From Candidatus Tayloriibacteriota bacterium (GTDB taxonomy: Bacteria; Patescibacteriota; Minisyncoccia; Phycocordibacterales; CAIRYW01), in assembly GCA_029288615.1 (NCBI GenBank), contig JARIGV010000032.1, positions 1-54,154 on the forward strand: a stretch of DNA of 54,154 nucleotides. Reading direction: 5' to 3'. The notes under the pieces were generated by a model. That model saw only the letters and a list, made by a program, of their open reading frames with translations, was not told the origin of the DNA and made no database searches. The position numbers were made by a program, and so were the translations under genes. The number at the start of each line of letters is the position of its first letter. The first letter of the stretch is position 1. Of the stretch, positions 1-54,154 are shown piece after piece.

Positions 1-1287
1 GAACATAACTTTTTTAAAGGATTATTACCTATTCCTATATTTATCAATGCAATGCCAAATGAAAATGATTTGGAAGCTGTTGTAAATGAAATGCTTGCAA
101 GTAAAGTAAAAGAAGTGTTGAAAGGCAAAGCCCTAGAAATATATCAAGATACGGAAAAGCAAATTAGAAAACTACAAAGAACAATTTATGAAAGAGAGGA
201 TATAAATAAGTATAGGACTGGTGTGAATGATAATTTCTCACAATTATTTCCGGGTATTCAGTTGGCAATTTCTGAAAAAGATCCAGAGACAGTCATAAAA
301 GCAATTGATAAGAAGTTTACAATTCACTTCCAACATATTGATGGAGATGGTAAGAAGAATAATGATATGCCTCTTTCCTTTGATAATATAGGCCACGGAG
401 CAATTCGGATGGCGATTTTCACACTTTTCTTAATGAAAGATTTTACTGGAGATGAAAATTGTAAAAAGTTTATAGTGTTGTTTGAAGAACCTGAATTATT
501 TCTTCACCCTTCATTAACTAAGCAGTTAAGAAAGTTAATATACGGAGTAACAGATGATAAAAAGCCTTTTCAATTATTATGTGCTTCACATTCTCCTCAA
601 ATGGTCGATCTGACAAAACCAAAAACATCATTAGTTCGAATGACAAAAAATAATTCAACCACAAGATTATATCAACTTGATGAAGAAGTTCTTCTTGATA
701 GCAAAAAACAAGTAAAGCAGGAGCTATATGAAGCGTTAAGATTTAATCCATTTATATGCGAAGCAATTTATGCTGATGAAGTTATCCTTGTTGAAGGTGA
801 TACTGAAGCTGTTATATTGCGTGCGTATTTGCAAGAAAGACCTCCTAATAAAGATATCTTTATTGTAAATTGCGGATCAGTTACCAATATTCCTTTCTTT
901 CAAAAGATGTTTGCAAAATTTAACATCAAATATCATGTTATTTGTGATGCAGACGGAAAGTTAGATACAAAGATTGATGATCGGCTTAATCCAACTTTTT
1001 CGAGTGGAATACAAAAAAGTATTTATTCTGAATTGCAAAGAGTTTACAGCATGCCTGAATACTATCCTGGGATTTTAAGAGTACATGATGATAACTTTGA
1101 GGATGCACATAGCAAAATAGTACACGAGGATTTAAAATTTACATTTACTGATAAAGACATCTTAAAACATGGTAAGCCGTATTGTGCAAATATGTATTGG
1201 AATGATGTTTTGCGAGGAAATCTCCATCATCCAAATATAAATGATGTTCCAATAATAAAATATATTAGAGAAATCATAGCTAAATAA
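1..1287 (+). CDS. OLD-family ATP-dependent nuclease (AAA ATPase + TOPRIM), 5' truncated by window edge
   Basis: The reading frame is open to base 1, so the start and the N-terminal Walker A part lie outside the window; the first ATG at 52 is internal. What remains is the C-terminal half of an ABC-type ATPase: a Walker B-like stretch LFEEPELFLHP near nt 481-513 and a switch-histidine motif ASHSPQ near 586-603. A TOPRIM nuclease domain follows, with ILVEGDTE near 784-807 and an acidic ICDADGKLD near 942-968. This order is typical of OLD (overcoming lysogenization defect) nucleases, which cut DNA and usually serve in phage defence. The stop is one base before the next start, so the PIN gene is probably translationally coupled. 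The region is AT-rich compared with the housekeeping genes downstream. Family assignment is strong; a defence role is inferred. Confidence 0.85.
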   Translation, partial: EHNFFKGLLPIPIFINAMPNENDLEAVVNEMLASKVKEVLKGKALEIYQDTEKQIRKLQRTIYEREDINKYRTGVNDNFSQLFPGIQLAISEKDPETVIKAIDKKFTIHFQHIDGDGKKNNDMPLSFDNIGHGAIRMAIFTLFLMKDFTGDENCKKFIVLFEEPELFLHPSLTKQLRKLIYGVTDDKKPFQLLCASHSPQMVDLTKPKTSLVRMTKNNSTTRLYQLDEEVLLDSKKQVKQELYEALRFNPFICEAIYADEVILVEGDTEAVILRAYLQERPPNKDIFIVNCGSVTNIPFFQKMFAKFNIKYHVICDADGKLDTKIDDRLNPTFSSGIQKSIYSELQRVYSMPEYYPGILRVHDDNFEDAHSKIVHEDLKFTFTDKDILKHGKPYCANMYWNDVLRGNLHHPNINDVPIIKYIREIIAK

Positions 1288-1288
1288 C

Positions 1289-2272
1289 ATGCATGTAATT
1301 TTAGATACCAACATTCTAGTGAATAATTACAGATTGGATACCCCACGCTTCCAGGCATTATTTTCATACTTAAAGAAAACTAAATCAAAGTTGTTAATAC
1401 CTGAGTTGGTTATGAGTGAATTATTAAAGAAGTATAAAGAACATTTATTTGAGTATTCTGATAGGTTAAACAAAGATAATAGAATACTGTTTGGTGACAC
1501 TGAAATGTCTAATGTAGAACAACTTAATAATAAGTATCAGCAACAGCTTTTAAAGCTATTTAGCGATAAAAAAATAACTTTACTTAAAGCTAAAAATCAT
1601 GCCTCAAAAAAGCTTTTTGAGAGAGCCTTAAATGCAATACCTCCTTTTGATAGTAGCGGAAGAGGATTTAGAGATACTCTTATATGGCTTGATATTATTG
1701 ATACTATTAAAGATAGTCCTGATTACTTTTGCTTTATTACAGCAAACACTAAAGATTTTGGTTCAAGTAAGTTATCTGAAAATTTACAAAAAGATATAGG
1801 AACTAATCCAGAAAAATTATTATATTTTAATTCAATTGAGGCTTTTCTCACTGTATACGGAGAGCAAATATCTTTTATAGATAAAGATCTACTTCAAAAA
1901 TTCTTTAAGGATAAATGTAAGTTTCTTTTATCAGAAATAAATGTAGGTAACATTTCGCATTCAAGTATTGAAGAAATTCCAAGAGAATATGAAGTGATAT
2001 CTATTGAATACTTTGACATAGGGAATATCGATATTGATGACTTCTATATTTATGGTTCTGATGCTAATAATTATAAAATTCAAGTCGAATTAGGAGTAAG
2101 TCTAGAATTAGATGTATCAGTTTATAGTACTAGGAAAAATGATTTTGATGAGCCAGAAATTATAAACGGTTACACTTATTGCTGGATCGAGATTTCTCTT
2201 CTAATAAATAAAATCTCTCGTGAGATTGAAGTTGATAAAAATGTACCAATCTCAGTTGGATATGCGATTTAA
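1289..2272 (+). CDS. PIN-domain (DUF4935-like) protein, putative nuclease
   Basis: This 327-residue protein starts one base after the OLD gene stops. The N-terminal half is a PIN-type nuclease fold: ILDTNILV at residues 4-11 supplies the first aspartate, IPELVMSELL near 37-46 the conserved glutamate, and a later RDTLIWLD (near 130) and TANTKDF (near 155) carry the remaining acidic or polar residues of the metal site. PIN domains cut RNA or sometimes DNA in toxins and defence proteins. The C-terminal 150 residues, rich in Ile, Asp and Tyr, are not recognised. The tight pairing suggests the PIN protein works with the OLD nuclease as a two-gene module. A housekeeping RNase role is less likely given the company. 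PIN call good; partner function inferred. Confidence 0.75.
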   Translation: MHVILDTNILVNNYRLDTPRFQALFSYLKKTKSKLLIPELVMSELLKKYKEHLFEYSDRLNKDNRILFGDTEMSNVEQLNNKYQQQLLKLFSDKKITLLKAKNHASKKLFERALNAIPPFDSSGRGFRDTLIWLDIIDTIKDSPDYFCFITANTKDFGSSKLSENLQKDIGTNPEKLLYFNSIEAFLTVYGEQISFIDKDLLQKFFKDKCKFLLSEINVGNISHSSIEEIPREYEVISIEYFDIGNIDIDDFYIYGSDANNYKIQVELGVSLELDVSVYSTRKNDFDEPEIINGYTYCWIEISLLINKISREIEVDKNVPISVGYAI

Positions 2273-2448
2273 TCAACTTTGATGACCGCGCCAGGATAAA
2301 ATATGTATCTAGAAGTATAGTTCTAATACACAGAGGTAGTATCTTATTTCATATTATTAGGAGTATTTGAAGCAATAGTAGGTGTTTTTAATATGTAAGT
2401 TAGCCGTTGGCAGTCCTGAATGAACTGGTTCCAAAATTGAGGCGAGAA

Positions 2449-2620
2449 GTCCACACAAAAGAAACCGCGAAAGCGGTTTTTTCTTTTTGTGTGGACCCCA
2501 AGAAAGTGCTAAACGCACTTTCGGCGGACTCGAACGCCGGAGTATATTTTTGAGACCACTCAAAAATACGAGGTGGTGACCAGACTAAAGCGAGTGACTG
2601 GCGAGCTTTAAGTCGAGGGA
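2449..2620. repeat. Cluster of five inverted repeats / candidate structured RNA
   Basis: Seen directly: (1) a long hairpin 2449-2496 with outer arms GTCCACACAAAA / TTTTGTGTGGAC and an inner AAACCGC-GAAA-GCGGTTT; (2) 2502-2522, GAAAGTGC / GCACTTTC; (3) 2522-2539, CGGCG / CGCCG with an 8-base loop; (4) 2545-2568, TATTTTTGAG / CTCAAAAATA with a 4-base loop; (5) GACTAAAGC at about 2583 pairing with GCTTTAAGTC at about 2608. Such a dense chain is more than one terminator needs. It could be a noncoding RNA, a recombination or attachment site, or a folded mobile remnant lying between two defence-like modules. No known family was recognised. Confidence 0.55.
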
Positions 2621-2698
2621 GAGATTCCGCTGGGTGGGAAGAGGCCAGAAAACCACGATTTCTAGATATTAAAACTTTATAATTTCATTAGACTGCCG

Positions 2699-2707
2699 TG
2701 CTAGAAT
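2699..2707 (+). promoter_or_regulatory. Extended -10 promoter for the HEPN-motif gene
   Basis: TGCTAGAAT matches the TGn extended -10 form (hexamer TAGAAT, 2702-2707). It predicts a transcript starting near 2714 with a leader of about 22 bases before the ATG at 2736. No good -35 box is seen. Confidence 0.5.
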
Positions 2708-2735
2708 ATAGCGTTTAAATATTTTCAAAACTTTA

Positions 2736-4649
2736 ATGGAGAAAAAGACCCGCAACGATTCAAATAAATCACCATTAGAAAATCTTTTTGAGCTCGCACA
2801 CCAAGAAGCGTATGGGCTTAATTATCTTATTGCACTCCTAAGGCCAAAAGGTGTAGCTAATGTGTCCGATCCACTTTGGGCTGCTTACCAAGAATCAAAA
2901 AACAAAAAAGCTATTTCAGTATCAGAGGAATTGGTCGTAGAAAGCTTGGAGCTTATTTATAATCTTTTGGAATTAACAGCCAACAAAGACTACAATCCTT
3001 TCCCTTTTTGTGTTGAAAGTAAAGATACTGGAACACTACGCAAGCTCAGTTTGTTGCAAGTTTCAGATTTTGTTTCAGCGAGTGCGGAGAGTTACGGCGA
3101 ATTTCTTTTAGCATCACTAGTGAAAAACACTTTTTCAAAAGAAGCGCTGGAAGCAGTTATTAAAAAATCGGAATTTGATTTATCAAAAATCCAAAAATTT
3201 CTTGGTAAGTTGTGTCATCTATATTTTGAAGCTAGACTGAAATTTAAACACGAGCCGCTCCGTAAACTACCCAATTTTGAAGTTTTGGAAATCCTATCAG
3301 ACGAGGAACATGGACTCTATGGCATCAACATATATTTTTCGAACGGGACACATGCAAATTATGAAAGAAAAAAGGACCAGAGAACTGGTTTAAATGTTCT
3401 TACAAATTACCCCATCCAATTTATGGTTGGTGATCTTTCTAAATTGAAACCAGAGTGGGTTGTAGGAGAAAAACGTTTATTTGAAATAGGACTAGAAGGT
3501 AGATACAACAAATGGGGGGGAGTGAGGCCCCTTTTTTACCCACGTGGTTCGGAGATTCTTCTAAAAGAAGCGCAGAACATAGCCAAAGGTGATAATACAA
3601 TTGCAGGTATTTTGTTTTATGTGATGTGCACAGGACATAGAATCATAGAATTTGTTGCAAAAACACCAATCGAAATGCCCTCAAATTCTTTTTCTCTTGG
3701 CGGAAGAATGCATTTATATAAATGCGAGCAAAGTGAGGAAAGTAGCCATAGCGCTAAAGACTTTATTATTTATGATGGTCATTATGAGCTAACTGACTTA
3801 GACCCACTTTCTATTAGGTCTGCTATTGCATCTATAACAGTTGGGTTAAATAGAATGGCTTTTTCCTACGATTCCTCAATTGAATGGTGCTTGAAATATG
3901 GAATTGAGAAAGAGGCCTCTACTCCCAAACCTACTCCGACGAAAGAAGATCTGAAAGTTCTAAACTCTATGTTGGTTGATTTTCCTAGTACTGACGATGC
4001 AATAGTCTTGGATATTTGTCTGGACTGGTATCATCGAGGTGAGTTATCAAAAAAGAAAAACGAGTTTGTTGCTTTTCTTTGCTACTACATTGCTCTTGAG
4101 AGTGTTGCGGTCGCAATTGCGGAGGGGGAAGCAGACCTAGGGCTAAACTATCAGAAAGATAGCAGTAGTGAGAGGAAAGCAAAAAAAATTGAAGGTATCA
4201 AAAAGATTCACGACGAACTTTACGGTTCTGATCCGGAGGGGTTTATAAGGCGTGCATATTTCGATCATGTAATCGGTTTGAAGCAGAAAGTTCGCAAGGT
4301 CGCAGAGCTTGTTTTTGGTGCTGACCACCTTTATATAAAGTCTCTTTTTGAAAAGTGGGATGGAAATGATTCTTTAAGTGATTTGAGGAGTAAATTAGCC
4401 CACGGAAGCATAACTCTTCTTGATCCCGATCATAAAAAACTTATTAAAAAGCGACTTTACGAACTGAGTGATATCGTTAAAGATTTTGTTAAAAAAATAA
4501 TTATTAAGCCCGATCAAGAGTTTCCGGAGTGGTCAGGTAAGCATAGTTTTTCTATATTTCCGAGCGACCCTAGAGACACAATGGTTGCAAGTGATGAGAA
4601 AATGTTTGGAACAAAAGATTGGAGAATAAAACCAGAATGGTTTGATTAA
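2736..4649 (+). CDS. Large protein with C-terminal Apea-like HEPN motif, unknown function
   Basis: This 637-residue soluble protein has no recognisable N-terminal domain. Near the C-terminus the stretch LRSKLAHG places R551 and H556 in the R-x4-H arrangement of HEPN ribonucleases, inside a helical region, much like Apea-like HEPN domains that often form the C-terminus of large defence or stress proteins. No signal peptide or membrane helix is apparent. The next gene begins six bases after the stop, so the two form an operon. AT-rich composition and position beside an OLD/PIN pair support a defence or toxin role, but this is inference. The first 540 residues could hold a sensor domain that sequence reading alone does not reveal. 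Confidence 0.6.
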   Translation: MEKKTRNDSNKSPLENLFELAHQEAYGLNYLIALLRPKGVANVSDPLWAAYQESKNKKAISVSEELVVESLELIYNLLELTANKDYNPFPFCVESKDTGTLRKLSLLQVSDFVSASAESYGEFLLASLVKNTFSKEALEAVIKKSEFDLSKIQKFLGKLCHLYFEARLKFKHEPLRKLPNFEVLEILSDEEHGLYGINIYFSNGTHANYERKKDQRTGLNVLTNYPIQFMVGDLSKLKPEWVVGEKRLFEIGLEGRYNKWGGVRPLFYPRGSEILLKEAQNIAKGDNTIAGILFYVMCTGHRIIEFVAKTPIEMPSNSFSLGGRMHLYKCEQSEESSHSAKDFIIYDGHYELTDLDPLSIRSAIASITVGLNRMAFSYDSSIEWCLKYGIEKEASTPKPTPTKEDLKVLNSMLVDFPSTDDAIVLDICLDWYHRGELSKKKNEFVAFLCYYIALESVAVAIAEGEADLGLNYQKDSSSERKAKKIEGIKKIHDELYGSDPEGFIRRAYFDHVIGLKQKVRKVAELVFGADHLYIKSLFEKWDGNDSLSDLRSKLAHGSITLLDPDHKKLIKKRLYELSDIVKDFVKKIIIKPDQEFPEWSGKHSFSIFPSDPRDTMVASDEKMFGTKDWRIKPEWFD

Positions 4650-4655
4650 ATTAAA

Positions 4656-5603
4656 ATGAGAATTATAACTGACAAAGATTTGTCACCTAATCTACAAAGA
4701 ATTCTTTCTGTTATGGATCACACGGTTTTATTCCATAGCGAATATGGTTTAAAGCACCCTAGCGCTCTTTATAATTCGTCTCTAGGTAAAATTGAAAATT
4801 CTTTACGGGAATTTTTAGAAATATATAAGAAATATAAAGTAAAGGATTTTGAGAATCTGGAAAGAGAAAGTACCCCAATCTTAATGAAAAACTATAGAGA
4901 TTTACTTTATTGTTTTAGGGAACATCTTGATGATTGTTTTCACGTAATAAAAAGTTTTATTCCAAAACCATTGAATGAAAAACAGGATAGAAATCAATAT
5001 TCATGGTTAAATAAAAATGTGAAAAATTTAGTTAAAAACTTATTTGAAAATATTTCGGAATACAAAAAATACTTAGATGATATTGTAAATGAATTGAAGC
5101 ACAATAACGCATCTCTTTGCTGTGTTGCGTTCTATGATTCAAATGATGGCTCTCAAAACTGCTTAGGTTATTTTGTTGCAAATGTGATCAATGACGCTTT
5201 TGAGCCTATAACAAAAATTCATGCCAAGGTCGGCAACACCTACACCGCGTTCTCTTTTAGAAGGGATTTAATTTATAATATTGTGAACATTTACAATCTT
5301 TCTGAACAAATAATTAATTTCATTGAAAATGAAATCGGAATTAATTTGAATAAGTTGAACCCCGTGACCCAGATGGCACCGGATATTAAAAAACAATTAT
5401 TTAGAGATGTTATGTCTATGCCCCGCATTCATTTTCCAGACGAATATTCAAAAGATGTCCCAAGCTTATCTATTACAGAGGATGAAAAATTAAAATTAGA
5501 ATACCCTTCAATGCTTTCAATAAAACCAAATAGATTAAACAGGGTGGTGGTTAATCATTCCGGTGATGGTCACACGAGAGAATTTAAAATTCCCTATATG
5601 TAA
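4656..5603 (+). CDS. Hypothetical protein, operon partner of the HEPN-motif protein
   Basis: A 315-residue protein, six bases downstream of the HEPN-motif gene and surely co-transcribed with it. It is soluble, rich in Asn, Lys and Ile, and mainly helical in the first half. A stretch NELKHNNASL near residues 145-155 resembles the Lys/Arg-His-Asn ends of some HEPN-type helices, but no full motif can be assigned. It is not recognised as a known family. The two-gene layout would fit a sensor/effector or toxin/antitoxin pair; both proteins are much larger than classic HEPN/MNT pairs. Confidence 0.5.
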   Translation: MRIITDKDLSPNLQRILSVMDHTVLFHSEYGLKHPSALYNSSLGKIENSLREFLEIYKKYKVKDFENLERESTPILMKNYRDLLYCFREHLDDCFHVIKSFIPKPLNEKQDRNQYSWLNKNVKNLVKNLFENISEYKKYLDDIVNELKHNNASLCCVAFYDSNDGSQNCLGYFVANVINDAFEPITKIHAKVGNTYTAFSFRRDLIYNIVNIYNLSEQIINFIENEIGINLNKLNPVTQMAPDIKKQLFRDVMSMPRIHFPDEYSKDVPSLSITEDEKLKLEYPSMLSIKPNRLNRVVVNHSGDGHTREFKIPYM

Positions 5604-5672
5604 TTACATTATTCTTGTCATTATTTTAATGATAAATTTTAACTAAAAATTTTATTTTTCTCCCCAATAATC

Positions 5673-5681
5673 TGCTACACT
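5673..5681 (+). promoter_or_regulatory. Extended -10 promoter, leaderless start of CDF transporter
   Basis: TGCTACACT gives a TGn extended -10 (hexamer TACACT, 5676-5681). The ATG at 5689 follows after seven bases, so transcription should begin at or next to the start codon. No Shine-Dalgarno site is present. Confidence 0.55.
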
Positions 5682-5688
5682 TACTCTC

Positions 5689-6672
5689 ATGCACGGTAAA
5701 ACCTCAATCATCTCCGCCCTCATCGGAAACATCCTCGTTACCTTTTTTAAAGCGATTGTTTTCTTCATCACCGGTTCAGCGAGCATGTTTGCTGAGAGTA
5801 TTCACAGCTTTGCCGATACTTTAAACCAATCTCTTCTTTTTGTTGGTGTGATCCGCTCAAAAAAGCCAGCGGATGATGTTCATGGCTATGGATACGGCAT
5901 CGAGCGATTCTTCTGGTCTCTCATTTCTGCTTGTGGAATTCTTTTTATCGGTGCCGGCATCAGTGTGTATCACTCAATTGATTCGCTTGTACTTAAAGGA
6001 AGCGAGACAGGGCTTAATTTTAATATTCTTAGCATTGTCGTTCTTCTTGTATCACTCGTTGTTGAAGGTGCAACATTCCTTATTGCTCTTAGAGAACTTA
6101 CAAAAGGGAAGAAATTCTCAAAAGAATTGTTTGAAGAGGCAGATCCTGTCCTTCTTGCTGTGGTATATGAAGATGGAGCGGCTGTCCTTGGTGTTATCGT
6201 GGCGCTTGTGGCACAAAGCATTACATATCTTACAGGCAATATCGCATACGATGCATATGGTGGAATTTTTGTAGGCCTTATCCTTGGAATCCTCGCAATA
6301 ATACTCATTCGAAAAAACTATCACTACATCATTGGTAAAGCGCTCGATGAAAAAACGAAAGAAGAGATCATAAAATTCATGGAAGAAGATCCTTGCGTGG
6401 AGCAAGTGGTCGAGTTTAAGTCTGTGGCGCTCGATGTAGGCAAATTTAGAATCTACGCCACAGTGGAATGGAACGGATCGCCTTTGTATGAATCGAACGA
6501 TCTACGAAAAGACTTTGATGATATTAAAGATGACTTCACAAACTTCACGAAACTCATGTTTAGACTTCTAGATCGTATTCCAAGACTCGTAGGGAATCGC
6601 ATCGATGTGATCGAAAAGCATATAAAGGAGAGGTTTCCACAGATTACGTATGTGGATATAGAAATTAATTAG
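5689..6672 (+). CDS. Cation diffusion facilitator (CDF) family transporter
   Basis: A 327-residue inner-membrane protein with hydrophobic helices in the first 210 residues and a cytosolic C-terminal domain, as in Zn/Mn-exporting CDF proteins. The metal-site signature HSFAD (H39 and D43) lies in helix 2, preceded by the typical ASMFAESIHS. A matching acidic site, VVYEDGAAVLG, lies near residues 158-168 in helix 5. The cytosolic tail contains VEFKSVALDVGKFRIYATVEW, although an inserted charged segment makes it differ from standard CDF tails; it resembles the ZnT9-like branch. Probable role: efflux of divalent metal by proton exchange. Substrate not deducible. Confidence 0.88.
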   Translation: MHGKTSIISALIGNILVTFFKAIVFFITGSASMFAESIHSFADTLNQSLLFVGVIRSKKPADDVHGYGYGIERFFWSLISACGILFIGAGISVYHSIDSLVLKGSETGLNFNILSIVVLLVSLVVEGATFLIALRELTKGKKFSKELFEEADPVLLAVVYEDGAAVLGVIVALVAQSITYLTGNIAYDAYGGIFVGLILGILAIILIRKNYHYIIGKALDEKTKEEIIKFMEEDPCVEQVVEFKSVALDVGKFRIYATVEWNGSPLYESNDLRKDFDDIKDDFTNFTKLMFRLLDRIPRLVGNRIDVIEKHIKERFPQITYVDIEIN

Positions 6673-6695
6673 CCAGGTAGTGTAAAATTACATAT

Positions 6696-6926
6696 ATGGC
6701 AGACTTCGACACATCTCAGGCGAAAAAAGACCAAGACTATATTCTCGATAGAGTTGATACGATCTATAAAAGTCTTAAGGAAGATGTGGTTGATTACTAT
6801 TGGGAGCGTGAACCACAGGATGAAGAAGAGGATTTAGATAATTCGGGAGCAATACGGCGATATTTGAGACAAGCTGAAGAGAGAATTGAAGAACTCTTGC
6901 GAATTCTCGATCGGAAATTTGAATAA
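6696..6926 (+). CDS. Small acidic hypothetical protein
   Basis: A 76-residue, strongly acidic, probably coiled-coil protein with an Asp/Glu-rich middle (QDEEEDLDN near 42-50) and a C-terminal amphipathic helix EERIEELLRILDRKF. A -10-like TAAAAT at 6683-6688 lies seven bases before the ATG, fitting the leaderless pattern of this genome. No family recognised. It sits between the CDF gene and the oxidoreductase gene with short spacers, which supports it being real. Confidence 0.6.
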   Translation: MADFDTSQAKKDQDYILDRVDTIYKSLKEDVVDYYWEREPQDEEEDLDNSGAIRRYLRQAEERIEELLRILDRKFE

Positions 6927-6944
6927 ACACAATTCACTATTTAG

Positions 6945-8297
6945 ATGCACAACAATAATTCTCCCTGGATCTTTGAACTAAAAACAGATAGGAAATCCGA
7001 AACATTGAAGCGCGATGAGTCGGCGGATATTGCTATCATTGGCGCCGGTATTGCTGGTATTTCTACCGCTTTTTTTATATTGGAGAATACTAAAAAGAGC
7101 GTCATTCTCGCTGAGGGCTATAAACTTGCTCACGGAGCGACAGGACATAATGCGGGACAGGTACTCGCGTATATGGAGCGGCCTTTTAAAAGCATTGTTG
7201 ATGAATTTGGCCTCGAAATGGCTTGTGACGGGCAGAAATCGATTGAAACTGGCTGGACTTTGATAGAGGATATGTACACAAAAGCAGGACTTACCATCCC
7301 TTTCACACGATTTTCGGGAAGTTTTGCATTCGCAACGAAGGAATATGCCTTTGAGCACCTTGAAAGAAACTATTTGGTGCAGAAAGGTGGGCTTTTGCCA
7401 GAAGAAAAAGATTTTTGGATCGCGGATAATTGCCCATGGCTCGATGAAGCAAAGAAAAAATTTCCTGGAGCATTTAAGGTGGTGTCACAAAAAGAAATTC
7501 TTGAACGAGCTGATACACATGATGACGAGTATGTAGCTCTTTCTATTGATTCGATCGGCTGTGTGAACTCGGCTGCATTTTCTGAAGGAGTAGGGCAGTA
7601 TCTTTTAAAAAAATATCCCGATCGATTTAAATTTTTTGAATATACACCGATAGGTAAAGTGGTGCTTAAAGAAAATTTTGCGCTGCTTGATGCAGGAATG
7701 CATGAGATCATTGCAAAGAAAGTGGTGCTTTGTACAAATGGATTTGAAAATATTGAGATCTTTGATCGGAGTGGACTTGGTATCGATAAAAAATTTCACA
7801 AAGAAGTAAGTGGAGTGATTGGATATATGGGCGCAACGGTAAGTAAGTCTGAAAAATTCCCATTCAACTGCGCCTATTCAAAAAACCCGAAGGAACCATA
7901 CTTTTATGTGACTCGAAGACAGTATGATTTTGGTACAAGCGGCTTCTCAACACTGACATGTGTGGGTGGTCCCGAAATAAATCTTGAAGATAGGAAGCAT
8001 TACATTCGTGATTATGCATATCCCGAGGATGCAAAAGAGAAAATCGAGAACTTCATCAAAGAAACATATGGTGAAAAAGAAGAGAAGAAGTTCGAGAAAG
8101 CTTTTTTCTGGCATGGACTGATGGGCTATACAAAAAACATGCTAAGGCTCATCGGTGAAGAGCCACAAAATGAAATTCTTCTCTACAATCTTGGTTGTAA
8201 CGGCGTTGGCATCTTGCCGTCTATATATGGTGGATGGAAGATAGCAGAAATTCTCTCTGGAAAGAAATTTTCTCCATCAATTTTTGATCCGCAGTAA
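6945..8297 (+). CDS. FAD-dependent oxidoreductase, DAO/DadA-type
   Basis: A 450-residue protein with an N-terminal Rossmann dinucleotide fold: IIGAGIAGIS near residues 30-39, then the acidic end of the second strand (ILAEG near 56) and HGATGHNAGQ near 63-72, a glycine-rich FAD contact seen in glycine/D-amino-acid oxidases. The C-terminal part, LYNLGCNGVGILPSIYGG, matches the final FAD-binding element of this superfamily. The substrate cannot be read from sequence; an amine or amino acid is likely. It needs FAD, while the flavin genes in this window only reach FMN. No signal peptide. Confidence 0.82.
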   Translation: MHNNNSPWIFELKTDRKSETLKRDESADIAIIGAGIAGISTAFFILENTKKSVILAEGYKLAHGATGHNAGQVLAYMERPFKSIVDEFGLEMACDGQKSIETGWTLIEDMYTKAGLTIPFTRFSGSFAFATKEYAFEHLERNYLVQKGGLLPEEKDFWIADNCPWLDEAKKKFPGAFKVVSQKEILERADTHDDEYVALSIDSIGCVNSAAFSEGVGQYLLKKYPDRFKFFEYTPIGKVVLKENFALLDAGMHEIIAKKVVLCTNGFENIEIFDRSGLGIDKKFHKEVSGVIGYMGATVSKSEKFPFNCAYSKNPKEPYFYVTRRQYDFGTSGFSTLTCVGGPEINLEDRKHYIRDYAYPEDAKEKIENFIKETYGEKEEKKFEKAFFWHGLMGYTKNMLRLIGEEPQNEILLYNLGCNGVGILPSIYGGWKIAEILSGKKFSPSIFDPQ

Positions 8298-8395
8298 TAA
8301 TTTTAAGCGTTTTTTGAGATTAAAACTCATCAATATCTCTTCAACTTCTCCACAATTTATTTTTTTAATTTCATTATCATTTTCTTTTGAAAAAC

Positions 8396-8404
8396 TGATA
8401 AAAT
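8396..8404 (+). promoter_or_regulatory. Extended -10 promoter of the nrdAB operon
   Basis: TGATAAAAT is a TGn extended -10 (hexamer TAAAAT, 8399-8404). It predicts a start near 8411 and thus a leader of about 120 bases before nrdA. This is unusual here, where most genes appear nearly leaderless. Confidence 0.5.
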
Positions 8405-8411
8405 TATCTTA

Positions 8412-8523
8412 AATAACGGCTCCAGTAGTAGCTCATTTGAGACGGGTGATGACAAGTGGAAGTAAATGTTTTTTTGATGGGAAAAAGGTGATTATCCCCA
8501 TGTCCGAGTGCATCATTTAGGAG
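8412..8523 (+). promoter_or_regulatory. Structured 5' leader of nrdA, candidate cis-regulatory RNA
   Basis: Pairings seen: TGATG (8447-8451) with CATCA (8511-8515), enclosing ATGGG (8477-8481) with CCCAT (8497-8501), plus a small CTC-ATTT-GAG loop at 8432-8441. A purine-rich AGGAG at 8519-8523 lies directly after the closing stem, so folding could hide or expose the ribosome site. No known riboswitch consensus was recognised. Function inferred from the length, the structure and the place in front of ribonucleotide reductase. Confidence 0.35.
8519..8523 (+). promoter_or_regulatory. Shine-Dalgarno site deciding the TTG start of nrdA
   Basis: AGGAG lies nine bases before TTG at 8533. The alternative ATG at 8599 (22 codons later) has no such site in front. 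A clear Shine-Dalgarno is rare in this window, so it is informative for start choice. Confidence 0.6.
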
Positions 8524-8532
8524 TAGAATATC

Positions 8533-11271
8533 TTGGCTAACAACGCGGCGTTGATAGCAAAAATTAATAAAAAGTTATTTTTAAACAGTCGAAAACAAAT
8601 GGAGATCTTCATAACAAAGCAGAACGGTACACGAGTGCCATTCAATGCTGACAAAATTAACCGCTCGATCGAAAGAGCCTGCAAAGGCCTCATGGATCCT
8701 ATCTCAATGGTGACGCAGATTGCCACAGAGACGAGACTTACTCTCTACGATGGCATCACAACCGAAGAGATGGACCAGGCTACAATCAACGCCGCACTCC
8801 AGAATATTAAAGACGACATTACATACGATAAAGTCGCAACGAGACTTCTTCTCAAGACGATTTATCGAAAGATTTTGGGCGATTACGACAAGGACAACGA
8901 TGATGATGTACAGGAAAAGCACAAAGAAGCCTTTATTGCATATATAAAGAAGGGAATTGAGGATGGAAAGCTCGATCCACGCATGGCTTCGAAGTTTGAT
9001 CTCGTTGAGCTTGCTCGCACACTCGATATCGACCGCGACGATCTCTTCCAGTATGCTGGCCTTTCAACATTCCTCAACCGTTACGCTCTCAAAAACATGG
9101 ATCAGAGCCCTCGTGAGACACCACAGTTCTTCTTTATGCGAATTGCTATGGGTCTTTCATTCAATGAAGAAAATCCAACTCTCTGGGCAAAGAAGTTCTA
9201 CAATAAAATGTCGAAATTTGCGTATATTGCAGGAGGTTCAACAAACCTCGGCGCAGGTACGACACATCCAGCTCTCTCAAACTGCTTCCTTCTCGAAATT
9301 CACGACGATATGAGTCACATTGCGAAGTCTGTTGCTGATGTGATGCTTCTTTCAAAAGGATCTGGAGGAATCGGCGCATCTGTAACAAAACTCCGCGCAT
9401 CTGGTTCGCCACTCAAGTCAAACAACGGTACTTCAACAGGTCCAACGCCATTTGCAAAGATTATTGATACTGCTATTCGAGCTATTCAGCGAGGAGGAAA
9501 GAAAAAAGGTGCTCTTGCTTTCTATATGGAGAACTGGCACATCGATTTTCCAGATTTTATCGATTGGAAACACAATGCTGGTGACGACTATATCCGAATG
9601 AGAACTGCAAACACAGCTGCTTTCATCTCAGATGAATTTATGAAGCGCGTAAAGAATGGCGAAGAATGGTACATGTTTGATCCTGCTGAGACGGCAGACC
9701 TTTGTGAGCTCTATGGAAATGCTTTCAGCGCAAGATATGCAGAGTATGTGAAGATGGCTGATGAAAAGAAGCTTCGCGCATTCAAAAAAATGCCTGCAAC
9801 AGAGCTTTTCCGAAAGATGCTCGTATCTCTTCAGACGACAGCACACCCATGGATCACATGGAAGGATACAATCAACCTCAGAGCGCTCAACAACAACACA
9901 GGTACAATTCACATGAGCAACCTCTGTACAGAAATCTGTCTTCCACAGGACAAAGAGAACATTGCTGTATGTAACCTTGCATCTCTCAACCTCGCAGCAC
10001 ACGTCAACAACAAAGAAATTCAGTGGGGTAAACTCGAAGAATCTGTTCGCCTTGCTATCCGCCAGCTCGATAACCTCATTGATATCAACGTTCTTCCTGT
10101 ACCAGAAGCTGAAAAAAGCGATAAGGAGAACCGAGCTGTTGGTCTTGGTGTGATGGGTCTTGCGGATTGTCTTGAAAAAATGGGACTTCCTTATGACAGC
10201 GCACCTGCATATGATTTCACTGATCGAATTTTTGAATTCGTAAGCTATATGGCGATCGATGAAAGCGCAAACCTCGCAGCTGTGCGCGGAAGCTACAAAC
10301 ACTTTGAAGGTAGCGAGTGGTCAAAGGGACATGTTCCATTCGACACGCTCGATAAAATGGAGAAAGAAAGAGGAACAAAGGTTATTGTGACACGAGAAAG
10401 CAAGCACAAAGGTCTCAACTGGGATGTGCTTCGCGCAAAGGTAAAGAAGGGAATGCGAAACGCGACACTTCTCGCTGTTGCTCCAAACGCAAACATCGGA
10501 CTTCTTGCTGCTGTAACTCCTGGAATGGATCCACGCTTCGCACAGGTATTCTCTCGAAACAAGATTTCTGGAAAGTACATGGATATCAACCACAATCTCG
10601 TAAATGATCTCAAAAACCTCGGTCTTTGGGAGAAAGTAAAAGATCTTATTGTTGAATACCAGGGAGACATTTCAGCTATCGAAGAAATTCCTGACTACAT
10701 CAAGAGTGTCTACAAGACTTCATTCTCAACATCTGCATATGCTTTCGTTGAAGTTGCTGCTCGCGCTCAGAAATGGGTAGATCAGGGAATCTCACGAAAC
10801 ATGTATCTTGAAACGAGAGATATCGACGAGACAATGAAGATCTATATGACAGCATGGGAGAAGGGTGTGAAGACAACATATTACCTCCACATGAAGCCAC
10901 GACACACGGCAGAACAATCAACTGTTTCGGTAAACAAAGCTACGAAGATGGGCAAACTTGGATTCGGAGCGCTTAAGAAACCAACTCAAAAAGAAGAAGT
11001 AGTTGTAGCAGTCGATGAATCAGAACTTATGGCAGAGTCTGCACCTGTGACAATGACATCTGAGCCGGAGCAGGTAGCAATTCCAGAGGCAGCTCCCCGA
11101 GCACCTGAACCTGTCGCAGCAGCTCCAGAGCCCGTTTCAGCAATTCGTACAGGATCTGGTGTAGGCTTCGCTGCAGTCGCTTCAAAACCAAAACCTAAAG
11201 TCATTATCGCGGCAAATAAGACATGTCCAACAGACCCAGCAGAGCTTGCACAATGCGATAGTTGCCAATAA
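8533..11271 (+). CDS. nrdA: Ribonucleoside-diphosphate reductase, large (alpha) subunit, class I
   Basis: Reduces ribonucleotides to deoxyribonucleotides in the cytosol with NrdB. The 912 residues begin with an ATP-cone regulatory domain (about residues 23-110). Catalytic signatures: C251 in LSNCFLLEI, the N463-L-C465-T-E467 active-site loop, and the Y783-Y784 pair in TTYYLHM that relays the radical from the beta subunit. A Pro/Ala/Glu-rich linker (about 835-880) leads to a C-terminal redox pair C908-x-x-C911, the swinging arm re-reduced by thioredoxin or glutaredoxin. The start is TTG with an AGGAG site; an ATG 22 codons in is the alternative. nrdB follows after 39 bases. No intein or intron interrupts it. 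Confidence 0.95.
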   Translation: MANNAALIAKINKKLFLNSRKQMEIFITKQNGTRVPFNADKINRSIERACKGLMDPISMVTQIATETRLTLYDGITTEEMDQATINAALQNIKDDITYDKVATRLLLKTIYRKILGDYDKDNDDDVQEKHKEAFIAYIKKGIEDGKLDPRMASKFDLVELARTLDIDRDDLFQYAGLSTFLNRYALKNMDQSPRETPQFFFMRIAMGLSFNEENPTLWAKKFYNKMSKFAYIAGGSTNLGAGTTHPALSNCFLLEIHDDMSHIAKSVADVMLLSKGSGGIGASVTKLRASGSPLKSNNGTSTGPTPFAKIIDTAIRAIQRGGKKKGALAFYMENWHIDFPDFIDWKHNAGDDYIRMRTANTAAFISDEFMKRVKNGEEWYMFDPAETADLCELYGNAFSARYAEYVKMADEKKLRAFKKMPATELFRKMLVSLQTTAHPWITWKDTINLRALNNNTGTIHMSNLCTEICLPQDKENIAVCNLASLNLAAHVNNKEIQWGKLEESVRLAIRQLDNLIDINVLPVPEAEKSDKENRAVGLGVMGLADCLEKMGLPYDSAPAYDFTDRIFEFVSYMAIDESANLAAVRGSYKHFEGSEWSKGHVPFDTLDKMEKERGTKVIVTRESKHKGLNWDVLRAKVKKGMRNATLLAVAPNANIGLLAAVTPGMDPRFAQVFSRNKISGKYMDINHNLVNDLKNLGLWEKVKDLIVEYQGDISAIEEIPDYIKSVYKTSFSTSAYAFVEVAARAQKWVDQGISRNMYLETRDIDETMKIYMTAWEKGVKTTYYLHMKPRHTAEQSTVSVNKATKMGKLGFGALKKPTQKEEVVVAVDESELMAESAPVTMTSEPEQVAIPEAAPRAPEPVAAAPEPVSAIRTGSGVGFAAVASKPKPKVIIAANKTCPTDPAELAQCDSCQ

Positions 11272-11310
11272 AATAGACAAACTCATTAATACAGTTAAGT
11301 AAGTAAAAAT

Positions 11311-12306
11311 ATGCCACTCATCGGAAAAGCTTCTCCTGAAGACATGAATTTGCACCCAATTCGCTATCAGTGGGCCTATGATCTCTATAATCAGGCTGTG
11401 CGAAATACATGGTTTCCACACGAAATCGCTCTTAAGGAGGACCTCGAAGACTGGGAGAAGATGACTGAAGATGAAAGACATGCTGTGAAATTTCTCATGG
11501 CGTTCTTTAACCCCGCAGAACTCATCGTAAACCGATCAATCGCTCTTGGAGTTTATCCATACCTTAAATCTCCTGAGTGTCATCTCTATCTCGCAAAACA
11601 AATGTGGGAAGAAGCGAACCACTGCGTATCTTTTGAATACGTACTCGAAACATTCCCGCTCGACCGAGAAAAAGTTTTCGGAATTCACCTTGAAGTACCA
11701 TCAATGGTCGCGAAGGAAGAATTCATCATGAAGTATCTTAAGAGAATGACAGAAGATACTCTTGATATCACAACAACAGAGGGAAAGAAGGACTTCATCC
11801 GAAACCTTGTCGCAACAAACATTGTGATGGAAGGAGTATGGTTTTACTCAGGATTTATGGTGGCACTCTCATTCAGACAGCGAAACCAGCTTCGAAACTT
11901 CGGTTCAATGATCAACTGGGTGCTCCGTGATGAATCACTTCACCTCAAGTTTGGTATCAATCTTGTTCATAATGTTTTGGAAGAAAACGAAGATCTTCTT
12001 ACTGAAGAATTTGCAAATGAGATCCGAAACATCATCATTGAAGGAGTTGATAAGGAAGTTGCTTACAACATCGACCTTTTCCCAAATGGAATTCTTGGAC
12101 TTAACGCTGAATATGTAAACCAGTACGTGCAGTATGTAGCCGATCGACGACTTGAAGAGCTCGGATTAGAATCTCACTACAAAGTGACAAACCCAGCAAA
12201 ATGGATGTCGACTGCAACAGATGTACTCGAGCTTGTAAACTTCTTCGAGGCACAGAATACTTCATACGAAGTGGATGTGTCAGCTTCTGGAAAGGATAAG
12301 CACTAA
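11311..12306 (+). CDS. nrdB: Ribonucleoside-diphosphate reductase, small (beta) subunit, class Ic-like (Mn/Fe)
   Basis: Makes and stores the oxidant that starts catalysis in NrdA. The six metal ligands read E70, E101, H104, E174, E208 and H211. Two features depart from common class Ia/Ib enzymes: the first ligand is Glu instead of Asp, and the radical tyrosine position (seven after E101) is F108. Both are hallmarks of the Chlamydia class Ic enzyme, and from memory of that protein (E89, E120, H123, F127, E193, E227, H230) all positions differ by a constant 19. A Mn(IV)/Fe(III) cofactor is therefore predicted, which forms with oxygen. Y110 lies close by, but two positions away from the radical site. 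Confidence 0.93.
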   Translation: MPLIGKASPEDMNLHPIRYQWAYDLYNQAVRNTWFPHEIALKEDLEDWEKMTEDERHAVKFLMAFFNPAELIVNRSIALGVYPYLKSPECHLYLAKQMWEEANHCVSFEYVLETFPLDREKVFGIHLEVPSMVAKEEFIMKYLKRMTEDTLDITTTEGKKDFIRNLVATNIVMEGVWFYSGFMVALSFRQRNQLRNFGSMINWVLRDESLHLKFGINLVHNVLEENEDLLTEEFANEIRNIIIEGVDKEVAYNIDLFPNGILGLNAEYVNQYVQYVADRRLEELGLESHYKVTNPAKWMSTATDVLELVNFFEAQNTSYEVDVSASGKDKH

Positions 12307-12314
12307 AATCTAGC

Positions 12315-12914
12315 TTGAAAGAGACCGAAGTAATAACTATTTTAAAACAAAATGGTATCGGGGTAATGCCAACCGATACCATTTTTGGCATTGTGGGTAC
12401 CGCTCTAGATGAAAAAACAGTTGAAAGAATTTATGCAGTGAGAGGAAGGAACCCTAATAAGCCGCTCATTGTCCTTATTTCGTCGCTAGACGAGCTAAAA
12501 CAGTTCGATGTAGATATCACAGATGATGTGAAGGAAACTTTGGAATCCGTATGGCCGGGCGAGGTGACGGTAATACTTCCAATTCAAGAAAATGCACTTT
12601 TGAAATGGAAATATCTTCATCGGGACACAGGTAAAATTGCATTTCGTCTACCAAGAAAAGAAGATCTCCTTCAAATTCTTAAGGAAACTGGTCCACTGAC
12701 AGCGCCGAGTGCAAATCTCGAAGGTTTTCCACCGGCAAAAAATATATCTGAGGCGAAGGAATATTTTAAGGATATGGTTGATTTTTACATGGAAGGGGAA
12801 AGTGGAGGGGAAATAAGTTCCACGATTATTGAATATGATGGAAAAGACTTTACTCTCATTCGAGAAGGGGCTGTGAGCGCAGATTTACTTCGCTCAAAAA
12901 AGGTGCTAAAATAG
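12315..12914 (+). CDS. tsaC: L-threonylcarbamoyladenylate synthase (Sua5/YrdC/YciO family)
   Basis: Makes the threonylcarbamoyl-AMP used for the t6A modification at position 37 of ANN-decoding tRNAs. The 199 residues are a single YrdC domain: VMPTDTIFGIVG at 18-29 binds the nucleotide, RGRNPNKPLIVLI near 44-56 is the KRP-type loop, and APSANLEGFPPAKN near 134-147 plus STIIEY near 173-178 complete the site. The start is TTG, eight bases after the nrdB stop. No Sua5 C-terminal domain. It could belong to the YciO side branch, but the window cannot settle this. Confidence 0.85.
   Translation: MKETEVITILKQNGIGVMPTDTIFGIVGTALDEKTVERIYAVRGRNPNKPLIVLISSLDELKQFDVDITDDVKETLESVWPGEVTVILPIQENALLKWKYLHRDTGKIAFRLPRKEDLLQILKETGPLTAPSANLEGFPPAKNISEAKEYFKDMVDFYMEGESGGEISSTIIEYDGKDFTLIREGAVSADLLRSKKVLK
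12904..12912 (+). promoter_or_regulatory. Extended -10 promoter overlapping the tsaC stop
   Basis: TGCTAAAAT (hexamer TAAAAT at 12907-12912) runs into the tsaC stop codon and lies nine bases before the next ATG at 12922, so the kinase gene can be transcribed almost leaderless. Confidence 0.5.
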
Positions 12915-12921
12915 AGAAAAT

Positions 12922-13617
12922 ATGGCTAAAAATAAAGCTCAAACACCGATTGTCATCTCCGTTGGCGGTTCACTCATTGTGCCTGAAAAAATTGATACTA
13001 ATTTTGTTCGTTCATTTAAAAAACTTATTGATGGTGAAGTAAAGAAAGGAAAAAGATTTATCATTATTTGCGGTGGGGGAAAGACAGCAAGACATTATCA
13101 AGAGGCAGGTAGAGAGATCACAGAGCTTAAGGCGGCAGATATCGATTGGCTCGGTATCCATTCGACCAGACTTAATGCACAGCTCATACGAACAATTTTC
13201 CTAAACAAAGTAGAAGAAAGAATCGTTCATGATCCGCATGAAAAAGTATCTTTCACAAAACCAATTCTTATTGCAGCTGGCTGGAAACCAGGATGGTCTA
13301 CAGACTACGATGCAGTACTCCTCGCTAAAAGATTTAAAGCAAATAAGGTAGTAAATCTTTCAAATATCACTCATGTATATGATAAAGATCCTCGGCATAA
13401 TCCTGATGCAAAACATTTCAAGACAATTTCTTGGAAAGAATATCGAAAAATAATTCCTAAAAAATGGATCCCAGGACTTTCAAGCCCATTCGATCCGATC
13501 GCTTCAAAAGAAGCTGAGAAATCTGGTATTGAGGTTGCTATTATAAATGGTGAAAATCTCTCTGAGCTTGATAATTTCATACAAGAAAAACCTTTTGAAG
13601 GTACACTTATTTCATAG
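12922..13617 (+). CDS. pyrH: UMP kinase-like amino-acid-kinase family protein
   Basis: Expected to phosphorylate UMP to UDP in pyrimidine nucleotide synthesis. The 231 residues show the amino-acid-kinase fold: ISVGGSLIVP near 11-20 (phosphate loop with Gly-Gly-Ser), FIIICGGGKTARHYQEAG near 47-64, and the nucleotide part VVNLSNITHVYDKDPR near 142-157 with the Asp-Lys-Asp-Pro signature. Sequence style is nearer to archaeal UMP kinases than to the E. coli form. Adjacent to ribonucleotide reductase, which would use the products further on. Other members of the fold (carbamate or glutamate kinase) fit less well because of length. Confidence 0.8.
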   Translation: MAKNKAQTPIVISVGGSLIVPEKIDTNFVRSFKKLIDGEVKKGKRFIIICGGGKTARHYQEAGREITELKAADIDWLGIHSTRLNAQLIRTIFLNKVEERIVHDPHEKVSFTKPILIAAGWKPGWSTDYDAVLLAKRFKANKVVNLSNITHVYDKDPRHNPDAKHFKTISWKEYRKIIPKKWIPGLSSPFDPIASKEAEKSGIEVAIINGENLSELDNFIQEKPFEGTLIS

Positions 13618-13620
13618 ATA

Positions 13621-13941
13621 ATGGAACAGTTTAAAGAACTTGATCCGCCAACAGAAAACGATTATCTAAATGAACTCAAGAAATCTGAGTTTGCAGAAAC
13701 GAGCAAGCATGGTATTCACACTTTAAGAAACCTCCAAAGCGCACTCCATTCACATATGGTAGTCGCTGAAAACAAAGGATGGACTGAAGAATCAATTCAC
13801 GAATATAAATTGGCGAGACAGACGCTCCGACTTTTTGGCAATGGAAAAATAAAAAAGGAAGGGGAATTTGGTGGGTTTGTATGGGTCAAAGATGGACTTC
13901 CGTATGATAAAGATATTCTCCTAAGTCCTGACGAACGATAA
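13621..13941 (+). CDS. Hypothetical protein, 106 aa
   Basis: Starts four bases after the kinase stop and is probably co-transcribed. Helical, charged N-terminal half with His-rich ALHSHMVVAENKGW near 41-54, and a C-terminal FGGFVWVKDGLPYDKDILL. No signal peptide, no known domain. Real by spacing and codon use; function unknown. Confidence 0.6.
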   Translation: MEQFKELDPPTENDYLNELKKSEFAETSKHGIHTLRNLQSALHSHMVVAENKGWTEESIHEYKLARQTLRLFGNGKIKKEGEFGGFVWVKDGLPYDKDILLSPDER

Positions 13942-13945
13942 AAAT

Positions 13946-13960
13946 AGCGCTTAAAGCGCT
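13946..13960. terminator. Weak convergent hairpin
   Basis: AGCGCT-TAA-AGCGCT lies between the convergent ends of the genes on either side, with short T runs at best. It could end transcription from both directions, but the stem is only six pairs. Confidence 0.3.
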
Positions 13961-14191
13961 TTAATGTAACTCTGACAGGCCCCAAAGAAGGAGTCCAAGA
14001 AGAACACAAATGCCGACTGTGATCCATTTCAGAACCCTACCACCTTTACTTAGGGTTTGTTGCTTTTCGGCATCTCTTTTGGCCCTAGACCTCATTTGCG
14101 CATGAGGTGGTTCTTCATCAGGGGCTTGATAGCTCGCTGCTCCGGACCATGCTGTGCCGTCCCCAGGCTGGAATTGGCGTGTGCGTTTCAT
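13961..14191 (-). CDS. Small single-pass membrane protein, unknown
   Basis: 76 residues: a basic, Gln/Arg-rich cytosolic part followed by one C-terminal membrane helix (VLKWITVGICVLLGLLLWGL, near 53-72). The positive residues before the helix point to an N-in orientation. No family recognised; ATG start. It is convergent with the preceding gene. Confidence 0.5.
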   Translation of the reverse strand: MKRTRQFQPGDGTAWSGAASYQAPDEEPPHAQMRSRAKRDAEKQQTLSKGGRVLKWITVGICVLLGLLLWGLSELH

Positions 14192-14238
14192 AAACTAGCT
14201 AAAACGATAGCACTTCCATTTTTATAAGCAAATATAAA

Positions 14239-14258
14239 AAACGGGCCGAAGCCCGTTT
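14239..14258. terminator. Hairpin with T-rich flank between divergent genes
   Basis: AAACGGGC-CGAA-GCCCGTTT followed by TTAAATTTTATT. It lies upstream of two divergent genes, so it ends no obvious transcript; it may block antisense or read-through transcription just ahead of the promoter at 14267. Confidence 0.5.
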
Positions 14259-14266
14259 AAATTTTA

Positions 14267-14295
14267 TTGACAAGTATTCAGATCAACTATATAAA
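14267..14295 (+). promoter_or_regulatory. Strong sigma70-type promoter, leaderless start
   Basis: TTGACA (14267-14272), spacer of 17, TATAAA (14290-14295); the ATG at 14304 follows eight bases later. This is the most canonical promoter in the window and places the transcript start at or within two bases of the start codon. Confidence 0.75.
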
Positions 14296-14303
14296 TCATT
14301 ACT

Positions 14304-14534
14304 ATGAAGTACTTTGTTGTCGAGGTCTTTACGCCAGGATTGGGTACTACCGCGGCTTTTAAAGATGTCTACTTGGTGGAGGCGGAAACAGATCAGCTTG
14401 CAAAAGAAGCCTGCGGATCAGAAATTCCAAAAGGTGGCGGTATCCTAAGCGCAAAAGAAATGGTGCTGCCAAAACAGTCCGCGCCACTTCACATCAGTCA
14501 TTCTTGTATTTATATGAAGGACAAACTTTCTTAG
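14304..14534 (+). CDS. Small hypothetical protein, 76 aa
   Basis: Single gene with its own strong promoter and a following terminator, so an independent unit. The protein starts MKYFVVEVFTPGLG and has a compact alpha/beta look, ending in HSCIYMKDKLS; two cysteines (near 37 and 68). No known domain; no signal peptide. The strong promoter suggests notable expression. Confidence 0.6.
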   Translation: MKYFVVEVFTPGLGTTAAFKDVYLVEAETDQLAKEACGSEIPKGGGILSAKEMVLPKQSAPLHISHSCIYMKDKLS

Positions 14535-14560
14535 CAAGACCGCAAGTCTTGTTATTTTTT
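14535..14560. terminator. Bidirectional terminator between a small orphan and atpC
   Basis: CAAGAC-CGCAA-GTCTTG followed by TTATTTTTTT on the plus strand; the reverse side has TAACAAGAC preceded by A-runs that serve the ATP synthase operon. A six-pair stem with good T tail. Confidence 0.7.
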
Positions 14561-14793
14561 TAGTTTGCGAGCACCACTACTTTTTCGCCATCAATTTCCG
14601 CAAATCCGCCTGGAATTTCAATCTCTCGCATGTCACTTCCGTGACCGATCTTTATAAGACCTTTTTTAAGGATAGTAATAAGCGGAATGTGTTCTGGAAG
14701 AATGGTGATCTCTCCGTCTTTTGCAGGCAAAGAGACCTGAGCCACATCGCCCTCAAAAAGTGATCCTTCGAGTGAATAAACAAGAAGCTTCAT
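14560..14793 (-). CDS. atpC: ATP synthase epsilon subunit, N-terminal domain only
   Basis: Part of the central stalk of F1. At 77 residues it covers only the beta-sandwich domain, seen in LLVYSLEGSLFEGDVAQVSLPA and the motif GEITILPEHIPLITIL near 28-43. The usual C-terminal helical hairpin (another 45-55 residues), which in many bacteria blocks ATP hydrolysis, is missing. The stop is intact and a terminator follows, so this is a genuine short form, not a broken gene. It lies five bases after atpD. Confidence 0.9.
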   Translation of the reverse strand: MKLLVYSLEGSLFEGDVAQVSLPAKDGEITILPEHIPLITILKKGLIKIGHGSDMREIEIPGGFAEIDGEKVVVLAN

Positions 14794-14798
14794 TGGAT

Positions 14799-16190
<1,392 letters not shown>

Positions 16191-16228
16191 TTATTAATAA
16201 TTTACTTATAATTAATTTAATTTTGCTG

Positions 16229-17161
16229 TTAGCTTTCTTGAGCCGCCAAAGCCTCTTTTCCTGAAACAATCTCGATAAGCTCTTTTGTAATCTGAGCCTG
16301 GCGAGCTTTGTTGTAAGAGATTGTAAAGGTCTTGATAAGTTCCTTCGCATTCTCCGAAGCATTTTTCATAGCGACCATTCGAGCAGCATGTTCAGAAGCG
16401 TTTGCTTCAAGGATGCTGTGAAAAACCTCGATCTCAACAAGAGTAGGAACGAGATTTTTCACAATATCCGAAAGTGAAGGTTCAAATGTGTAGTCTTTAT
16501 CTTCCGCAAGCATATCGACTTTCATTTCAGAAAATTTTCCAGATGAAGGAATGATATTTTCAACAACTTGTCGAAGTGTCTCTGCGTTAAGTGGAAGAAG
16601 TGGGCGATGGACAACTTCTTGTTTGAGCGCGGAAATAAAGTTTGTGTAGATAATATCAACTTTATCGTATGTGCCACTCTCAAAGAGAGAAATAAGATGT
16701 TCTGAGAGAGGTTTTATTTCGGCGAGTGTTGCATAGTCTCCCATGAGCTCGAATGATCGGTTGATAGAAAATTTATTTCTTTCAAAATATTCTTTTGATT
16801 TTTTTCCTACAGCGACAATATCAAGTGGGTGAGCTGAATGCTTCACAAAATTGTTCGCCGCCTTGATGACGTTGCTGTTGAAGGCACCGGCAAGACCCTT
16901 GTCTGAGGCAACGACGACAAGAAGAGCTTTTTTGATTTCTCTTTTCTTAAAAAGGGGAGACAGCTCCCGCGCATCTTCGCCAAGAGATTTATCGATTTTC
17001 TTCAAAATATTTACAGCATGGAGAGCAAAAGGGCGGCCTTTGATAGCAGCGCCTTCGCTCTTTCGCATCTTCACAGCTGAAACCGCTTCCATCGCCTTTG
17101 TGATCTGCTGGATGTTTTTGGTCGACTTTATGCGGTTTTTAATTGCGCGTGAAGATGGCAT
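16229..17161 (-). CDS. atpG: ATP synthase gamma subunit
   Basis: Rotor shaft of F1. 310 residues; the conserved ends are clear: an N-terminal helix with RIKSTKNIQQITKAMEAVSA (near 11-30) and a C-terminal helix with the ENAKELI and YNKARQAQITKELIEIVSG stretch (near 270-300), which pair in the coiled-coil shaft. The middle carries the Rossmann-like domain (LLVVVASDKGLAGAFN near 80-95). Normal in length; placed between alpha and beta genes as usual. Confidence 0.95.
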   Translation of the reverse strand: MPSSRAIKNRIKSTKNIQQITKAMEAVSAVKMRKSEGAAIKGRPFALHAVNILKKIDKSLGEDARELSPLFKKREIKKALLVVVASDKGLAGAFNSNVIKAANNFVKHSAHPLDIVAVGKKSKEYFERNKFSINRSFELMGDYATLAEIKPLSEHLISLFESGTYDKVDIIYTNFISALKQEVVHRPLLPLNAETLRQVVENIIPSSGKFSEMKVDMLAEDKDYTFEPSLSDIVKNLVPTLVEIEVFHSILEANASEHAARMVAMKNASENAKELIKTFTISYNKARQAQITKELIEIVSGKEALAAQES

Positions 17162-17174
17162 GTAGTGTAAAAAT

Positions 17175-18707
17175 TTATTTCTGGAAATAATTGTTTACGT
17201 AATCTGTTGTCATTTCCTTCACCTTCGCCTGATATTCGTCTGTGAATTCTGCCTTGTCAGCAAATTCCGTAAGGAAATTTGGATGTCGTTCCTTGATAAA
17301 TTGGATAAGCCCTTTCTCTGCTTCGCGAATTTTTGCTACTGGTACGGCATCAAAAAGTCCCTGTGTAACAGCAAAGATTGCAATAACCTGCTCTTCGAAT
17401 GGCTGGCTTCCATACTGAGCCTGTTTGAGAAGCTCTGTAAGTCGGCGACCCTGTTCGATAGATTTCTTTGTTGCCGCATCAAGATCAGATCCAAACTGAG
17501 CAAAAGCTTCGAGTGAACGAAATTGCGCGAGGTCGAGTCGCATTTTTCCGGCAACTTTCTTCATCGCTTTTGTCTGAGCTGTTGAACCCACTCGAGATAC
17601 TGAAAGTCCGGCGTTTACCGCTGGGCGAACACCTTTGTAGAAGAGTTCTGGTTCGAGGAAAATCTGTCCGTCAGTAATTGAAATTACGTTTGTTGGAATG
17701 TATGCAGAGATGTCGTTAAGCTGTGTCTCGATCATTGGAAGCGCTGTTATTGAACCACCGCCAAATGCTTTATCGAGGCGTCCTGCTCGTTCAAGAAGGC
17801 GAGAGTGGAGATAGAAAACGTCTCCAGGGTATGCTTCTCGTCCTGGTGGTCGGCGGAGCAAGAGAGAGATCTGTCGGTATGCCCATGCGTGTTTTGAAAG
17901 ATCATCGTACACAACAAGTACATCTTTTCCTTGATCCATGAAATATTCAGCGATTGCGCAACCTGTGAAAGGTGCGAGGTACTGAAGTGAAGCTGGGTCA
18001 GACGCTGCGGCAGAAACCACAATTGTGTACTCCATAGCTCCAGACTGTGTGAGTTTTTCTACGATCTGAGCGATCTTTGATTCCTTCTGACCAATAGCAA
18101 CGTACACGCAAATTGGTGTGCCGAATTTCTTTTCGTTCTTCTGGTGAATGATCGTGTCGATCGCGATTGCAGTCTTTCCAATCTGTCGGTCACCAATAAT
18201 AAGCTGTCGCTGTCCGCGTCCAATAGGGATCATCGCATCAATCGCCTTGATACCAGTGTGAAGTGGTACGTTTACAGATTTTCGTGTGATAACACCCGGA
18301 GCAATTTTCTCTAGCGGGTAGATCTTCGCAGTCTTTGCATCAATAGGAGCCTTACCATCCTTTGGTTCACCAAGACCATTAAGCACACGACCAATTACTT
18401 CGTCGTTTACTGCAATAGAAAGAATTCGCCCTGTAGTTTTTACTTTGTCGCCTTCAGCAAGGAGTTTGTCGTCGCCCAAAACGATCGCACCGAGCTGATC
18501 CTCTTCGAGGTTAAGCACCACGCCCAAAACCTTTTCTCCTGTCTTTGATTCAAACTCGAGCATTTCAGAATACTGAGCTTTTGAGAGTCCGTGTACGATT
18601 GCAACACCGTCTGCGACGCGTGCAACGTTTCCAACATGCTCAATATGAGCGTCGGTCTTAAGTGAAGAAATTTCTTTTTTGAGTGCTTCGATGATTGAAT
18701 CTTTCAT
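17175..18707 (-). CDS. atpA: ATP synthase alpha subunit
   Basis: Non-catalytic nucleotide-binding subunit of F1. 510 residues; Walker [10 protein letters not shown] near 172-180, Walker [18 protein letters not shown] near 264-280, the arginine-finger region [16 protein letters not shown] near 374-389, and [13 protein letters not shown]-like element [15 protein letters not shown] near 402-416. All expected domains are present. Confidence 0.98.
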
Positions 18708-18758
18708 GTGGGCGATTAATTATTGATAAATTATTTATAACGAATGTAAACTGGGCGT

Positions 18759-19130
18759 TTATTTGGCGACTGTTTTTAATTTTCGAAGTTTTCCTTGAAT
18801 TGACGAATCAATTTCATAATCTTCTGTTTCGATCTTGATCCCACCAATAAGGGTTGGGTCAACAACTACTTTCACATCTGCTTTTTTGCCAGCAATCTCA
18901 GTAATCTTTGGAATATGATCCTCGTGAGCGGCAGTGATAGTGAGATCAACAGTATCAGTCTTTCTGTTGTAAGCAGACTTAAAATGGCGAATTATATCGT
19001 TTATTTTGCTTGTTTTACCGCTTGAAACGATAAATTTAGCAATATCTCGAGCAGAATCCACTACAAGGTGAGGATGTTCTGCGGCAAGTGTGCCGAGCTT
19101 CTCTCCAATTTTTTTAGAAGAGAAAGCCAT
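18759..19130 (-). CDS. atpH: ATP synthase delta subunit, short form
   Basis: Peripheral-stalk protein linking F1 to the b subunits. Only 123 residues against about 175-180 in typical bacteria. The conserved C-terminal segment is clear (VVVDPTLIGGIKIETEDYEIDSSIQGKL, read as two pieces near 84-114), but the N-terminal six-helix domain, which clasps the alpha subunit, appears cut to about 60 residues. The start ATG directly follows the stop of atpF with no gap. Identity is certain by order and C-terminal motif. Confidence 0.88.
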   Translation of the reverse strand: MAFSSKKIGEKLGTLAAEHPHLVVDSARDIAKFIVSSGKTSKINDIIRHFKSAYNRKTDTVDLTITAAHEDHIPKITEIAGKKADVKVVVDPTLIGGIKIETEDYEIDSSIQGKLRKLKTVAK

Positions 19131-19640
19131 TTATTTCTTGAGGGTAAGTGCTTTAGCGAGAGCTTCGTCTTTAAGCTTTGCTTCTGCATCTTTAGTAATG
19201 TATTTACCGACTGTGCTTTCAATACCAGCGCTCACTAGTCCTGCGAGTTCTGCTTTGAGATTTGAGTAGAATTTCTTCTGTTCTTCATCAAGTTTTTTTG
19301 CACCGTCAGCAATAATTTTCTCTGCATCCTTTCGCGCAGCATCGAGAATTGTTTTTGCGCGAGCTTCTGCTGCATCTTCACTCTGCTTCATCATTTTTTG
19401 AGTTGACGCACGTGCATCACGAAGAATTTCTTCCTGTTTTGTTCGAGCTTCCTCCAAAAGATTTTCAGCAGAAGAATTATTTTCAGAAATCTTTTTTACA
19501 GTAGCTTCTCTTTCTTCAAGTGCGCCAATGAGTGGCTTGTATACAAGCTTTGTAAGTACGAATGCAAGAATAGCGAAGTTAATAACCTGCGCCAAAAGCA
19601 TTTTCCACTCGATACCAAGTGATGAAAAGAGAGTTTCCAT
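19131..19640 (-). CDS. atpF: ATP synthase b subunit
   Basis: Peripheral stalk. 169 residues: one N-terminal membrane helix (VINFAILAFVLTKLVYKPLI near 19-38, with the conserved KP), then a long charged coiled coil with EAR/DA repeats. Normal length and position after the c-subunit gene. Confidence 0.93.
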   Translation of the reverse strand: METLFSSLGIEWKMLLAQVINFAILAFVLTKLVYKPLIGALEEREATVKKISENNSSAENLLEEARTKQEEILRDARASTQKMMKQSEDAAEARAKTILDAARKDAEKIIADGAKKLDEEQKKFYSNLKAELAGLVSAGIESTVGKYITKDAEAKLKDEALAKALTLKK

Positions 19641-19677
19641 TTATTTCAGATTTCTTAGAGAGAAATCGCCTAAGTAT

Positions 19678-19896
19678 TTAGACGAAGAGAATAATAAGGG
19701 CAACAACGAGAGCATACACCGCGATAGCTTCAGTGAAGGCAATAGCGAGGATCATCGCTGACTGTACCTTTGAAGCAGATTCTGGGTTTCGTCCGATAGC
19801 TTCCATAGCTTTTGAAGCGAGAAGTCCGATACCGATACCTGGGCCAAAAGCTCCGAGAGCGATTGAGAGTGCGGCTGCAATTTGTTTAAGTTCCAT
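19678..19896 (-). CDS. atpE: ATP synthase c subunit (rotor ring)
   Basis: 72-residue hairpin of two membrane helices. The loop GRNPES near 34-39 is the typical polar turn and the ion-carrying glutamate is in AFTEAIAVYALV near 52-63. Sodium-type rings usually carry Ser or Thr after this glutamate plus an upstream Gln or Glu; here Ala follows and the first helix has GPGIGIGLLA, so protons are the likelier ion. The gene has its own promoter (see 19952). Confidence 0.95.
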   Translation of the reverse strand: MELKQIAAALSIALGAFGPGIGIGLLASKAMEAIGRNPESASKVQSAMILAIAFTEAIAVYALVVALIILFV

Positions 19897-19951
19897 TTTT
19901 GTAAATTATTACTACTATTAAATACCCTTTCTAATTAAGGTTTGTGGCGCA

Positions 19952-19980
19952 ATTGTAGTATATAAAGCCCAAGAATTCAA
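19952..19980 (-). promoter_or_regulatory. Internal promoter in front of atpE
   Basis: Minus strand: -35 TTGAAT (19980-19975), 17-base spacer, -10 TACAAT (19957-19952). Predicted start near 19945, leaving about 50 bases before atpE. Extra transcription from here would raise the c subunit, needed in many copies per enzyme, over a and AtpI. Confidence 0.6.
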
Positions 19981-20006
19981 GAGAGAGTTCGAGGGGAAAG
20001 GAGCTT

Positions 20007-20759
20007 CTAATGTGCCTCTTCGTGCATCTTTGCAGAGCTTGAAAGAAACATCATAGCGAGCACTGTAAATACGAGAGCTTGAATGAAACCTACGAAGATC
20101 TCAAGACCCATGAATGGAAGAGGAACAATGTATGGGGCAAGGAAAGAAATGATGAGCATAAGTACGCTTCCGGCAAAGATGTTTCCGAAAAGTCGGAAAG
20201 TAAGCGAAATGACGCGAGAAATCTCTCCGATAAGCTCAAGAAAACCTACAAAAAAGCCGATCGGGCTCTTGAAAGGGTTTACGAGGAATTTTCCAGAGTG
20301 ATGCTTCACGCCGATCTCTTTTACACCAACAACATGCGTTGCGATGACAAGAATAAGAGCGAGAGCGAGTGTCATGTTGAGGTCAGAGTTTGCGGTTCGA
20401 AAAAGTGGTACAAAAATTTCTTTACCAGCCTCCATTTCATGAAAACCAATCGTCTCAACTCCAGGCAAAATACCGATCCAGTTTGACGCAAGGATAAAGA
20501 AGAAGATCGTACCAACAAGAGGAAGGAATTTCTTTACTGTCTCTCTATCTCCTGCAAAAACCGCAAGGAAATCAATGAGTTTCTCCAAAATGATCTCCAT
20601 AAGTGACTGAAAGCGCCCTGGTACTGGCTTGATAGCTTTTTTTACAAAGAATGCGAGCACAATGAGCACGAGAACAGCGATCCACTCTGTAAGAAGACTG
20701 TTTGTGACCACAAATCCGGCAATTGTAAAAACTGGTTCTGCTGTGATTGAAATATGCAT
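20007..20759 (-). CDS. atpB: ATP synthase a subunit
   Basis: Membrane stator that forms the ion half-channels. 250 residues with five to six hydrophobic segments. The essential arginine lies in LTFRLFGNIFAGSVL (near 184-198) and the following FIQALVFTVLAMMFLSS (near 226-242) completes helix 5/6. Starts one base after the AtpI-like gene ends. Confidence 0.95.
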   Translation of the reverse strand: MHISITAEPVFTIAGFVVTNSLLTEWIAVLVLIVLAFFVKKAIKPVPGRFQSLMEIILEKLIDFLAVFAGDRETVKKFLPLVGTIFFFILASNWIGILPGVETIGFHEMEAGKEIFVPLFRTANSDLNMTLALALILVIATHVVGVKEIGVKHHSGKFLVNPFKSPIGFFVGFLELIGEISRVISLTFRLFGNIFAGSVLMLIISFLAPYIVPLPFMGLEIFVGFIQALVFTVLAMMFLSSSAKMHEEAH

Positions 20760-20760
20760 A

Positions 20761-21021
20761 TTAAAAATTCGTGAATTTCTTAACTTTTTTGTAGATGATG
20801 ATTCCTGTGGAAATTATTGAGAGAAGGAGACCGATGATAAGAAAAAGCGGCGCTGTGCCGAAGTTTTTATCGATGACTCGTCCCGCAACAAGAAGAATAA
20901 TGAGCGGTACCGCTACTGTATAACCGATTTCTGTCGCAAATGACACAAGCTCTGCAGTAGTGAGAGCGTTGTTTTCATCTTCCTTCTTTTGCTGTTTTTC
21001 TTCTTGTGTGTTGTTTTCCAC
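20761..21021 (-). CDS. AtpI/AtpZ-like ATP synthase assembly protein
   Basis: 86 residues, charged N-terminus (Glu/Lys/Gln) then two membrane helices (TVAVPLIILLVAGRVIDKNFG near 35-55 and LFLIIGLLLSIISTGIIIY near 60-78). This size and topology match the small AtpI or AtpZ protein found first in ATP synthase operons, thought to help build the c-ring or import Mg2+. GTG start; the promoter at 21029-21057 lies directly upstream. Confidence 0.75.
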   Translation of the reverse strand: MENNTQEEKQQKKEDENNALTTAELVSFATEIGYTVAVPLIILLVAGRVIDKNFGTAPLFLIIGLLLSIISTGIIIYKKVKKFTNF

Positions 21022-21028
21022 TTCAGAG

Positions 21029-21057
21029 AGTCTACTAAATAAGAGCGTTCATCGCAA
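21029..21057 (-). promoter_or_regulatory. Promoter of the ATP synthase operon
   Basis: Minus strand: TTGCGA (21057-21052), 17-base spacer, TAGACT (21034-21029). The GTG start at 21021 follows seven bases later, so the operon message is close to leaderless. It stands back to back with the promoter of the riboflavin kinase gene. Confidence 0.55.
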
Positions 21058-21062
21058 TATTT

Positions 21063-21071
21063 TGCTATATT
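21063..21071 (+). promoter_or_regulatory. Extended -10 promoter of the riboflavin cluster
   Basis: TGCTATATT (hexamer TATATT at 21066-21071), with the ATG at 21078 after six bases. Leaderless arrangement. Confidence 0.6.
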
Positions 21072-21077
21072 GTCTTC

Positions 21078-21455
21078 ATGAAAATCGCTGGAAAAGTCAT
21101 CGAAGGAAAAAAGCAGGGGAGAGCTATTGGTTTTCCAACTGCAAATATAAGAGTAGCGCCTGGAGTATTTGAAGGTATTTATGCAGGAGTTGTTGAACTC
21201 GATTCGAGCAATCGAAAATATAAAGCCGCTGTGTATGTGAGCCGAAAGAATCAGACAATACTTGAGGCACATCTTCTTTCATTTAATGGAGATCTCTATG
21301 GAAAAAAAATTGCTGTCACTGTAGGTGAAAAGATTCGCGAAGATGCTGAAGTACAAGATATTGAGAAACTTAAAGAAATGATCCGTGCTGATATTGAGAA
21401 AATCAAAGCAATTCCAGAGCCAGCGCCCGTAGAACAGAAAAAACCGCAAAGTTAA
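21078..21455 (+). CDS. Riboflavin kinase domain protein (RibF C-terminal half only)
   Basis: Converts riboflavin to FMN. The 125 residues match the kinase half of bifunctional RibF: GKVIEGKKQGRAIGFPTANI at 5-24 with the conserved GFPTAN loop, EGIYAGVV near 32-39, and LEAHLLSFNGDLYGKKIAV near 62-80 with the catalytic glutamate. The N-terminal FMN adenylyltransferase half of normal RibF (about 180 residues) is absent. A Pro/Glu tail ends the protein. The stop is directly followed by the ribE start, so the three flavin genes form one operon. Whether another gene makes FAD cannot be seen here. Confidence 0.85.
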   Translation: MKIAGKVIEGKKQGRAIGFPTANIRVAPGVFEGIYAGVVELDSSNRKYKAAVYVSRKNQTILEAHLLSFNGDLYGKKIAVTVGEKIREDAEVQDIEKLKEMIRADIEKIKAIPEPAPVEQKKPQS

Positions 21456-22031
21456 ATGTTTACCGGAATCATCAAAGGAATAGGAAAAGTTACTAAAATT
21501 TCAGATCAAAAAAATCTGAAATCTGTTTCTATTAGCGCACCAAGTGCGTGGAAGTTTATAGACGGTGAAAGCGTTTCTGTTTCTGGTATATGTTCGACAG
21601 TCATATCATCGAAGAAAAATGTTTTTGATGTTGAGTATATGAAAGAAACGCTTGATATCACGACAGCAAAAAATTTCACAGTTGGTGCCGAAGTAAATCT
21701 TGAAAGATCACTCAAAGCTGGCGAGCCATTTGATGGACATATCGTGTACGGACATGTTGAAGATGTTGGCGTGGTAAAAAAAGTCAGTCACGGTGCAGGA
21801 AATTCCGTTATCACAATTTCCGCTCCAAAAAATATCTTGAAATACGTTATATATAAAGGATCTATCGCAATCGACGGAGTAAGTCTTACCGTTTCAAAAA
21901 AAGGAAGTTCTTTTTTTGAAGTATCGCTTATTCCATATACGCTTTCGCACACAACACTTGGCAAACTCGTAGCAGGTGATAAGGTGAATCTTGAAACAGA
22001 CATAATCGCAAAGTATGCAAAGACAAAATAA
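21456..22031 (+). CDS. ribE: Riboflavin synthase alpha chain
   Basis: Joins two lumazines to give riboflavin. 191 residues with the internal duplication of the family: the first barrel starts MFTGIIKGIGKVTKI, the second near residue 91-100 with GHIVYGHVEDVGVVKK; each carries the S-V-S-GI(C)ST or GVSLTVS element (SVSGICST near 41-48, AIDGVSLTVS near 138-147). Cys in the first repeat matches the known catalytic region. Starts immediately after the kinase gene; overlaps ribH by 17 bases. Confidence 0.93.
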   Translation: MFTGIIKGIGKVTKISDQKNLKSVSISAPSAWKFIDGESVSVSGICSTVISSKKNVFDVEYMKETLDITTAKNFTVGAEVNLERSLKAGEPFDGHIVYGHVEDVGVVKKVSHGAGNSVITISAPKNILKYVIYKGSIAIDGVSLTVSKKGSSFFEVSLIPYTLSHTTLGKLVAGDKVNLETDIIAKYAKTK

Positions 22032-22500
22032 TACATCTACAAAAAAATTTGAGGTAAAAAACGCGAAAAAACTTCGCATTGCTATTGTCGTCGCAGAATT
22101 CAATAGCGACATCACTTTTCTTATGCGTGACGCTGCAGTGGAAGAATTAAAGGTAAAAGGAATTCTCGAAAAAAATATTGAAATCATTCATGTACCAGGA
22201 GGGTTTGAAATTCCGATTGCTTGTCTTCGTGCTGCAAAAATGAAAGGCAATAAAAAAATCGACGGCATCATTGCAATCGGCTGCGTCATTCGCGGAGATA
22301 CAGATCATTATGTTTATATCGCAAACGAAGCAAATCGTGGCGTCATGAATGTCATGCTTTCTGAAAATTTACCGATCTCAAATGCAATTCTTACAGTAAA
22401 CAATCTCGAGCAAGCACAAATTCGCTCAACTGGCGCGAATAACAAAGGAATCGAAGCAGCAGTAGCGCTTCTTAAAATTCTTTCGCAATCTTTTAAATAA
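22015..22500 (+). CDS. ribH: 6,7-dimethyl-8-ribityllumazine synthase
   Basis: Makes the lumazine substrate of riboflavin synthase. 161 residues: IVVAEFNSDIT near 24-34, HVPGGFEIP near 62-70, IIAIGCVIRGDTDHYVYIANE near 84-104 (with the phosphate-binding GDT and catalytic His), and an N-terminal basic extension. Its start overlaps the end of ribE, implying coupled translation. A strong terminator follows, so the flavin operon ends here without ribA, ribB or ribD. Confidence 0.93.
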   Translation: MQRQNNTSTKKFEVKNAKKLRIAIVVAEFNSDITFLMRDAAVEELKVKGILEKNIEIIHVPGGFEIPIACLRAAKMKGNKKIDGIIAIGCVIRGDTDHYVYIANEANRGVMNVMLSENLPISNAILTVNNLEQAQIRSTGANNKGIEAAVALLKILSQSFK

Positions 22501-22519
22501 CTATCTTCAATAAAAAATT

Positions 22520-22557
22520 CTCGTTCAATCTTGCGATTGAACGAGATGTGTTTTTTT
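22520..22557 (+). terminator. Strong terminator of the flavin operon
   Basis: CTCGTTCAATC-TTGC-GATTGAACGAG (11 pairs) followed by ATGTG and seven T. Confidence 0.85.
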
Positions 22558-22572
22558 GTTGCAGGTTTTTGC

Positions 22573-23148
22573 TTAGGCGGCGGCGCGAGCAGGCTCTTTT
22601 TCCCATACAGCTAAGCGCGAATATGTCGCACTCTGAGGTGTCTCCTTATAGAGTGAGTACACCATCATGCTGTTGCCGCGGAATTCGAATTCGAATCCCT
22701 TATCTGGCAGGAGATTTTCAAGAGTGTCGCGCACCTGTGTCTGCCCGAAGGCTTCACAGAGGACCGAAGCGACCGCCGAGAGAAGCGGTTCCGGGAATCC
22801 GCTTGCCTCGATCGTCGCCGGCCCCATGGCGCCAGTATATTTCTTGAGCGCTTCTTGAAGAAGCGTCGTGAGCGCTGTCGCTGCGTATGTGCGAATCGCG
22901 ACGCGCTCAGCTTTCTCCCAGCGCGAGAGCGGCACACTCGTTTTCCGCACGATAGCACGTGCGACTTCGTGCGACACTTTTTCGATCGCCTTTATGGTCA
23001 GGAATTCCGTTCCTTTACCACTCCGCAAGTGCTTCTCGAGCCCTTTGGTGCCCGTCGTTACGACGAAAGGGCAGTCAGTGATGCTCATGATGCCACCGTT
23101 GAGGATACGGAGACTCTGGATCAGTTTGAACTGAGATGACTTAATCAT
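22573..23148 (-). CDS. Hypothetical protein in a high-GC patch
   Basis: About 191 residues from the ATG at 23148; a TTG at 23190 and an ATG at 23087 are alternatives. Predominantly helical and Ala-rich in the middle (TYAATALTTLLQEALKKYTGAM), ending EKEPARAAA. No known family. Its base composition is clearly more GC-rich than the genes around it (GCG, CGC and GCC codons are common), which suggests recent acquisition. On the minus strand a TTGACG / 17 / TATTCG promoter lies upstream and favours the 23148 start. Flanked by a terminator on one side and a convergent operon on the other. Confidence 0.6.
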   Translation of the reverse strand: MIKSSQFKLIQSLRILNGGIMSITDCPFVVTTGTKGLEKHLRSGKGTEFLTIKAIEKVSHEVARAIVRKTSVPLSRWEKAERVAIRTYAATALTTLLQEALKKYTGAMGPATIEASGFPEPLLSAVASVLCEAFGQTQVRDTLENLLPDKGFEFEFRGNSMMVYSLYKETPQSATYSRLAVWEKEPARAAA

Positions 23149-23256
23149 AGATGTGTTCTGTTGCCACAGACTCTTCGAATAGGCGTGCAAATCTGCAACG
23201 TCAAAGAGCGGCTAATCTCTACATTAGCACAAAAATAGCAAAAAGTCAAATAAACC

Positions 23257-24207
23257 TTATTTTAAAAGGTTTTTTGGAAGAGAATATGTTTGACCGCCTT
23301 GATAAGAGACACAGAGTGAGCCCAATTTTGCCCCGATTTTCATCGCTTCAGGCATCGTTAAACCCTTTTGAAGACCGAAGATAAGTCCTGCACGGTACGC
23401 ATCGCCGGCACCTGTTGTATCTACAACTTTTTTTGCTTTTACTACATCAATTTTTGTCCTGCCACTTTGCGTATGGAGAATACTTCCATTCTCACCTAGA
23501 GTTTCGATGATCTCTGTTACACCAAAATTAAATATTTTTTCAAATGTCAGTCCAAAGTGAGATTTTATTTGGAAAATTTCTGTTTCATTTCCAATAACAA
23601 CATTTGCAAGCTTGAGACATTTTTCAAGTTGGCTTTTGTTGAATGTTGCCATCAGAGTTTGCCCTGGATCAAAGATTATTTTTGCGGTTTTATTTTGTTT
23701 TCGAAATTCTTCCATGTGCATCGTCATACTTTTTCCAGTACCCGCAGAGAAAATCGCGATCTTGATATCAGACATTTCTTTTTTTGAAAGAGTAGAAGAA
23801 AGCGGAACGTTTTCTACATTCTTTATATATACTCCTGGCTGAAAAATTCCGATTTGTTGTCTCTCATCATCTGCCATCGCATAAAAAACTGCTGTGTAAC
23901 CTTTTTTATCTTCATAGACACGAAGATTCACGCCATTATTTTCTAAGTGTTTTTTAAAATATGTTTCAAAATCTTTTCCGGCAGCGGAAAAGAGAAGGGG
24001 ACTCTGGCCGAGATTTCCGAGCCCATATGAAATATTTCCACCGGTACCACCAAAATACTCTTCTTTTTCAGAAGCTGTGAACATGAAATTCTGTGTGCCT
24101 AAAATTCCATTTTTGAGATTGATGTGATTCTTCACATTTCCAATGAGATCAAAAAGAATATCAATCGACACTGAGCCGTAAACAAGTATTTCAGATTTCT
24201 TTTTCAT
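23257..24207 (-). CDS. PfkB-family carbohydrate/nucleoside kinase, probable adenosine kinase
   Basis: 316 residues of the ribokinase fold. The C-terminal signature DTTGAGDAYRAGL near 263-275 carries the catalytic aspartate and anion hole; the N-terminal FGGTGGNISYGLGNLG near 52-67 is the substrate-lid glycine pair. Last gene of an operon with ahcY and a phosphoribosyltransferase-like gene, three bases after the latter. Adenosylhomocysteinase releases adenosine and is product-inhibited, so rephosphorylating adenosine to AMP is the natural role. Sugar kinase activity remains possible. Confidence 0.82.
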   Translation of the reverse strand: MKKKSEILVYGSVSIDILFDLIGNVKNHINLKNGILGTQNFMFTASEKEEYFGGTGGNISYGLGNLGQSPLLFSAAGKDFETYFKKHLENNGVNLRVYEDKKGYTAVFYAMADDERQQIGIFQPGVYIKNVENVPLSSTLSKKEMSDIKIAIFSAGTGKSMTMHMEEFRKQNKTAKIIFDPGQTLMATFNKSQLEKCLKLANVVIGNETEIFQIKSHFGLTFEKIFNFGVTEIIETLGENGSILHTQSGRTKIDVVKAKKVVDTTGAGDAYRAGLIFGLQKGLTMPEAMKIGAKLGSLCVSYQGGQTYSLPKNLLK

Positions 24208-24210
24208 ATA

Positions 24211-24933
24211 CTATTTTATTTCTTTCTCCCAAACCCTTTTATATATTTTCTCAGAAATTAAATTCACGTCTCCTCTTATTTTTTGAATTTCATCAGATTC
24301 AGCATTTGTATCTACAATCGGTGTAATATCAAAATTTTGATCATCAGTTGTAACTCCTAAAACTGATTTATGTGAATCCTCTGTTAAAAAACGTGGCTCT
24401 GAATATCCACCGAAAAAGAATTTTCCTGGCCATACCAGCCTCTCAGCAAATTGAACAGTTGCTTCATTTACTCCTAATGCAGCAACATCAATTGAAAACT
24501 TTAATCCATTTTCGTCCTCAATCCTGTATAGACTAGTGATCAAACGGCCTATTGTTGTGGCGTCTTTTATATATTCAGTGACTATAAGTAAATTTTTATG
24601 ATCAATTACCTTTTCTGCCAAAGCTTCCTTTAGTATTGATCCAGCTTCACCATCTTCATCATGATTACCAACATATTTACCTCCAAGAATAAAGCTTACG
24701 GGAACTTTCTTTGCTGACCCGGGTACTTTATCTAAAATTTTTTTGACAACAAGGGATAGTAATCTTCCGCTTAGATCATCACTAATGATTAAATCATATT
24801 TGTGCGAATCAAAATTTTCTTTTAATTCCTCCACAAGTTTTTGAATTCCATTCTCTAAACTTTCCATTTCTGGAAAATTATAAAGATTCTCTTGTTTAGA
24901 TTCCTTATTGAATTCAAAACTCTCTCTATTCAC
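24211..24933 (-). CDS. Phosphoribosyltransferase-like protein
   Basis: About 240 residues from a GTG at 24933, just after the ahcY stop; the open frame extends further back into ahcY but that part is a shadow, and an ATG at 24867 is the next option. The core shows a type I PRTase pattern: DLIISDDLSGRLLSLV (substrate loop and helix) and NLLIVTEYIKDATTIGRLI, which resembles the PRPP-binding strand-loop with Glu-x-x-x-Asp/Thr-Thr. Placed between ahcY and the PfkB kinase, a role in purine base or nucleoside salvage is plausible. The specific substrate cannot be called. Confidence 0.55.
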   Translation of the reverse strand: MNRESFEFNKESKQENLYNFPEMESLENGIQKLVEELKENFDSHKYDLIISDDLSGRLLSLVVKKILDKVPGSAKKVPVSFILGGKYVGNHDEDGEAGSILKEALAEKVIDHKNLLIVTEYIKDATTIGRLITSLYRIEDENGLKFSIDVAALGVNEATVQFAERLVWPGKFFFGGYSEPRFLTEDSHKSVLGVTTDDQNFDITPIVDTNAESDEIQKIRGDVNLISEKIYKRVWEKEIK

Positions 24934-24949
24934 TTTACTTTTATGACTA

Positions 24950-26209
24950 TTAATTCGTTCCTTCCTCCCAGCTTTCGAGATATTTTTTCTGCTCTGGTGT
25001 GAGTACATCAATTGCAATTCCAAGCGCTTCAAGTTTGAGTGATGCGATCTTATCATCAATATCCGTCGGAAGTGTATGTACTTTTTTCTCGAGAGTCTTG
25101 TAGTTTTCCAAAATATATTCAGCTGCGAAGCTTTGGTTTGCAAAGCTCATATCCATAACACTTGATGGATGTCCTTCAGCAGAGCCAAGATTTACAAGAC
25201 GGCCTTCTGCAAGAACATAAATCTTTCGTCCGTCGGCGAGTTCGTATTCTTCATTGTATGGGCGCGCCATAGAAATATTTTTAGAAAGCTTTTTGAGTGC
25301 CGGGAGATTTATTTCTGCATCAAAGTGTCCTGAGTTTGAGATCACAGCGCCGTCTTTCATCACTTCGAAATGCTTTTCGTCGATAACATTTTTATTTCCT
25401 GTCACGGTACAGATAAAGTCTGCTTTCTTTGCAGCCTCAAGCATTGGAAGCACTTCAAATCCTTCCATATTAGCCTCGAGTGCTTTTACAGGATCGATCT
25501 CAGTCACAACAACATGCGCTCCCATACCACGAGCTCGCATCGCAAGACCTTTACCGCACCAGCCAAAACCAGCAACAACAAAAGTCTGTCCAGCAAGAAG
25601 TCTGTTAGTGGCGCGGATGATGCCATCGAGAGTTGATTGTCCTGTTCCGTAACGATTATCAAACATATGTTTCGTCTTTGATTCGTTCACACCGACGACT
25701 GGGAATTTGAGGTTTCCTGATTTTGCGAGAGCTTCAAGGCGGATGACACCTGTCGTTGTCTCTTCTGTCGAACCAAAAATATCCTTGATCTGATCAGGAC
25801 GATTTTTATGAAGCTCTGATACGAGATCTGCACCGTCATCCATTACGATCTGAGGCTTTGCATCGAGAACTGCATTGATATGTTTGAAATATGTTGCATT
25901 GTCCTCACCTTTGATAGCGAAAACATTAATTCCAAAGTCTTTCGCAAGGGAAGCAGCAACATCATCTTGAGTTGAAAGAGGATTTGATGCGCAAAGAAAA
26001 ACCTCGGCACCGCCTTTTTTGAGAGTAATAACGAGATTTGCTGTCTCCGCTGTCACATGAAGACACGCAGCAAGAGTGACACCAGTAAATGGTCTTCTTG
26101 TTTCAAAATCTTTTGCAACAGTAGCAAGCACAGGCATATCTTTTGCAGCCCATTCGATTTTTTTCTTGCCCTCGGGAGCAAGTTCAATATTTTTTACGTC
26201 GTAAGTCAT
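24950..26209 (-). CDS. ahcY: Adenosylhomocysteinase
   Basis: Splits S-adenosylhomocysteine to homocysteine and adenosine using bound NAD. 419 residues: the NAD Rossmann motif [20 protein letters not shown] near 213-232, the substrate domain [21 protein letters not shown] near 36-55, and [15 protein letters not shown] near 184-198. It stops soon after [10 protein letters not shown], without the C-terminal KPDHYRY tail of most bacterial and eukaryotic enzymes, so it is the short archaeal-like form. First gene of a three-gene operon. Confidence 0.95.
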
Positions 26210-26246
26210 GGGGAGATACTACAATAAAAGGGAAGTTCGGGCTAAT

Positions 26247-27074
26247 TTACGACTGAAGATATTTTTTGATCTTTGCTTCATGCTCTGCGTATGTATTTGA
26301 GCAGTAGATCACGCCGTTTTTGTGGAAGTAGTAAAGGCAAGAAGTCTTTTGTGGTGAGAGTGCAGCTTGAAGTGCAGCGAGAGATGGATTTGCAATTGGT
26401 CCTGGAGGAAGTCCTTTATTGAGATATGTATTGTAAGGTGAATCGATTGTTTTAATATCGCTTGCTTTAACGACTGGCCACCAACCATTATCTTCATTTC
26501 CTTTCGCGTACTGTACAGTAGCGTCCATCTGAAGGCTCATACCGTTAAAAAGTCTGTTCCAGATCACACCTGAAATGAGCTTCATATCTGTTTTTCCAGC
26601 CTCTCGCTGAATGATTGATGCAATAGTGACAGCGGTATCGAGATTAATTTTATTTTTTGCGAGAGATCCTTTGATGTCTTTTGTCTTATCACTAAAACGA
26701 TCAAACATCGCAACTTTGAGATCTTCTCCAGAAATATCTTTTGAGACGAGATAGACGTCGGGGAAATATTTTCCTTCAACTGGAGTAACACTTCCATTAT
26801 CTGCTTCACCAAGAAAATCCTTCGTGTCGGTACTCGACCATTTCAAGCGATTTTCCACTGCAGCAGCAATCTGCTCTTTGCGCATTCCTGGTGTGACTTT
26901 TACATATGCCACTGTTGGGTTTGCGAGTGCCATGTAAAATTCTGGATGAGTGAGATTATCGAGCGCATCAAGAACAGTAGCACCAGCGTTTGCATGCTGA
27001 TTCGTATCAAAAAGACTCGCCGTAAAGAGAGCACCAAAGATAAGTAGAAATGCGACCAGGATTCGTTTGATCAT
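26247..27074 (-). CDS. mltG: MltG/YceG-like endolytic transglycosylase (copy 1)
   Basis: Cuts nascent peptidoglycan glycan chains at the membrane. The start MIKRILVAFLLIF at 27074 gives a proper N-terminal signal anchor; the frame continues upstream but the extra 26 residues look non-genuine. 275 residues. YceG motifs: ASIIQREAGK with the catalytic Glu, VIWNRLFNGMSLQMDATVQY, DSPYNTYLNKGLPPGPIANPS and the C-terminal YCSNTYAEHEAKI. Shorter than E. coli MltG (340). One of three copies in this window. Confidence 0.88.
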   Translation of the reverse strand: MIKRILVAFLLIFGALFTASLFDTNQHANAGATVLDALDNLTHPEFYMALANPTVAYVKVTPGMRKEQIAAAVENRLKWSSTDTKDFLGEADNGSVTPVEGKYFPDVYLVSKDISGEDLKVAMFDRFSDKTKDIKGSLAKNKINLDTAVTIASIIQREAGKTDMKLISGVIWNRLFNGMSLQMDATVQYAKGNEDNGWWPVVKASDIKTIDSPYNTYLNKGLPPGPIANPSLAALQAALSPQKTSCLYYFHKNGVIYCSNTYAEHEAKIKKYLQS

Positions 27075-27185
27075 GTAGAAACATTGTAATAGAAAAAGGA
27101 AAGTATGCCCAGCTTTTAGATTGTGAATTTTTATCCTATACTTGTCGCACAAGTCAGCAAGATGATAAGAAAATAATTCAAATAT

Positions 27186-27410
27186 ATGTTCGGAAATTTT
27201 TTAATGAAAAAACTACTCGCTTCAAAGATGAAAGATGTACCTCAGGCAGATCAGGAGAAATTTTTTGCAATGCTTGAGAAAAATCCAGATCTCTTTAAAA
27301 AAATCGCAGAAGAGGCGCAAGAAAAAATGAAAAGCGGCATGAGCCAGATGGATGCCATCATGTCTGTCGTAAAAAAGTACGAAGGAGATCTTAAGGATGT
27401 GATGAAATAA
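27186..27410 (+). CDS. Small hypothetical protein, 74 aa
   Basis: Helical, Met- and Lys-rich protein, MFGNFLMKKLLASKMKDV at the N-terminus and KKYEGDLKDVMK at the end. The internal Met at residue 7 could be the start instead. Ends before a clear terminator. No domain recognised; similar small proteins of this type occur in reduced genomes. Confidence 0.5.
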   Translation: MFGNFLMKKLLASKMKDVPQADQEKFFAMLEKNPDLFKKIAEEAQEKMKSGMSQMDAIMSVVKKYEGDLKDVMK

Positions 27411-27425
27411 TTTTAGATAAAAATT

Positions 27426-27454
27426 GAGACCAGACTAACAGTCGGGTCTCTTTT
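27426..27454 (+). terminator. Terminator after the 74-aa orphan
   Basis: GAGACC-AGAC-TAACA-GTC-GGGTCTC with one mismatch, followed by TTTT. Confidence 0.65.
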
Positions 27455-27470
27455 AATGGTCTGACCTGGA

Positions 27471-27743
27471 TCAAGATCGGAGCCCAACGACGTGATAAAG
27501 ACTCGAAATTTCACCAAATGTACCACGACGAACTACTGTCGATACCTCCGGATTCCAACGAGGATTATTCGCTATCACATCCTCAATATCGTTTGAGGCC
27601 GTTTGAACGGAAGAAACTGGCACTCCATTGAATAGGAGCTCAGAAAGGTTCAGAAAACTAGGACAGTAAGTACCTTCTGGTGCCTCCACAATGAAGCGCT
27701 GAGTTCCCAGAACAGGTCTTTGCAGCACGATAAGAAAGTTCAT
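27471..27743 (-). CDS. Hypothetical protein, 90 aa
   Basis: Stand-alone minus-strand frame that fills the spacer between a terminator and the ychF promoter. MNFLIVLQRPVLGTQRFIVEAPEG at the start and a charged C-terminal half. No family recognised. Kept because it fits a gene-sized gap exactly, has an ATG and overlaps no other gene; it might still be noncoding. Confidence 0.45.
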   Translation of the reverse strand: MNFLIVLQRPVLGTQRFIVEAPEGTYCPSFLNLSELLFNGVPVSSVQTASNDIEDVIANNPRWNPEVSTVVRRGTFGEISSLYHVVGLRS

Positions 27744-27767
27744 ATCGCTTCAAATTAATCATCTTTC

Positions 27768-27776
27768 TGCTATATT
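27768..27776 (+). promoter_or_regulatory. Extended -10 promoter of ychF
   Basis: TGCTATATT (hexamer 27771-27776); ATG at 27786 after nine bases. Same sequence as at 21063. Confidence 0.6.
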
Positions 27777-27785
27777 GTACAGACC

Positions 27786-28883
27786 ATGAACTTATCAATC
27801 GGCATCGTTGGACTCCCAAACGTCGGCAAATCGACGCTTTTTAATGCTTTGACGAAAAAATCTGTCCCGGCAGAAAACTATCCTTTTTGTACGATCAATC
27901 CATCTGTTGGGATCGTCCCTGTACCAGACGAGCGACTCTGGCAGCTTTCAAAACTCTCAAATTCTGCAAAGACAATTCCAGCCGTTGTTGAATTTGTTGA
28001 TATTGCCGGTCTTGTGAAAGGCGCATCGGAAGGTGAAGGACTTGGTAACAAATTTCTCTCAAATATTCGCGAAGTAAATGCAATCGCAGAAGTTGTGCGT
28101 ATTTTTGAAGACGAAGACATTATTCATGTTGCAGGAAAAGTAGATCCTTTGTTTGATATTGAAATCATCAATATGGAACTCGTGCAATCTGACCTCCAGA
28201 CTGTAGAAAAACGTCTCGGCTCTGCAGAAAAAGATGCAAAAAGGGGAGATAAAGGTGTCCTCAAAGAAAAAGAAATTCTTGAGCGCCTTCAAAAAGTTCT
28301 CAAAGATGGAAAACTTGCTCAATCTGCGGAACTTTTGCCTGAAGAAAAAGAAATCATCAAAAGTCTCGCACTTCTTACATTGAAGCCGATCATGTACGTG
28401 CTCAACAAAAAATCTGGAGCGACAAATCTCGATGATACAAATGACGAACGCTATGTAAAACTCATGGATTTCATAAAAAATTCTGGAGCGGGATATGTTG
28501 TCATTGATGCAGGACTTGAACACGAGCTTAAAGACATGGAAGGAGCTGAGAAAGCAGAATTTCGAAAGGAACTTGGAGGAAAAGATGATGGTATCGATAA
28601 TCTCATCAAGAAATCCTATGAACTTTTGGGCCTTATTACATATTTCACAACAGGAGAGGATGAAACTCGTGCATGGACGATAGAAAAAGGATGGGCAGCA
28701 CCAATGGCCGGCACAGCAATCCACACAGATTTCAAAGATAAATTTATTCGTGCAGAAGTTGTCGCTTCAAGCGATCTACTCGCTGCCGGAGGATATGCAG
28801 GAGCTCGAGAAAAAGGTGCAGTACGCACAGAAGGAAAGGAATATATCGTCAAAGATGGTGACGTGATTGAGTTTAAGGTCTAG
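27786..28883 (+). CDS. ychF: Obg-family ATPase YchF (OLA1)
   Basis: Ribosome-associated P-loop protein that prefers ATP to GTP. 365 residues: G1 GLPNVGKSTLFNAL at 9-22, G3-like FVDIAGLVKGASEGEGLGN near 69-87, the coiled-coil middle, and a C-terminal TGS domain with AWTIEKGWAAPMAGTAIHTDF near 298-318. The altered G4 (YVLNKKS near 200) fits the ATP preference of the family. Its last four codons plus stop are copied 300 bases downstream (see repeat entries). Confidence 0.95.
   Translation: MNLSIGIVGLPNVGKSTLFNALTKKSVPAENYPFCTINPSVGIVPVPDERLWQLSKLSNSAKTIPAVVEFVDIAGLVKGASEGEGLGNKFLSNIREVNAIAEVVRIFEDEDIIHVAGKVDPLFDIEIINMELVQSDLQTVEKRLGSAEKDAKRGDKGVLKEKEILERLQKVLKDGKLAQSAELLPEEKEIIKSLALLTLKPIMYVLNKKSGATNLDDTNDERYVKLMDFIKNSGAGYVVIDAGLEHELKDMEGAEKAEFRKELGGKDDGIDNLIKKSYELLGLITYFTTGEDETRAWTIEKGWAAPMAGTAIHTDFKDKFIRAEVVASSDLLAAGGYAGAREKGAVRTEGKEYIVKDGDVIEFKV
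28869..28883 (+). repeat. Direct repeat, copy 1 (end of ychF)
   Basis: GAGTTTAAGGTCTAG, the last four ychF codons and stop. Matches copy 2 at 29187-29201 in 14 of 15 bases; the one difference is synonymous (AAG/AAA). Confidence 0.6.
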
Positions 28884-28893
28884 GAAAAACAAT

Positions 28894-29184
28894 ATGAAAT
28901 ATATCTTAGCAAAATGGCATCATAATAACTCTGAAGATCCAATTCTTATCTATAGTGAGATTGACGATAACAGATGGGAACATCGAAAAGTTGAAATCTT
29001 CAAAGATAACCATTATGGATTTGCTGATCATAATAATGAAATTAATGGATCTAGGCTGGGAACAGAACCATGGCCTGATTTGGTAAAACTTGGCACTGAA
29101 CCAGAATTCGATATTACAGAAATTTCAAAGGAAGAATTTGAAGAACTATGGCTCAAAACTAAAGATCAAAAGATGGCATCCTAA
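28894..29184 (+). CDS. DUF6881-like protein
   Basis: 96 residues from the ATG at 28894 (nine upstream codons in frame are ignored). The pattern WHHNNSEDPILIYSEIDDNRWEHRKVEIF at the start (two adjacent pieces) and a C-terminal ISKEEFEELW match the DUF6881 family as I remember it: short cytosolic proteins of unknown role, often near toxin-like or recombination genes. It stands between two copies of the ychF tail, suggesting that it was inserted there. Confidence 0.65.
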   Translation: MKYILAKWHHNNSEDPILIYSEIDDNRWEHRKVEIFKDNHYGFADHNNEINGSRLGTEPWPDLVKLGTEPEFDITEISKEEFEELWLKTKDQKMAS

Positions 29185-29186
29185 TA

Positions 29187-29201
29187 GAGTTTAAAGTCTA
29201 G
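29187..29201 (+). repeat. Direct repeat, copy 2 (ychF-tail duplicate)
   Basis: GAGTTTAAAGTCTAG, almost identical to the end of ychF. The region from here to 29438 carries several small inverted repeats (for example CCACTC / GAGTGG) but no gene. Confidence 0.55.
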
Positions 29202-29438
29202 ACAAAAGGAAAACCACTCGAGATTGCTCAAGAGTGGCTCTACCAGTGGGATTTGGTCGTGATTGGAGATCCTTGCAGTGATCCCTAAGTGGTCACGGCT
29301 GCCTTGTACCAGACGCGATTGGCGATCTTATATACCATAATCTCACTGCGTTTAATATCACGATTAACAATCAAACAAACGCAGAGCAAACAAAGGGTCA
29401 AGTTCCGCCGCCGACCCGCACCCCTGAGACAAACTAAC

Positions 29439-29464
29439 GCCGCACAATATGCGGCAATTTTTTT
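29439..29464 (+). terminator. Terminator abutting the mltG copy 2 promoter
   Basis: GCCGCA-CAATA-TGCGGC followed by AATTTTTTT. The -10 box of the next gene begins three bases later, so the terminator sits where the -35 region would be. Confidence 0.75.
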
Positions 29465-29472
29465 GTTATAAT
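29464..29472 (+). promoter_or_regulatory. Extended -10 promoter of mltG copy 2
   Basis: TGTTATAAT, a consensus TATAAT (29467-29472) with TGn; ATG at 29479 after six bases, hence leaderless. Confidence 0.65.
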
Positions 29473-29478
29473 AAATAC

Positions 29479-30609
29479 ATGTTTTTAAATACTCGCGGAA
29501 AAATTGTGGCTATTTTTATTTCTGTGATTCTTATTGCACTTGGATATTTTCTCTACATCCATTTTTCTACTCCAGCACAGCCATCACTTGGATCGATGAC
29601 AGAAACACCAGCCCAAACTGCATCTTCAACATCTTCGACAACTACCGAGCCAGTAAAAAGTGCGGCGCCTGTCACGCAACCATCGCTTCCAGTTGTAAAA
29701 AGTCCGGCAACTACTACCACGCCGCTTCCAGCAGGAACAGATCAATTCACGATTGAGCTTGATGCGACTACATCTGACGCAATCGCTGCAAATCTTCAGA
29801 CTGGCCAATATATTCAAAGTGCAGATACATTTATAAATGCAGCAAAGGGAAAAAATTTTACTGCAGGTGCATACAAAATTTCTAAAGACATGAATGTGTC
29901 ACAGCTCGTGACAGTGCTTTCTGGTAAACCATACATGGTATGGGTCCTTATTCCTGAAGGACTTCGCAAAGAAGAAATAGCAGACCTTCTTAAGAAAAAA
30001 TTAAACTGGAGCACATCTGAGCGTTCTGCATTTCTCGCAGCGACAACTGCAAAATCTGATTACACAGAGGGTGTTTATTTTCCCGATACATATCTTATTC
30101 CAGTTGATGAAACTCCAGCAGATGTCACTAATCGCCTTATCGCAAAGTTTAATGAAAAATTCGCTCCATTTCTGCCGCAATTTAATGCGCAAAATATAAA
30201 ATGGACGACAGGACTCACTCTCGCATCAATCGTGCAGCGTGAAGCAGCAAATGATGCCGACACAGCACTCATCGCTGGCATCCTCTGGAACAGACTTGAG
30301 CAGGGTATGGCACTTGATGTTGATGCAACACTCCAATATGCACGCGGAGATGTAGGAAATGGCTATTGGGCGCCTATTACAACAGCCGAGAAGAAGATAG
30401 ATTCACCATACAATACATATATAAATAAAGGTCTGCCTCCGCATCCGATCTCAAACCCAGGTATTCCTGCGATTGCTGCCGTGCTCAACCCAGCTTCAAC
30501 AACATGTCTTTATTATCTTCATGATAAAAATCATGTAACACACTGCGCCGACACATACGAAGAGCACCAGGCGAATATACAGAAATATTTGATAGATACA
30601 GACAATTAG
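29479..30609 (+). CDS. mltG: MltG/YceG-like endolytic transglycosylase (copy 2)
   Basis: 376 residues from the ATG at 29479, chosen for its -10 box and because it gives a clean signal anchor (KIVAIFISVILIALGYFLYI near 8-27). A Ser/Thr/Pro-rich stretch (about 32-90) spans the wall, then a LysM-like first lobe and the YceG catalytic lobe: ASIVQREAANDADTALIAGI with the catalytic Glu, LWNRLEQGMALDVDATLQY, SPYNTYINKGLPPHPISNPG. Longer linker than copy 1. Confidence 0.9.
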   Translation: MFLNTRGKIVAIFISVILIALGYFLYIHFSTPAQPSLGSMTETPAQTASSTSSTTTEPVKSAAPVTQPSLPVVKSPATTTTPLPAGTDQFTIELDATTSDAIAANLQTGQYIQSADTFINAAKGKNFTAGAYKISKDMNVSQLVTVLSGKPYMVWVLIPEGLRKEEIADLLKKKLNWSTSERSAFLAATTAKSDYTEGVYFPDTYLIPVDETPADVTNRLIAKFNEKFAPFLPQFNAQNIKWTTGLTLASIVQREAANDADTALIAGILWNRLEQGMALDVDATLQYARGDVGNGYWAPITTAEKKIDSPYNTYINKGLPPHPISNPGIPAIAAVLNPASTTCLYYLHDKNHVTHCADTYEEHQANIQKYLIDTDN

Positions 30610-30654
30610 TCCTTTTTAAGGTATTATTTTTCTATTACAAAGTAATACTTTTCC

Positions 30655-31590
30655 ATGGAAACAACATCTGCACCAAAAAATTTTTTCCTTCAGCTTGGCA
30701 TTATCGCCACACTCTACATTTCAACAATAAGCTTTCTCTCTTTTATTTTTGATCTCATCAATGCAGCGTTTCCACAAAACAATCCTTACTCATACTATCC
30801 AGAGGATCTCTATTCTGGCGGTATGCGTCTCGCGATCTCATCTCTTATTGTAATCTTTCCGCTTTTCATCTGGCTTTCAAGAATCTATCGAAAAAACTCT
30901 ATTTCAATGTCAGGGGAGAATAAAGTTCGCAAATGGCTTCTTTTCCTCACACTTTTCCTCACTGGAGCTGCAGTAGCAACAGATCTTATCGTCCTCATTA
31001 ATACATTTCTCAACGGTGAAGACATCACAGCATCATTTATTCTTAAAGTTCTCGCAGTATTCGTAGTCTGCAGCGCAATCTTCGTATTTTATCTTAAAGA
31101 TATTTCGGGATATTGGAACGCAAACCAGAAGAAAGCAACAATCTTTGGCTATGTTGTATCAGCCATTGTCGCTCTCTCTATTATTGGAGGATTTTTCTAC
31201 ATTGGATCACCTACGACTGTACGAAATCAGAGTCAAGATGCGACACGTCAGAGTGATCTTTCGACTATTCAGTGGCAAATTGTTGATTTCTATCAGCAGA
31301 AAGGCAGACTTCCGGGCACACTTGATGAAGTAAAAGATCCAATTTCGGGAAATACAATTCCAGTTGATCCAAACACAGGTGCAGCGTATGAGTATCAGAA
31401 GACAGGAGCACTCACATTCTCACTCTGCGCTACATTTGCAACAGATTCATCATCAAAATTCTCGTCACCGATAGTTCCACAAGGATCTCTCAATGAAAAT
31501 TGGAACCATTCTGCCGGACACACATGCTTCGCACGAACAATAGATCCAGAAAGATATCCGGTATATAGCAAAGGCATTCAAAATCAATAA
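30655..31590 (+). CDS. Membrane protein with DUF5671-like helices and a pilin-like C-terminal domain
   Basis: 311 residues. Four membrane helices cover residues 10-160. The outside C-terminal part resembles the globular domain of type II pseudopilins: RQSDLSTIQWQIVDFYQQKG (helix end), LPGTLDEVKDPISGN, VDPNTGAAYEYQKTG. Two Cys (near 260 and 293) might form a disulphide. This arrangement is known to me from Parcubacteria-type genomes but without a function. It follows mltG copy 2 closely and may act in the cell envelope. Confidence 0.6.
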   Translation: METTSAPKNFFLQLGIIATLYISTISFLSFIFDLINAAFPQNNPYSYYPEDLYSGGMRLAISSLIVIFPLFIWLSRIYRKNSISMSGENKVRKWLLFLTLFLTGAAVATDLIVLINTFLNGEDITASFILKVLAVFVVCSAIFVFYLKDISGYWNANQKKATIFGYVVSAIVALSIIGGFFYIGSPTTVRNQSQDATRQSDLSTIQWQIVDFYQQKGRLPGTLDEVKDPISGNTIPVDPNTGAAYEYQKTGALTFSLCATFATDSSSKFSSPIVPQGSLNENWNHSAGHTCFARTIDPERYPVYSKGIQNQ

Positions 31591-31594
31591 AATC

Positions 31595-32203
31595 ATGCGA
31601 AAGATTCTTATTGGTACGCGAAATGATGCAAAATTTCGCATGGTAAAAGAATGCATGCCAGAAATTCCAGACGTTGAATTTGTAAATCTAAATGATATAT
31701 CTGCAATTGATGATTCAACTCTCGTAGAAGGCCCAGACTTTGAAGAAAATGCGAAATTAAAGTCAGAATTTTATTTCAAAGCTTCAGGAATTCCAACGAT
31801 TGCCACAGATAATATTTTTTGGGTAGAAAAATGGCCGAAAGACAATGGATTTATCGTGCACATGCGAAAAGAAGCCAATCCAGAAAGCCCGAGAGCAACA
31901 GATGAGGAAGTTGTAGAATTTTTCAAGAAATTTCTAGACAGTGTCGGTGGGGAATCGAAAGCAAATTTCTTTTATGCCATCGCGTATACCGACGAAAAAG
32001 GTACAAATACATGGGTATCAAAACAACACGACTATATTGTGCAGACCGTGCAATCAAAAAATTTCTGGCCAGGGTATCCGATGGAATCTCTCCTTATCGA
32101 TGCTGAAACAGGGGAGTATAAAGGTGATCAAAAAAATGAAAGAAGATATTCAAAACTTATTGAATGTCTTGCAACTGATGTGAAAAAGAGAATTTTGGAA
32201 TAA
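31595..32203 (+). CDS. HAM1/RdgB-like nucleoside-triphosphate pyrophosphatase
   Basis: 202 residues with the HAM1 fold: ILIGTRNDAKFRMVKE at 4-19 (in place of the usual A-T-G-N-x-G-K), LVEGPDFEENAKLKSEFY near 43-60 with the Glu-Glu-Asn metal site, and ATDNIFWVEKWP in place of the usual ADDSGLEVDAL. Removes ITP or XTP from the nucleotide pool. The differences suggest an unusual subgroup; substrate could be different. Starts four bases after the previous gene. Confidence 0.75.
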   Translation: MRKILIGTRNDAKFRMVKECMPEIPDVEFVNLNDISAIDDSTLVEGPDFEENAKLKSEFYFKASGIPTIATDNIFWVEKWPKDNGFIVHMRKEANPESPRATDEEVVEFFKKFLDSVGGESKANFFYAIAYTDEKGTNTWVSKQHDYIVQTVQSKNFWPGYPMESLLIDAETGEYKGDQKNERRYSKLIECLATDVKKRILE

Positions 32204-32219
32204 TTGAAAGTTTAAGGCA

Positions 32220-32225
32220 TACTAT
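32220..32225 (+). promoter_or_regulatory. -10 box before leuS
   Basis: TACTAT, seven bases before the ATG at 32233. No convincing -35. Fits the leaderless pattern but is weaker than others. Confidence 0.35.
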
Positions 32226-32232
32226 TTTCTAC

Positions 32233-35200
32233 ATGAAAAAATACGATCCTAAAAAAATAGAAGGAAGGTGGCAAAAGAAATGGCAATCGGAGAAAACATT
32301 TGTCACAAAGGACTCTGGCGCAAAGGAAAAATACATACTCGTAGAATTTCCTTATCCCTCTGGTGCCGGCCTTCACATGGGTCATATGAGACCTTACATG
32401 GCTGGAGATATCTCAGCAAAATACTGGCGCCTCAAAGGCTACAACACGATGTATCCAATTGGTTGGGATGCTTTTGGTCTTCCTGCAGAAAACTACGCGA
32501 TCAAAAACAAAGTTCACCCAGAAGTTTCAACAAAAAAGAATATTGCAAACGCAAAAAGGCAGCTTGCATCATGGGGAACGGGTTTTGATTGGTCGAGAGA
32601 AATAAACACAACAGATCCTGACTACTATAAATGGACACAAAAAATTTTCTTGGAGTTTCTCAAAGCAGGTCTTGCATATGAAGCGACAGGACTCATCAAT
32701 TGGTGCCCGAAAGATAAAACAGGTCTTGCTAATGAAGAAGTGATTGATGGTAAATGTGAACGCTGTGGTAGCGAAGTAGAGAAGAAAGAGCTTCGCCAAT
32801 GGTATCTCAAGATCACAGACTATGCAGAAAAGCTTTTGGAAGGACTCAAAGATCTTCCAGAGTGGCCTGAAGCAGTAAAACTCCAACAGGCAAATTGGAT
32901 CGGTAAAAGTGAGGGCGCTGAAATTGATTTTTATCTTAATTTCAAAAAAGATCCAAAAGTAAATGAGAACCGCGGACCAGACGGAAAGGCCGCGCATATT
33001 CCTGTTTTCACAACACGTCCTGATACGATCTTTGGTGCTACGTATCTCGTTCTTTCACCAGAACATCTCTGGGTCACACTCGCAACTGACGATAAGCATG
33101 ACGTTCTCGAAAATAAAGAGGAGGTAAAGAAATATATCGAAAATGTAAAAGGTAAATCTGACATTGAACGCACAGCTCTTGGAAAAGAGAAAACAGGTGT
33201 AGAGCTTAAAGGTGTTAAGGCTATTAATCCTGCAACAGGTGAAGAAATTCCGATGTTTATTGCAGATTATGTCCTTGCAGGCTACGGCACTGGAGCGATC
33301 ATGGCTGTTCCTGCACACGACGAACGAGATTATGATTTCGCAAAGAAATTTGATTTACCAATAAGACAAGTTGTAGCGGAACATTTTGTCGATATAAATA
33401 CACCCCCTAGAGAAGGAAAAAGGCATGCTCCTCGTGTTGTAGTTCAAGGAATTGTAAGAAATACAAAAAACAACACTGTCCTTCAGATTGTATGGAAAAA
33501 ATTTCCATGGAAAACATTTGTCATTGGCGGCGCTGAGGATGGAGAAAGTCTTGAGGACGCTGTAAAAAGAGAAGTCTTTGAGGAGACTGGGTACAAAAAC
33601 TTTTCTTCAATTAGAAAAATTGGATCTGAAATGCGCTCAGAGTGGTATGCGGAGCATAAAGATGAAAATCGCTACGCCCACATGCATGTCTATGAACTTA
33701 TTCTAGAAAACGATGAGCACGAGGAAATAAGTGGCAAAGAAAAGGAGAAACATGAAATTGCATGGGTGCCTTTTGATTCAATTTCAACTTCTTTTAAGCC
33801 AGTAAGCGAAATGCCAGCAATTCTCGCCGGACTTAACAAAAAAGAAGCGGGGGTATTTGCTGAAAGTGGAATTCTTATTAATTCAGGGAAATTTTCTGAA
33901 AAAAATTCTGAGGAAGTAAAAAAAGACATTGTTGAATTCGTCGGTGGAAAGATTGTCACAAAATACAAACTCCGCGACTGGGTGTTCTCACGCCAGCGCT
34001 ATTGGGGTGAACCAATTCCAGTCATTCACTGTGATAAATGTGGAATCGTTCCTGTTCCCGAGAAAGATCTTCCTGTTAAACTTCCAAAAGTAAAAAACTA
34101 CGAACCGACAGGAACAGGTGAGAGTCCACTTGCAGCAATTGAGAAGTGGGTCAATGTAAAATGTCCGTCATGTGAACAAAAAAAGAAAGAAACAAAATAT
34201 TTAGTCTTTGACTTTGATGGTGTACTTGGTGATACATGGGAGGCACATCTTCATGCTCGAGTAAACATGGGGGATAGTCCTGACCTAAAAGATGCGGTTG
34301 CGAAAGCAGAGAAATACTTTGAAACTAAGCCTTGGCATTCACGTGGAGAAAAATATGACGAAAGTATTCACATAGACTGGTCTACACGATTTGCAAAAGA
34401 ACTTGCAAAACTTGAGTATGATCTTTTCACTGATTTTCTTAAGGAAATTGGCAAAATCAAAAATGCAAAAGTAGCCATCGTGAGCGCGGGCTCAAAAATC
34501 TATTCCGAAGCGCCAATTAAAAAAGCAAAATTCAAGCATACTCATTTTCTAGGTATGGAAGATCATCATTCAAAAGAGGAAAAACTTGAAATGATTGCAG
34601 AAGCATGGAAGGTAGATGTAACGGAGCTTTACTATTTCACCGACACGAAAGCAGATGTGTACGAGCTGGAGAATCTTCTTAATCGTAAAAAGATTATTGG
34701 CTGTGCTTGGGGTTACGCCGGAGAAGAAAAATTAAAACAAGTTCTTCCGGAAAACCAGATCCTCAAAAAATTCAAGGATATTCACAAAGTTTTTGAGCCA
34801 GGAAAAGCAAAACGCGAAACAAACACAATGCCACAATGGGCAGGCAGCTCTTGGTATTGGCTTCGTTACACTGACCCAAAAAACAAAAAGGAATTTGCAG
34901 ACCAGAAAAAGCAAAAATATTGGACACCTGTAGATCTCTATTTTGGTGGGATGGAGCACACAACACTTCATCTTCTCTATTCTCGTTTTTGGAATCTTTT
35001 CCTTCACGACAGAGGACTTGTTACCGCAAAAGAGCCTTACATGAAGCGAGTACCACACGGCATCATTCTGGGTCCGGATGGCGAGAAAATGTCAAAGAGT
35101 CGAGGCAATGTTGTAAACCCAGATGACATCATTGCTCTTTACGGAGCAGATACTGTGCGCGTGTACATGGCATTCTTAGGCCCCCACGGTGCGCAAGTTG

Positions 35201-35748
35201 CATGGAATGATAAAGGTATTATCGGCGCACGAAGATTTCTCGAGCGAGTGTTTGCAATGAAAGAATTTATTTCAAAAAATGAAGACAAAAATGTTACAAC
35301 ACTACTTCATAAGACCATAAAGAAAGTAGGTGAGGACGTTGAAGCATTTTCGTTCAACACCGCCATTTCATCAATGATGATTTTTGTGAATACTGTTTTT
35401 GAATCAAAAAAAATCACAAAGAAATCTTTCGAAATATTTCTCATTATTCTTTCTGCCTTTGCACCTCATCTTTCGGAAGAAATTTGGAAGGAACTTGGAC
35501 ATAAAAAGACAATCTTTACTGAAAAATGGCCCACTTTTGATCCAAAACTTCTCGTTTCTGACACCGTAAAAATGGTTGTGCAGATAAATGGCAAGGTCCG
35601 AGCGGAAATTGAGGTAGGAGCTTCGGCCGAAGAGAAGGAAATTGTAGAAAAGGCCCTCTCGGAGCCTAAAATTGGGGAGTATTTGGAGGGTAAGGAAATC
35701 CGAAAAACCATTGTGGTTAAGGGAAAAATCGTCAATTTTGTGGTCTAA
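32233..35748 (+). CDS. leuS: Leucyl-tRNA synthetase with inserted Nudix and HAD hydrolase domains
   Basis: Charges tRNA-Leu. 1171 residues against about 810-870 normally. Class I motifs: HMGH at about 48-51 and K952-M-S-K-S956. Editing (CP1) domain: TTRPDTIFGATYLVLSPEH near 257-275 and VPAHDERDYDF near 357-367. About 155 residues after VAEH (near 383-535) form a complete Nudix box: G-x5-E-x7-RE-V-x-EE-x-G-Y near 432-454, followed again by normal CP1 sequence (SGILINSGKF). A second insert (about 650-850) splits the zinc-ribbon region between CPSC and KRETNTMPQ. It is HAD-like: DFDGVLGDT at 660-668, VSAGS near 754, KEEK near 783, and D804-x3-D808. All catalytic residues of both inserts appear intact, so decay is unlikely. 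Confidence 0.95.
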   Translation: MKKYDPKKIEGRWQKKWQSEKTFVTKDSGAKEKYILVEFPYPSGAGLHMGHMRPYMAGDISAKYWRLKGYNTMYPIGWDAFGLPAENYAIKNKVHPEVSTKKNIANAKRQLASWGTGFDWSREINTTDPDYYKWTQKIFLEFLKAGLAYEATGLINWCPKDKTGLANEEVIDGKCERCGSEVEKKELRQWYLKITDYAEKLLEGLKDLPEWPEAVKLQQANWIGKSEGAEIDFYLNFKKDPKVNENRGPDGKAAHIPVFTTRPDTIFGATYLVLSPEHLWVTLATDDKHDVLENKEEVKKYIENVKGKSDIERTALGKEKTGVELKGVKAINPATGEEIPMFIADYVLAGYGTGAIMAVPAHDERDYDFAKKFDLPIRQVVAEHFVDINTPPREGKRHAPRVVVQGIVRNTKNNTVLQIVWKKFPWKTFVIGGAEDGESLEDAVKREVFEETGYKNFSSIRKIGSEMRSEWYAEHKDENRYAHMHVYELILENDEHEEISGKEKEKHEIAWVPFDSISTSFKPVSEMPAILAGLNKKEAGVFAESGILINSGKFSEKNSEEVKKDIVEFVGGKIVTKYKLRDWVFSRQRYWGEPIPVIHCDKCGIVPVPEKDLPVKLPKVKNYEPTGTGESPLAAIEKWVNVKCPSCEQKKKETKYLVFDFDGVLGDTWEAHLHARVNMGDSPDLKDAVAKAEKYFETKPWHSRGEKYDESIHIDWSTRFAKELAKLEYDLFTDFLKEIGKIKNAKVAIVSAGSKIYSEAPIKKAKFKHTHFLGMEDHHSKEEKLEMIAEAWKVDVTELYYFTDTKADVYELENLLNRKKIIGCAWGYAGEEKLKQVLPENQILKKFKDIHKVFEPGKAKRETNTMPQWAGSSWYWLRYTDPKNKKEFADQKKQKYWTPVDLYFGGMEHTTLHLLYSRFWNLFLHDRGLVTAKEPYMKRVPHGIILGPDGEKMSKSRGNVVNPDDIIALYGADTVRVYMAFLGPHGAQVAWNDKGIIGARRFLERVFAMKEFISKNEDKNVTTLLHKTIKKVGEDVEAFSFNTAISSMMIFVNTVFESKKITKKSFEIFLIILSAFAPHLSEEIWKELGHKKTIFTEKWPTFDPKLLVSDTVKMVVQINGKVRAEIEVGASAEEKEIVEKALSEPKIGEYLEGKEIRKTIVVKGKIVNFVV
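33430..33840 (+). other. Nudix hydrolase domain inside leuS
   Basis: Sub-feature of the leuS reading frame, about residues 400-535. The Nudix box lies at 33526-33600. Family members cleave nucleoside diphosphates linked to other groups, with Mg2+. Placed in the editing domain, it could act on aminoacyl-adenylate-like or dinucleotide molecules, or may just be a passenger; the role is unknown. Confidence 0.88.
34180..34800 (+). other. HAD-like phosphatase domain inside leuS
   Basis: Sub-feature of leuS, about residues 650-855. Motif I D660-F-D662-G-V, motif II serine in IVSAGS, motif III lysine in SKEEKLE and motif IV D804/D808 complete the HAD catalytic set. The insert replaces the zinc-knuckle core, since only one CxxC pair before it (CPSC) and one earlier (CDKCG) are seen. 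Confidence 0.82.
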
Positions 35749-35759
35749 AAGCCACCTTA

Positions 35760-35788
35760 TTGACATAATTTGCTAAGAATGATAGAAA
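35760..35788 (+). promoter_or_regulatory. Promoter of the sigma-4/HARE-HTH gene
   Basis: TTGACA (35760-35765), 17-base spacer, TAGAAA (35783-35788) with TGA forming an extended -10. Predicted start near 35795, about 30 bases of leader before ATG 35825. Confidence 0.7.
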
Positions 35789-35824
35789 TATAAGTACCAA
35801 AACACATAAAACAGATAAAAACAA

Positions 35825-36856
35825 ATGTCAGTGCTCACATTCAAACCAAAAATCACCGTCAAAAAGCTCCTCGCAGCCCTTCCTACACGTTCTCGTGAGG
35901 TTATTGTTGCTCGCTATGGACTTGGAAAGGATGCTTCAAAGATGACTCTCGAAGCTATTGGCGATAAATACGGTATCACTCGTGAACGAGTACGACAGAT
36001 CGAGAATTCTGGCATCATAAACATCCGAAAATCAAAATCTTTTAAGGAAGAAGTAAAAGTTTTTGAGGAACTTAAGAATATTTTTAAAACTCTTGGATCA
36101 ATTATTTCAGAAGAAGATTTTCTCAATTATATTTCTCCAAAAGATAAATCTCTTCAAAACGATGTTCACTTCCTTCTCGTTGTTGGAGATGCATTCAAGA
36201 AACAGAAAGAAAATGATGAGTTCAAACACCGATGGCACATCGATGATTCTCACGCAAAGAAAGTAGAGGAAGCGCTTCGAAAACTTTACAAAGGACTTTC
36301 AAATGATGAACTCCTTCCTGAATCAGAAATCATCACAACTTTCCTCAAGCATCTCGAGGAAGTAAACGAGGAATACAAGAACGAAGAAGTTCTCAAACGA
36401 TGGCTCTCTCTTTCAAAACAGATTTCACGAAATCCTCTTGGTGAATGGGGAGTTGCTCATTCAAAGAATGTTTCTGTGAAGGGAATTCGAGACTACGCGT
36501 ACCTCGCTATAAGAAAGCACGGATCACCGATCCACTTCCGCGAAGTTGCTAAATCAATCCAGACACTTTTCAACAAAAAAGCTCATGTTGCTACAACACA
36601 CAACGAACTTATTAAAGACAAGAGATTTGTTCTCGTTGGACGCGGTCTCTACGCTCTCGCTGAATGGGGATATATCAATGGTGTTGTAAAAGATGTGATC
36701 CAGAAGGTTCTTGAGAAAAATGGCCCCCTTACGAAAGAAGAGATCATCGACAAAGTTCTCAAAGAACGATACGTCAAAGAAAACACCATCCTCGTCAATC
36801 TTCAGAACGCAAAGAACTTCAAGAAAGACAAACAAGGACGTTACTCACTCGTATAA
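35825..36856 (+). CDS. Sigma70 region-4-like HTH plus HARE-HTH regulator
   Basis: 343 residues. The N-terminal 75 residues carry a sigma region 4 fold: LPTRSREVIVARYGL near 19-33, LEAIGDKYGITRERVRQIEN near 42-61 (recognition helix). Region 2 is missing, so it is not a full sigma factor. The C-terminal part (about 225-343) holds HARE-HTH-type winged helices: IRDYAYLAIRKHGSPIHFREVAKSI and RFVLVGRGLYALAEWGY, with a second copy after it; this domain occurs in RNA polymerase delta subunits and in chromatin proteins. Probably binds RNA polymerase or the -35 element. Own promoter, perfect terminator. Confidence 0.8.
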   Translation: MSVLTFKPKITVKKLLAALPTRSREVIVARYGLGKDASKMTLEAIGDKYGITRERVRQIENSGIINIRKSKSFKEEVKVFEELKNIFKTLGSIISEEDFLNYISPKDKSLQNDVHFLLVVGDAFKKQKENDEFKHRWHIDDSHAKKVEEALRKLYKGLSNDELLPESEIITTFLKHLEEVNEEYKNEEVLKRWLSLSKQISRNPLGEWGVAHSKNVSVKGIRDYAYLAIRKHGSPIHFREVAKSIQTLFNKKAHVATTHNELIKDKRFVLVGRGLYALAEWGYINGVVKDVIQKVLEKNGPLTKEEIIDKVLKERYVKENTILVNLQNAKNFKKDKQGRYSLV

Positions 36857-36862
36857 AGAAAT

Positions 36863-36886
36863 CCCCGCGCCACGCGGGGTTTTTTT
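36863..36886 (+). terminator. Strong terminator of the sigma-4/HARE-HTH gene
   Basis: CCCCGCG-CCA-CGCGGGG followed by seven T; textbook intrinsic terminator. Confidence 0.92.
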
Positions 36887-36925
36887 ATGAGAAAAGGTGC
36901 GGTATTATTATTGTGTAAAAAACGA

Positions 36926-38167
36926 ATGGATAATTTTCTTTCACTCTTCGGCTCATCTTCGCAGGGAGTCCTTCTCGACTCACTTGCTTTTGCTTATATT
37001 CTTATTGTAATAATTGCACCCTTTGTCTTGGCTGTAATGTTCTTTGAAGCATATGTCACTTTAAGACGAAATCAATTCATTCATAGCCAGAAAACGATCG
37101 TCCTTGCAATCACTCTTCCACAAGAGATTCTTAAATCACCACTTGCGATGGAACTTTTCCTTACATCTCTTTATCAAACAAAAGGTGAGGGAACATTTAT
37201 CGCGCGTCTTATCAAAGGACAGGTACGTCCGTGGTTTTCTCTTGAACTTGTTTCAGATGGTGGCAATATCAAATTTTATATTTGGACATGGAGTTTTTGG
37301 AAACATCTTGTTGAATCACAACTCTACGCGCAGTATCCAGACATCGAAATAAAAGAAGTAAAAGACTATGCGGAGAATGTTCATCTTGATTTCAATAAAA
37401 TGGATCTTTGGGGATGTAATTTCAAACTTTCAAAAGCAGATCATTTTCCAATAAAAACATATGTTGATTACAATCTCGATAAAGATCCAAAAGAAGAAGT
37501 GAAGATTGATCCAATGACACCAGTACTTGAATATCTTGGTGGACTTCGCAAGGGTGAGCATGCATGGATTCAGATCATTATCCGTGCTCACAAAAAAGAA
37601 AGACCGAAACCTGGAGCTGGATGGTTCAGCCGTGAAAAAGTTGATTGGACCCATCACGGAAAAGAAGAAATCAAACACATCAAGCAAGGTGATAAGCAGG
37701 AAGCAGGAGAGATTAAACTTACAGGAATTTCTCTTACCAAAGGCGAGCGAGATGTCATCGAAGCGATCGAGAAAAATATTGCAAAGATCGCATTCGACTG
37801 CGGTATTCGTGCTCTTTATTTTGCAGACAAAGGAGCATTCAATGATATCAACATTGCAGGACTCAACGGCTCTTTCAGACAATATAACGCCACAAATCTC
37901 AACGGATTCGAATCAGATCATGCCACATCCTTTGATTATCCATGGCAAGATTTCACTGGTAAAAAACTTAAACACAAAAAAGAGCACATGCTTCATGAAT
38001 ACCAGTCGCGCTCATTTTTTCATTCACCCCATCAGGGACATTTCTTTACAATGAATACAGAGAGTCTTGCGACTATCTATCACTTCCCAGGTCAGGTTGC
38101 TCGCACACCAACAATTTCACGTGTCGAAGCAAAGAAATCAGAAGCACCCGCAAACCTTCCAATTTAA
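36926..38167 (+). CDS. Membrane-anchored protein of unknown function, CPR-type
   Basis: 413 residues from the ATG at 36926 (13 upstream in-frame codons lie in the terminator leader and are left out). One or two membrane helices near residues 18-45 (FAYILIVIIAPFVLAVMFF), then a large cytosolic part with no family I can name. It contains KIAFDCGIRALYFADKGAF and ends in HFPGQVARTPTISRVEAKKSEAP. Such proteins are often followed in CPR genomes by secretion or pilus ATPases, but here mltG copy 3 follows nine bases later. Function unknown; the pairing suggests envelope work. Confidence 0.6.
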   Translation: MDNFLSLFGSSSQGVLLDSLAFAYILIVIIAPFVLAVMFFEAYVTLRRNQFIHSQKTIVLAITLPQEILKSPLAMELFLTSLYQTKGEGTFIARLIKGQVRPWFSLELVSDGGNIKFYIWTWSFWKHLVESQLYAQYPDIEIKEVKDYAENVHLDFNKMDLWGCNFKLSKADHFPIKTYVDYNLDKDPKEEVKIDPMTPVLEYLGGLRKGEHAWIQIIIRAHKKERPKPGAGWFSREKVDWTHHGKEEIKHIKQGDKQEAGEIKLTGISLTKGERDVIEAIEKNIAKIAFDCGIRALYFADKGAFNDINIAGLNGSFRQYNATNLNGFESDHATSFDYPWQDFTGKKLKHKKEHMLHEYQSRSFFHSPHQGHFFTMNTESLATIYHFPGQVARTPTISRVEAKKSEAPANLPI

Positions 38168-38176
38168 TTTCATTCT

Positions 38177-39169
38177 ATGGATTCATTACCGTCGGATTTC
38201 GAATCGGCACCCAAGAAAAAAATAACAACAAAAGCGCTCGCTCTCAGCGCAGCTCTTTTTATTTGCGTACTTCTTTTCATCTATTACTTTATGATTGGAA
38301 GCTTTGCGAAGTTTCCCGACGGTAAAATTATCTATGTAAAAAAAGGAGCCTCGCTTCGTGAAGTAGCTACAGAATTTAAAGTGGGCGGCATTATTTCATC
38401 ACGAAACCTTCTTATGATGACGATCATTACACTTGGTGGCGAAAATAAAGTCGTTGCTGGGCCATATTTCTTTTCAGGTGGAGAAGGCGTACTTCCACTC
38501 GCGCTTCGACTCATGTCAGGAAATTTTGAAATCAAACCACTTAAAATTACATTCCCAGAAGGATTTACTGTGAAAGCGATAGGAGATCGATTGAAGGAAA
38601 GAATTCCCGTCTTCGATGAATCTAATTTTCTTGCGCTCGCTAAACCAAAAGAGGGATATCTTTTTCCTGAAACATATTTCTTCTTACCTGATGTCACCGC
38701 AACAGACACACTCGAAGCATTTTCAAATGTTTTTGATCAGAAAATTAGCAGCCTCAAAAATCAGATCCTTTCTTCTGGACATTCACTGAACGAGATCATC
38801 ACAATGGCGTCCATTCTTGAGGAAGAAGTACGTGGTAGCGAGGATAAAAAGATTGTCGCAGGAATTCTCTGGAAAAGAATAAAAATGAGAATGCCGCTCC
38901 AGGTAGATTCCACTCTCGCGTACGAAATTGGAAAAACATCGGGACAACTTACTCTGACCGATCTTCAAACGGATTCTCCGTACAATACATACACGAGAAA
39001 AGGTTTGCCTCCAACACCGATTTCAAACCCAGGACTCGACTCGATCACGGCAGCCGTTGAGCCAATGACAACACCGTATCTTTATTTCCTCACAGATAGC
39101 CAAGGAGTAGTGCATTATGCAAAAACTTTTGAAGAGCATAAGGCGAATAAAGCGAGGTATTTGAGATAA
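38177..39169 (+). CDS. mltG: MltG/YceG-like endolytic transglycosylase (copy 3)
   Basis: 330 residues, membrane anchor TKALALSAALFICVLLFIYY near 18-37, then LysM-like lobe (KGASLREVATEFKVGGIISS near 57-76) and YceG lobe: ASILEEEVRGSEDKKIVAGI with the catalytic Glu in an EEE cluster, LWKRIKMRMPLQVDSTLAY, SPYNTYTRKGLPPTPISNPG. The nearest of the three to standard MltG in length. Co-transcribed with the gene before it. Confidence 0.92.
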   Translation: MDSLPSDFESAPKKKITTKALALSAALFICVLLFIYYFMIGSFAKFPDGKIIYVKKGASLREVATEFKVGGIISSRNLLMMTIITLGGENKVVAGPYFFSGGEGVLPLALRLMSGNFEIKPLKITFPEGFTVKAIGDRLKERIPVFDESNFLALAKPKEGYLFPETYFFLPDVTATDTLEAFSNVFDQKISSLKNQILSSGHSLNEIITMASILEEEVRGSEDKKIVAGILWKRIKMRMPLQVDSTLAYEIGKTSGQLTLTDLQTDSPYNTYTRKGLPPTPISNPGLDSITAAVEPMTTPYLYFLTDSQGVVHYAKTFEEHKANKARYLR

Positions 39170-39201
39170 GAACGGGACATCTCAATTATAATTATAAAAA
39201 T

Positions 39202-39220
39202 ACTGAAGTATTACTTCAGT
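39202..39220 (-). terminator. Terminator of a small minus-strand gene
   Basis: ACTGAAGT-ATT-ACTTCAGT, followed on the minus strand by ATTTTTATAATT. It may also end the plus-strand mltG transcript. Confidence 0.55.
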
Positions 39221-39405
39221 GGGATCAAAAAAGCATAGAATATTTGGCCTACGACAACAAATAGATAGAAGCCGCACCAGAGTGTAATCCCAATCCGGTA
39301 AAGAATATCAAGATTATGCCGTTGACGTACTGTAGTAGCCTGACCGAATGCACCAATAGCAGCCAATCCTATACCAAAGGGCACAGCAAGAATGAACAAG
39401 TCCAT
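39211..39405 (-). CDS. Small two-helix membrane protein
   Basis: 64 residues: membrane helices near 3-20 (LFILAVPFGIGLAAIGAFG) and 38-60 (GITLWCGFYLFVVVGQIFYAFL), with a charged loop RQRHNLD between. Own hairpin terminator. No family recognised. Codon use is like the surrounding genes. Confidence 0.5.
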   Translation of the reverse strand: MDLFILAVPFGIGLAAIGAFGQATTVRQRHNLDILYRIGITLWCGFYLFVVVGQIFYAFLIPLK

Positions 39406-39477
39406 TTAAACAAATAATGTGCTATCTTAATGCCGAAAGTCAAATAAAATAGCACCTGATATAACCTTCAGATGCCT

Positions 39478-39651
39478 TTAGTGTACGAAAGAGCGTTCGA
39501 ATATGAATGCGAGGTAAACTCCAAGGCTCAGGACCAGAAACGCAAAAGCCAGGAGAAATCGACCAAGACGCCTGCGTTTATAAGCCACCTGACTTGGAAA
39601 TGCTTTATCGGCATATGAAATAAGATCAATGACCAAATTGCAGGTATCCAT
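39478..39651 (-). CDS. Small membrane protein
   Basis: 57 residues from the ATG at 39651 (a TTG six codons earlier is the alternative). Basic segment YKRRRLGRFLL followed by a membrane helix AFAFLVLSLGVYLAFIF. Divergent from mnmA. No family recognised. Confidence 0.4.
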   Translation of the reverse strand: MDTCNLVIDLISYADKAFPSQVAYKRRRLGRFLLAFAFLVLSLGVYLAFIFERSFVH

Positions 39652-39685
39652 GCTCCGAAGATCAAACAAGGTACAAGGTATTCCA

Positions 39686-39691
39686 TATAAT
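39686..39691 (+). promoter_or_regulatory. -10 box of mnmA
   Basis: Consensus TATAAT, only four bases before the ATG at 39696; the transcript would start at or inside the start codon. No clear -35. Confidence 0.45.
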
Positions 39692-39695
39692 TTAT

Positions 39696-40793
39696 ATGAA
39701 ACATCTAAAAAGTGATAATGTCAATAGAACAGTCTTTGTAGGCCTTTCGGGAGGTGTGGATTCTTCCGTGGCTGCATATTTACTCAAAAAGGAGGGATAT
39801 AAAGTCGTTGGTGCTTTTATAAAGACCTGGCAACCAGAATTTATTGATTGTACCTGGAAAGATGAAAGACGGGACGCGATGCGCGTTGCTGCACACCTTG
39901 AAATTCCTTTCGTCACAATCGATCTTGAAAAAGAATATAAAGAAGGTGTTGCGGACTATATGATCCGTGAATACAAAGCCGGCAGAACTCCAAACCCAGA
40001 TGTTATGTGCAATAAAGAGGTGAAGTTTGGTGCATTTCTAAATCGTGCACTTTCTATGGGAGCGGACTTTGTCGCAACCGGACATTACGCACAAATTGCC
40101 CGTCCGTCCAAGGGCAGACCTTGGACAAAAATGCTGCGCGCAGTCGATAATAGCAAGGAACAGAGCTATTTTTTGTGGACTCTTACAGAAAAACAACTCG
40201 AGAAAATCATCTTTCCGATAGGTGGTCTCAAAAAATCTGAGGTAAGGAAAATTGCACAGAAAGCCGGACTTCCGACTGCAGAGAAAAAAGACAGCCAAGG
40301 AATTTGCATGCTTGGTGATATCAGTATGAAAGATTTTCTCTCACATTATATTCCAAAGAAAAAAGGAAATGTTTTGAATGTGTCAGGTGAAGTGATTGGG
40401 ACGCATGACGGTGCACTTTTTTTTACAGTAGGAGAGCGACATGGATTTACAATTACAAAAAAGACATCTGAAGAGGAGAGACTCTACGTTATTTCAAAAG
40501 AGGCAAAGAAAAATACTATTGTTGTTGGCACATACGATGACCTCCAAAAAGAAATTGAGAAAAGCTCAAAAGATATCGCTCTTGAAAATTTTCACTGGAT
40601 AAACAGCGAGCCCGAAGAAGGAAAAACACATAATGCGCAGATACGTTATCATCAGGATTTTCAGAAAGTCACTCTCGAGAAAACAAAGCAGGGTTTCATA
40701 GCTCACTTTAAAAATCCACAGACGGCTGCATCCGGACAATCTGCCGTATTTTACGACGATGACGTCTGCCTTGGTGGTGGAATAATAAAATAG
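39696..40793 (+). CDS. mnmA: tRNA-specific 2-thiouridylase
   Basis: Adds sulphur to U34 of tRNA-Lys, -Glu and -Gln. 365 residues, normal. PP-loop ATP site GLSGGVDSS near 16-24; the two catalytic cysteines are C105 in NPDVMCNKEVKFG and C204 in SQGICMLGD; C-terminal barrel with FTVGERHGFTI and the RYHQDF element. Needs a sulphur donor chain not seen in the window. Confidence 0.96.
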   Translation: MKHLKSDNVNRTVFVGLSGGVDSSVAAYLLKKEGYKVVGAFIKTWQPEFIDCTWKDERRDAMRVAAHLEIPFVTIDLEKEYKEGVADYMIREYKAGRTPNPDVMCNKEVKFGAFLNRALSMGADFVATGHYAQIARPSKGRPWTKMLRAVDNSKEQSYFLWTLTEKQLEKIIFPIGGLKKSEVRKIAQKAGLPTAEKKDSQGICMLGDISMKDFLSHYIPKKKGNVLNVSGEVIGTHDGALFFTVGERHGFTITKKTSEEERLYVISKEAKKNTIVVGTYDDLQKEIEKSSKDIALENFHWINSEPEEGKTHNAQIRYHQDFQKVTLEKTKQGFIAHFKNPQTAASGQSAVFYDDDVCLGGGIIK

Positions 40794-40825
40794 TATAGTA
40801 ATTTCAGCATAAGGTTCTCTAATTC

Positions 40826-41010
40826 TCTGAGTAACACGCGAGGGACTGACAAAAATAAGAGGAAGGCCTCGTGGCCTAAAGCTAGTTGGTGAAAGATTAA
40901 GTAGCGCCTAGTGAACGCGGATCTTTGTTTCGTTTAGCGAAGCGGGTAACGGCCCCCCCCAAGGCTAAGATGGGTAGCTGCCTGTATGAGTTGCTGCAGT
41001 CGGCCAGAGA
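40826..41010 (+). pseudogene. Degenerate, rearranged 16S rRNA fragment
   Basis: Three conserved 16S pieces occur in the right order: CTGAGTAACACGCG (about E. coli 100-115), CCTCGTGGCCTAAAGCTAGTTGGTGA (about 205-250) and GGTAACGGCC followed by AAGGCTAAGATGGGTAGCTG (about 255-290), which is partly typical down to GAG and CAG runs beyond. Between the second and third lies about 50 bases (40892-40944) recalling the V1 region (GAACGCGGATCTTT...GCGAAGCGGGT). A run of eight C replaces CCCACC. There is no complete rRNA gene, so it is a remnant, a scrambled copy or an assembly chimera. Not coding: the open frame crossing it is fortuitous. Confidence 0.75.
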
Positions 41011-41021
41011 AAAGAAATGCT

Positions 41022-41049
41022 ATAGCCACCAGGGAAACCTGGTGGCTAT
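41022..41049. other. Perfect 12-bp hairpin with GAAA tetraloop
   Basis: ATAGCCACCAGG-GAAA-CCTGGTGGCTAT directly after the 16S-like fragment. GNRA loops stabilise structured RNA. There is no T tail, so it is a poor terminator; it may end or cap whatever RNA is made from the fragment. Confidence 0.6.
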
Positions 41050-41062
41050 CCTATTAATTGAT

Positions 41063-41071
41063 TGTTACAAT
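41063..41071 (+). promoter_or_regulatory. Extended -10 promoter of the alkyltransferase gene
   Basis: TGTTACAAT (hexamer 41066-41071); ATG at 41078 after six bases. Leaderless. Confidence 0.6.
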
Positions 41072-41077
41072 ACGCTC

Positions 41078-41341
41078 ATGAAAATAGAAACATTCCGAGA
41101 AAAAGTACTCTCCGTAGTAAAAAAGATCCCTAAAGGAAAGACAATGACCTACAAAGAAGTCGCTACAAAAGCCGGAAGACCTGGGGCTTCAAGAGCTGTG
41201 GGTACAATTATGGCGAAAAATGCTGATAAAAATGTTCCATGCCACCGGGTCATTCGCTCTGATGGAAAAATAGGGCAGTACAATGGCCTACAGGGTAAAG
41301 ACAAATTAGCACTTCTTAAAAAAGAAGGGGCTATCAAATAA
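41078..41341 (+). CDS. O6-alkylguanine-DNA alkyltransferase, catalytic domain only
   Basis: 87 residues from the ATG at 41078. This is the DNA-binding/active-site domain of Ogt/MGMT: MTYKEVATKAGRP near 23-35, the arginine-finger helix ASRAVGTIMAKN, and the acceptor cysteine in VPCHRVIRSDG. Having Cys, it should be a true suicide repair enzyme rather than the alkyltransferase-like (Trp) type. The N-terminal domain of full-size Ogt is missing. The longer frame beginning at 40925 runs into the 16S-like DNA and is rejected as start. Confidence 0.88.
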   Translation: MKIETFREKVLSVVKKIPKGKTMTYKEVATKAGRPGASRAVGTIMAKNADKNVPCHRVIRSDGKIGQYNGLQGKDKLALLKKEGAIK

Positions 41342-41356
41342 ACTTCAATAAATTTT

Positions 41357-41968
41357 ATGTCAGCAGATACTCCAGAACACAGAAAGGAGCTTCTCAAGCA
41401 GATCAAAGATGAGGTGGTAGAACTTAAAAATTCACCACTTTATGATTTTCGTATTGAAAACAACAGCTATCCTGTCATCGGCGAAGGAGATCATTTTGCA
41501 AAAATAATGTTTGTCGGTGAAGCACCAGGAAAAAACGAAGCAAAAACAGGAAAGCCATTTTGTGGTGCTGCAGGAAAAATACTCGATGAACTTTTACAGA
41601 GTGTGGGTATTGAAAGAAAAGATATTTACATTACAAACATTGTAAAAGATCGTCCACCACAAAACCGCGATCCACTTCCAGAAGAAATAAAAATTTACGG
41701 ACCATTTCTCGACAGACAAATCGAGATTATAAAGCCACAGATCATCGCAGGACTTGGACGCTTTTCAAGTGTATATGTAATGGAGAAATTTGGCCTTCTT
41801 CTTGATATCGAGCCAATTTCACAAATGCATGGAAAGACATACAAGACAGAAGCAAGCTATGGAAAAGTAAAAATACTTCCTCTCTATCATCCCGCCGCGG
41901 CAATCTACAACCAACATCTCAAAGACACACTCAAAAAAGATTTCTCTGCACTCAAAGATTTAAAATAA
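41357..41968 (+). CDS. Family-4 uracil-DNA glycosylase lacking iron-sulphur cysteines
   Basis: Removes uracil from DNA. 203 residues: motif A FVGEAPGKNEAKTGKPFCG near 51-69, YITNIVKDRPPQNR near 92-105 and motif B LYHPAAAIYN near 176-185. Family-4 enzymes normally hold a 4Fe-4S cluster through four Cys, usually in a CxxC near the N-terminus, in KCRPP and in a later ExxxCxPxL. Here these read SPLYDF, KDRPP and EIKIYGPFL: no Cys is left but one in FCG. So the cluster is predicted to be missing although catalysis motifs remain. Probably co-transcribed with the alkyltransferase gene, forming a small repair unit. Confidence 0.85.
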   Translation: MSADTPEHRKELLKQIKDEVVELKNSPLYDFRIENNSYPVIGEGDHFAKIMFVGEAPGKNEAKTGKPFCGAAGKILDELLQSVGIERKDIYITNIVKDRPPQNRDPLPEEIKIYGPFLDRQIEIIKPQIIAGLGRFSSVYVMEKFGLLLDIEPISQMHGKTYKTEASYGKVKILPLYHPAAAIYNQHLKDTLKKDFSALKDLK

Positions 41969-41993
41969 TTTTATTTCATTGAACAGCAATTTG

Positions 41994-42002
41994 TGCTAGA
42001 TT
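41994..42002 (+). promoter_or_regulatory. Extended -10 promoter of alaS
   Basis: TGCTAGATT (hexamer 41997-42002) with TTTCAT 17 bases upstream; ATG at 42009 after six bases. Confidence 0.55.
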
Positions 42003-42008
42003 AAGCCC

Positions 42009-43856
42009 ATGAATTCAGAAGAAATCCGCAGTAAATATCTAAAATATTTTGAAAATAAAGGGCACACTATCGTCCCTTCCGGACTTCTCGTACCTGAAAA
42101 TGATCCAACAACACTCTTTACTGGCTCTGGCATGCAGCCGATGCTTCCATATCTTTTGGGACAGACTCATCCGCTCGGCACACGTATCGTCGACTCACAA
42201 AAATCTTTTCGAACAGGAGATATTGAAGATGTAGGCGACAATCGCCACACTACTTTTTTTGAAATGCTCGGCAACTGGTCTTTCGGTGATTATTTCCAGG
42301 AAGAGCAGCTCACTTGGGTTTTTGATTTTCTCATTAATGAAATCAAACTCGATCCAAAGAAAATTTTCGTCACAGTTTTTGCAGGTGATGAAGAAAACGG
42401 ACTTCCGCGAGACACAAAAGCATGCGAACTTTGGCAAAAACTCTTTGCTCTGAAAGGAATTGAAGCAAAAGATGTCGTTCTCGACACAGAAGAAAACGGC
42501 GCAAAGCTCGGTATGCAAGGCGGCAAAATCTTTTATTATGGAGCAAAAAACTGGTGGTCACGCGCAGGAACTCCAGAAAAAATGCCAATAGGCGAGCCAG
42601 GTGGACCAGATTCAGAAATCTTTTATGAATTCGATTTCATCCCTCACGATCCAAAATACGGAGAAAACTGCCATCCTAACTGCGACTGCGGTCGCTATAT
42701 GGAAATTGGAAACTCTGTTTTTATGCAGTATGTAAAAGTTGCTGACAAAAAATTTGAACTTCTTCCAAAGAAAAATATTGACTTCGGTGGGGGATTTGAA
42801 CGAATTGCTGCAGCAGCAATTAATAGCTCCGACGTTTTCGAAATTGATATCTTCAAAGGCATTATCAAAACACTTGAGAGACTCTCAGGAAAGACATACA
42901 AAGACTCACAATACACCCGTTCGATGCGAATCGTTGCAGATCATGTGCGAGCAGCAACATTTCTCATTGGAGATGGAGTAAATCCTTCAAACATTGACCG
43001 AGGATACTTTGTACGCCGACTTCTTCGCCGTGCAATTCGCGTCTGGGACACATTGGGTATTCCAAATGCTGGAATCGGCGAACTTGTAGAACCTCTTCTC
43101 ACTTTCTACAAGACCGCATATCCTGAAACATGGGAGAAAAGAGCCGAAATTAAATCTGAAATCGACAAAGAAGAAAATAAATTCCGCCAGACACTTGAAA
43201 AGGGTATGAGAGAATTTGAAAAAGGCACAGATCCATTCATCCTTTTTACTTCATACGGTTTTCCTATCGAACTCACTGAAGAAATTGCAAAAGAAAAGGG
43301 AGTTACAATTGATCGAAATAAATTTGAGGAAGAATTTAAAAAGCATCAGGAGCTTTCTCGCGCTGGTGCAGAGAAAAAATTCAAAGGCGGACTTGGTGAC
43401 ACGAGTGATAAGTCACTTCAGTACCACACAGCCACACATCTTCTCCAGCAGGCACTTCGCGATGTTCTTGGAAATGAAGTTGGGCAAAAAGGAAGCAATA
43501 TCACACCGGAGAGACTTCGTTTTGACTTCACATTTTCTCGAAAAATGACAGATGAGGAAAAGAAAAGAGTAGAAGATATCGTCAATGAAAAAATAAAAGC
43601 TTCTCTTCCTGTTGAAGTGGTCACTTTGCCAAAAGAAGAAGCAGAAAAAACAGGGGCAATTCATTTCTTTGGTGAAAAATATCCTGATATGGTGACTGTC
43701 TACTACATTGGAAATGATCTCAACTCTGCATACTCAAAAGAATTCTGCGGTGGACCTCATGTAAAAAACACCGAAGAACTTAAAGGTAGATTCAAGATCC
43801 AGAAAGAAGAAGCTGTCTCTGCAGGCGTTCGACGCATCAAAGCTGTTCTCGAATAA
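42009..43856 (+). CDS. alaS: Alanyl-tRNA synthetase, short form without C-Ala domain
   Basis: 615 residues against about 875 in most bacteria. The class II catalytic core is complete (FENKGHTIVPSGLLVPENDPT near 14-34; TGSGMQPMLPYL; DVGDNRHTTFFEMLGNWSFGDYF near 76-98), as is the tRNA-binding helical part and the editing domain with its zinc ligands (HTATHLLQQAL, CGGPHV) and the final VSAGVRRIKAV. The coiled coil plus C-Ala domain (260 residues) is absent. It should be monomeric; this is a known reduction in small genomes. Confidence 0.94.
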   Translation: MNSEEIRSKYLKYFENKGHTIVPSGLLVPENDPTTLFTGSGMQPMLPYLLGQTHPLGTRIVDSQKSFRTGDIEDVGDNRHTTFFEMLGNWSFGDYFQEEQLTWVFDFLINEIKLDPKKIFVTVFAGDEENGLPRDTKACELWQKLFALKGIEAKDVVLDTEENGAKLGMQGGKIFYYGAKNWWSRAGTPEKMPIGEPGGPDSEIFYEFDFIPHDPKYGENCHPNCDCGRYMEIGNSVFMQYVKVADKKFELLPKKNIDFGGGFERIAAAAINSSDVFEIDIFKGIIKTLERLSGKTYKDSQYTRSMRIVADHVRAATFLIGDGVNPSNIDRGYFVRRLLRRAIRVWDTLGIPNAGIGELVEPLLTFYKTAYPETWEKRAEIKSEIDKEENKFRQTLEKGMREFEKGTDPFILFTSYGFPIELTEEIAKEKGVTIDRNKFEEEFKKHQELSRAGAEKKFKGGLGDTSDKSLQYHTATHLLQQALRDVLGNEVGQKGSNITPERLRFDFTFSRKMTDEEKKRVEDIVNEKIKASLPVEVVTLPKEEAEKTGAIHFFGEKYPDMVTVYYIGNDLNSAYSKEFCGGPHVKNTEELKGRFKIQKEEAVSAGVRRIKAVLE

Positions 43857-43898
43857 AATTCTCCAGAGACTCACTTGGATTTTATTTTCTGATTGTCT

Positions 43899-43904
43899 TA
43901 CAAT
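43899..43904 (+). promoter_or_regulatory. -10 box upstream of the actin-like-fold gene
   Basis: TACAAT, nine bases before the ATG at 43914. Supports the 43914 start over the TTG at 43893, which would lie before the predicted transcript. Confidence 0.45.
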
Positions 43905-43913
43905 GAGAGAGTC

Positions 43914-45071
43914 ATGTTCGACTTTCTTCGAAAGAAAAGTAATAAAGATGAAATAGTTTTTACTTTCGTTATTGAAAGTGGAAAAGTGTTATCTGCAATC
44001 ATCTCACATACTCCTGGTAAAAAACCTGAGATTCTTTACACTCACAAAGAATCAATTACATATCAGCAAGATGTAAACCCTGAACGACTTGAAAATCTCA
44101 TGCTTGAGAGCGTGAAGATGTCTGGCGACGTCCTTGCAAGAGAAGGTTATAAAAATATTTCACAAGGCAGCCGCCGAAGGAAAATAGCTGTATTTCTTGG
44201 CTCTCCTTGGTATGCGCCAATTCGAGGTGTTGCAAAAGTCACAAAAGACAAGCCATTTCTTATAAAAGAAAAAATGATTGAGGATACTGTGCGAGAAAAT
44301 TTTTCTTTAAGTCACAAAGATGCGGTCATTATTGAGCAGAAAATAATAACGGTGCGTGGTAATGGATATCGACTCGATAATCCGATCGGCAAAAAGGCGA
44401 GTGCCCTTGATATAGAATTCATTTCAAATGCTTCGTCTAAAAAAATTATTTCAGATATCGAAGAGATGATTCATGTGACGCTTCCTGTGCTTCCAATTAC
44501 ATTTCATACAACCATCTCAAGTATTTTTCCTTCGGCACTAGCAGCAATAAACAAGAAAAATTTCCTTCTTTTTCTTCCTGAGCATGAGATTTCAGATATT
44601 GTTCTTGCAAGAGAAGGGAATTTTGTAGCAAACATCTCAATTCCTTATGGCAAACACGCTCCCGTTCGTGCTATTGCCGCAGCATTCCACACAAGCAAGG
44701 AAGAAGCACACTCACTTCTCATGCTCTATCTTTCAAAAAAACTTGAGACTGAGAAAATGGAGCAAATAGATGAGCTTTTGAAGCTTATTAAGGCAAAATT
44801 TCAGGAAGTTTTGCGTGAAAGTCTCTGGAAACTTTCAACAACCGTCTTTTTACCAAGCGATATTGTAGTAGCTGATGCTCATCCGATTTCAAAACTTCTA
44901 GGCCTTTGGATTCAAACAGAAGAGTTTAGTGAGAAAACACTTACATCAAAAAATTTTGCTGTGCATTTTCTTGAAAATAATGATGTAGAGAAGGCTGTTA
45001 CTGTCCCGCTTGGTGTTACGTATCGAAATCCACTCCTTCTTTCAACAGCTTTGTACAACCAGTCTTTGTAA
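43914..45071 (+). CDS. Hypothetical protein, possibly PilM/FtsA-type actin-like fold
   Basis: 385 residues from the ATG at 43914, without signal or membrane helix. Strand-rich N-terminal part (FTFVIESGKVLSAIISHTPGKKPEIL) and repeated beta-beta-alpha look (LFLPEHEISDIVLAREGNFVANISIPYG; NIVVADAHPISKLLGLWI-like segment near 333-350) recall actin-like ATPases such as PilM or FtsA, but no clear phosphate-binding loop is seen. The next gene encodes a membrane protein; such pairs occur near pilus or division systems. Weak call. Confidence 0.45.
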   Translation: MFDFLRKKSNKDEIVFTFVIESGKVLSAIISHTPGKKPEILYTHKESITYQQDVNPERLENLMLESVKMSGDVLAREGYKNISQGSRRRKIAVFLGSPWYAPIRGVAKVTKDKPFLIKEKMIEDTVRENFSLSHKDAVIIEQKIITVRGNGYRLDNPIGKKASALDIEFISNASSKKIISDIEEMIHVTLPVLPITFHTTISSIFPSALAAINKKNFLLFLPEHEISDIVLAREGNFVANISIPYGKHAPVRAIAAAFHTSKEEAHSLLMLYLSKKLETEKMEQIDELLKLIKAKFQEVLRESLWKLSTTVFLPSDIVVADAHPISKLLGLWIQTEEFSEKTLTSKNFAVHFLENNDVEKAVTVPLGVTYRNPLLLSTALYNQSL

Positions 45072-45093
45072 ATCTCATAAAAAGTTTTACAAT
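45066..45093 (+). promoter_or_regulatory. Promoter before the baseplate-J-like gene
   Basis: TTGTAA (45066-45071), 16-base spacer, TACAAT (45088-45093). ATG at 45102 follows eight bases later. Confidence 0.5.
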
Positions 45094-45101
45094 AGTAGGT
45101 A

Positions 45102-46463
45102 ATGGCACGAAAAAATATTTTTCACGATATTATCCCACCCGAAAAAAGATCAATCAGAAATCTCGCGCTGCCTTCTGACAAAGAAAAAAAAGAAATAGAT
45201 AAGAAAGAAAAAGAAGACCTTAAAGTTACCGCAAAAGACAGAGTACGAGAGAAAGAAAATGAAGAGGTAGTTCGCAAAGTAAATCTTAAAACCATTCCAG
45301 AAAAAGAGAGAGTTACAGAGGCTCCGGAGAGGACTTCAGGAAGAAACTGGGGGGATAAACCTCGCTCAGGCAGAAAAGTCTGGGTCATTACACTTATATG
45401 CCTTATTGCTCTTGCAAGTGCAATCGCTTTTCTTATTTCAAAAGCAACAGTCACTGTCACAATCAAATCATTCACCATCACTCTCGATGATGATATTTCA
45501 GCAACTCAAAATGATAAAGGTCTCACATATTCATCAATCGCTCTTACAGATACTGGCTCACTTGATGTCACATCATCAACAACAAAAAAAGTACTTTCTA
45601 CCGCAGCAGGTACTGTGGTGATCTACAACAACCAAGCAACATCACAAAAACTCATTGCCGGAACACGACTTGAAACTCCGGGAGGTCTTATTTATAAAAC
45701 TGACGCAGCAGTGACAATCCCTGCACGCACTGGTTCTGGTAGCAAAACAACACCCGGGAGTGTTTCTGTAAAAGTGCATGCAGAAGCAGCAGGACCTAAA
45801 TACAATATCGGTCTTAATGATTTTACTTTGCCTGCATTTAAAGGTGATCCTCGTTACCAAAATATCTACGGGCGATCGAAAACAGAGATGACGGGTGGCG
45901 CAGAAGGTAATGTGCCTGTACTTTCTGATGCTGACGCTTCAACAACAAGGTCTTCGATTGAAAAAACACTCGGCTCAAAGCTTCTTTCAGAAGCAACCGC
46001 TCAAGTGCCAGCAGATTTTGTACTCTTTAATAGTGCAAACGTCATTACATATTCTGATTTGCCAGCAGAAACAAATGGTGACAAGGCCACAATAAAAGAA
46101 CAAGGATCTTTTAAAGGTTACATTTTCAAAAAATCTGATCTTGCAACATATCTTGGCACACTTAAAGACGAGCCAATAAAGGGTGATGTGCCGCTTACAA
46201 TCGACGCTTCAAATCTCACGATTTCAAATATCTCTGAAGCGAACGATACGCTTAAGTTCCACGCAAAGGGCACGATTAAAGTTTCCTACATTCTTGATAC
46301 CGAAACTTTGAAGAAAGATTTGGAAGGAAAGAACAAAACTGAGGCAATACAAGTGTTTGAAAAGTACCCAGCGATCGATACTGCTAAGATTAGTATCACT
46401 CCATTGTGGTGGATTCCTGAAAATGCCGACAAAATTGAGGTAAAAACCAACGAAAGCAATTGA
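45102..46463 (+). CDS. Membrane protein with baseplate J-like extracellular domain
   Basis: 453 residues. A highly charged N-terminal 90 residues (Lys/Glu-rich) stays in the cytosol, one membrane helix follows (KVWVITLICLIALASAIAFLI near 91-111), then a strand-rich outer part. GTVVIYNNQATSQKLIAGTRLETPGGLIY and AEAAGPKYNIGLNDFTLPAF plus MTGGAEG match the style of baseplate J / gp47-like repeats seen in many CPR envelope proteins. Stop is TGA, supporting the standard code. The stop overlaps the -35 box of the infA promoter. Confidence 0.6.
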   Translation: MARKNIFHDIIPPEKRSIRNLALPSDKEKKEIDKKEKEDLKVTAKDRVREKENEEVVRKVNLKTIPEKERVTEAPERTSGRNWGDKPRSGRKVWVITLICLIALASAIAFLISKATVTVTIKSFTITLDDDISATQNDKGLTYSSIALTDTGSLDVTSSTTKKVLSTAAGTVVIYNNQATSQKLIAGTRLETPGGLIYKTDAAVTIPARTGSGSKTTPGSVSVKVHAEAAGPKYNIGLNDFTLPAFKGDPRYQNIYGRSKTEMTGGAEGNVPVLSDADASTTRSSIEKTLGSKLLSEATAQVPADFVLFNSANVITYSDLPAETNGDKATIKEQGSFKGYIFKKSDLATYLGTLKDEPIKGDVPLTIDASNLTISNISEANDTLKFHAKGTIKVSYILDTETLKKDLEGKNKTEAIQVFEKYPAIDTAKISITPLWWIPENADKIEVKTNESN

Positions 46464-46488
46464 CCAATGAAAATTGGGCTGCTATAAT
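46460..46488 (+). promoter_or_regulatory. Consensus promoter of the infA-ribosomal operon
   Basis: TTGACC (46460-46465), 17-base spacer, TATAAT (46483-46488) with TGC forming an extended -10. ATG of infA at 46501, about five bases of leader. Starts the translation/transcription gene cluster. Confidence 0.75.
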
Positions 46489-46500
46489 TTCCCTTACTTA

Positions 46501-46713
46501 ATGAGCAAAGAAAACGTAGAGAAAAAGTCAGGCGTCGTCACAGAAGCACTTCCTAACACGATGTTTCGCGTGAAGATGGAAGATGATAGTGAAATCCTCG
46601 CGTTTCTTTCTGGAAAAATGAGGCTCAACAGGATCCGCGTGCTCATAGGGGATCGCGTAGAGATGGAGATGGACCCCTACGGAGGAAAAGCCCGCATAAC
46701 AAGGCGTTTTTAG
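46501..46713 (+). CDS. infA: Translation initiation factor IF-1
   Basis: 70 residues, one S1/OB-fold domain: [20 protein letters not shown] at 8-27, [26 protein letters not shown] near 32-57, ending ARITRRF. Nine extra in-frame codons upstream overlap the promoter, so the ATG at 46501 is the start. Blocks the ribosomal A site during initiation. Head of the classic infA-rpmJ-rpsM-rpsK order. Confidence 0.95.
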
Positions 46714-46789
46714 GGAACTCAAAAAGCCCGAGAAATCCCCTTTACTTATAAAAGGGAATATAGTATATTACTCGTCACTTTACATATAC

Positions 46790-46906
46790 ATGAAAGTCAA
46801 AGCATCAGTTAAAAAAATGTGTCCGCAGTGCAAGACCGTCCGAAGAGGCGGTTATGTTCGTGTGATCTGCAAAGCTGACAAAAGACACAAGCAGCGACAG
46901 GGCTAA
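46790..46906 (+). CDS. rpmJ: 50S ribosomal protein bL36
   Basis: 38 residues: [20 protein letters not shown], then [17 protein letters not shown]. The zinc ribbon is complete, with Cys 11, 14 and 27 and His 33. Position between infA and rpsM is the standard one. The gene is too short for most ORF cut-offs. Confidence 0.95.
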
Positions 46907-46937
46907 TAGACATACATAAAGATAATTTAAACATCAA

Positions 46938-47315
46938 ATGAGAATTCTAGGTATTACAGTTCCAGACGAAAAGCGACTCGAGATTGCTCTCACTGCTATT
47001 TACGGTATCGGACGAAACAGAGCACACACAATTCTCGATGATGCGAAGGTTCCATACGGAAAGAAGGCAAAGGAACTCTCAACTGAGGAAGAGAATGAGA
47101 TCCGAAAATTCGTTGAGGGATACAAGCTCGAAGGAGAACTCAAGCGAGAAGTAGGAGCAAACATCAAACGTCTCAAAGATATCAAATGCTACAGAGGAAC
47201 TCGACACGCAAGACGACTCCCTGCAAGAGGTCAGAGAACAAAGACAAACGCACGAACACTCAAGGGTCCTAAGAAGACTATGGGTAGCGGACGAAAGAAG
47301 GTAGAGAAGAAATAA
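46938..47315 (+). CDS. rpsM: 30S ribosomal protein uS13
   Basis: 125 residues with helix-two-turn-helix IALTAIYGIGRNRAHTILDD near 16-35 and the basic tail RGTRHARRLPARGQRTKTNART near 90-111, which contacts the tRNA in the P site. Head of the small subunit; standard order with rpsK. Confidence 0.96.
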   Translation: MRILGITVPDEKRLEIALTAIYGIGRNRAHTILDDAKVPYGKKAKELSTEEENEIRKFVEGYKLEGELKREVGANIKRLKDIKCYRGTRHARRLPARGQRTKTNARTLKGPKKTMGSGRKKVEKK

Positions 47316-47344
47316 AAGTAGACTGAAAGACCAACACAAAAACA

Positions 47345-47776
47345 ATGGGAAAGAAAAAAATCGTAACAAAAGGATCAGAAAACAAGGATGAATCAAAATC
47401 TGGAGCAAATTCTCTTTCAAAGAAGAGAGTTGATGTTGGTATTCTTTCTGTTCAGTCTACATACAACAACACAAAGGTTCTTCTTACGGATGCTAAAGGC
47501 AACGCTCTTGCATGGAGCTCAAGCGGTAGCCTCGGCTTCAAAGGAGCAAAGAAAGGAACACCTTTCGCTGCTGCAAAAGTAGGAGAAATCGTTGGCGCAA
47601 AGGCTCAGGCTATGGGTATGCGAGCAATTTCAGTGGTTGTTAAAGGAGTAGGGTCAGGACGTGAGTCTTCGATCCGCGGTTTTATTTCTAAAGGAGCATT
47701 TGAAGTAACATCAATCAAAGATGCGACACCTGTTCCTCACAATGGACCTCGACCACCTAAGCCTCGACGAGTATAA
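47345..47776 (+). CDS. rpsK: 30S ribosomal protein uS11
   Basis: 143 residues with a slightly extended Lys/Ser-rich N-terminus. Conserved VQSTYNNTKVLLTDAKGNALAWSS near 36-60, GPGSGRES-like GVGSGRESSIRG near 98-109 and the end PHNGPRPPKPRRV. Part of the platform beside the mRNA exit. Confidence 0.96.
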   Translation: MGKKKIVTKGSENKDESKSGANSLSKKRVDVGILSVQSTYNNTKVLLTDAKGNALAWSSSGSLGFKGAKKGTPFAAAKVGEIVGAKAQAMGMRAISVVVKGVGSGRESSIRGFISKGAFEVTSIKDATPVPHNGPRPPKPRRV

Positions 47777-47801
47777 AGCAATCTAAATACTGTTTAAATA
47801 T

Positions 47802-48404
47802 ATGAAAATCGGCCCAAAATACAAAATCGCACGACGACTTAACGCAGGAATCTTTGAGAAAACTCAAACAGCTAAATTCGCAGCTTCAAAAGAGCGACGA
47901 AAGGAGCGAGGAGGAAAGCCAAAGAGCGCTTTTGGTATGCAGATGAATGAGAAGCAAAAGGCTCGTCTCACATACGGTATTACAGAGAAGCAGTTTAAGA
48001 ACTACGTAAAGAGAGTTCTCGAAGAGGGAATTGGAAATCAGAACGATGCGCTTTTTGAAGCTCTTGAAACTCGTCTCGATAACGTCGTTTACCGCCTAGG
48101 ATTTGCAACGACACGAAGAGGAGCACGACAGATGGTTTCTCACGGACACATCAAGGTCAATGGAAAGAGAGTTACTGTGCCATCTTTCCGAGTCGCCAAA
48201 GGAGATAAGGTGACGATTCGAAAAGAAAGCGAAGGAAAGGCACTCTACCGAGATCTCGATGAGAGAATCAAAACCGTTTCAACACCAACTTGGATTGCTT
48301 TTGACATAAAGTCAAAGGAGGCGACAATTCAGGGTGCACCGAAGGCTGTTCCAGCGGAACTTCTTTTCGATCTTGGTGCTATATTCGAATATTATCGACG
48401 ATAA
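47802..48404 (+). CDS. rpsD: 30S ribosomal protein uS4
   Basis: 200 residues. N-terminal part without the zinc cysteines of the C+ form; S4 RNA-binding domain with RLDNVVYRLGFATTRRGARQMVSHGHIKVNGKRV (split near 88-121). Early assembly protein and, in many bacteria, a translational repressor of the alpha operon. The gene after it has its own promoter. Confidence 0.96.
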   Translation: MKIGPKYKIARRLNAGIFEKTQTAKFAASKERRKERGGKPKSAFGMQMNEKQKARLTYGITEKQFKNYVKRVLEEGIGNQNDALFEALETRLDNVVYRLGFATTRRGARQMVSHGHIKVNGKRVTVPSFRVAKGDKVTIRKESEGKALYRDLDERIKTVSTPTWIAFDIKSKEATIQGAPKAVPAELLFDLGAIFEYYRR

Positions 48405-48415
48405 AAGACCCATAT

Positions 48416-48444
48416 TTGCGTAAATCTCGAAAATGGGTTATAAT
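48416..48444 (+). promoter_or_regulatory. Promoter in front of rpoA
   Basis: TTGCGT (48416-48421), 17-base spacer, consensus TATAAT (48439-48444). Predicted leader of about 33 bases before the ATG at 48484. Allows rpoA and rplQ expression apart from the ribosomal genes upstream. Confidence 0.7.
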
Positions 48445-48483
48445 TTTGCGCATATTTTAAAAAAGTAATTAAAGAGCAATATC

Positions 48484-49452
48484 ATGGCCGAAACAAAAAT
48501 TTTACTTCCAGGAAAACCAAAGATCGTGAAGGAGGACGCGATCTCAGGAGTCTTTGAAATCGAAGGCCTTTATCCTGGCTACGGTCACACTCTCGGAAAC
48601 TCTCTCCGACGAATCATTCTTTCATCTATTGAAGGAGCAGCGATCACATCTCTCAAGATCAAGGGAGTTGGTCACGAGTTTTCAGCTATCAACGGCGTTA
48701 AGGAAGATGTCGTTACTCTTATCCTTAACCTCAAAAAGGTTCGTGTTCGCCTCAACACTTCTGAGCCACAGACTCTTACTCTCTCAGTAAAAGGCGCAAA
48801 GAAAGTCACAGCAGCCGACATCAAGGCTCCTGGCCAGGTTGAGATCCTCAATGCTGATCAGTACATCGCTGAGATCACAGAAAAATCTGCAGAACTCGAA
48901 ATTGAAATCGAGGTTCAGAAAGGACTTGGATACGTTCCAAAGGAAGTCATCGCAAAAGAGCGAGTTGAGATCGGTACAATTTCAGTTGATGCAATCTTTA
49001 GCCCAGTGCGACGTGTTGCATACGAAGTTGAGAACATGCGAGTAGGAGACCGAACAGACTTCAACAAACTCCGCATCTACATTGAAACTGACGGAAGCCT
49101 TTCTGCAAAGGAAGCCCTCGAGAAATCTATTGTCATCATGATCGAGCAGCTTAAGGCTATTGTTGGTTTCAAGGAAGAAGAACCAGTTGAGGTTGCGGCA
49201 CCAGAGGCATCTGCGAAAGAAGAGGCTCCAAAAAAGAACCGTGAGGATCTTGAGGAGACATATAAGACTCGAGTAGAGTCTCTCGACCTTTCACAGCGCA
49301 CAATCAACGCTCTTACAAATGCAAACATCCGAACACTCGGAGGACTTGCACGAAAGAAGGAAAAGGATCTTCTTGAGGTAGATGGACTTGGAACAAAGGG
49401 CATCATGGAGATCAAGGCTATGCTCAAAGGATTCGGTATTGAACTTAAATAA
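48484..49452 (+). CDS. rpoA: RNA polymerase alpha subunit
   Basis: 322 residues. N-terminal dimer domain: GYGHTLGNSLRRIILSSIEGAAIT near 33-56 and PVRRVAYEVENMRVGDRTDFNKL near 176-198; an acidic linker EEEPVEVAAPEAS near 236-248; C-terminal domain LDLSQRTINALTNANIRTLGGL near 269-290 and DGLGTKGIMEIKAML near 300-314, which binds UP elements and activators. Complete, normal. Confidence 0.97.
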   Translation: MAETKILLPGKPKIVKEDAISGVFEIEGLYPGYGHTLGNSLRRIILSSIEGAAITSLKIKGVGHEFSAINGVKEDVVTLILNLKKVRVRLNTSEPQTLTLSVKGAKKVTAADIKAPGQVEILNADQYIAEITEKSAELEIEIEVQKGLGYVPKEVIAKERVEIGTISVDAIFSPVRRVAYEVENMRVGDRTDFNKLRIYIETDGSLSAKEALEKSIVIMIEQLKAIVGFKEEEPVEVAAPEASAKEEAPKKNREDLEETYKTRVESLDLSQRTINALTNANIRTLGGLARKKEKDLLEVDGLGTKGIMEIKAMLKGFGIELK

Positions 49453-49471
49453 ATTTTAAACGGACACGACA

Positions 49472-49825
49472 ATGCGACACCACAAGAACAAAAGAAAATT
49501 CGGACTCACTAAGAACAAGAGAAATGCACTTCTTAAGACTCTTGCGGTGTCTCTTATTCGCGATGGAAAGATAAAGACGACAGCAGCAAAAGCAAAAGAG
49601 CTTCGACCATTCGTTGAAAAGCTTGTTACAATCGCTAAAGCTGATACTCTCGCTTCAAAGCGACTTATCGCAAGCCGCATCGGAGCTGGAGTTTCTGCAA
49701 AGAAGCTTTTCGCTGAGATCGTACCAGCACACAAGGAGCGAAAAGGAGGCTACACACGAGTTATCAAGCTTCCAAATCGAGCAAAGGACGCGAGCCCGAT
49801 GGCACTTATTGAATTCGTCAAATAA
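49472..49825 (+). CDS. rplQ: 50S ribosomal protein bL17
   Basis: 117 residues: RHHKNKRKFGLTKNKRNALL at 2-21 is the typical basic start, then KTTAAKAKELRPFVEKLVTIAK near 33-54 and the end in GGYTRVIKLPNRAKDASPMALIEFV. Directly after rpoA as in most bacteria. Confidence 0.96.
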   Translation: MRHHKNKRKFGLTKNKRNALLKTLAVSLIRDGKIKTTAAKAKELRPFVEKLVTIAKADTLASKRLIASRIGAGVSAKKLFAEIVPAHKERKGGYTRVIKLPNRAKDASPMALIEFVK

Positions 49826-49842
49826 ATTTAAACAGAGAAGTT

Positions 49843-50184
49843 ATGCATACAATCGACGCAACAAATCAGAAACTAGGACGAGTGGCAAGCCAGGCCGCAG
49901 CTCTTCTTTGTGGTAAAGCAAGCACAGACTTCGCTCGAAACAAAATGCCAGTGACAAAAGTTGAGATCACAAACGCATCAAAGATTTCTATCACTGAGAC
50001 AAAGAAGAAGACAAAGACTCATTCACGATATTCTGGCTACCCATCAGGACTTAAGAAAGAAACTCTCGAGAGAACAATCGAGAAGAAAGGATATTCAGAA
50101 ATTATTCGAAAGGCAGTATCTGGAATGCTTCCTAAAAACAAGCTCCGCTCAAAGATGCTTCTTAATCTTAAGGTTTCTGAATAA
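49843..50184 (+). CDS. rplM: 50S ribosomal protein uL13, short
   Basis: 113 residues against about 142: the sequence starts HTIDATNQKLGRVASQAAALL and includes HSRYSGYPSGLK near 62-73 and AVSGMLPKNKLRSKMLLNL near 90-108. An N-terminal strand and the C-terminal tail are shortened. Pairs with rpsI as usual. Confidence 0.94.
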   Translation: MHTIDATNQKLGRVASQAAALLCGKASTDFARNKMPVTKVEITNASKISITETKKKTKTHSRYSGYPSGLKKETLERTIEKKGYSEIIRKAVSGMLPKNKLRSKMLLNLKVSE

Positions 50185-50195
50185 ATAGAAAGACT

Positions 50196-50597
50196 ATGGC
50201 AAAAGAAAACACATACATTGAAGCAATTGGACGACGAAAGACCTCAGTAGCTCGAGTGCGCATCACTCCAGACTCTAAAGGCGGCGTTACAGTAAACAAC
50301 AAGAATCTTCCTGAAGCTTTCCCAACAGCACTTCTTCAGAAGACTGTTCTCGAAGCTCTCGACAAAGCAGCAGACAAAGGAAAGTTTAAGGTAACAGCAA
50401 TGGTAAAGGGAGGTGGTATCACATCACAGGCAGAATCAGTTCGCCTTGGTATCTCACGAGCTCTCGTAGAATATGATCACACTCTAAGAGGTACTCTCAA
50501 GAAAGAAGGATATCTCAAGCGAGATCCACGATCTAAAGAACGACGAAAGTTCGGTCTCAAGAAAGCCCGAAAGGCACCTCAGTGGAGCAAACGATAA
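50196..50597 (+). CDS. rpsI: 30S ribosomal protein uS9
   Basis: 133 residues: YIEAIGRRKTSVARVRITP near 7-25, KGGGITSQAESVRLGISRAL near 71-90, and the basic C-terminal tail KFGLKKARKAPQWSKR that ends with the universally conserved S-K-R, reaching the P-site tRNA. Last gene of the cluster. Confidence 0.96.
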   Translation: MAKENTYIEAIGRRKTSVARVRITPDSKGGVTVNNKNLPEAFPTALLQKTVLEALDKAADKGKFKVTAMVKGGGITSQAESVRLGISRALVEYDHTLRGTLKKEGYLKRDPRSKERRKFGLKKARKAPQWSKR

Positions 50598-50601
50598 CAC
50601 C

Positions 50602-50627
50602 AAATCCCTCAATCGAGGGATTTTTTT
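50602..50627 (+). terminator. Terminator of the ribosomal cluster
   Basis: AAATCCCTC-AATC-GAGGGATTT followed by TTTTATT; nine pairs and a T run. Confidence 0.88.
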
Positions 50628-50720
50628 ATTGTGCTCCACAAAAAAGGGGCTGTGGAAAGATCACTTCTTGAATTTGCACACTGTTATACAATTAAATAGT
50701 TATCCATTTAATACATTTGT

Positions 50721-51104
50721 ATGTCATTCGAAGAAATACCACAGGAAGGTGTAGAAGAAACTCCGGAGGAAAAGATTGAAAGCATGTTTAAGCCAGAACA
50801 GGTAGAAGCTGATATTGATAACGCCATCGCAGAAATAAAAAAGAAACGCAGTGGTCTATTTCGAAATAGTTTCAAAAGAGAGAACGAAGAAGAGATTATC
50901 GGGGAAATCATGGATGTTATAGCGGAGAAATATAGCATCAATCAAGATATGGTGCTCAACAACACTCCTGAAGTTGATGAGGAGTCAGACGAGGAGGAAA
51001 TAGCGGAACACGCAAGACAAACCATAGAAACAAACAGGGCGACAGATTTTGTACTTACATACACAAACAAAAAGATTGCGGAAGCACTGGAAAAGTATTG
51101 GTAA
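50721..51104 (+). CDS. Acidic hypothetical protein, 127 aa
   Basis: Strongly acidic and helical: N-terminal EEIPQEGVEETPEEKIESM, acidic stretch EVDEESDEEEIAEHARQ near 85-101, helical ends. A cytosolic protein with no known domain. Its own unit, ending in a terminator and placed before grpE. Might be a chaperone-linked or ribosome-linked factor but no evidence exists. Confidence 0.6.
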   Translation: MSFEEIPQEGVEETPEEKIESMFKPEQVEADIDNAIAEIKKKRSGLFRNSFKRENEEEIIGEIMDVIAEKYSINQDMVLNNTPEVDEESDEEEIAEHARQTIETNRATDFVLTYTNKKIAEALEKYW

Positions 51105-51127
51105 GAAAGAGCCAATGTATTACAAAG

Positions 51128-51163
51128 AAAAAACAGTGGCTTAAAATCTACTGTTTTTTATTT
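51128..51163 (+). terminator. Terminator before grpE
   Basis: AAAAAACAGT-(12-base loop)-ACTGTTTTTT followed by ATTTCTT; ten pairs, mostly A-T. A paired A-run/T-run form. Confidence 0.75.
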
Positions 51164-51164
51164 C

Positions 51165-51192
51165 TTGCAATCTCCAAAAAATCTTTTACAAT
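51165..51192 (+). promoter_or_regulatory. Promoter of grpE
   Basis: TTGCAA (51165-51170), 16-base spacer, TACAAT (51187-51192). ATG at 51202 after nine bases. No CIRCE (HrcA operator) is present around it. Confidence 0.55.
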
Positions 51193-51201
51193 GCACATAC
51201 T

Positions 51202-51789
51202 ATGCAAGATGAAAACTCAAACACACCAATGAATGACGAAGAAAACGATGTAACAATCGACGGAACAGATCTCGATGACAGCGTCGTGTCTGAAGAACAC
51301 GCAGGCGATACAATAAAGAAACTCCGAGAGAAATTAAAGATCGCTGAAAAAGAAAAGATCGAATATCTCACATCTCTTCAGCGCGAACGGGCAGACTTCG
51401 TCAATTTCAAGAAACAGCAGGAAAGCGAAAAGAAGGATCTCATCAAATTTGCTTCAGAACGTCTCGTAGATGATCTCATTCCCGTAATGCAAAACTTCGA
51501 CATGGCTTTCGCAAACAAAGAAGCTTGGGAGAAAGTAGATAAAAACTGGCGCACAGGTGTTGAATACATTTACAACCACCTCAAACAAACACTTGAAGGA
51601 AACGGGCTTACTGAGATTAATCCACTCAATGAAAAATTCGATATCATGCGAGACGAAGCACTCGAGCATGTTCCTGTGGAGTCAAAAGATAAAGACGGTA
51701 TCGTCATTGAAGTTGTACAAAAAGGATATAAACTCAACGGCAAAGTCATCCGCCCAGCGAGAGTGAAAGTAGGGGAGTTTAAGAATTAG
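51202..51789 (+). CDS. grpE: Nucleotide exchange factor GrpE
   Basis: Frees ADP from DnaK. 195 residues: acidic N-terminus, long coiled coil (TIKKLREKLKIAEKEKIEYLTSL), then the head with FVNFKKQQESEKKDL, NFDMAFAN, TGVEYIYNHLKQTLEGNGL and MRDEALEHVPVESKDKDGIVIEVVQKGYKL followed by KVIRPARVKVG. All family signatures present. dnaK lies one small gene downstream. Confidence 0.95.
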   Translation: MQDENSNTPMNDEENDVTIDGTDLDDSVVSEEHAGDTIKKLREKLKIAEKEKIEYLTSLQRERADFVNFKKQQESEKKDLIKFASERLVDDLIPVMQNFDMAFANKEAWEKVDKNWRTGVEYIYNHLKQTLEGNGLTEINPLNEKFDIMRDEALEHVPVESKDKDGIVIEVVQKGYKLNGKVIRPARVKVGEFKN

Positions 51790-51795
51790 ACAGTC

Positions 51796-51823
51796 TTGAA
51801 AAGGCTGAAAAGTTTGGTATAAT
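51796..51823 (+). promoter_or_regulatory. Promoter of the 100-aa orphan between grpE and dnaK
   Basis: TTGAAA (51796-51801), 16-base spacer, consensus TATAAT (51818-51823) with TGG extended -10. A second TGTTATATT at 51826-51834 lies six bases before the ATG at 51841 and gives a leaderless alternative. Confidence 0.6.
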
Positions 51824-51840
51824 TCTGTTATATTTTTGCA

Positions 51841-52143
51841 ATGCTCACAACACCACGCTCACAATTTGTAGAAAAGATCATCACAAGTCCAGAAGGAATC
51901 GACTTCAAGGTTGTTTTCCTTGTCTACGAAGAAAACGGCAAGGTAAAAGGACACTTCGTCTCTGCGACACCCGTTTCCGCACCAGCCCAAGCAGCAGACG
52001 AGCACATCCTCGCACTTGGCGGAAAGATTGAGAAAAATCTTTTCTTCCAGATCTTCGAGAAAATAGAGAAGAAAGTAATTCCTTCTCCATACTCATCACT
52101 TTTGTATTTCAAAGGAAGCATTCCTCGTGCTCCGGCCTTTTAA
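51841..52143 (+). CDS. Hypothetical protein, 100 aa
   Basis: Begins MLTTPRSQFVEKIITSPEGI; strand-rich middle FKVVFLVYEENGKVKGHFVSA and a C-terminal YSSLLYFKGSIPRAPAF. No domain recognised. Its position between grpE and dnaK, with two promoters and a terminator, makes it a likely real gene. A stress link is suggested only by context. Confidence 0.6.
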   Translation: MLTTPRSQFVEKIITSPEGIDFKVVFLVYEENGKVKGHFVSATPVSAPAQAADEHILALGGKIEKNLFFQIFEKIEKKVIPSPYSSLLYFKGSIPRAPAF

Positions 52144-52160
52144 ATAAACCCTAAAAATCT

Positions 52161-52185
52161 GCAAAGTTTTTCTTTGCGGTTTTTT
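52161..52185 (+). terminator. Terminator before dnaK
   Basis: GCAAAG-TTTTT-CTTTGC followed by GGTTTTTT. Six-pair stem with a T tail. Confidence 0.65.
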
Positions 52186-52228
52186 CGCATGTCTTATTAG
52201 CTCTATTAAATTAATCTCATTCAAATTT

Positions 52229-54121
52229 ATGTCTAAAATAATTGGAATCGACCTCGGAACAACAAACTCTGCGGTCGCAGTGATGGAAGCAGGTGCTCCA
52301 AAGATCCTCGAAAATGCCGAGGGTGCACGCACAACGCCATCTATCGTTGCTGAATCAAAGGGAGGCGAACGACTCGCTGGCCTTCTTGCACGTCGACAGG
52401 CTGTCACAAACCCTACAAACACTATCTTCCAGATCAAACGATTCATCGGCCACACATTCGACGAGCCGGGAGTACAGAAAGATAAAGCATCTGTGCCTTA
52501 CAAAGTTGAGAAATCAGCAAATGGCGGTATCGAAGTAGAAATGGCTGGAAAGAAATATCGACCAGAAGAAATTTCTGCAATGATTCTTCAGAAACTAAAG
52601 GCAGATGCGGAAGCTCGCCTCGGGGAAAAAGTAACAGAAGCTGTGATTACAGTGCCGGCATACTTCAACGACGCACAGCGACAGGCCACAAAAGATGCAG
52701 GAAAGATCGCAGGTCTTGATGTAAAACGAATCATCAACGAGCCAACAGCAGCAGCTCTCGCATACGGATTCAACAAAAAGAAAGATGAAAAAATCGTTGT
52801 GTTCGACTTCGGTGGAGGTACATTTGATATCTCAGTTCTCGAAGTCGGAGATGATGTTGTTGAAGTAAAATCAACAGACGGGGACGCTCACCTTGGAGGT
52901 AAAGATATCGACCAGAAGATCATCGGCTTTCTTGCAGAAGAATTCAAAAAGGAATCTGGTATTGATGTTCGAAGCGACGCACTCGCTCTCCAGCGACTCG
53001 ATGAAGCAGCAGAAAAGGCAAAGATTGAGCTCTCAACAGCAGTACAGACTGAAGTAAACATTCCATTCATCACATCAGATGCTTCAGGACCACGACACCT
53101 CATCATCACTCTCACACGAGCAAAGCTTGAAGAACTCACAGGAGAATTTATCGAACGAGCGATGTCTATCACAAAGCGAGCGATGGAAGCATCACCATTT
53201 AAGATCGGGGATATCAACGAAGTAATCCTCGTTGGAGGACAGACTCGAATGCCAGCTCTCCAGGCTGCAGTAAAAGCATACTTCGGCAAAGAGCCAAACA
53301 TGAGTGTAAACCCAGACGAAGTAGTAGCACTCGGTGCTGCAATCCAGGCTGGAATTCTCGCAGGAGATGTTAAAGATGTACTTCTTCTCGATGTGATCCC
53401 GCTTTCACTCGGCATCGAAACAATGGGATCAGTAGCAACAAAACTTATCGAAAAGAACACAACTATTCCAACATCAAAGTCACAAGTATTCTCAACAGCA
53501 AGTGACAATCAGACATCTGTAGAGATCCACATCGTGCAGGGTGAACGAGCAATGGCGAAAGACAACAAATCTCTCGGCCGATTCATTCTCGATGGTATTC
53601 CACCAGCACCGCGAGGTATCCCACAGGTTGAAGTAACATTCGATGTTGATGCAAACGGAATCCTTAACGTAAAAGCAAAAGACAAATCAACAGGAAAAGA
53701 GCAGTCGATCCGTATCGAAGCAAGCTCAGGTCTTTCAAAAGAAGAGATCGAGAAAATGCAGAAAGATGCTGAGATGCATGCAGAAGAAGATAAGAACAAC
53801 AAAGAAATGGTTGATCTTCGAAACACTGCAGACCAGGCGATCTACACGGCTGAAAAAGCTATCAAAGATAATGGAGATAAAATTCCAGAAGATCTCAAGA
53901 AAAGCATTGAAGAAAAATCAGCAGCCCTCAAGAAAGATAAAGAGGGAACAGATAAGGCAGCACTAGAGAAATCTATCGAGGCGCTTTCAGCTGAGATCTC
54001 AAAGATCGGTGAGATGATGGCAAAGAATGCACAAAACGCAGGACAGCAGACACCTGGAGCAGATCAGAAACCAGAGGAACCAACTCGAGACGCAGAGACG
54101 AAACCCGAGGAAGGAAAATAA
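52229..54121 (+). CDS. dnaK: Hsp70 chaperone DnaK
   Basis: ATP-driven folding chaperone. 630 residues: phosphate loop 1 [16 protein letters not shown] near 5-20, phosphate loop 2 [18 protein letters not shown] near 190-207, adenosine site [17 protein letters not shown] near 332-348, then the hydrophobic [14 protein letters not shown] linker near 387-400, the peptide-binding beta domain and a helical lid ending in an acidic Gln/Pro-rich tail. Complete. No CIRCE element upstream, so HrcA control is not evident here. Confidence 0.97.
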
Positions 54122-54126
54122 AGGAA

Positions 54127-54152
54127 TGCGCCGCCGCCAAGGCGGCGGCGCA
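54127..54152 (+). terminator. GC-rich hairpin after dnaK
   Basis: TGCGCCGCCGCC-AA-GGCGGCGGCGCA, 12 pairs, starting five bases after the dnaK stop. The T tail, if any, lies beyond the window edge. Confidence 0.7.
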
Positions 54153-54154
54153 CC

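Follow-up and report, generated by a model that had tools for sequence, protein, structure and literature searches.

Few enzymes are as conserved as the aminoacyl-tRNA synthetases, and a phylum of tiny genomes, the Patescibacteria, builds different motif-intact hydrolases into several of them. The case considered here comes from a stretch of 54,154 nucleotides of a Candidatus Tayloriibacteriota bacterium (the window, which is the whole stretch of DNA that was analysed), where the first-pass annotation had described a leucyl-tRNA synthetase (LeuRS) carrying both a Nudix and a HAD phosphatase domain. Why should a synthetase contain two such hydrolases, and do they serve it?

The LeuRS of the window and its two inserts

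The LeuRS gene occupies positions 32233..35748 of the forward strand and runs over 1171 codons with no interruption. Its 1171-aa product, inside which both inserts lie, is the only LeuRS detected in a genome of 788 kb that is 98.8% complete. It scores 968.5 bits against the model TIGR00396 (leuS_bact; cut-off 548.4) and thus belongs to the bacterial LeuRS family. The LeuRS and CP1 editing motifs are intact (TTRPDTIFG, AVPAHDERD and KMSKS), the editing pair TTRPDTIFG and AVPAHDERDYDFA having both the T-rich TTRPDT and the HDxRD that define membership. Judged by its motifs, the synthetase is functional. Alignment to Thermus thermophilus LeuRS (1h3n) places the Nudix insert between its residues 363 and 376, and the HAD insert between 487 and 489, with the core continuing around both. 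The AlphaFold2 model of the whole protein has a pLDDT of 82.5.

The Nudix insert (residues ~385–541; 33385..33855, forward strand), as delimited by Pfam, alignment and AlphaFold2, is flanked by the CP1 editing motif HDERDYDFA on its N-terminal side and by GILINSG on its C-terminal side. Pfam NUDIX (PF00293) matches residues 401–517 with an E-value of 5.9e-14 and 52.6 bits, above the gathering cut-off of 21.1. The Nudix box, GGAEDGESLEDAVKREVFEETG, comprises residues 432–453 (33526..33591, forward strand), with E447, E450 and E451 as the predicted catalytic residues. Among the aligned embedded copies (n=67), these glutamates of the REXXEE signature are kept in 67, 65 and 67 sequences, respectively, and the arginine of the box in 61. 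Block means of pLDDT in the whole-protein model are roughly 88–94 across most of the domain.

Assignment of a Nudix substrate by similarity was rejected, since the solved relatives match too weakly: the PDB matches are mixed (3fcm, 1vc8, nudI; E 6e-4 to 9e-3), and the insert yielded no signature typical of any one Nudix substrate class. This bears on a sensor or alarmone model close to that of the first-pass annotation, in which the Nudix and HAD domains would break down Ap4A, (p)ppGpp or adenylates, linking LeuRS activity to stress signalling. Synthetases make Ap4A, which Nudix enzymes can cleave, and Ndx1 (1vc8) is one of the four weak PDB matches (E 0.004). However, the best matches are as weak and mixed as stated, and the sister LeuRS L007 has no HAD domain; we regard such a coupling as very improbable.

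The HAD insert (residues ~648–856; 34174..34800, forward strand) lies in the zinc-ribbon region, where it had been placed at first pass. Recognised from Pfam, motifs, AlphaFold2 and Foldseek, it is bounded by the last zinc knuckle, CPSC (residues 644–647), and by AKRETNTM. Its core, as aligned and modelled (34195..34797, forward strand), contains DFDGV (motif I), VS (motif II), SK (motif III) and TDTKAD (motif IV). Pfam HAD_2 (PF13419) on residues 658–809 gives an E-value of 0.0012 and 19.4 bits, under the gathering cut-off of 23.8, whereas the HAD inserts of the relatives L239 (2.4e-9), L212 (1.7e-8) and L240 exceed it. The expectation that profile searches would find both domains was thus borne out clearly for Nudix and weakly for HAD in the window protein, and for HAD above the cut-off in the relatives. 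Motifs and fold speak for the HAD assignment: residues D6, D8, S126, K127, T149, D150 and D154 of the segment are invariant in 12 sequences, all four motifs are invariant or conservatively kept among relatives, and the segment modelled alone, by AlphaFold2 with its relatives (12 sequences), reaches a pLDDT of 94.7, Foldseek placing this model among HAD-IA phosphatases with a probability of 1.00. Within the whole-protein run, where only two alignment rows carried it, the HAD part was poorly modelled. No solved chain matched the insert by sequence at E <= 0.1, and assignment of a HAD substrate by similarity was rejected for want of such a relative. Open frame, profiles, motifs and predicted folds agree in placing Nudix and HAD within one unbroken LeuRS, and the catalytic residues of neither domain vary freely in relatives.

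Recurrence and variety of inserts in LeuRS

The first-pass annotation had suggested that the combination may be specific to a lineage, and the architecture does recur in independent Patescibacteria genomes. Both inserts occur in G001, a member of the same family (63–66% identity overall), and G002, also of this family, has Nudix alone. In the order sample, a LeuRS match was obtained in 185 of 197 genomes, the Nudix region being covered in roughly 60 among the matches listed. About two-thirds of the LeuRS in the order are without a detectable Nudix, which implies that the Nudix function is dispensable or supplied elsewhere. In the phylum sample, 62 of 380 genomes contain a relative of the Nudix domain at E <= 1e-6. 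Some 65 such places are listed, roughly 50 in long frames and 13 short and free-standing, as counted by frame length; the long Nudix-bearing frames retrieved from this sample comprise 16 LeuRS, one IleRS and one ValRS. Misassembly, a chimera or decayed passenger domains would be a trivial explanation of the locus, and an extremely improbable one. Independent assemblies share the architecture (both inserts in G001, Nudix in dozens of genomes), for which reason an assembly artefact was rejected; the frames are open and the catalytic residues conserved, and decayed passengers were rejected on the strength of motif conservation.

The position and content of the inserts were determined in 116 LeuRS, a set weighted to long LeuRS. 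Ham1-like domains are found among these inserts. RBBP9-like domains (Ser_hydrolase) are inserted either in the zinc region or ahead of TTRPDT, and two archaeal LeuRS, L061 and L062, also carry one. A DUF559-type nuclease is present in L095, a second Nudix copy in L087, L092 and L216, and unknown domains in L102 and L220. Several inserts may be combined: L166 has Ham1, serine hydrolase and Nudix, and the 1795-aa L212 has five inserts, namely HAD, Ham1, Nudix, a second Ham1-like domain (recognised by 50% identity to the Ham1-like gene of the window, see below) and a nucleotidyltransferase-like domain. One site can also accept different enzymes, since in L239, which has a serine hydrolase as well, HAD replaces Nudix at the Nudix site, whereas L215 from the same genus has Nudix and HAD. 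Pfam confirms most of the inserted domains in the eight proteins scanned. The pairing of Nudix and HAD that had first drawn attention is thus real, but it is one of many combinations. Across LeuRS, IleRS, ValRS and ThrRS, these also include domains of the Ham1-like, serine hydrolase, histidine phosphatase, DUF559 and nucleotidyltransferase-like kinds, so that the two enzymes do not have to belong to a single pathway. Around the inserts, the core and the editing motifs of LeuRS are usually intact. A link between inserts and loss of editing was considered, with a mixed outcome: the editing motifs are degenerate in some insert-bearing hosts but not in others.

Inserts in other synthetases

The IleRS of the window genome contains a histidine phosphatase insert (PF00300, E 2.7e-34). 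Each of the 29 further IleRS taken from the order has the same domain; these were the top-scoring matches, and the sample is hence biased towards histidine phosphatase carriers. Elsewhere, the IleRS L213 combines serine hydrolase, Nudix and histidine phosphatase, and the ValRS L223 and the ThrRS L241 (TIGR00418, 500 bits) each carry Nudix; L240 is a ValRS-like frame without the ValRS N-terminal part, with HAD, serine hydrolase and Nudix inside. The sequences show that one small group of hydrolase families, namely Nudix, HAD, Ham1/ITPase-like, RBBP9-like serine hydrolase and histidine phosphatase, has been inserted repeatedly and at several sites in Patescibacteria synthetases, the hosts being LeuRS, IleRS, ValRS and at least one ThrRS.

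Apparent exchange of the inserts

Pairwise Nudix identity does not follow the identity of the LeuRS core (Mantel rho 0.05; 110 of 500 permutations were as high), whereas the two halves of the Nudix domain agree with each other (rho 0.68–0.73) and the catalytic segments of LeuRS correlate among themselves mostly at 0.3–0.7. For example, P0001 and L007 are close hosts (LeuRS core 0.75) with very different Nudix domains (0.36). On a LeuRS tree (FastTree, 135 LeuRS), well-supported branches force at least 24 changes between presence and absence of Nudix. A single ancient Nudix insertion followed by vertical inheritance was rejected, because insert identity does not follow the host while the Nudix halves agree. 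Since Nudix identity is unrelated to that of the host, the inserts appear to be exchanged among synthetases. As a caution, the correlation test also found the catalytic core decoupled from the C-terminal segment and from the CP1 editing domain, so that the LeuRS of this group are mosaic more generally.

Such exchange might require no service to the synthetase at all. An essential, steadily expressed host with long, tolerant loops could simply receive, by recombination, compact enzymes with close termini, which would be kept as they fold and work alone and would profit from steady expression, their functions being unrelated to that of the host. The variation of Nudix regardless of host, its alternating presence on the tree, the occupation of one site by different enzymes (L239 and L215) and the insertion of a DUF559 nuclease would all be in keeping with a permissive scaffold, which accounts for the swapping as well as a clearing function does. 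Against it, the same small group of families turns up in four or more different synthetases, and an unsystematic look at the relatives examined revealed no inserts in other large proteins. We consider this explanation possible, although less likely than not, mainly in view of the linkage described in the next section.

Fast swapping and varied enzymes would also be explained if the embedded hydrolases protected their host synthetase by destroying toxins directed against it, of a nucleotide-like or aminoacyl-nucleotide kind. Trojan-horse aminoacyl-nucleotide antibiotics do target synthetases, and hydrolases inactivating them exist, so that the idea is plausible from general knowledge; it would also agree with the exchange of motif-intact enzymes, and with their varied combinations, in LeuRS, IleRS and ValRS. 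The histidine phosphatase of IleRS, however, occurs throughout the sampled matches of the order and is not fast-swapped. We hold self-protection to be improbable.

Neighbouring genes and synthetase-linked subfamilies

On the forward strand, a free-standing Ham1/ITPase-like gene (31595..32203; PF01725, E 2.3e-7) ends 29 bp upstream of the LeuRS gene. Pfam and the loci of relatives identify two conserved neighbours of LeuRS, both also on the forward strand: a DUF5671 membrane gene upstream (30655..31590) and a sigma-70 region 4/HARE-HTH gene downstream (35825..36856). The Ham1-like gene belongs to the same subfamily as the inserts inside the LeuRS of relatives. It qualifies for the XTP/dITP diphosphatase family at the Pfam family level only, scoring 33.8 and 26.7 bits against Ham1/RdgB equivalogs with cut-offs of 234 and 145, respectively; as these scores are far under the cut-offs, the substrate should not be transferred. 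Ten members of the subfamily were found, namely eight close relatives in the order (G159 and G184 among them), one more in the phylum sample (L212) and the gene of the window. Nine are located inside LeuRS and that of the window directly precedes one, so that 10 of 10 are LeuRS-linked.

The HAD type shows a similar distribution: eight of the nine copies found at E <= 1e-20 are synthetase-linked. Five are in LeuRS (G000, G001, G251, G443 and G199) and one in the ValRS frame of G204, while two are free genes, located 10 bp 3′ of LeuRS in G103 and between AspRS and a Nudix-bearing ThrRS in G261; the single unlinked copy is that of G275. In a tree built without the later-found copies of G443, G204, G261 and G275, the synthetase-linked HADs form a supported clade with respect to seven free-standing HADs (100/99). 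The Ham1-like and HAD subfamilies are thus almost confined to synthetase loci. Free genes of other families occur in comparable positions: a serine hydrolase gene overlaps the 3′ end of the IleRS gene in the window genome, with similar genes in the retrieved IleRS loci of G048 and G099, and in L224 a Nudix-like gene lies 7 bp 5′ of LeuRS. The small Ham1 and HAD trees favour neither direction of movement, from free gene to insert or the reverse. That the Ham1-like and HAD subfamilies are tied to synthetase loci even as free neighbours is the main weakness of a purely permissive scaffold.

Possible role of the embedded hydrolases

The reading that we prefer, with a probability of about one half, is that the window LeuRS carries two self-contained phosphohydrolase domains, catalytically intact by their motifs, which are exchangeable cassettes and probably clear by-products near the synthetase. 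Both domains would sit in surface loops, of the CP1 and zinc-ribbon modules respectively, and would be active enzymes acting in cis. The Nudix, Ham1 and HAD families include classic house-cleaning enzymes. Together with the histidine phosphatase, they may clear compounds such as damaged nucleotides or nucleotide by-products, and the serine hydrolase may act, for example, on aminoacyl esters or thiolactones; fusion or co-expression with the synthetase would put these hydrolases where such compounds arise. Class I synthetases are known to form homocysteine thiolactone through editing. Human valacyclovir hydrolase (BPHL), an alpha/beta hydrolase, is reported to be an efficient homocysteine thiolactonase (PMC4198189). 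By analogy, this chemistry offers a possible link to the serine hydrolase inserts, which may belong to a subfamily other than that of BPHL.

Such a clearing role is supported by motifs that are intact in deeply diverged copies, by confident predicted folds, by recurrence across the phylum and in four synthetases, and by two subfamilies that are near-exclusively synthetase-linked. Other observations count against it. The inserted families are also common small enzymes, and their choice may reflect abundance and foldability instead of function; one shared substrate cannot account for all of them; the Nudix can be spared or replaced from elsewhere, judging by the two-thirds or so of LeuRS in the order that lack a detectable one; the DUF559-type nuclease of L095, the nucleotidyltransferase-like domain of L212 and the unknown inserts of L102 and L220 do not fit; and no simple link of inserts to editing state was found. 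It is tempting to speculate further that the synthetases of Patescibacteria offer docking sites to a common stock of exchangeable hydrolase cassettes working in their service, the lineage swapping the clearing enzyme in its LeuRS, IleRS, ValRS or ThrRS, a modular arrangement for which no described counterpart was found; we advance this extension tentatively and think it rather unlikely as it stands.

Exchange of hydrolases independently of the host gene raises the question of which compound beside the synthetase needs removal, and a second one, of how an essential gene can trade a whole internal domain for another while its reading frame is kept. In practical terms, large synthetase fusion proteins are easily mis-annotated.

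Comparison with known systems

In the open-access literature (bioRxiv and most subscription journals being outside this scope), no description of such synthetase–hydrolase fusions was found. The closest parallel among annotation models is NF040702 (ileS_w_GNAT), an exception model of NCBI for IleRS fused to an N-acetyltransferase, which is likewise a class I synthetase with an extra enzyme domain. It differs in the domain concerned and in representing one fusion type, with no exchange among sites or synthetases implied; the window LeuRS has no Pfam match to a GNAT domain and is not a member. With bacterial LeuRS (TIGR00396; 1h3n), the window protein shares the catalytic core, CP1 motifs, zinc-ribbon, KMSKS and anticodon-binding domain, aligned end to end, and differs from 1h3n in the addition of two enzyme domains. 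The first of these has the full Nudix box and the confidently predicted domain of Nudix hydrolases (PF00293), this copy being embedded in a synthetase. The second shares HAD motifs and an alpha-helical cap with HAD-IA phosphatases of the phosphoglycolate phosphatase-like type (3mc1, 2hi0), but groups with other synthetase-linked HADs. Finally, the upstream gene and the related LeuRS inserts match the RdgB/Ham1 non-canonical purine NTP pyrophosphatases (PF01725) at the family level, the equivalog scores of the upstream gene being far under the cut-offs.

Gene neighbourhood of the synthetases

The leucyl-tRNA synthetase (LeuRS) region of the window is bracketed by two genes (29449–30609 and 38177–39169, both on the + strand) whose translations, judged by eye, resemble endolytic transglycosylases of the MltG/YceG type. 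Within this interval, a free-standing Ham1-like gene (31595–32203, +) lies 29 bp upstream of LeuRS, and all the close relatives found for it are inserts inside LeuRS proteins. Elsewhere in the same genome (contig G000:C12), a free RBBP9-like serine hydrolase gene (13101–13673) overlaps the 3′ end of the gene for the isoleucyl-tRNA synthetase (IleRS; 13673–17305, −), which itself carries a histidine phosphatase insert. In one relative (G261), AspRS, a free HAD and a Nudix-bearing ThrRS (L241) form a cluster, with a PheRS-alpha-like and a serine-hydrolase-like gene nearby. In another, an IleRS match (G156:C11:79998–82685) falls within a reported open frame of 25,277 aa, possibly owing to masked sequence.

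Diversity and possible exchange of LeuRS domains

One LeuRS (L095) contains an in-frame DUF559-type nuclease before TTRADTLFG (PF04480, E = 9.7e-35). This insert, which may be a mobile element, is bordered by PAPPKGEGEF and LPFGEGLGGV, suggestive, at the peptide level, of inverted repeats. Domains without a family name are inserted before TTRPDTIFG in L220 and between HDDRDYAFA and the GILINSG equivalent in L102.

Across about 80 LeuRS, the identity of the CP1 editing domain (residues 257–382) is uncorrelated with that of the catalytic core, hinting at exchange of this domain as well. In two archaeal LeuRS (L061 and L062, the title of one naming Pacearchaeota), a serine hydrolase is inserted at the site that it occupies in bacterial LeuRS, suggesting its transfer between domains of life.

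Follow-up and report, generated by a model that had tools for sequence, protein, structure and literature searches.

Ribosomal protein (r-protein) synthesis is subject to autoregulation by leaders of r-protein mRNAs that mimic rRNA and act in cis. Another example of rRNA-like sequence outside the usual rRNA genes is found in the mitochondria of Plasmodium, where separate rRNA pieces stand in for full rRNA. Fragmented mitochondrial rRNA of this kind, with short rRNA-like genes scattered in the genome, is the subject of one account (PMC3382252), and rRNA mimicry is touched on in two further articles (PMC11109978; PMC10931766). In the present work, a 16S-like sequence was analyzed that lies between two protein-coding genes in a 54,154-nt stretch of DNA (the window) from a Candidatus Tayloriibacteriota bacterium. 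This sequence is very probably a gene for a structured noncoding RNA, some 245 nt long and free-standing, that belongs to a family present in this order of small-genome bacteria. Its plan comprises a closing stem, a 16S h7/h11/h12 subdomain (model positions ~108-309) and a terminator-like hairpin; h8-h10 have been pruned from the core, some members carry a hairpin insert in h11, and the closing stem is formed between the 5' end and the linker that precedes the terminator. The reading as a whole, that is, a family of free-standing RNAs that are akin to a 16S subdomain and act in trans as rRNA mimics, appears probable on balance.

The resemblance of the spacer to 16S rRNA is real, but it is not that of a scrambled relic. 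A profile of 31 small-subunit (SSU) sequences gives a single match in the 54-kb window (40944-40981, E 6.5e-4), and the score of this match is never reached in 1000 dinucleotide-shuffled versions of the spacer. In a true 16S sequence (L031), AGCTAGTTGGTG abuts GGGTAACGG; in the window 52 nt separate these two blocks, and block A (GAGTAACACG) is located upstream of both. A covariance model (R1) trained on three relatives described below (L090, L098, and L100) plus two 16S sequences, the window being left out, aligns 40827-41005 end to end with 41.6 bits (E 9.3e-7 for its genome, where only the true 16S scores higher). This alignment, together with the pair counts presented below, establishes h7/h11/h12 pairing homologous to that of RF00177, the SSU family of Rfam. 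The Rfam SSU model reports nothing for the window, neither at its gathering score nor at E<=10, and the sequence is an isolated spacer element and not a full-length SSU rRNA (~1500 nt) in an rRNA context. A preliminary description of this DNA had recorded a scrambled 16S fragment, starting at 40826, between mnmA and an alkyltransferase gene. The placement is confirmed by Pfam domains on both sides; the claim of conserved blocks in 16S order agrees with the profile, the L031 comparison and the R1 alignment; and the hairpin with its perfect stem of 12 bp and its GAAA loop is indeed present. The term scrambled has to be dropped, for the order is kept and the actual departures are the missing h8-h10 and the 52-nt hairpin insert in h11. 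The start was also placed slightly late, as the resemblance noted from 40826 is genuine but the element begins at about 40806. The piece between blocks, described as V1-like, is this same h11 insert, made of two hairpins; a V1 origin is ruled out by its counterparts in L133 and L152, where a TAAGTA motif and hairpins occur at the same h11 site as in the window. Taken singly, the three inserts do not fold better than chance (z +0.74 for the window, -1.65 for L133, and -0.82 for L152). The features of the locus are collected in Table 1.

Table 1. Coordinates of the element, its parts and the flanking genes in the window.
Feature	Position	Strand	Basis or remark
mnmA, upstream neighbor	39696..40793	+	Pfam PF03054, PF20259, PF20258
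Weak promoter-like pair, TTGGTG (40771-40776), 17-nt spacer, TATAGT (40794-40799)	40771..40799	+	by eye
Entire putative noncoding RNA (~245 nt), presumed ends	40806..41049	+	extent given by closing stem and terminator-like hairpin; R1 match; P1 test
Closing stem P1, 5' strand AGCAT	40806..40810	+	pairs with 41017-41021; also in unconstrained minimum free energy (MFE) fold
16S-like CTGAGTAACA lead of subdomain (E. coli ~105)	40827..40836	+	R1 alignment
h7-like stem, 40837-40843 with 40867-40873; loop in place of 16S h8-h10	40837..40873	+	
h11-like helix with 16S internal loop, interrupted by insert	40875..40974	+	
52-nt h11 insert: stem 40892-40897/40921-40926 beside TAAGTA; second hairpin around 40927-40943	40892..40943	+	
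h12-like hairpin, 40977-40980 with 41001-41004 and 40982-40986 with 40995-40999	40977..41004	+	unconstrained MFE
3' linker ending in P1 3' strand ATGCT (41017-41021)	41006..41021	+	
Terminator-like 12-bp hairpin, GAAA loop, poor T tail	41022..41049	+	
Alkyltransferase-like gene, downstream neighbor	41078..41341	+	Pfam PF01035

The spacer (40794-41077) is flanked by two co-directional genes and holds the 16S-like blocks. The promoter-like pair overlaps the mnmA stop and scores under the threshold of the promoter scan. Folded alone, the element reaches an MFE of -87.2 with P1, h12 and the terminal hairpin present and h7 and h11 absent; its 16S-like fold, at -80.3, is 7 kcal/mol worse. The assembly is a draft of 38 contigs, and the genome's own 16S, on contig C33, is cut by the contig end inside the gene. 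Conserved 16S blocks are chimera-prone, and foreign 16S reads might have been joined into the contig during assembly. This explanation is extremely improbable: mnmA, the alkyltransferase gene and alaS follow in the same order in another member of the family (G003), so the flanks are joined correctly; a scan of the genome contig set for an intact donor gave 0 matches; and similar elements occur in 13 other assemblies. In G003, the mnmA-alkyltransferase spacer (L034, 1100-1480) has an unrelated small open frame of ~100 aa in place of the element, and no R1 match was found in this spacer, nor at the mnmA locus of G001. A relic of operon loss, also proposed in the preliminary description, is refuted for this genome because its own 16S on C33 persists with h7, h11, and h12; the suggested comparison of the two sequences shows only short words in common.

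Relatives of the element have been found in other genomes of the order. Through an order-wide BLAST search (397 genomes), L090 was found in G501. It is an isolated match to RF00177 that covers positions 108-309 within 123 nt, has a short hairpin where 16S has h8-h10, and scores 63.1 bits (55.4 in a second run) against the gathering score of 50. This element has a TATAAT box, clearer than that of the window, and a strong terminator; its fold lies 3.5 sd below shuffles, and its unconstrained fold includes h7 and h11. ARAGORN recognizes neither tRNA nor tmRNA in it. L090 (1557-1735) is also the longest element, and its long 3' part carries a T-loop-like hairpin, GTTCGAATCC. The family of its genome yielded L098, L096, and L100; in L098, h11 carries an insert where that of the window does. 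Covariance models were used because MAFFT alone misaligned the insert-bearing members: R1, and a second model (R2) built from five elements, the window included, and run on 39 chosen genomes, the places found being sorted by the 16S profile. Both were searched within the order. These searches gave 14 isolated elements outside 16S genes, in 14 genomes of eight families: the window (G000) and L132 (G001; the same place as L131) in f1; L133 (G440; L098), L134 (G501; L090), L135 (G626; L100), and L172 (G573; L096) in f212; L136 (G757) in f213; L137 (G636) and L150 (G587) in f9; L148 (G634) and L165 (G731) in f5; L152 (G058) in f56; and the weak L153 (G491, f51; 23 bits) and L154 (G496, f57; 22 bits). 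Besides the window, therefore, 13 genomes (11 firm, two weak) from seven further families plus one family mate carry the element. L172 is split by an N run with the same 17 bases on either side, probably an assembly gap.

R1 has a match, mostly true 16S, in 302 of the 396 genomes of the order sample, and at least 13 of the 396 bear an element (12 recovered via the models and G573 first via BLAST); this is a lower bound because only genomes with multiple hits or an odd single hit were followed, with nine candidates scored per genome. Among 41 near relatives including the window's genome, a second R1 match occurs in G000 and G001 only, and in the own family of the window's genome one of three other genomes has the element. 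Given this patchy distribution, the element is dispensable or fast-evolving. Other matches were set aside. In each of G446, G465, G486, G495, G500, G538, G623, G657, and G690, the second SSU match is a 16S gene, genuine or truncated, and not an element; some assemblies (G657, G690, G538, G623, and others) hold two different 16S genes or pieces, and are possibly mixed bins. BLAST matches L089, L091, L093, and L011, in protein-coding sequence as read, and L092, which adjoins an open frame, were taken as chance, as were three matches in phages and plasmids at E 3-9 and two phage contigs (L083, L084) that fit the gap pattern and have nothing else in common with the element. Rfam matches to STnc630 (E 1.6) and an HDV-like family (E 3.4) were rejected. 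E. coli genomes gave no match, and 0 matches came from scans of the genome contig set for the exact junction and of the viral contig set for the element core.

The stems of the elements are kept by compensatory change. Over the 14 elements and 27 pairs (343 cells), 91.8% are standard pairs vs. 78.8% in shuffles, and 20 of the 27 pairs have changed on both sides vs. 7.6 in shuffles, in an alignment that was fitted to the structure and so leans toward it. None of 500 shuffles is as high on any of five pairing measures, sliding the partners lowers pairing to 31-50%, and all seven pairs of h7 show changes on both sides across elements. The same three helices, h7, h11 and h12, emerge when six of the 14 elements are aligned with MAFFT and folded with RNAalifold with no structure supplied, and 12 of 29 pairs then show compensatory changes. 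The P1 pairing between leader and linker has been tested by exchanging partners, with terminator starts picked by eye and L135 (contig edge), L153, and L154 omitted: with 11 elements one of 10,000 permutations is as good, and with 10 (L134 omitted) none of 20,000. With five pairs, P1 of the window is short, and when the 10 leaders are ranked by their fit to the window's linker, the leader of the window itself comes second.

These data bear on the idea of a degenerate, functionless 16S pseudogene fragment, derived from rRNA duplication or transfer, to which the 16S blocks, altered by a deletion and an insertion, and the patchy distribution would correspond. Such an origin is very improbable, since the pair counts, P1 and RNAalifold point to stems still under selection, the same subdomain is found every time, and the host 16S is not the source. 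Furthermore, under strict filters RF00177 matches lie on one contig per genome in 47 of 59 genomes of the phylum, with no lone fragment from another part of the gene. That the relatives stand alone at other places in other genomes makes it probable that these are functional RNAs of one family and not remains of a damaged ribosomal gene. From the four options first offered (operon-loss relic, insertion hot spot, stable noncoding RNA, and assembly artifact), the stable noncoding RNA is thus the one that fits; a relic or a chimera leaves unexplained the compensatory h7/h11/h12 changes in 14 elements, the co-varying closing stem, the insert site shared by three elements and the 13 other genomes.

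The elements have evolved separately from the 16S of their hosts. In a tree of 73 columns with 30 SSU sequences and 12 elements (L153 and L154 being too weak), 15 of the 16 SSU sequences of the order form one clade (SH-aLRT 96.3, bootstrap 97), which contains none of the elements; the only SSU of the order outside is L163 (G657). Host 16S is therefore not their nearest relative. The h11/h12 junction reads GGGTAGC in nine of 12 elements vs. TAGGGG or TAGAGG in 15 host 16S. The elements do not resolve as one clade, so they could have one or several origins, and a transferred 16S may be their source. The letters of the 16S 790 loop (GGATTAGATACCC) form part of the terminator hairpin, in its loop region, in L135 (minus strand) and L150 (799-817). 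It is quite possible, if somewhat short of probable, that the 16S subdomain was copied early on into a gene of its own, either ahead of the 16S radiation of this order or outside it, and that the copy then turned into a trans-acting regulatory RNA that tunes ribosome assembly, in which case the RNAs of L135 and L150 would each display two 16S sites. Another loop sequence, AATTCTAGAT, is common to the terminators of L132, L133, L136, and L137 despite differing stems; a pseudoknot between this loop and the leader, sought by eye, was unsupported.

The gene neighborhoods of the elements vary. They include mnmA/alkyltransferase in the window (by Pfam) and what the translations suggest to be secD, tsaE/polA, rpsO/xerC-like (around L090), dnaE/rnhB, serS/dprA-like, and gyrA/methyltransferase. 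Most members have a terminator ahead of the next gene, and no r-protein gene was seen downstream in the loci read, the rpsO of L090 being on the other side and on the other strand. A cis-regulatory leader or 3' UTR element serving a flanking gene is very unlikely in view of these varied neighbors and intervening terminators, even if the position between co-directional genes and the T-poor hairpin of the window would suit it. Action in trans, as an rRNA mimic, is instead suggested by the differing neighbors. The protein bound might be one of 30S assembly, a proposal that we make tentatively and with some doubt. The folded h7/h11 subdomain would bind a protein that recognizes it in 30S assembly, and the element would titrate or sense the free pool of this protein. 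The first candidate would be uS17, which contacts h7, h9, and h11 of 16S (PMC3359968). The absence of h9 from the element argues against uS17, and the weak promoter, T-poor terminator and h7/h11-free MFE of the window, together with the patchy distribution, argue against the mechanism.

Another possibility, which we take seriously without expecting it, is that the same RNA family has bS20, bS16, a maturation factor or an rRNA-modifying enzyme as partner, or that its linker base-pairs with a target. The linker sequence CAGCATAAT is common to L132, L135, and L136, and ACAACATAAT is found in L137; in the remaining members the linker is unconserved, and its end belongs to P1. Alternatively, the RNA could be a ribosome piece supplied in trans, as a split or alternative rRNA replacing h7/h11/h12 in some 30S subunits. 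The nearly complete subdomain and the preserved letters of the h11 internal loop are compatible with this, but the own 16S of the genome has the region, h8-h10 are missing and the h11 inserts would be hard to fit, all of which makes it quite improbable. A family of free-standing RNA genes that keeps a folded 16S subdomain would demonstrate that independent regulatory genes can arise from rRNA, and it would provide a testable handle on ribosome supply in a little-studied lineage of tiny genomes. Moreover, lone "16S fragments" in small genomes would not necessarily be debris or contamination.

Neither Rfam nor searches of the open PMC literature turned up a description of such an RNA family, which is weak evidence of novelty as subscription papers are largely outside it. 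With 6S, tmRNA, and RNase P RNA, to which it gave no match, the element shares being free-standing, structured and terminator-ended. It resembles the fragmented rRNA of Plasmodium in consisting of scattered short genes; here, however, a full-type 16S retains the region. The likeness to RF00177 is confined to the 5' domain (108-309) and comprises the GAGTAACACG lead, h7, h11 with its internal loop and h12, in order, whereas the elements are short free-standing genes that have lost h8-h10, carry h11 inserts, a closing stem and a terminator, and fall outside the host-16S branch. Finally, like the rRNA-mimicking r-protein leaders, the elements are predicted to display a copy of a site at which a protein binds rRNA; those leaders act in cis before the r-protein genes that they regulate, whereas the elements stand free beside unrelated genes and carry a much larger piece of 16S.
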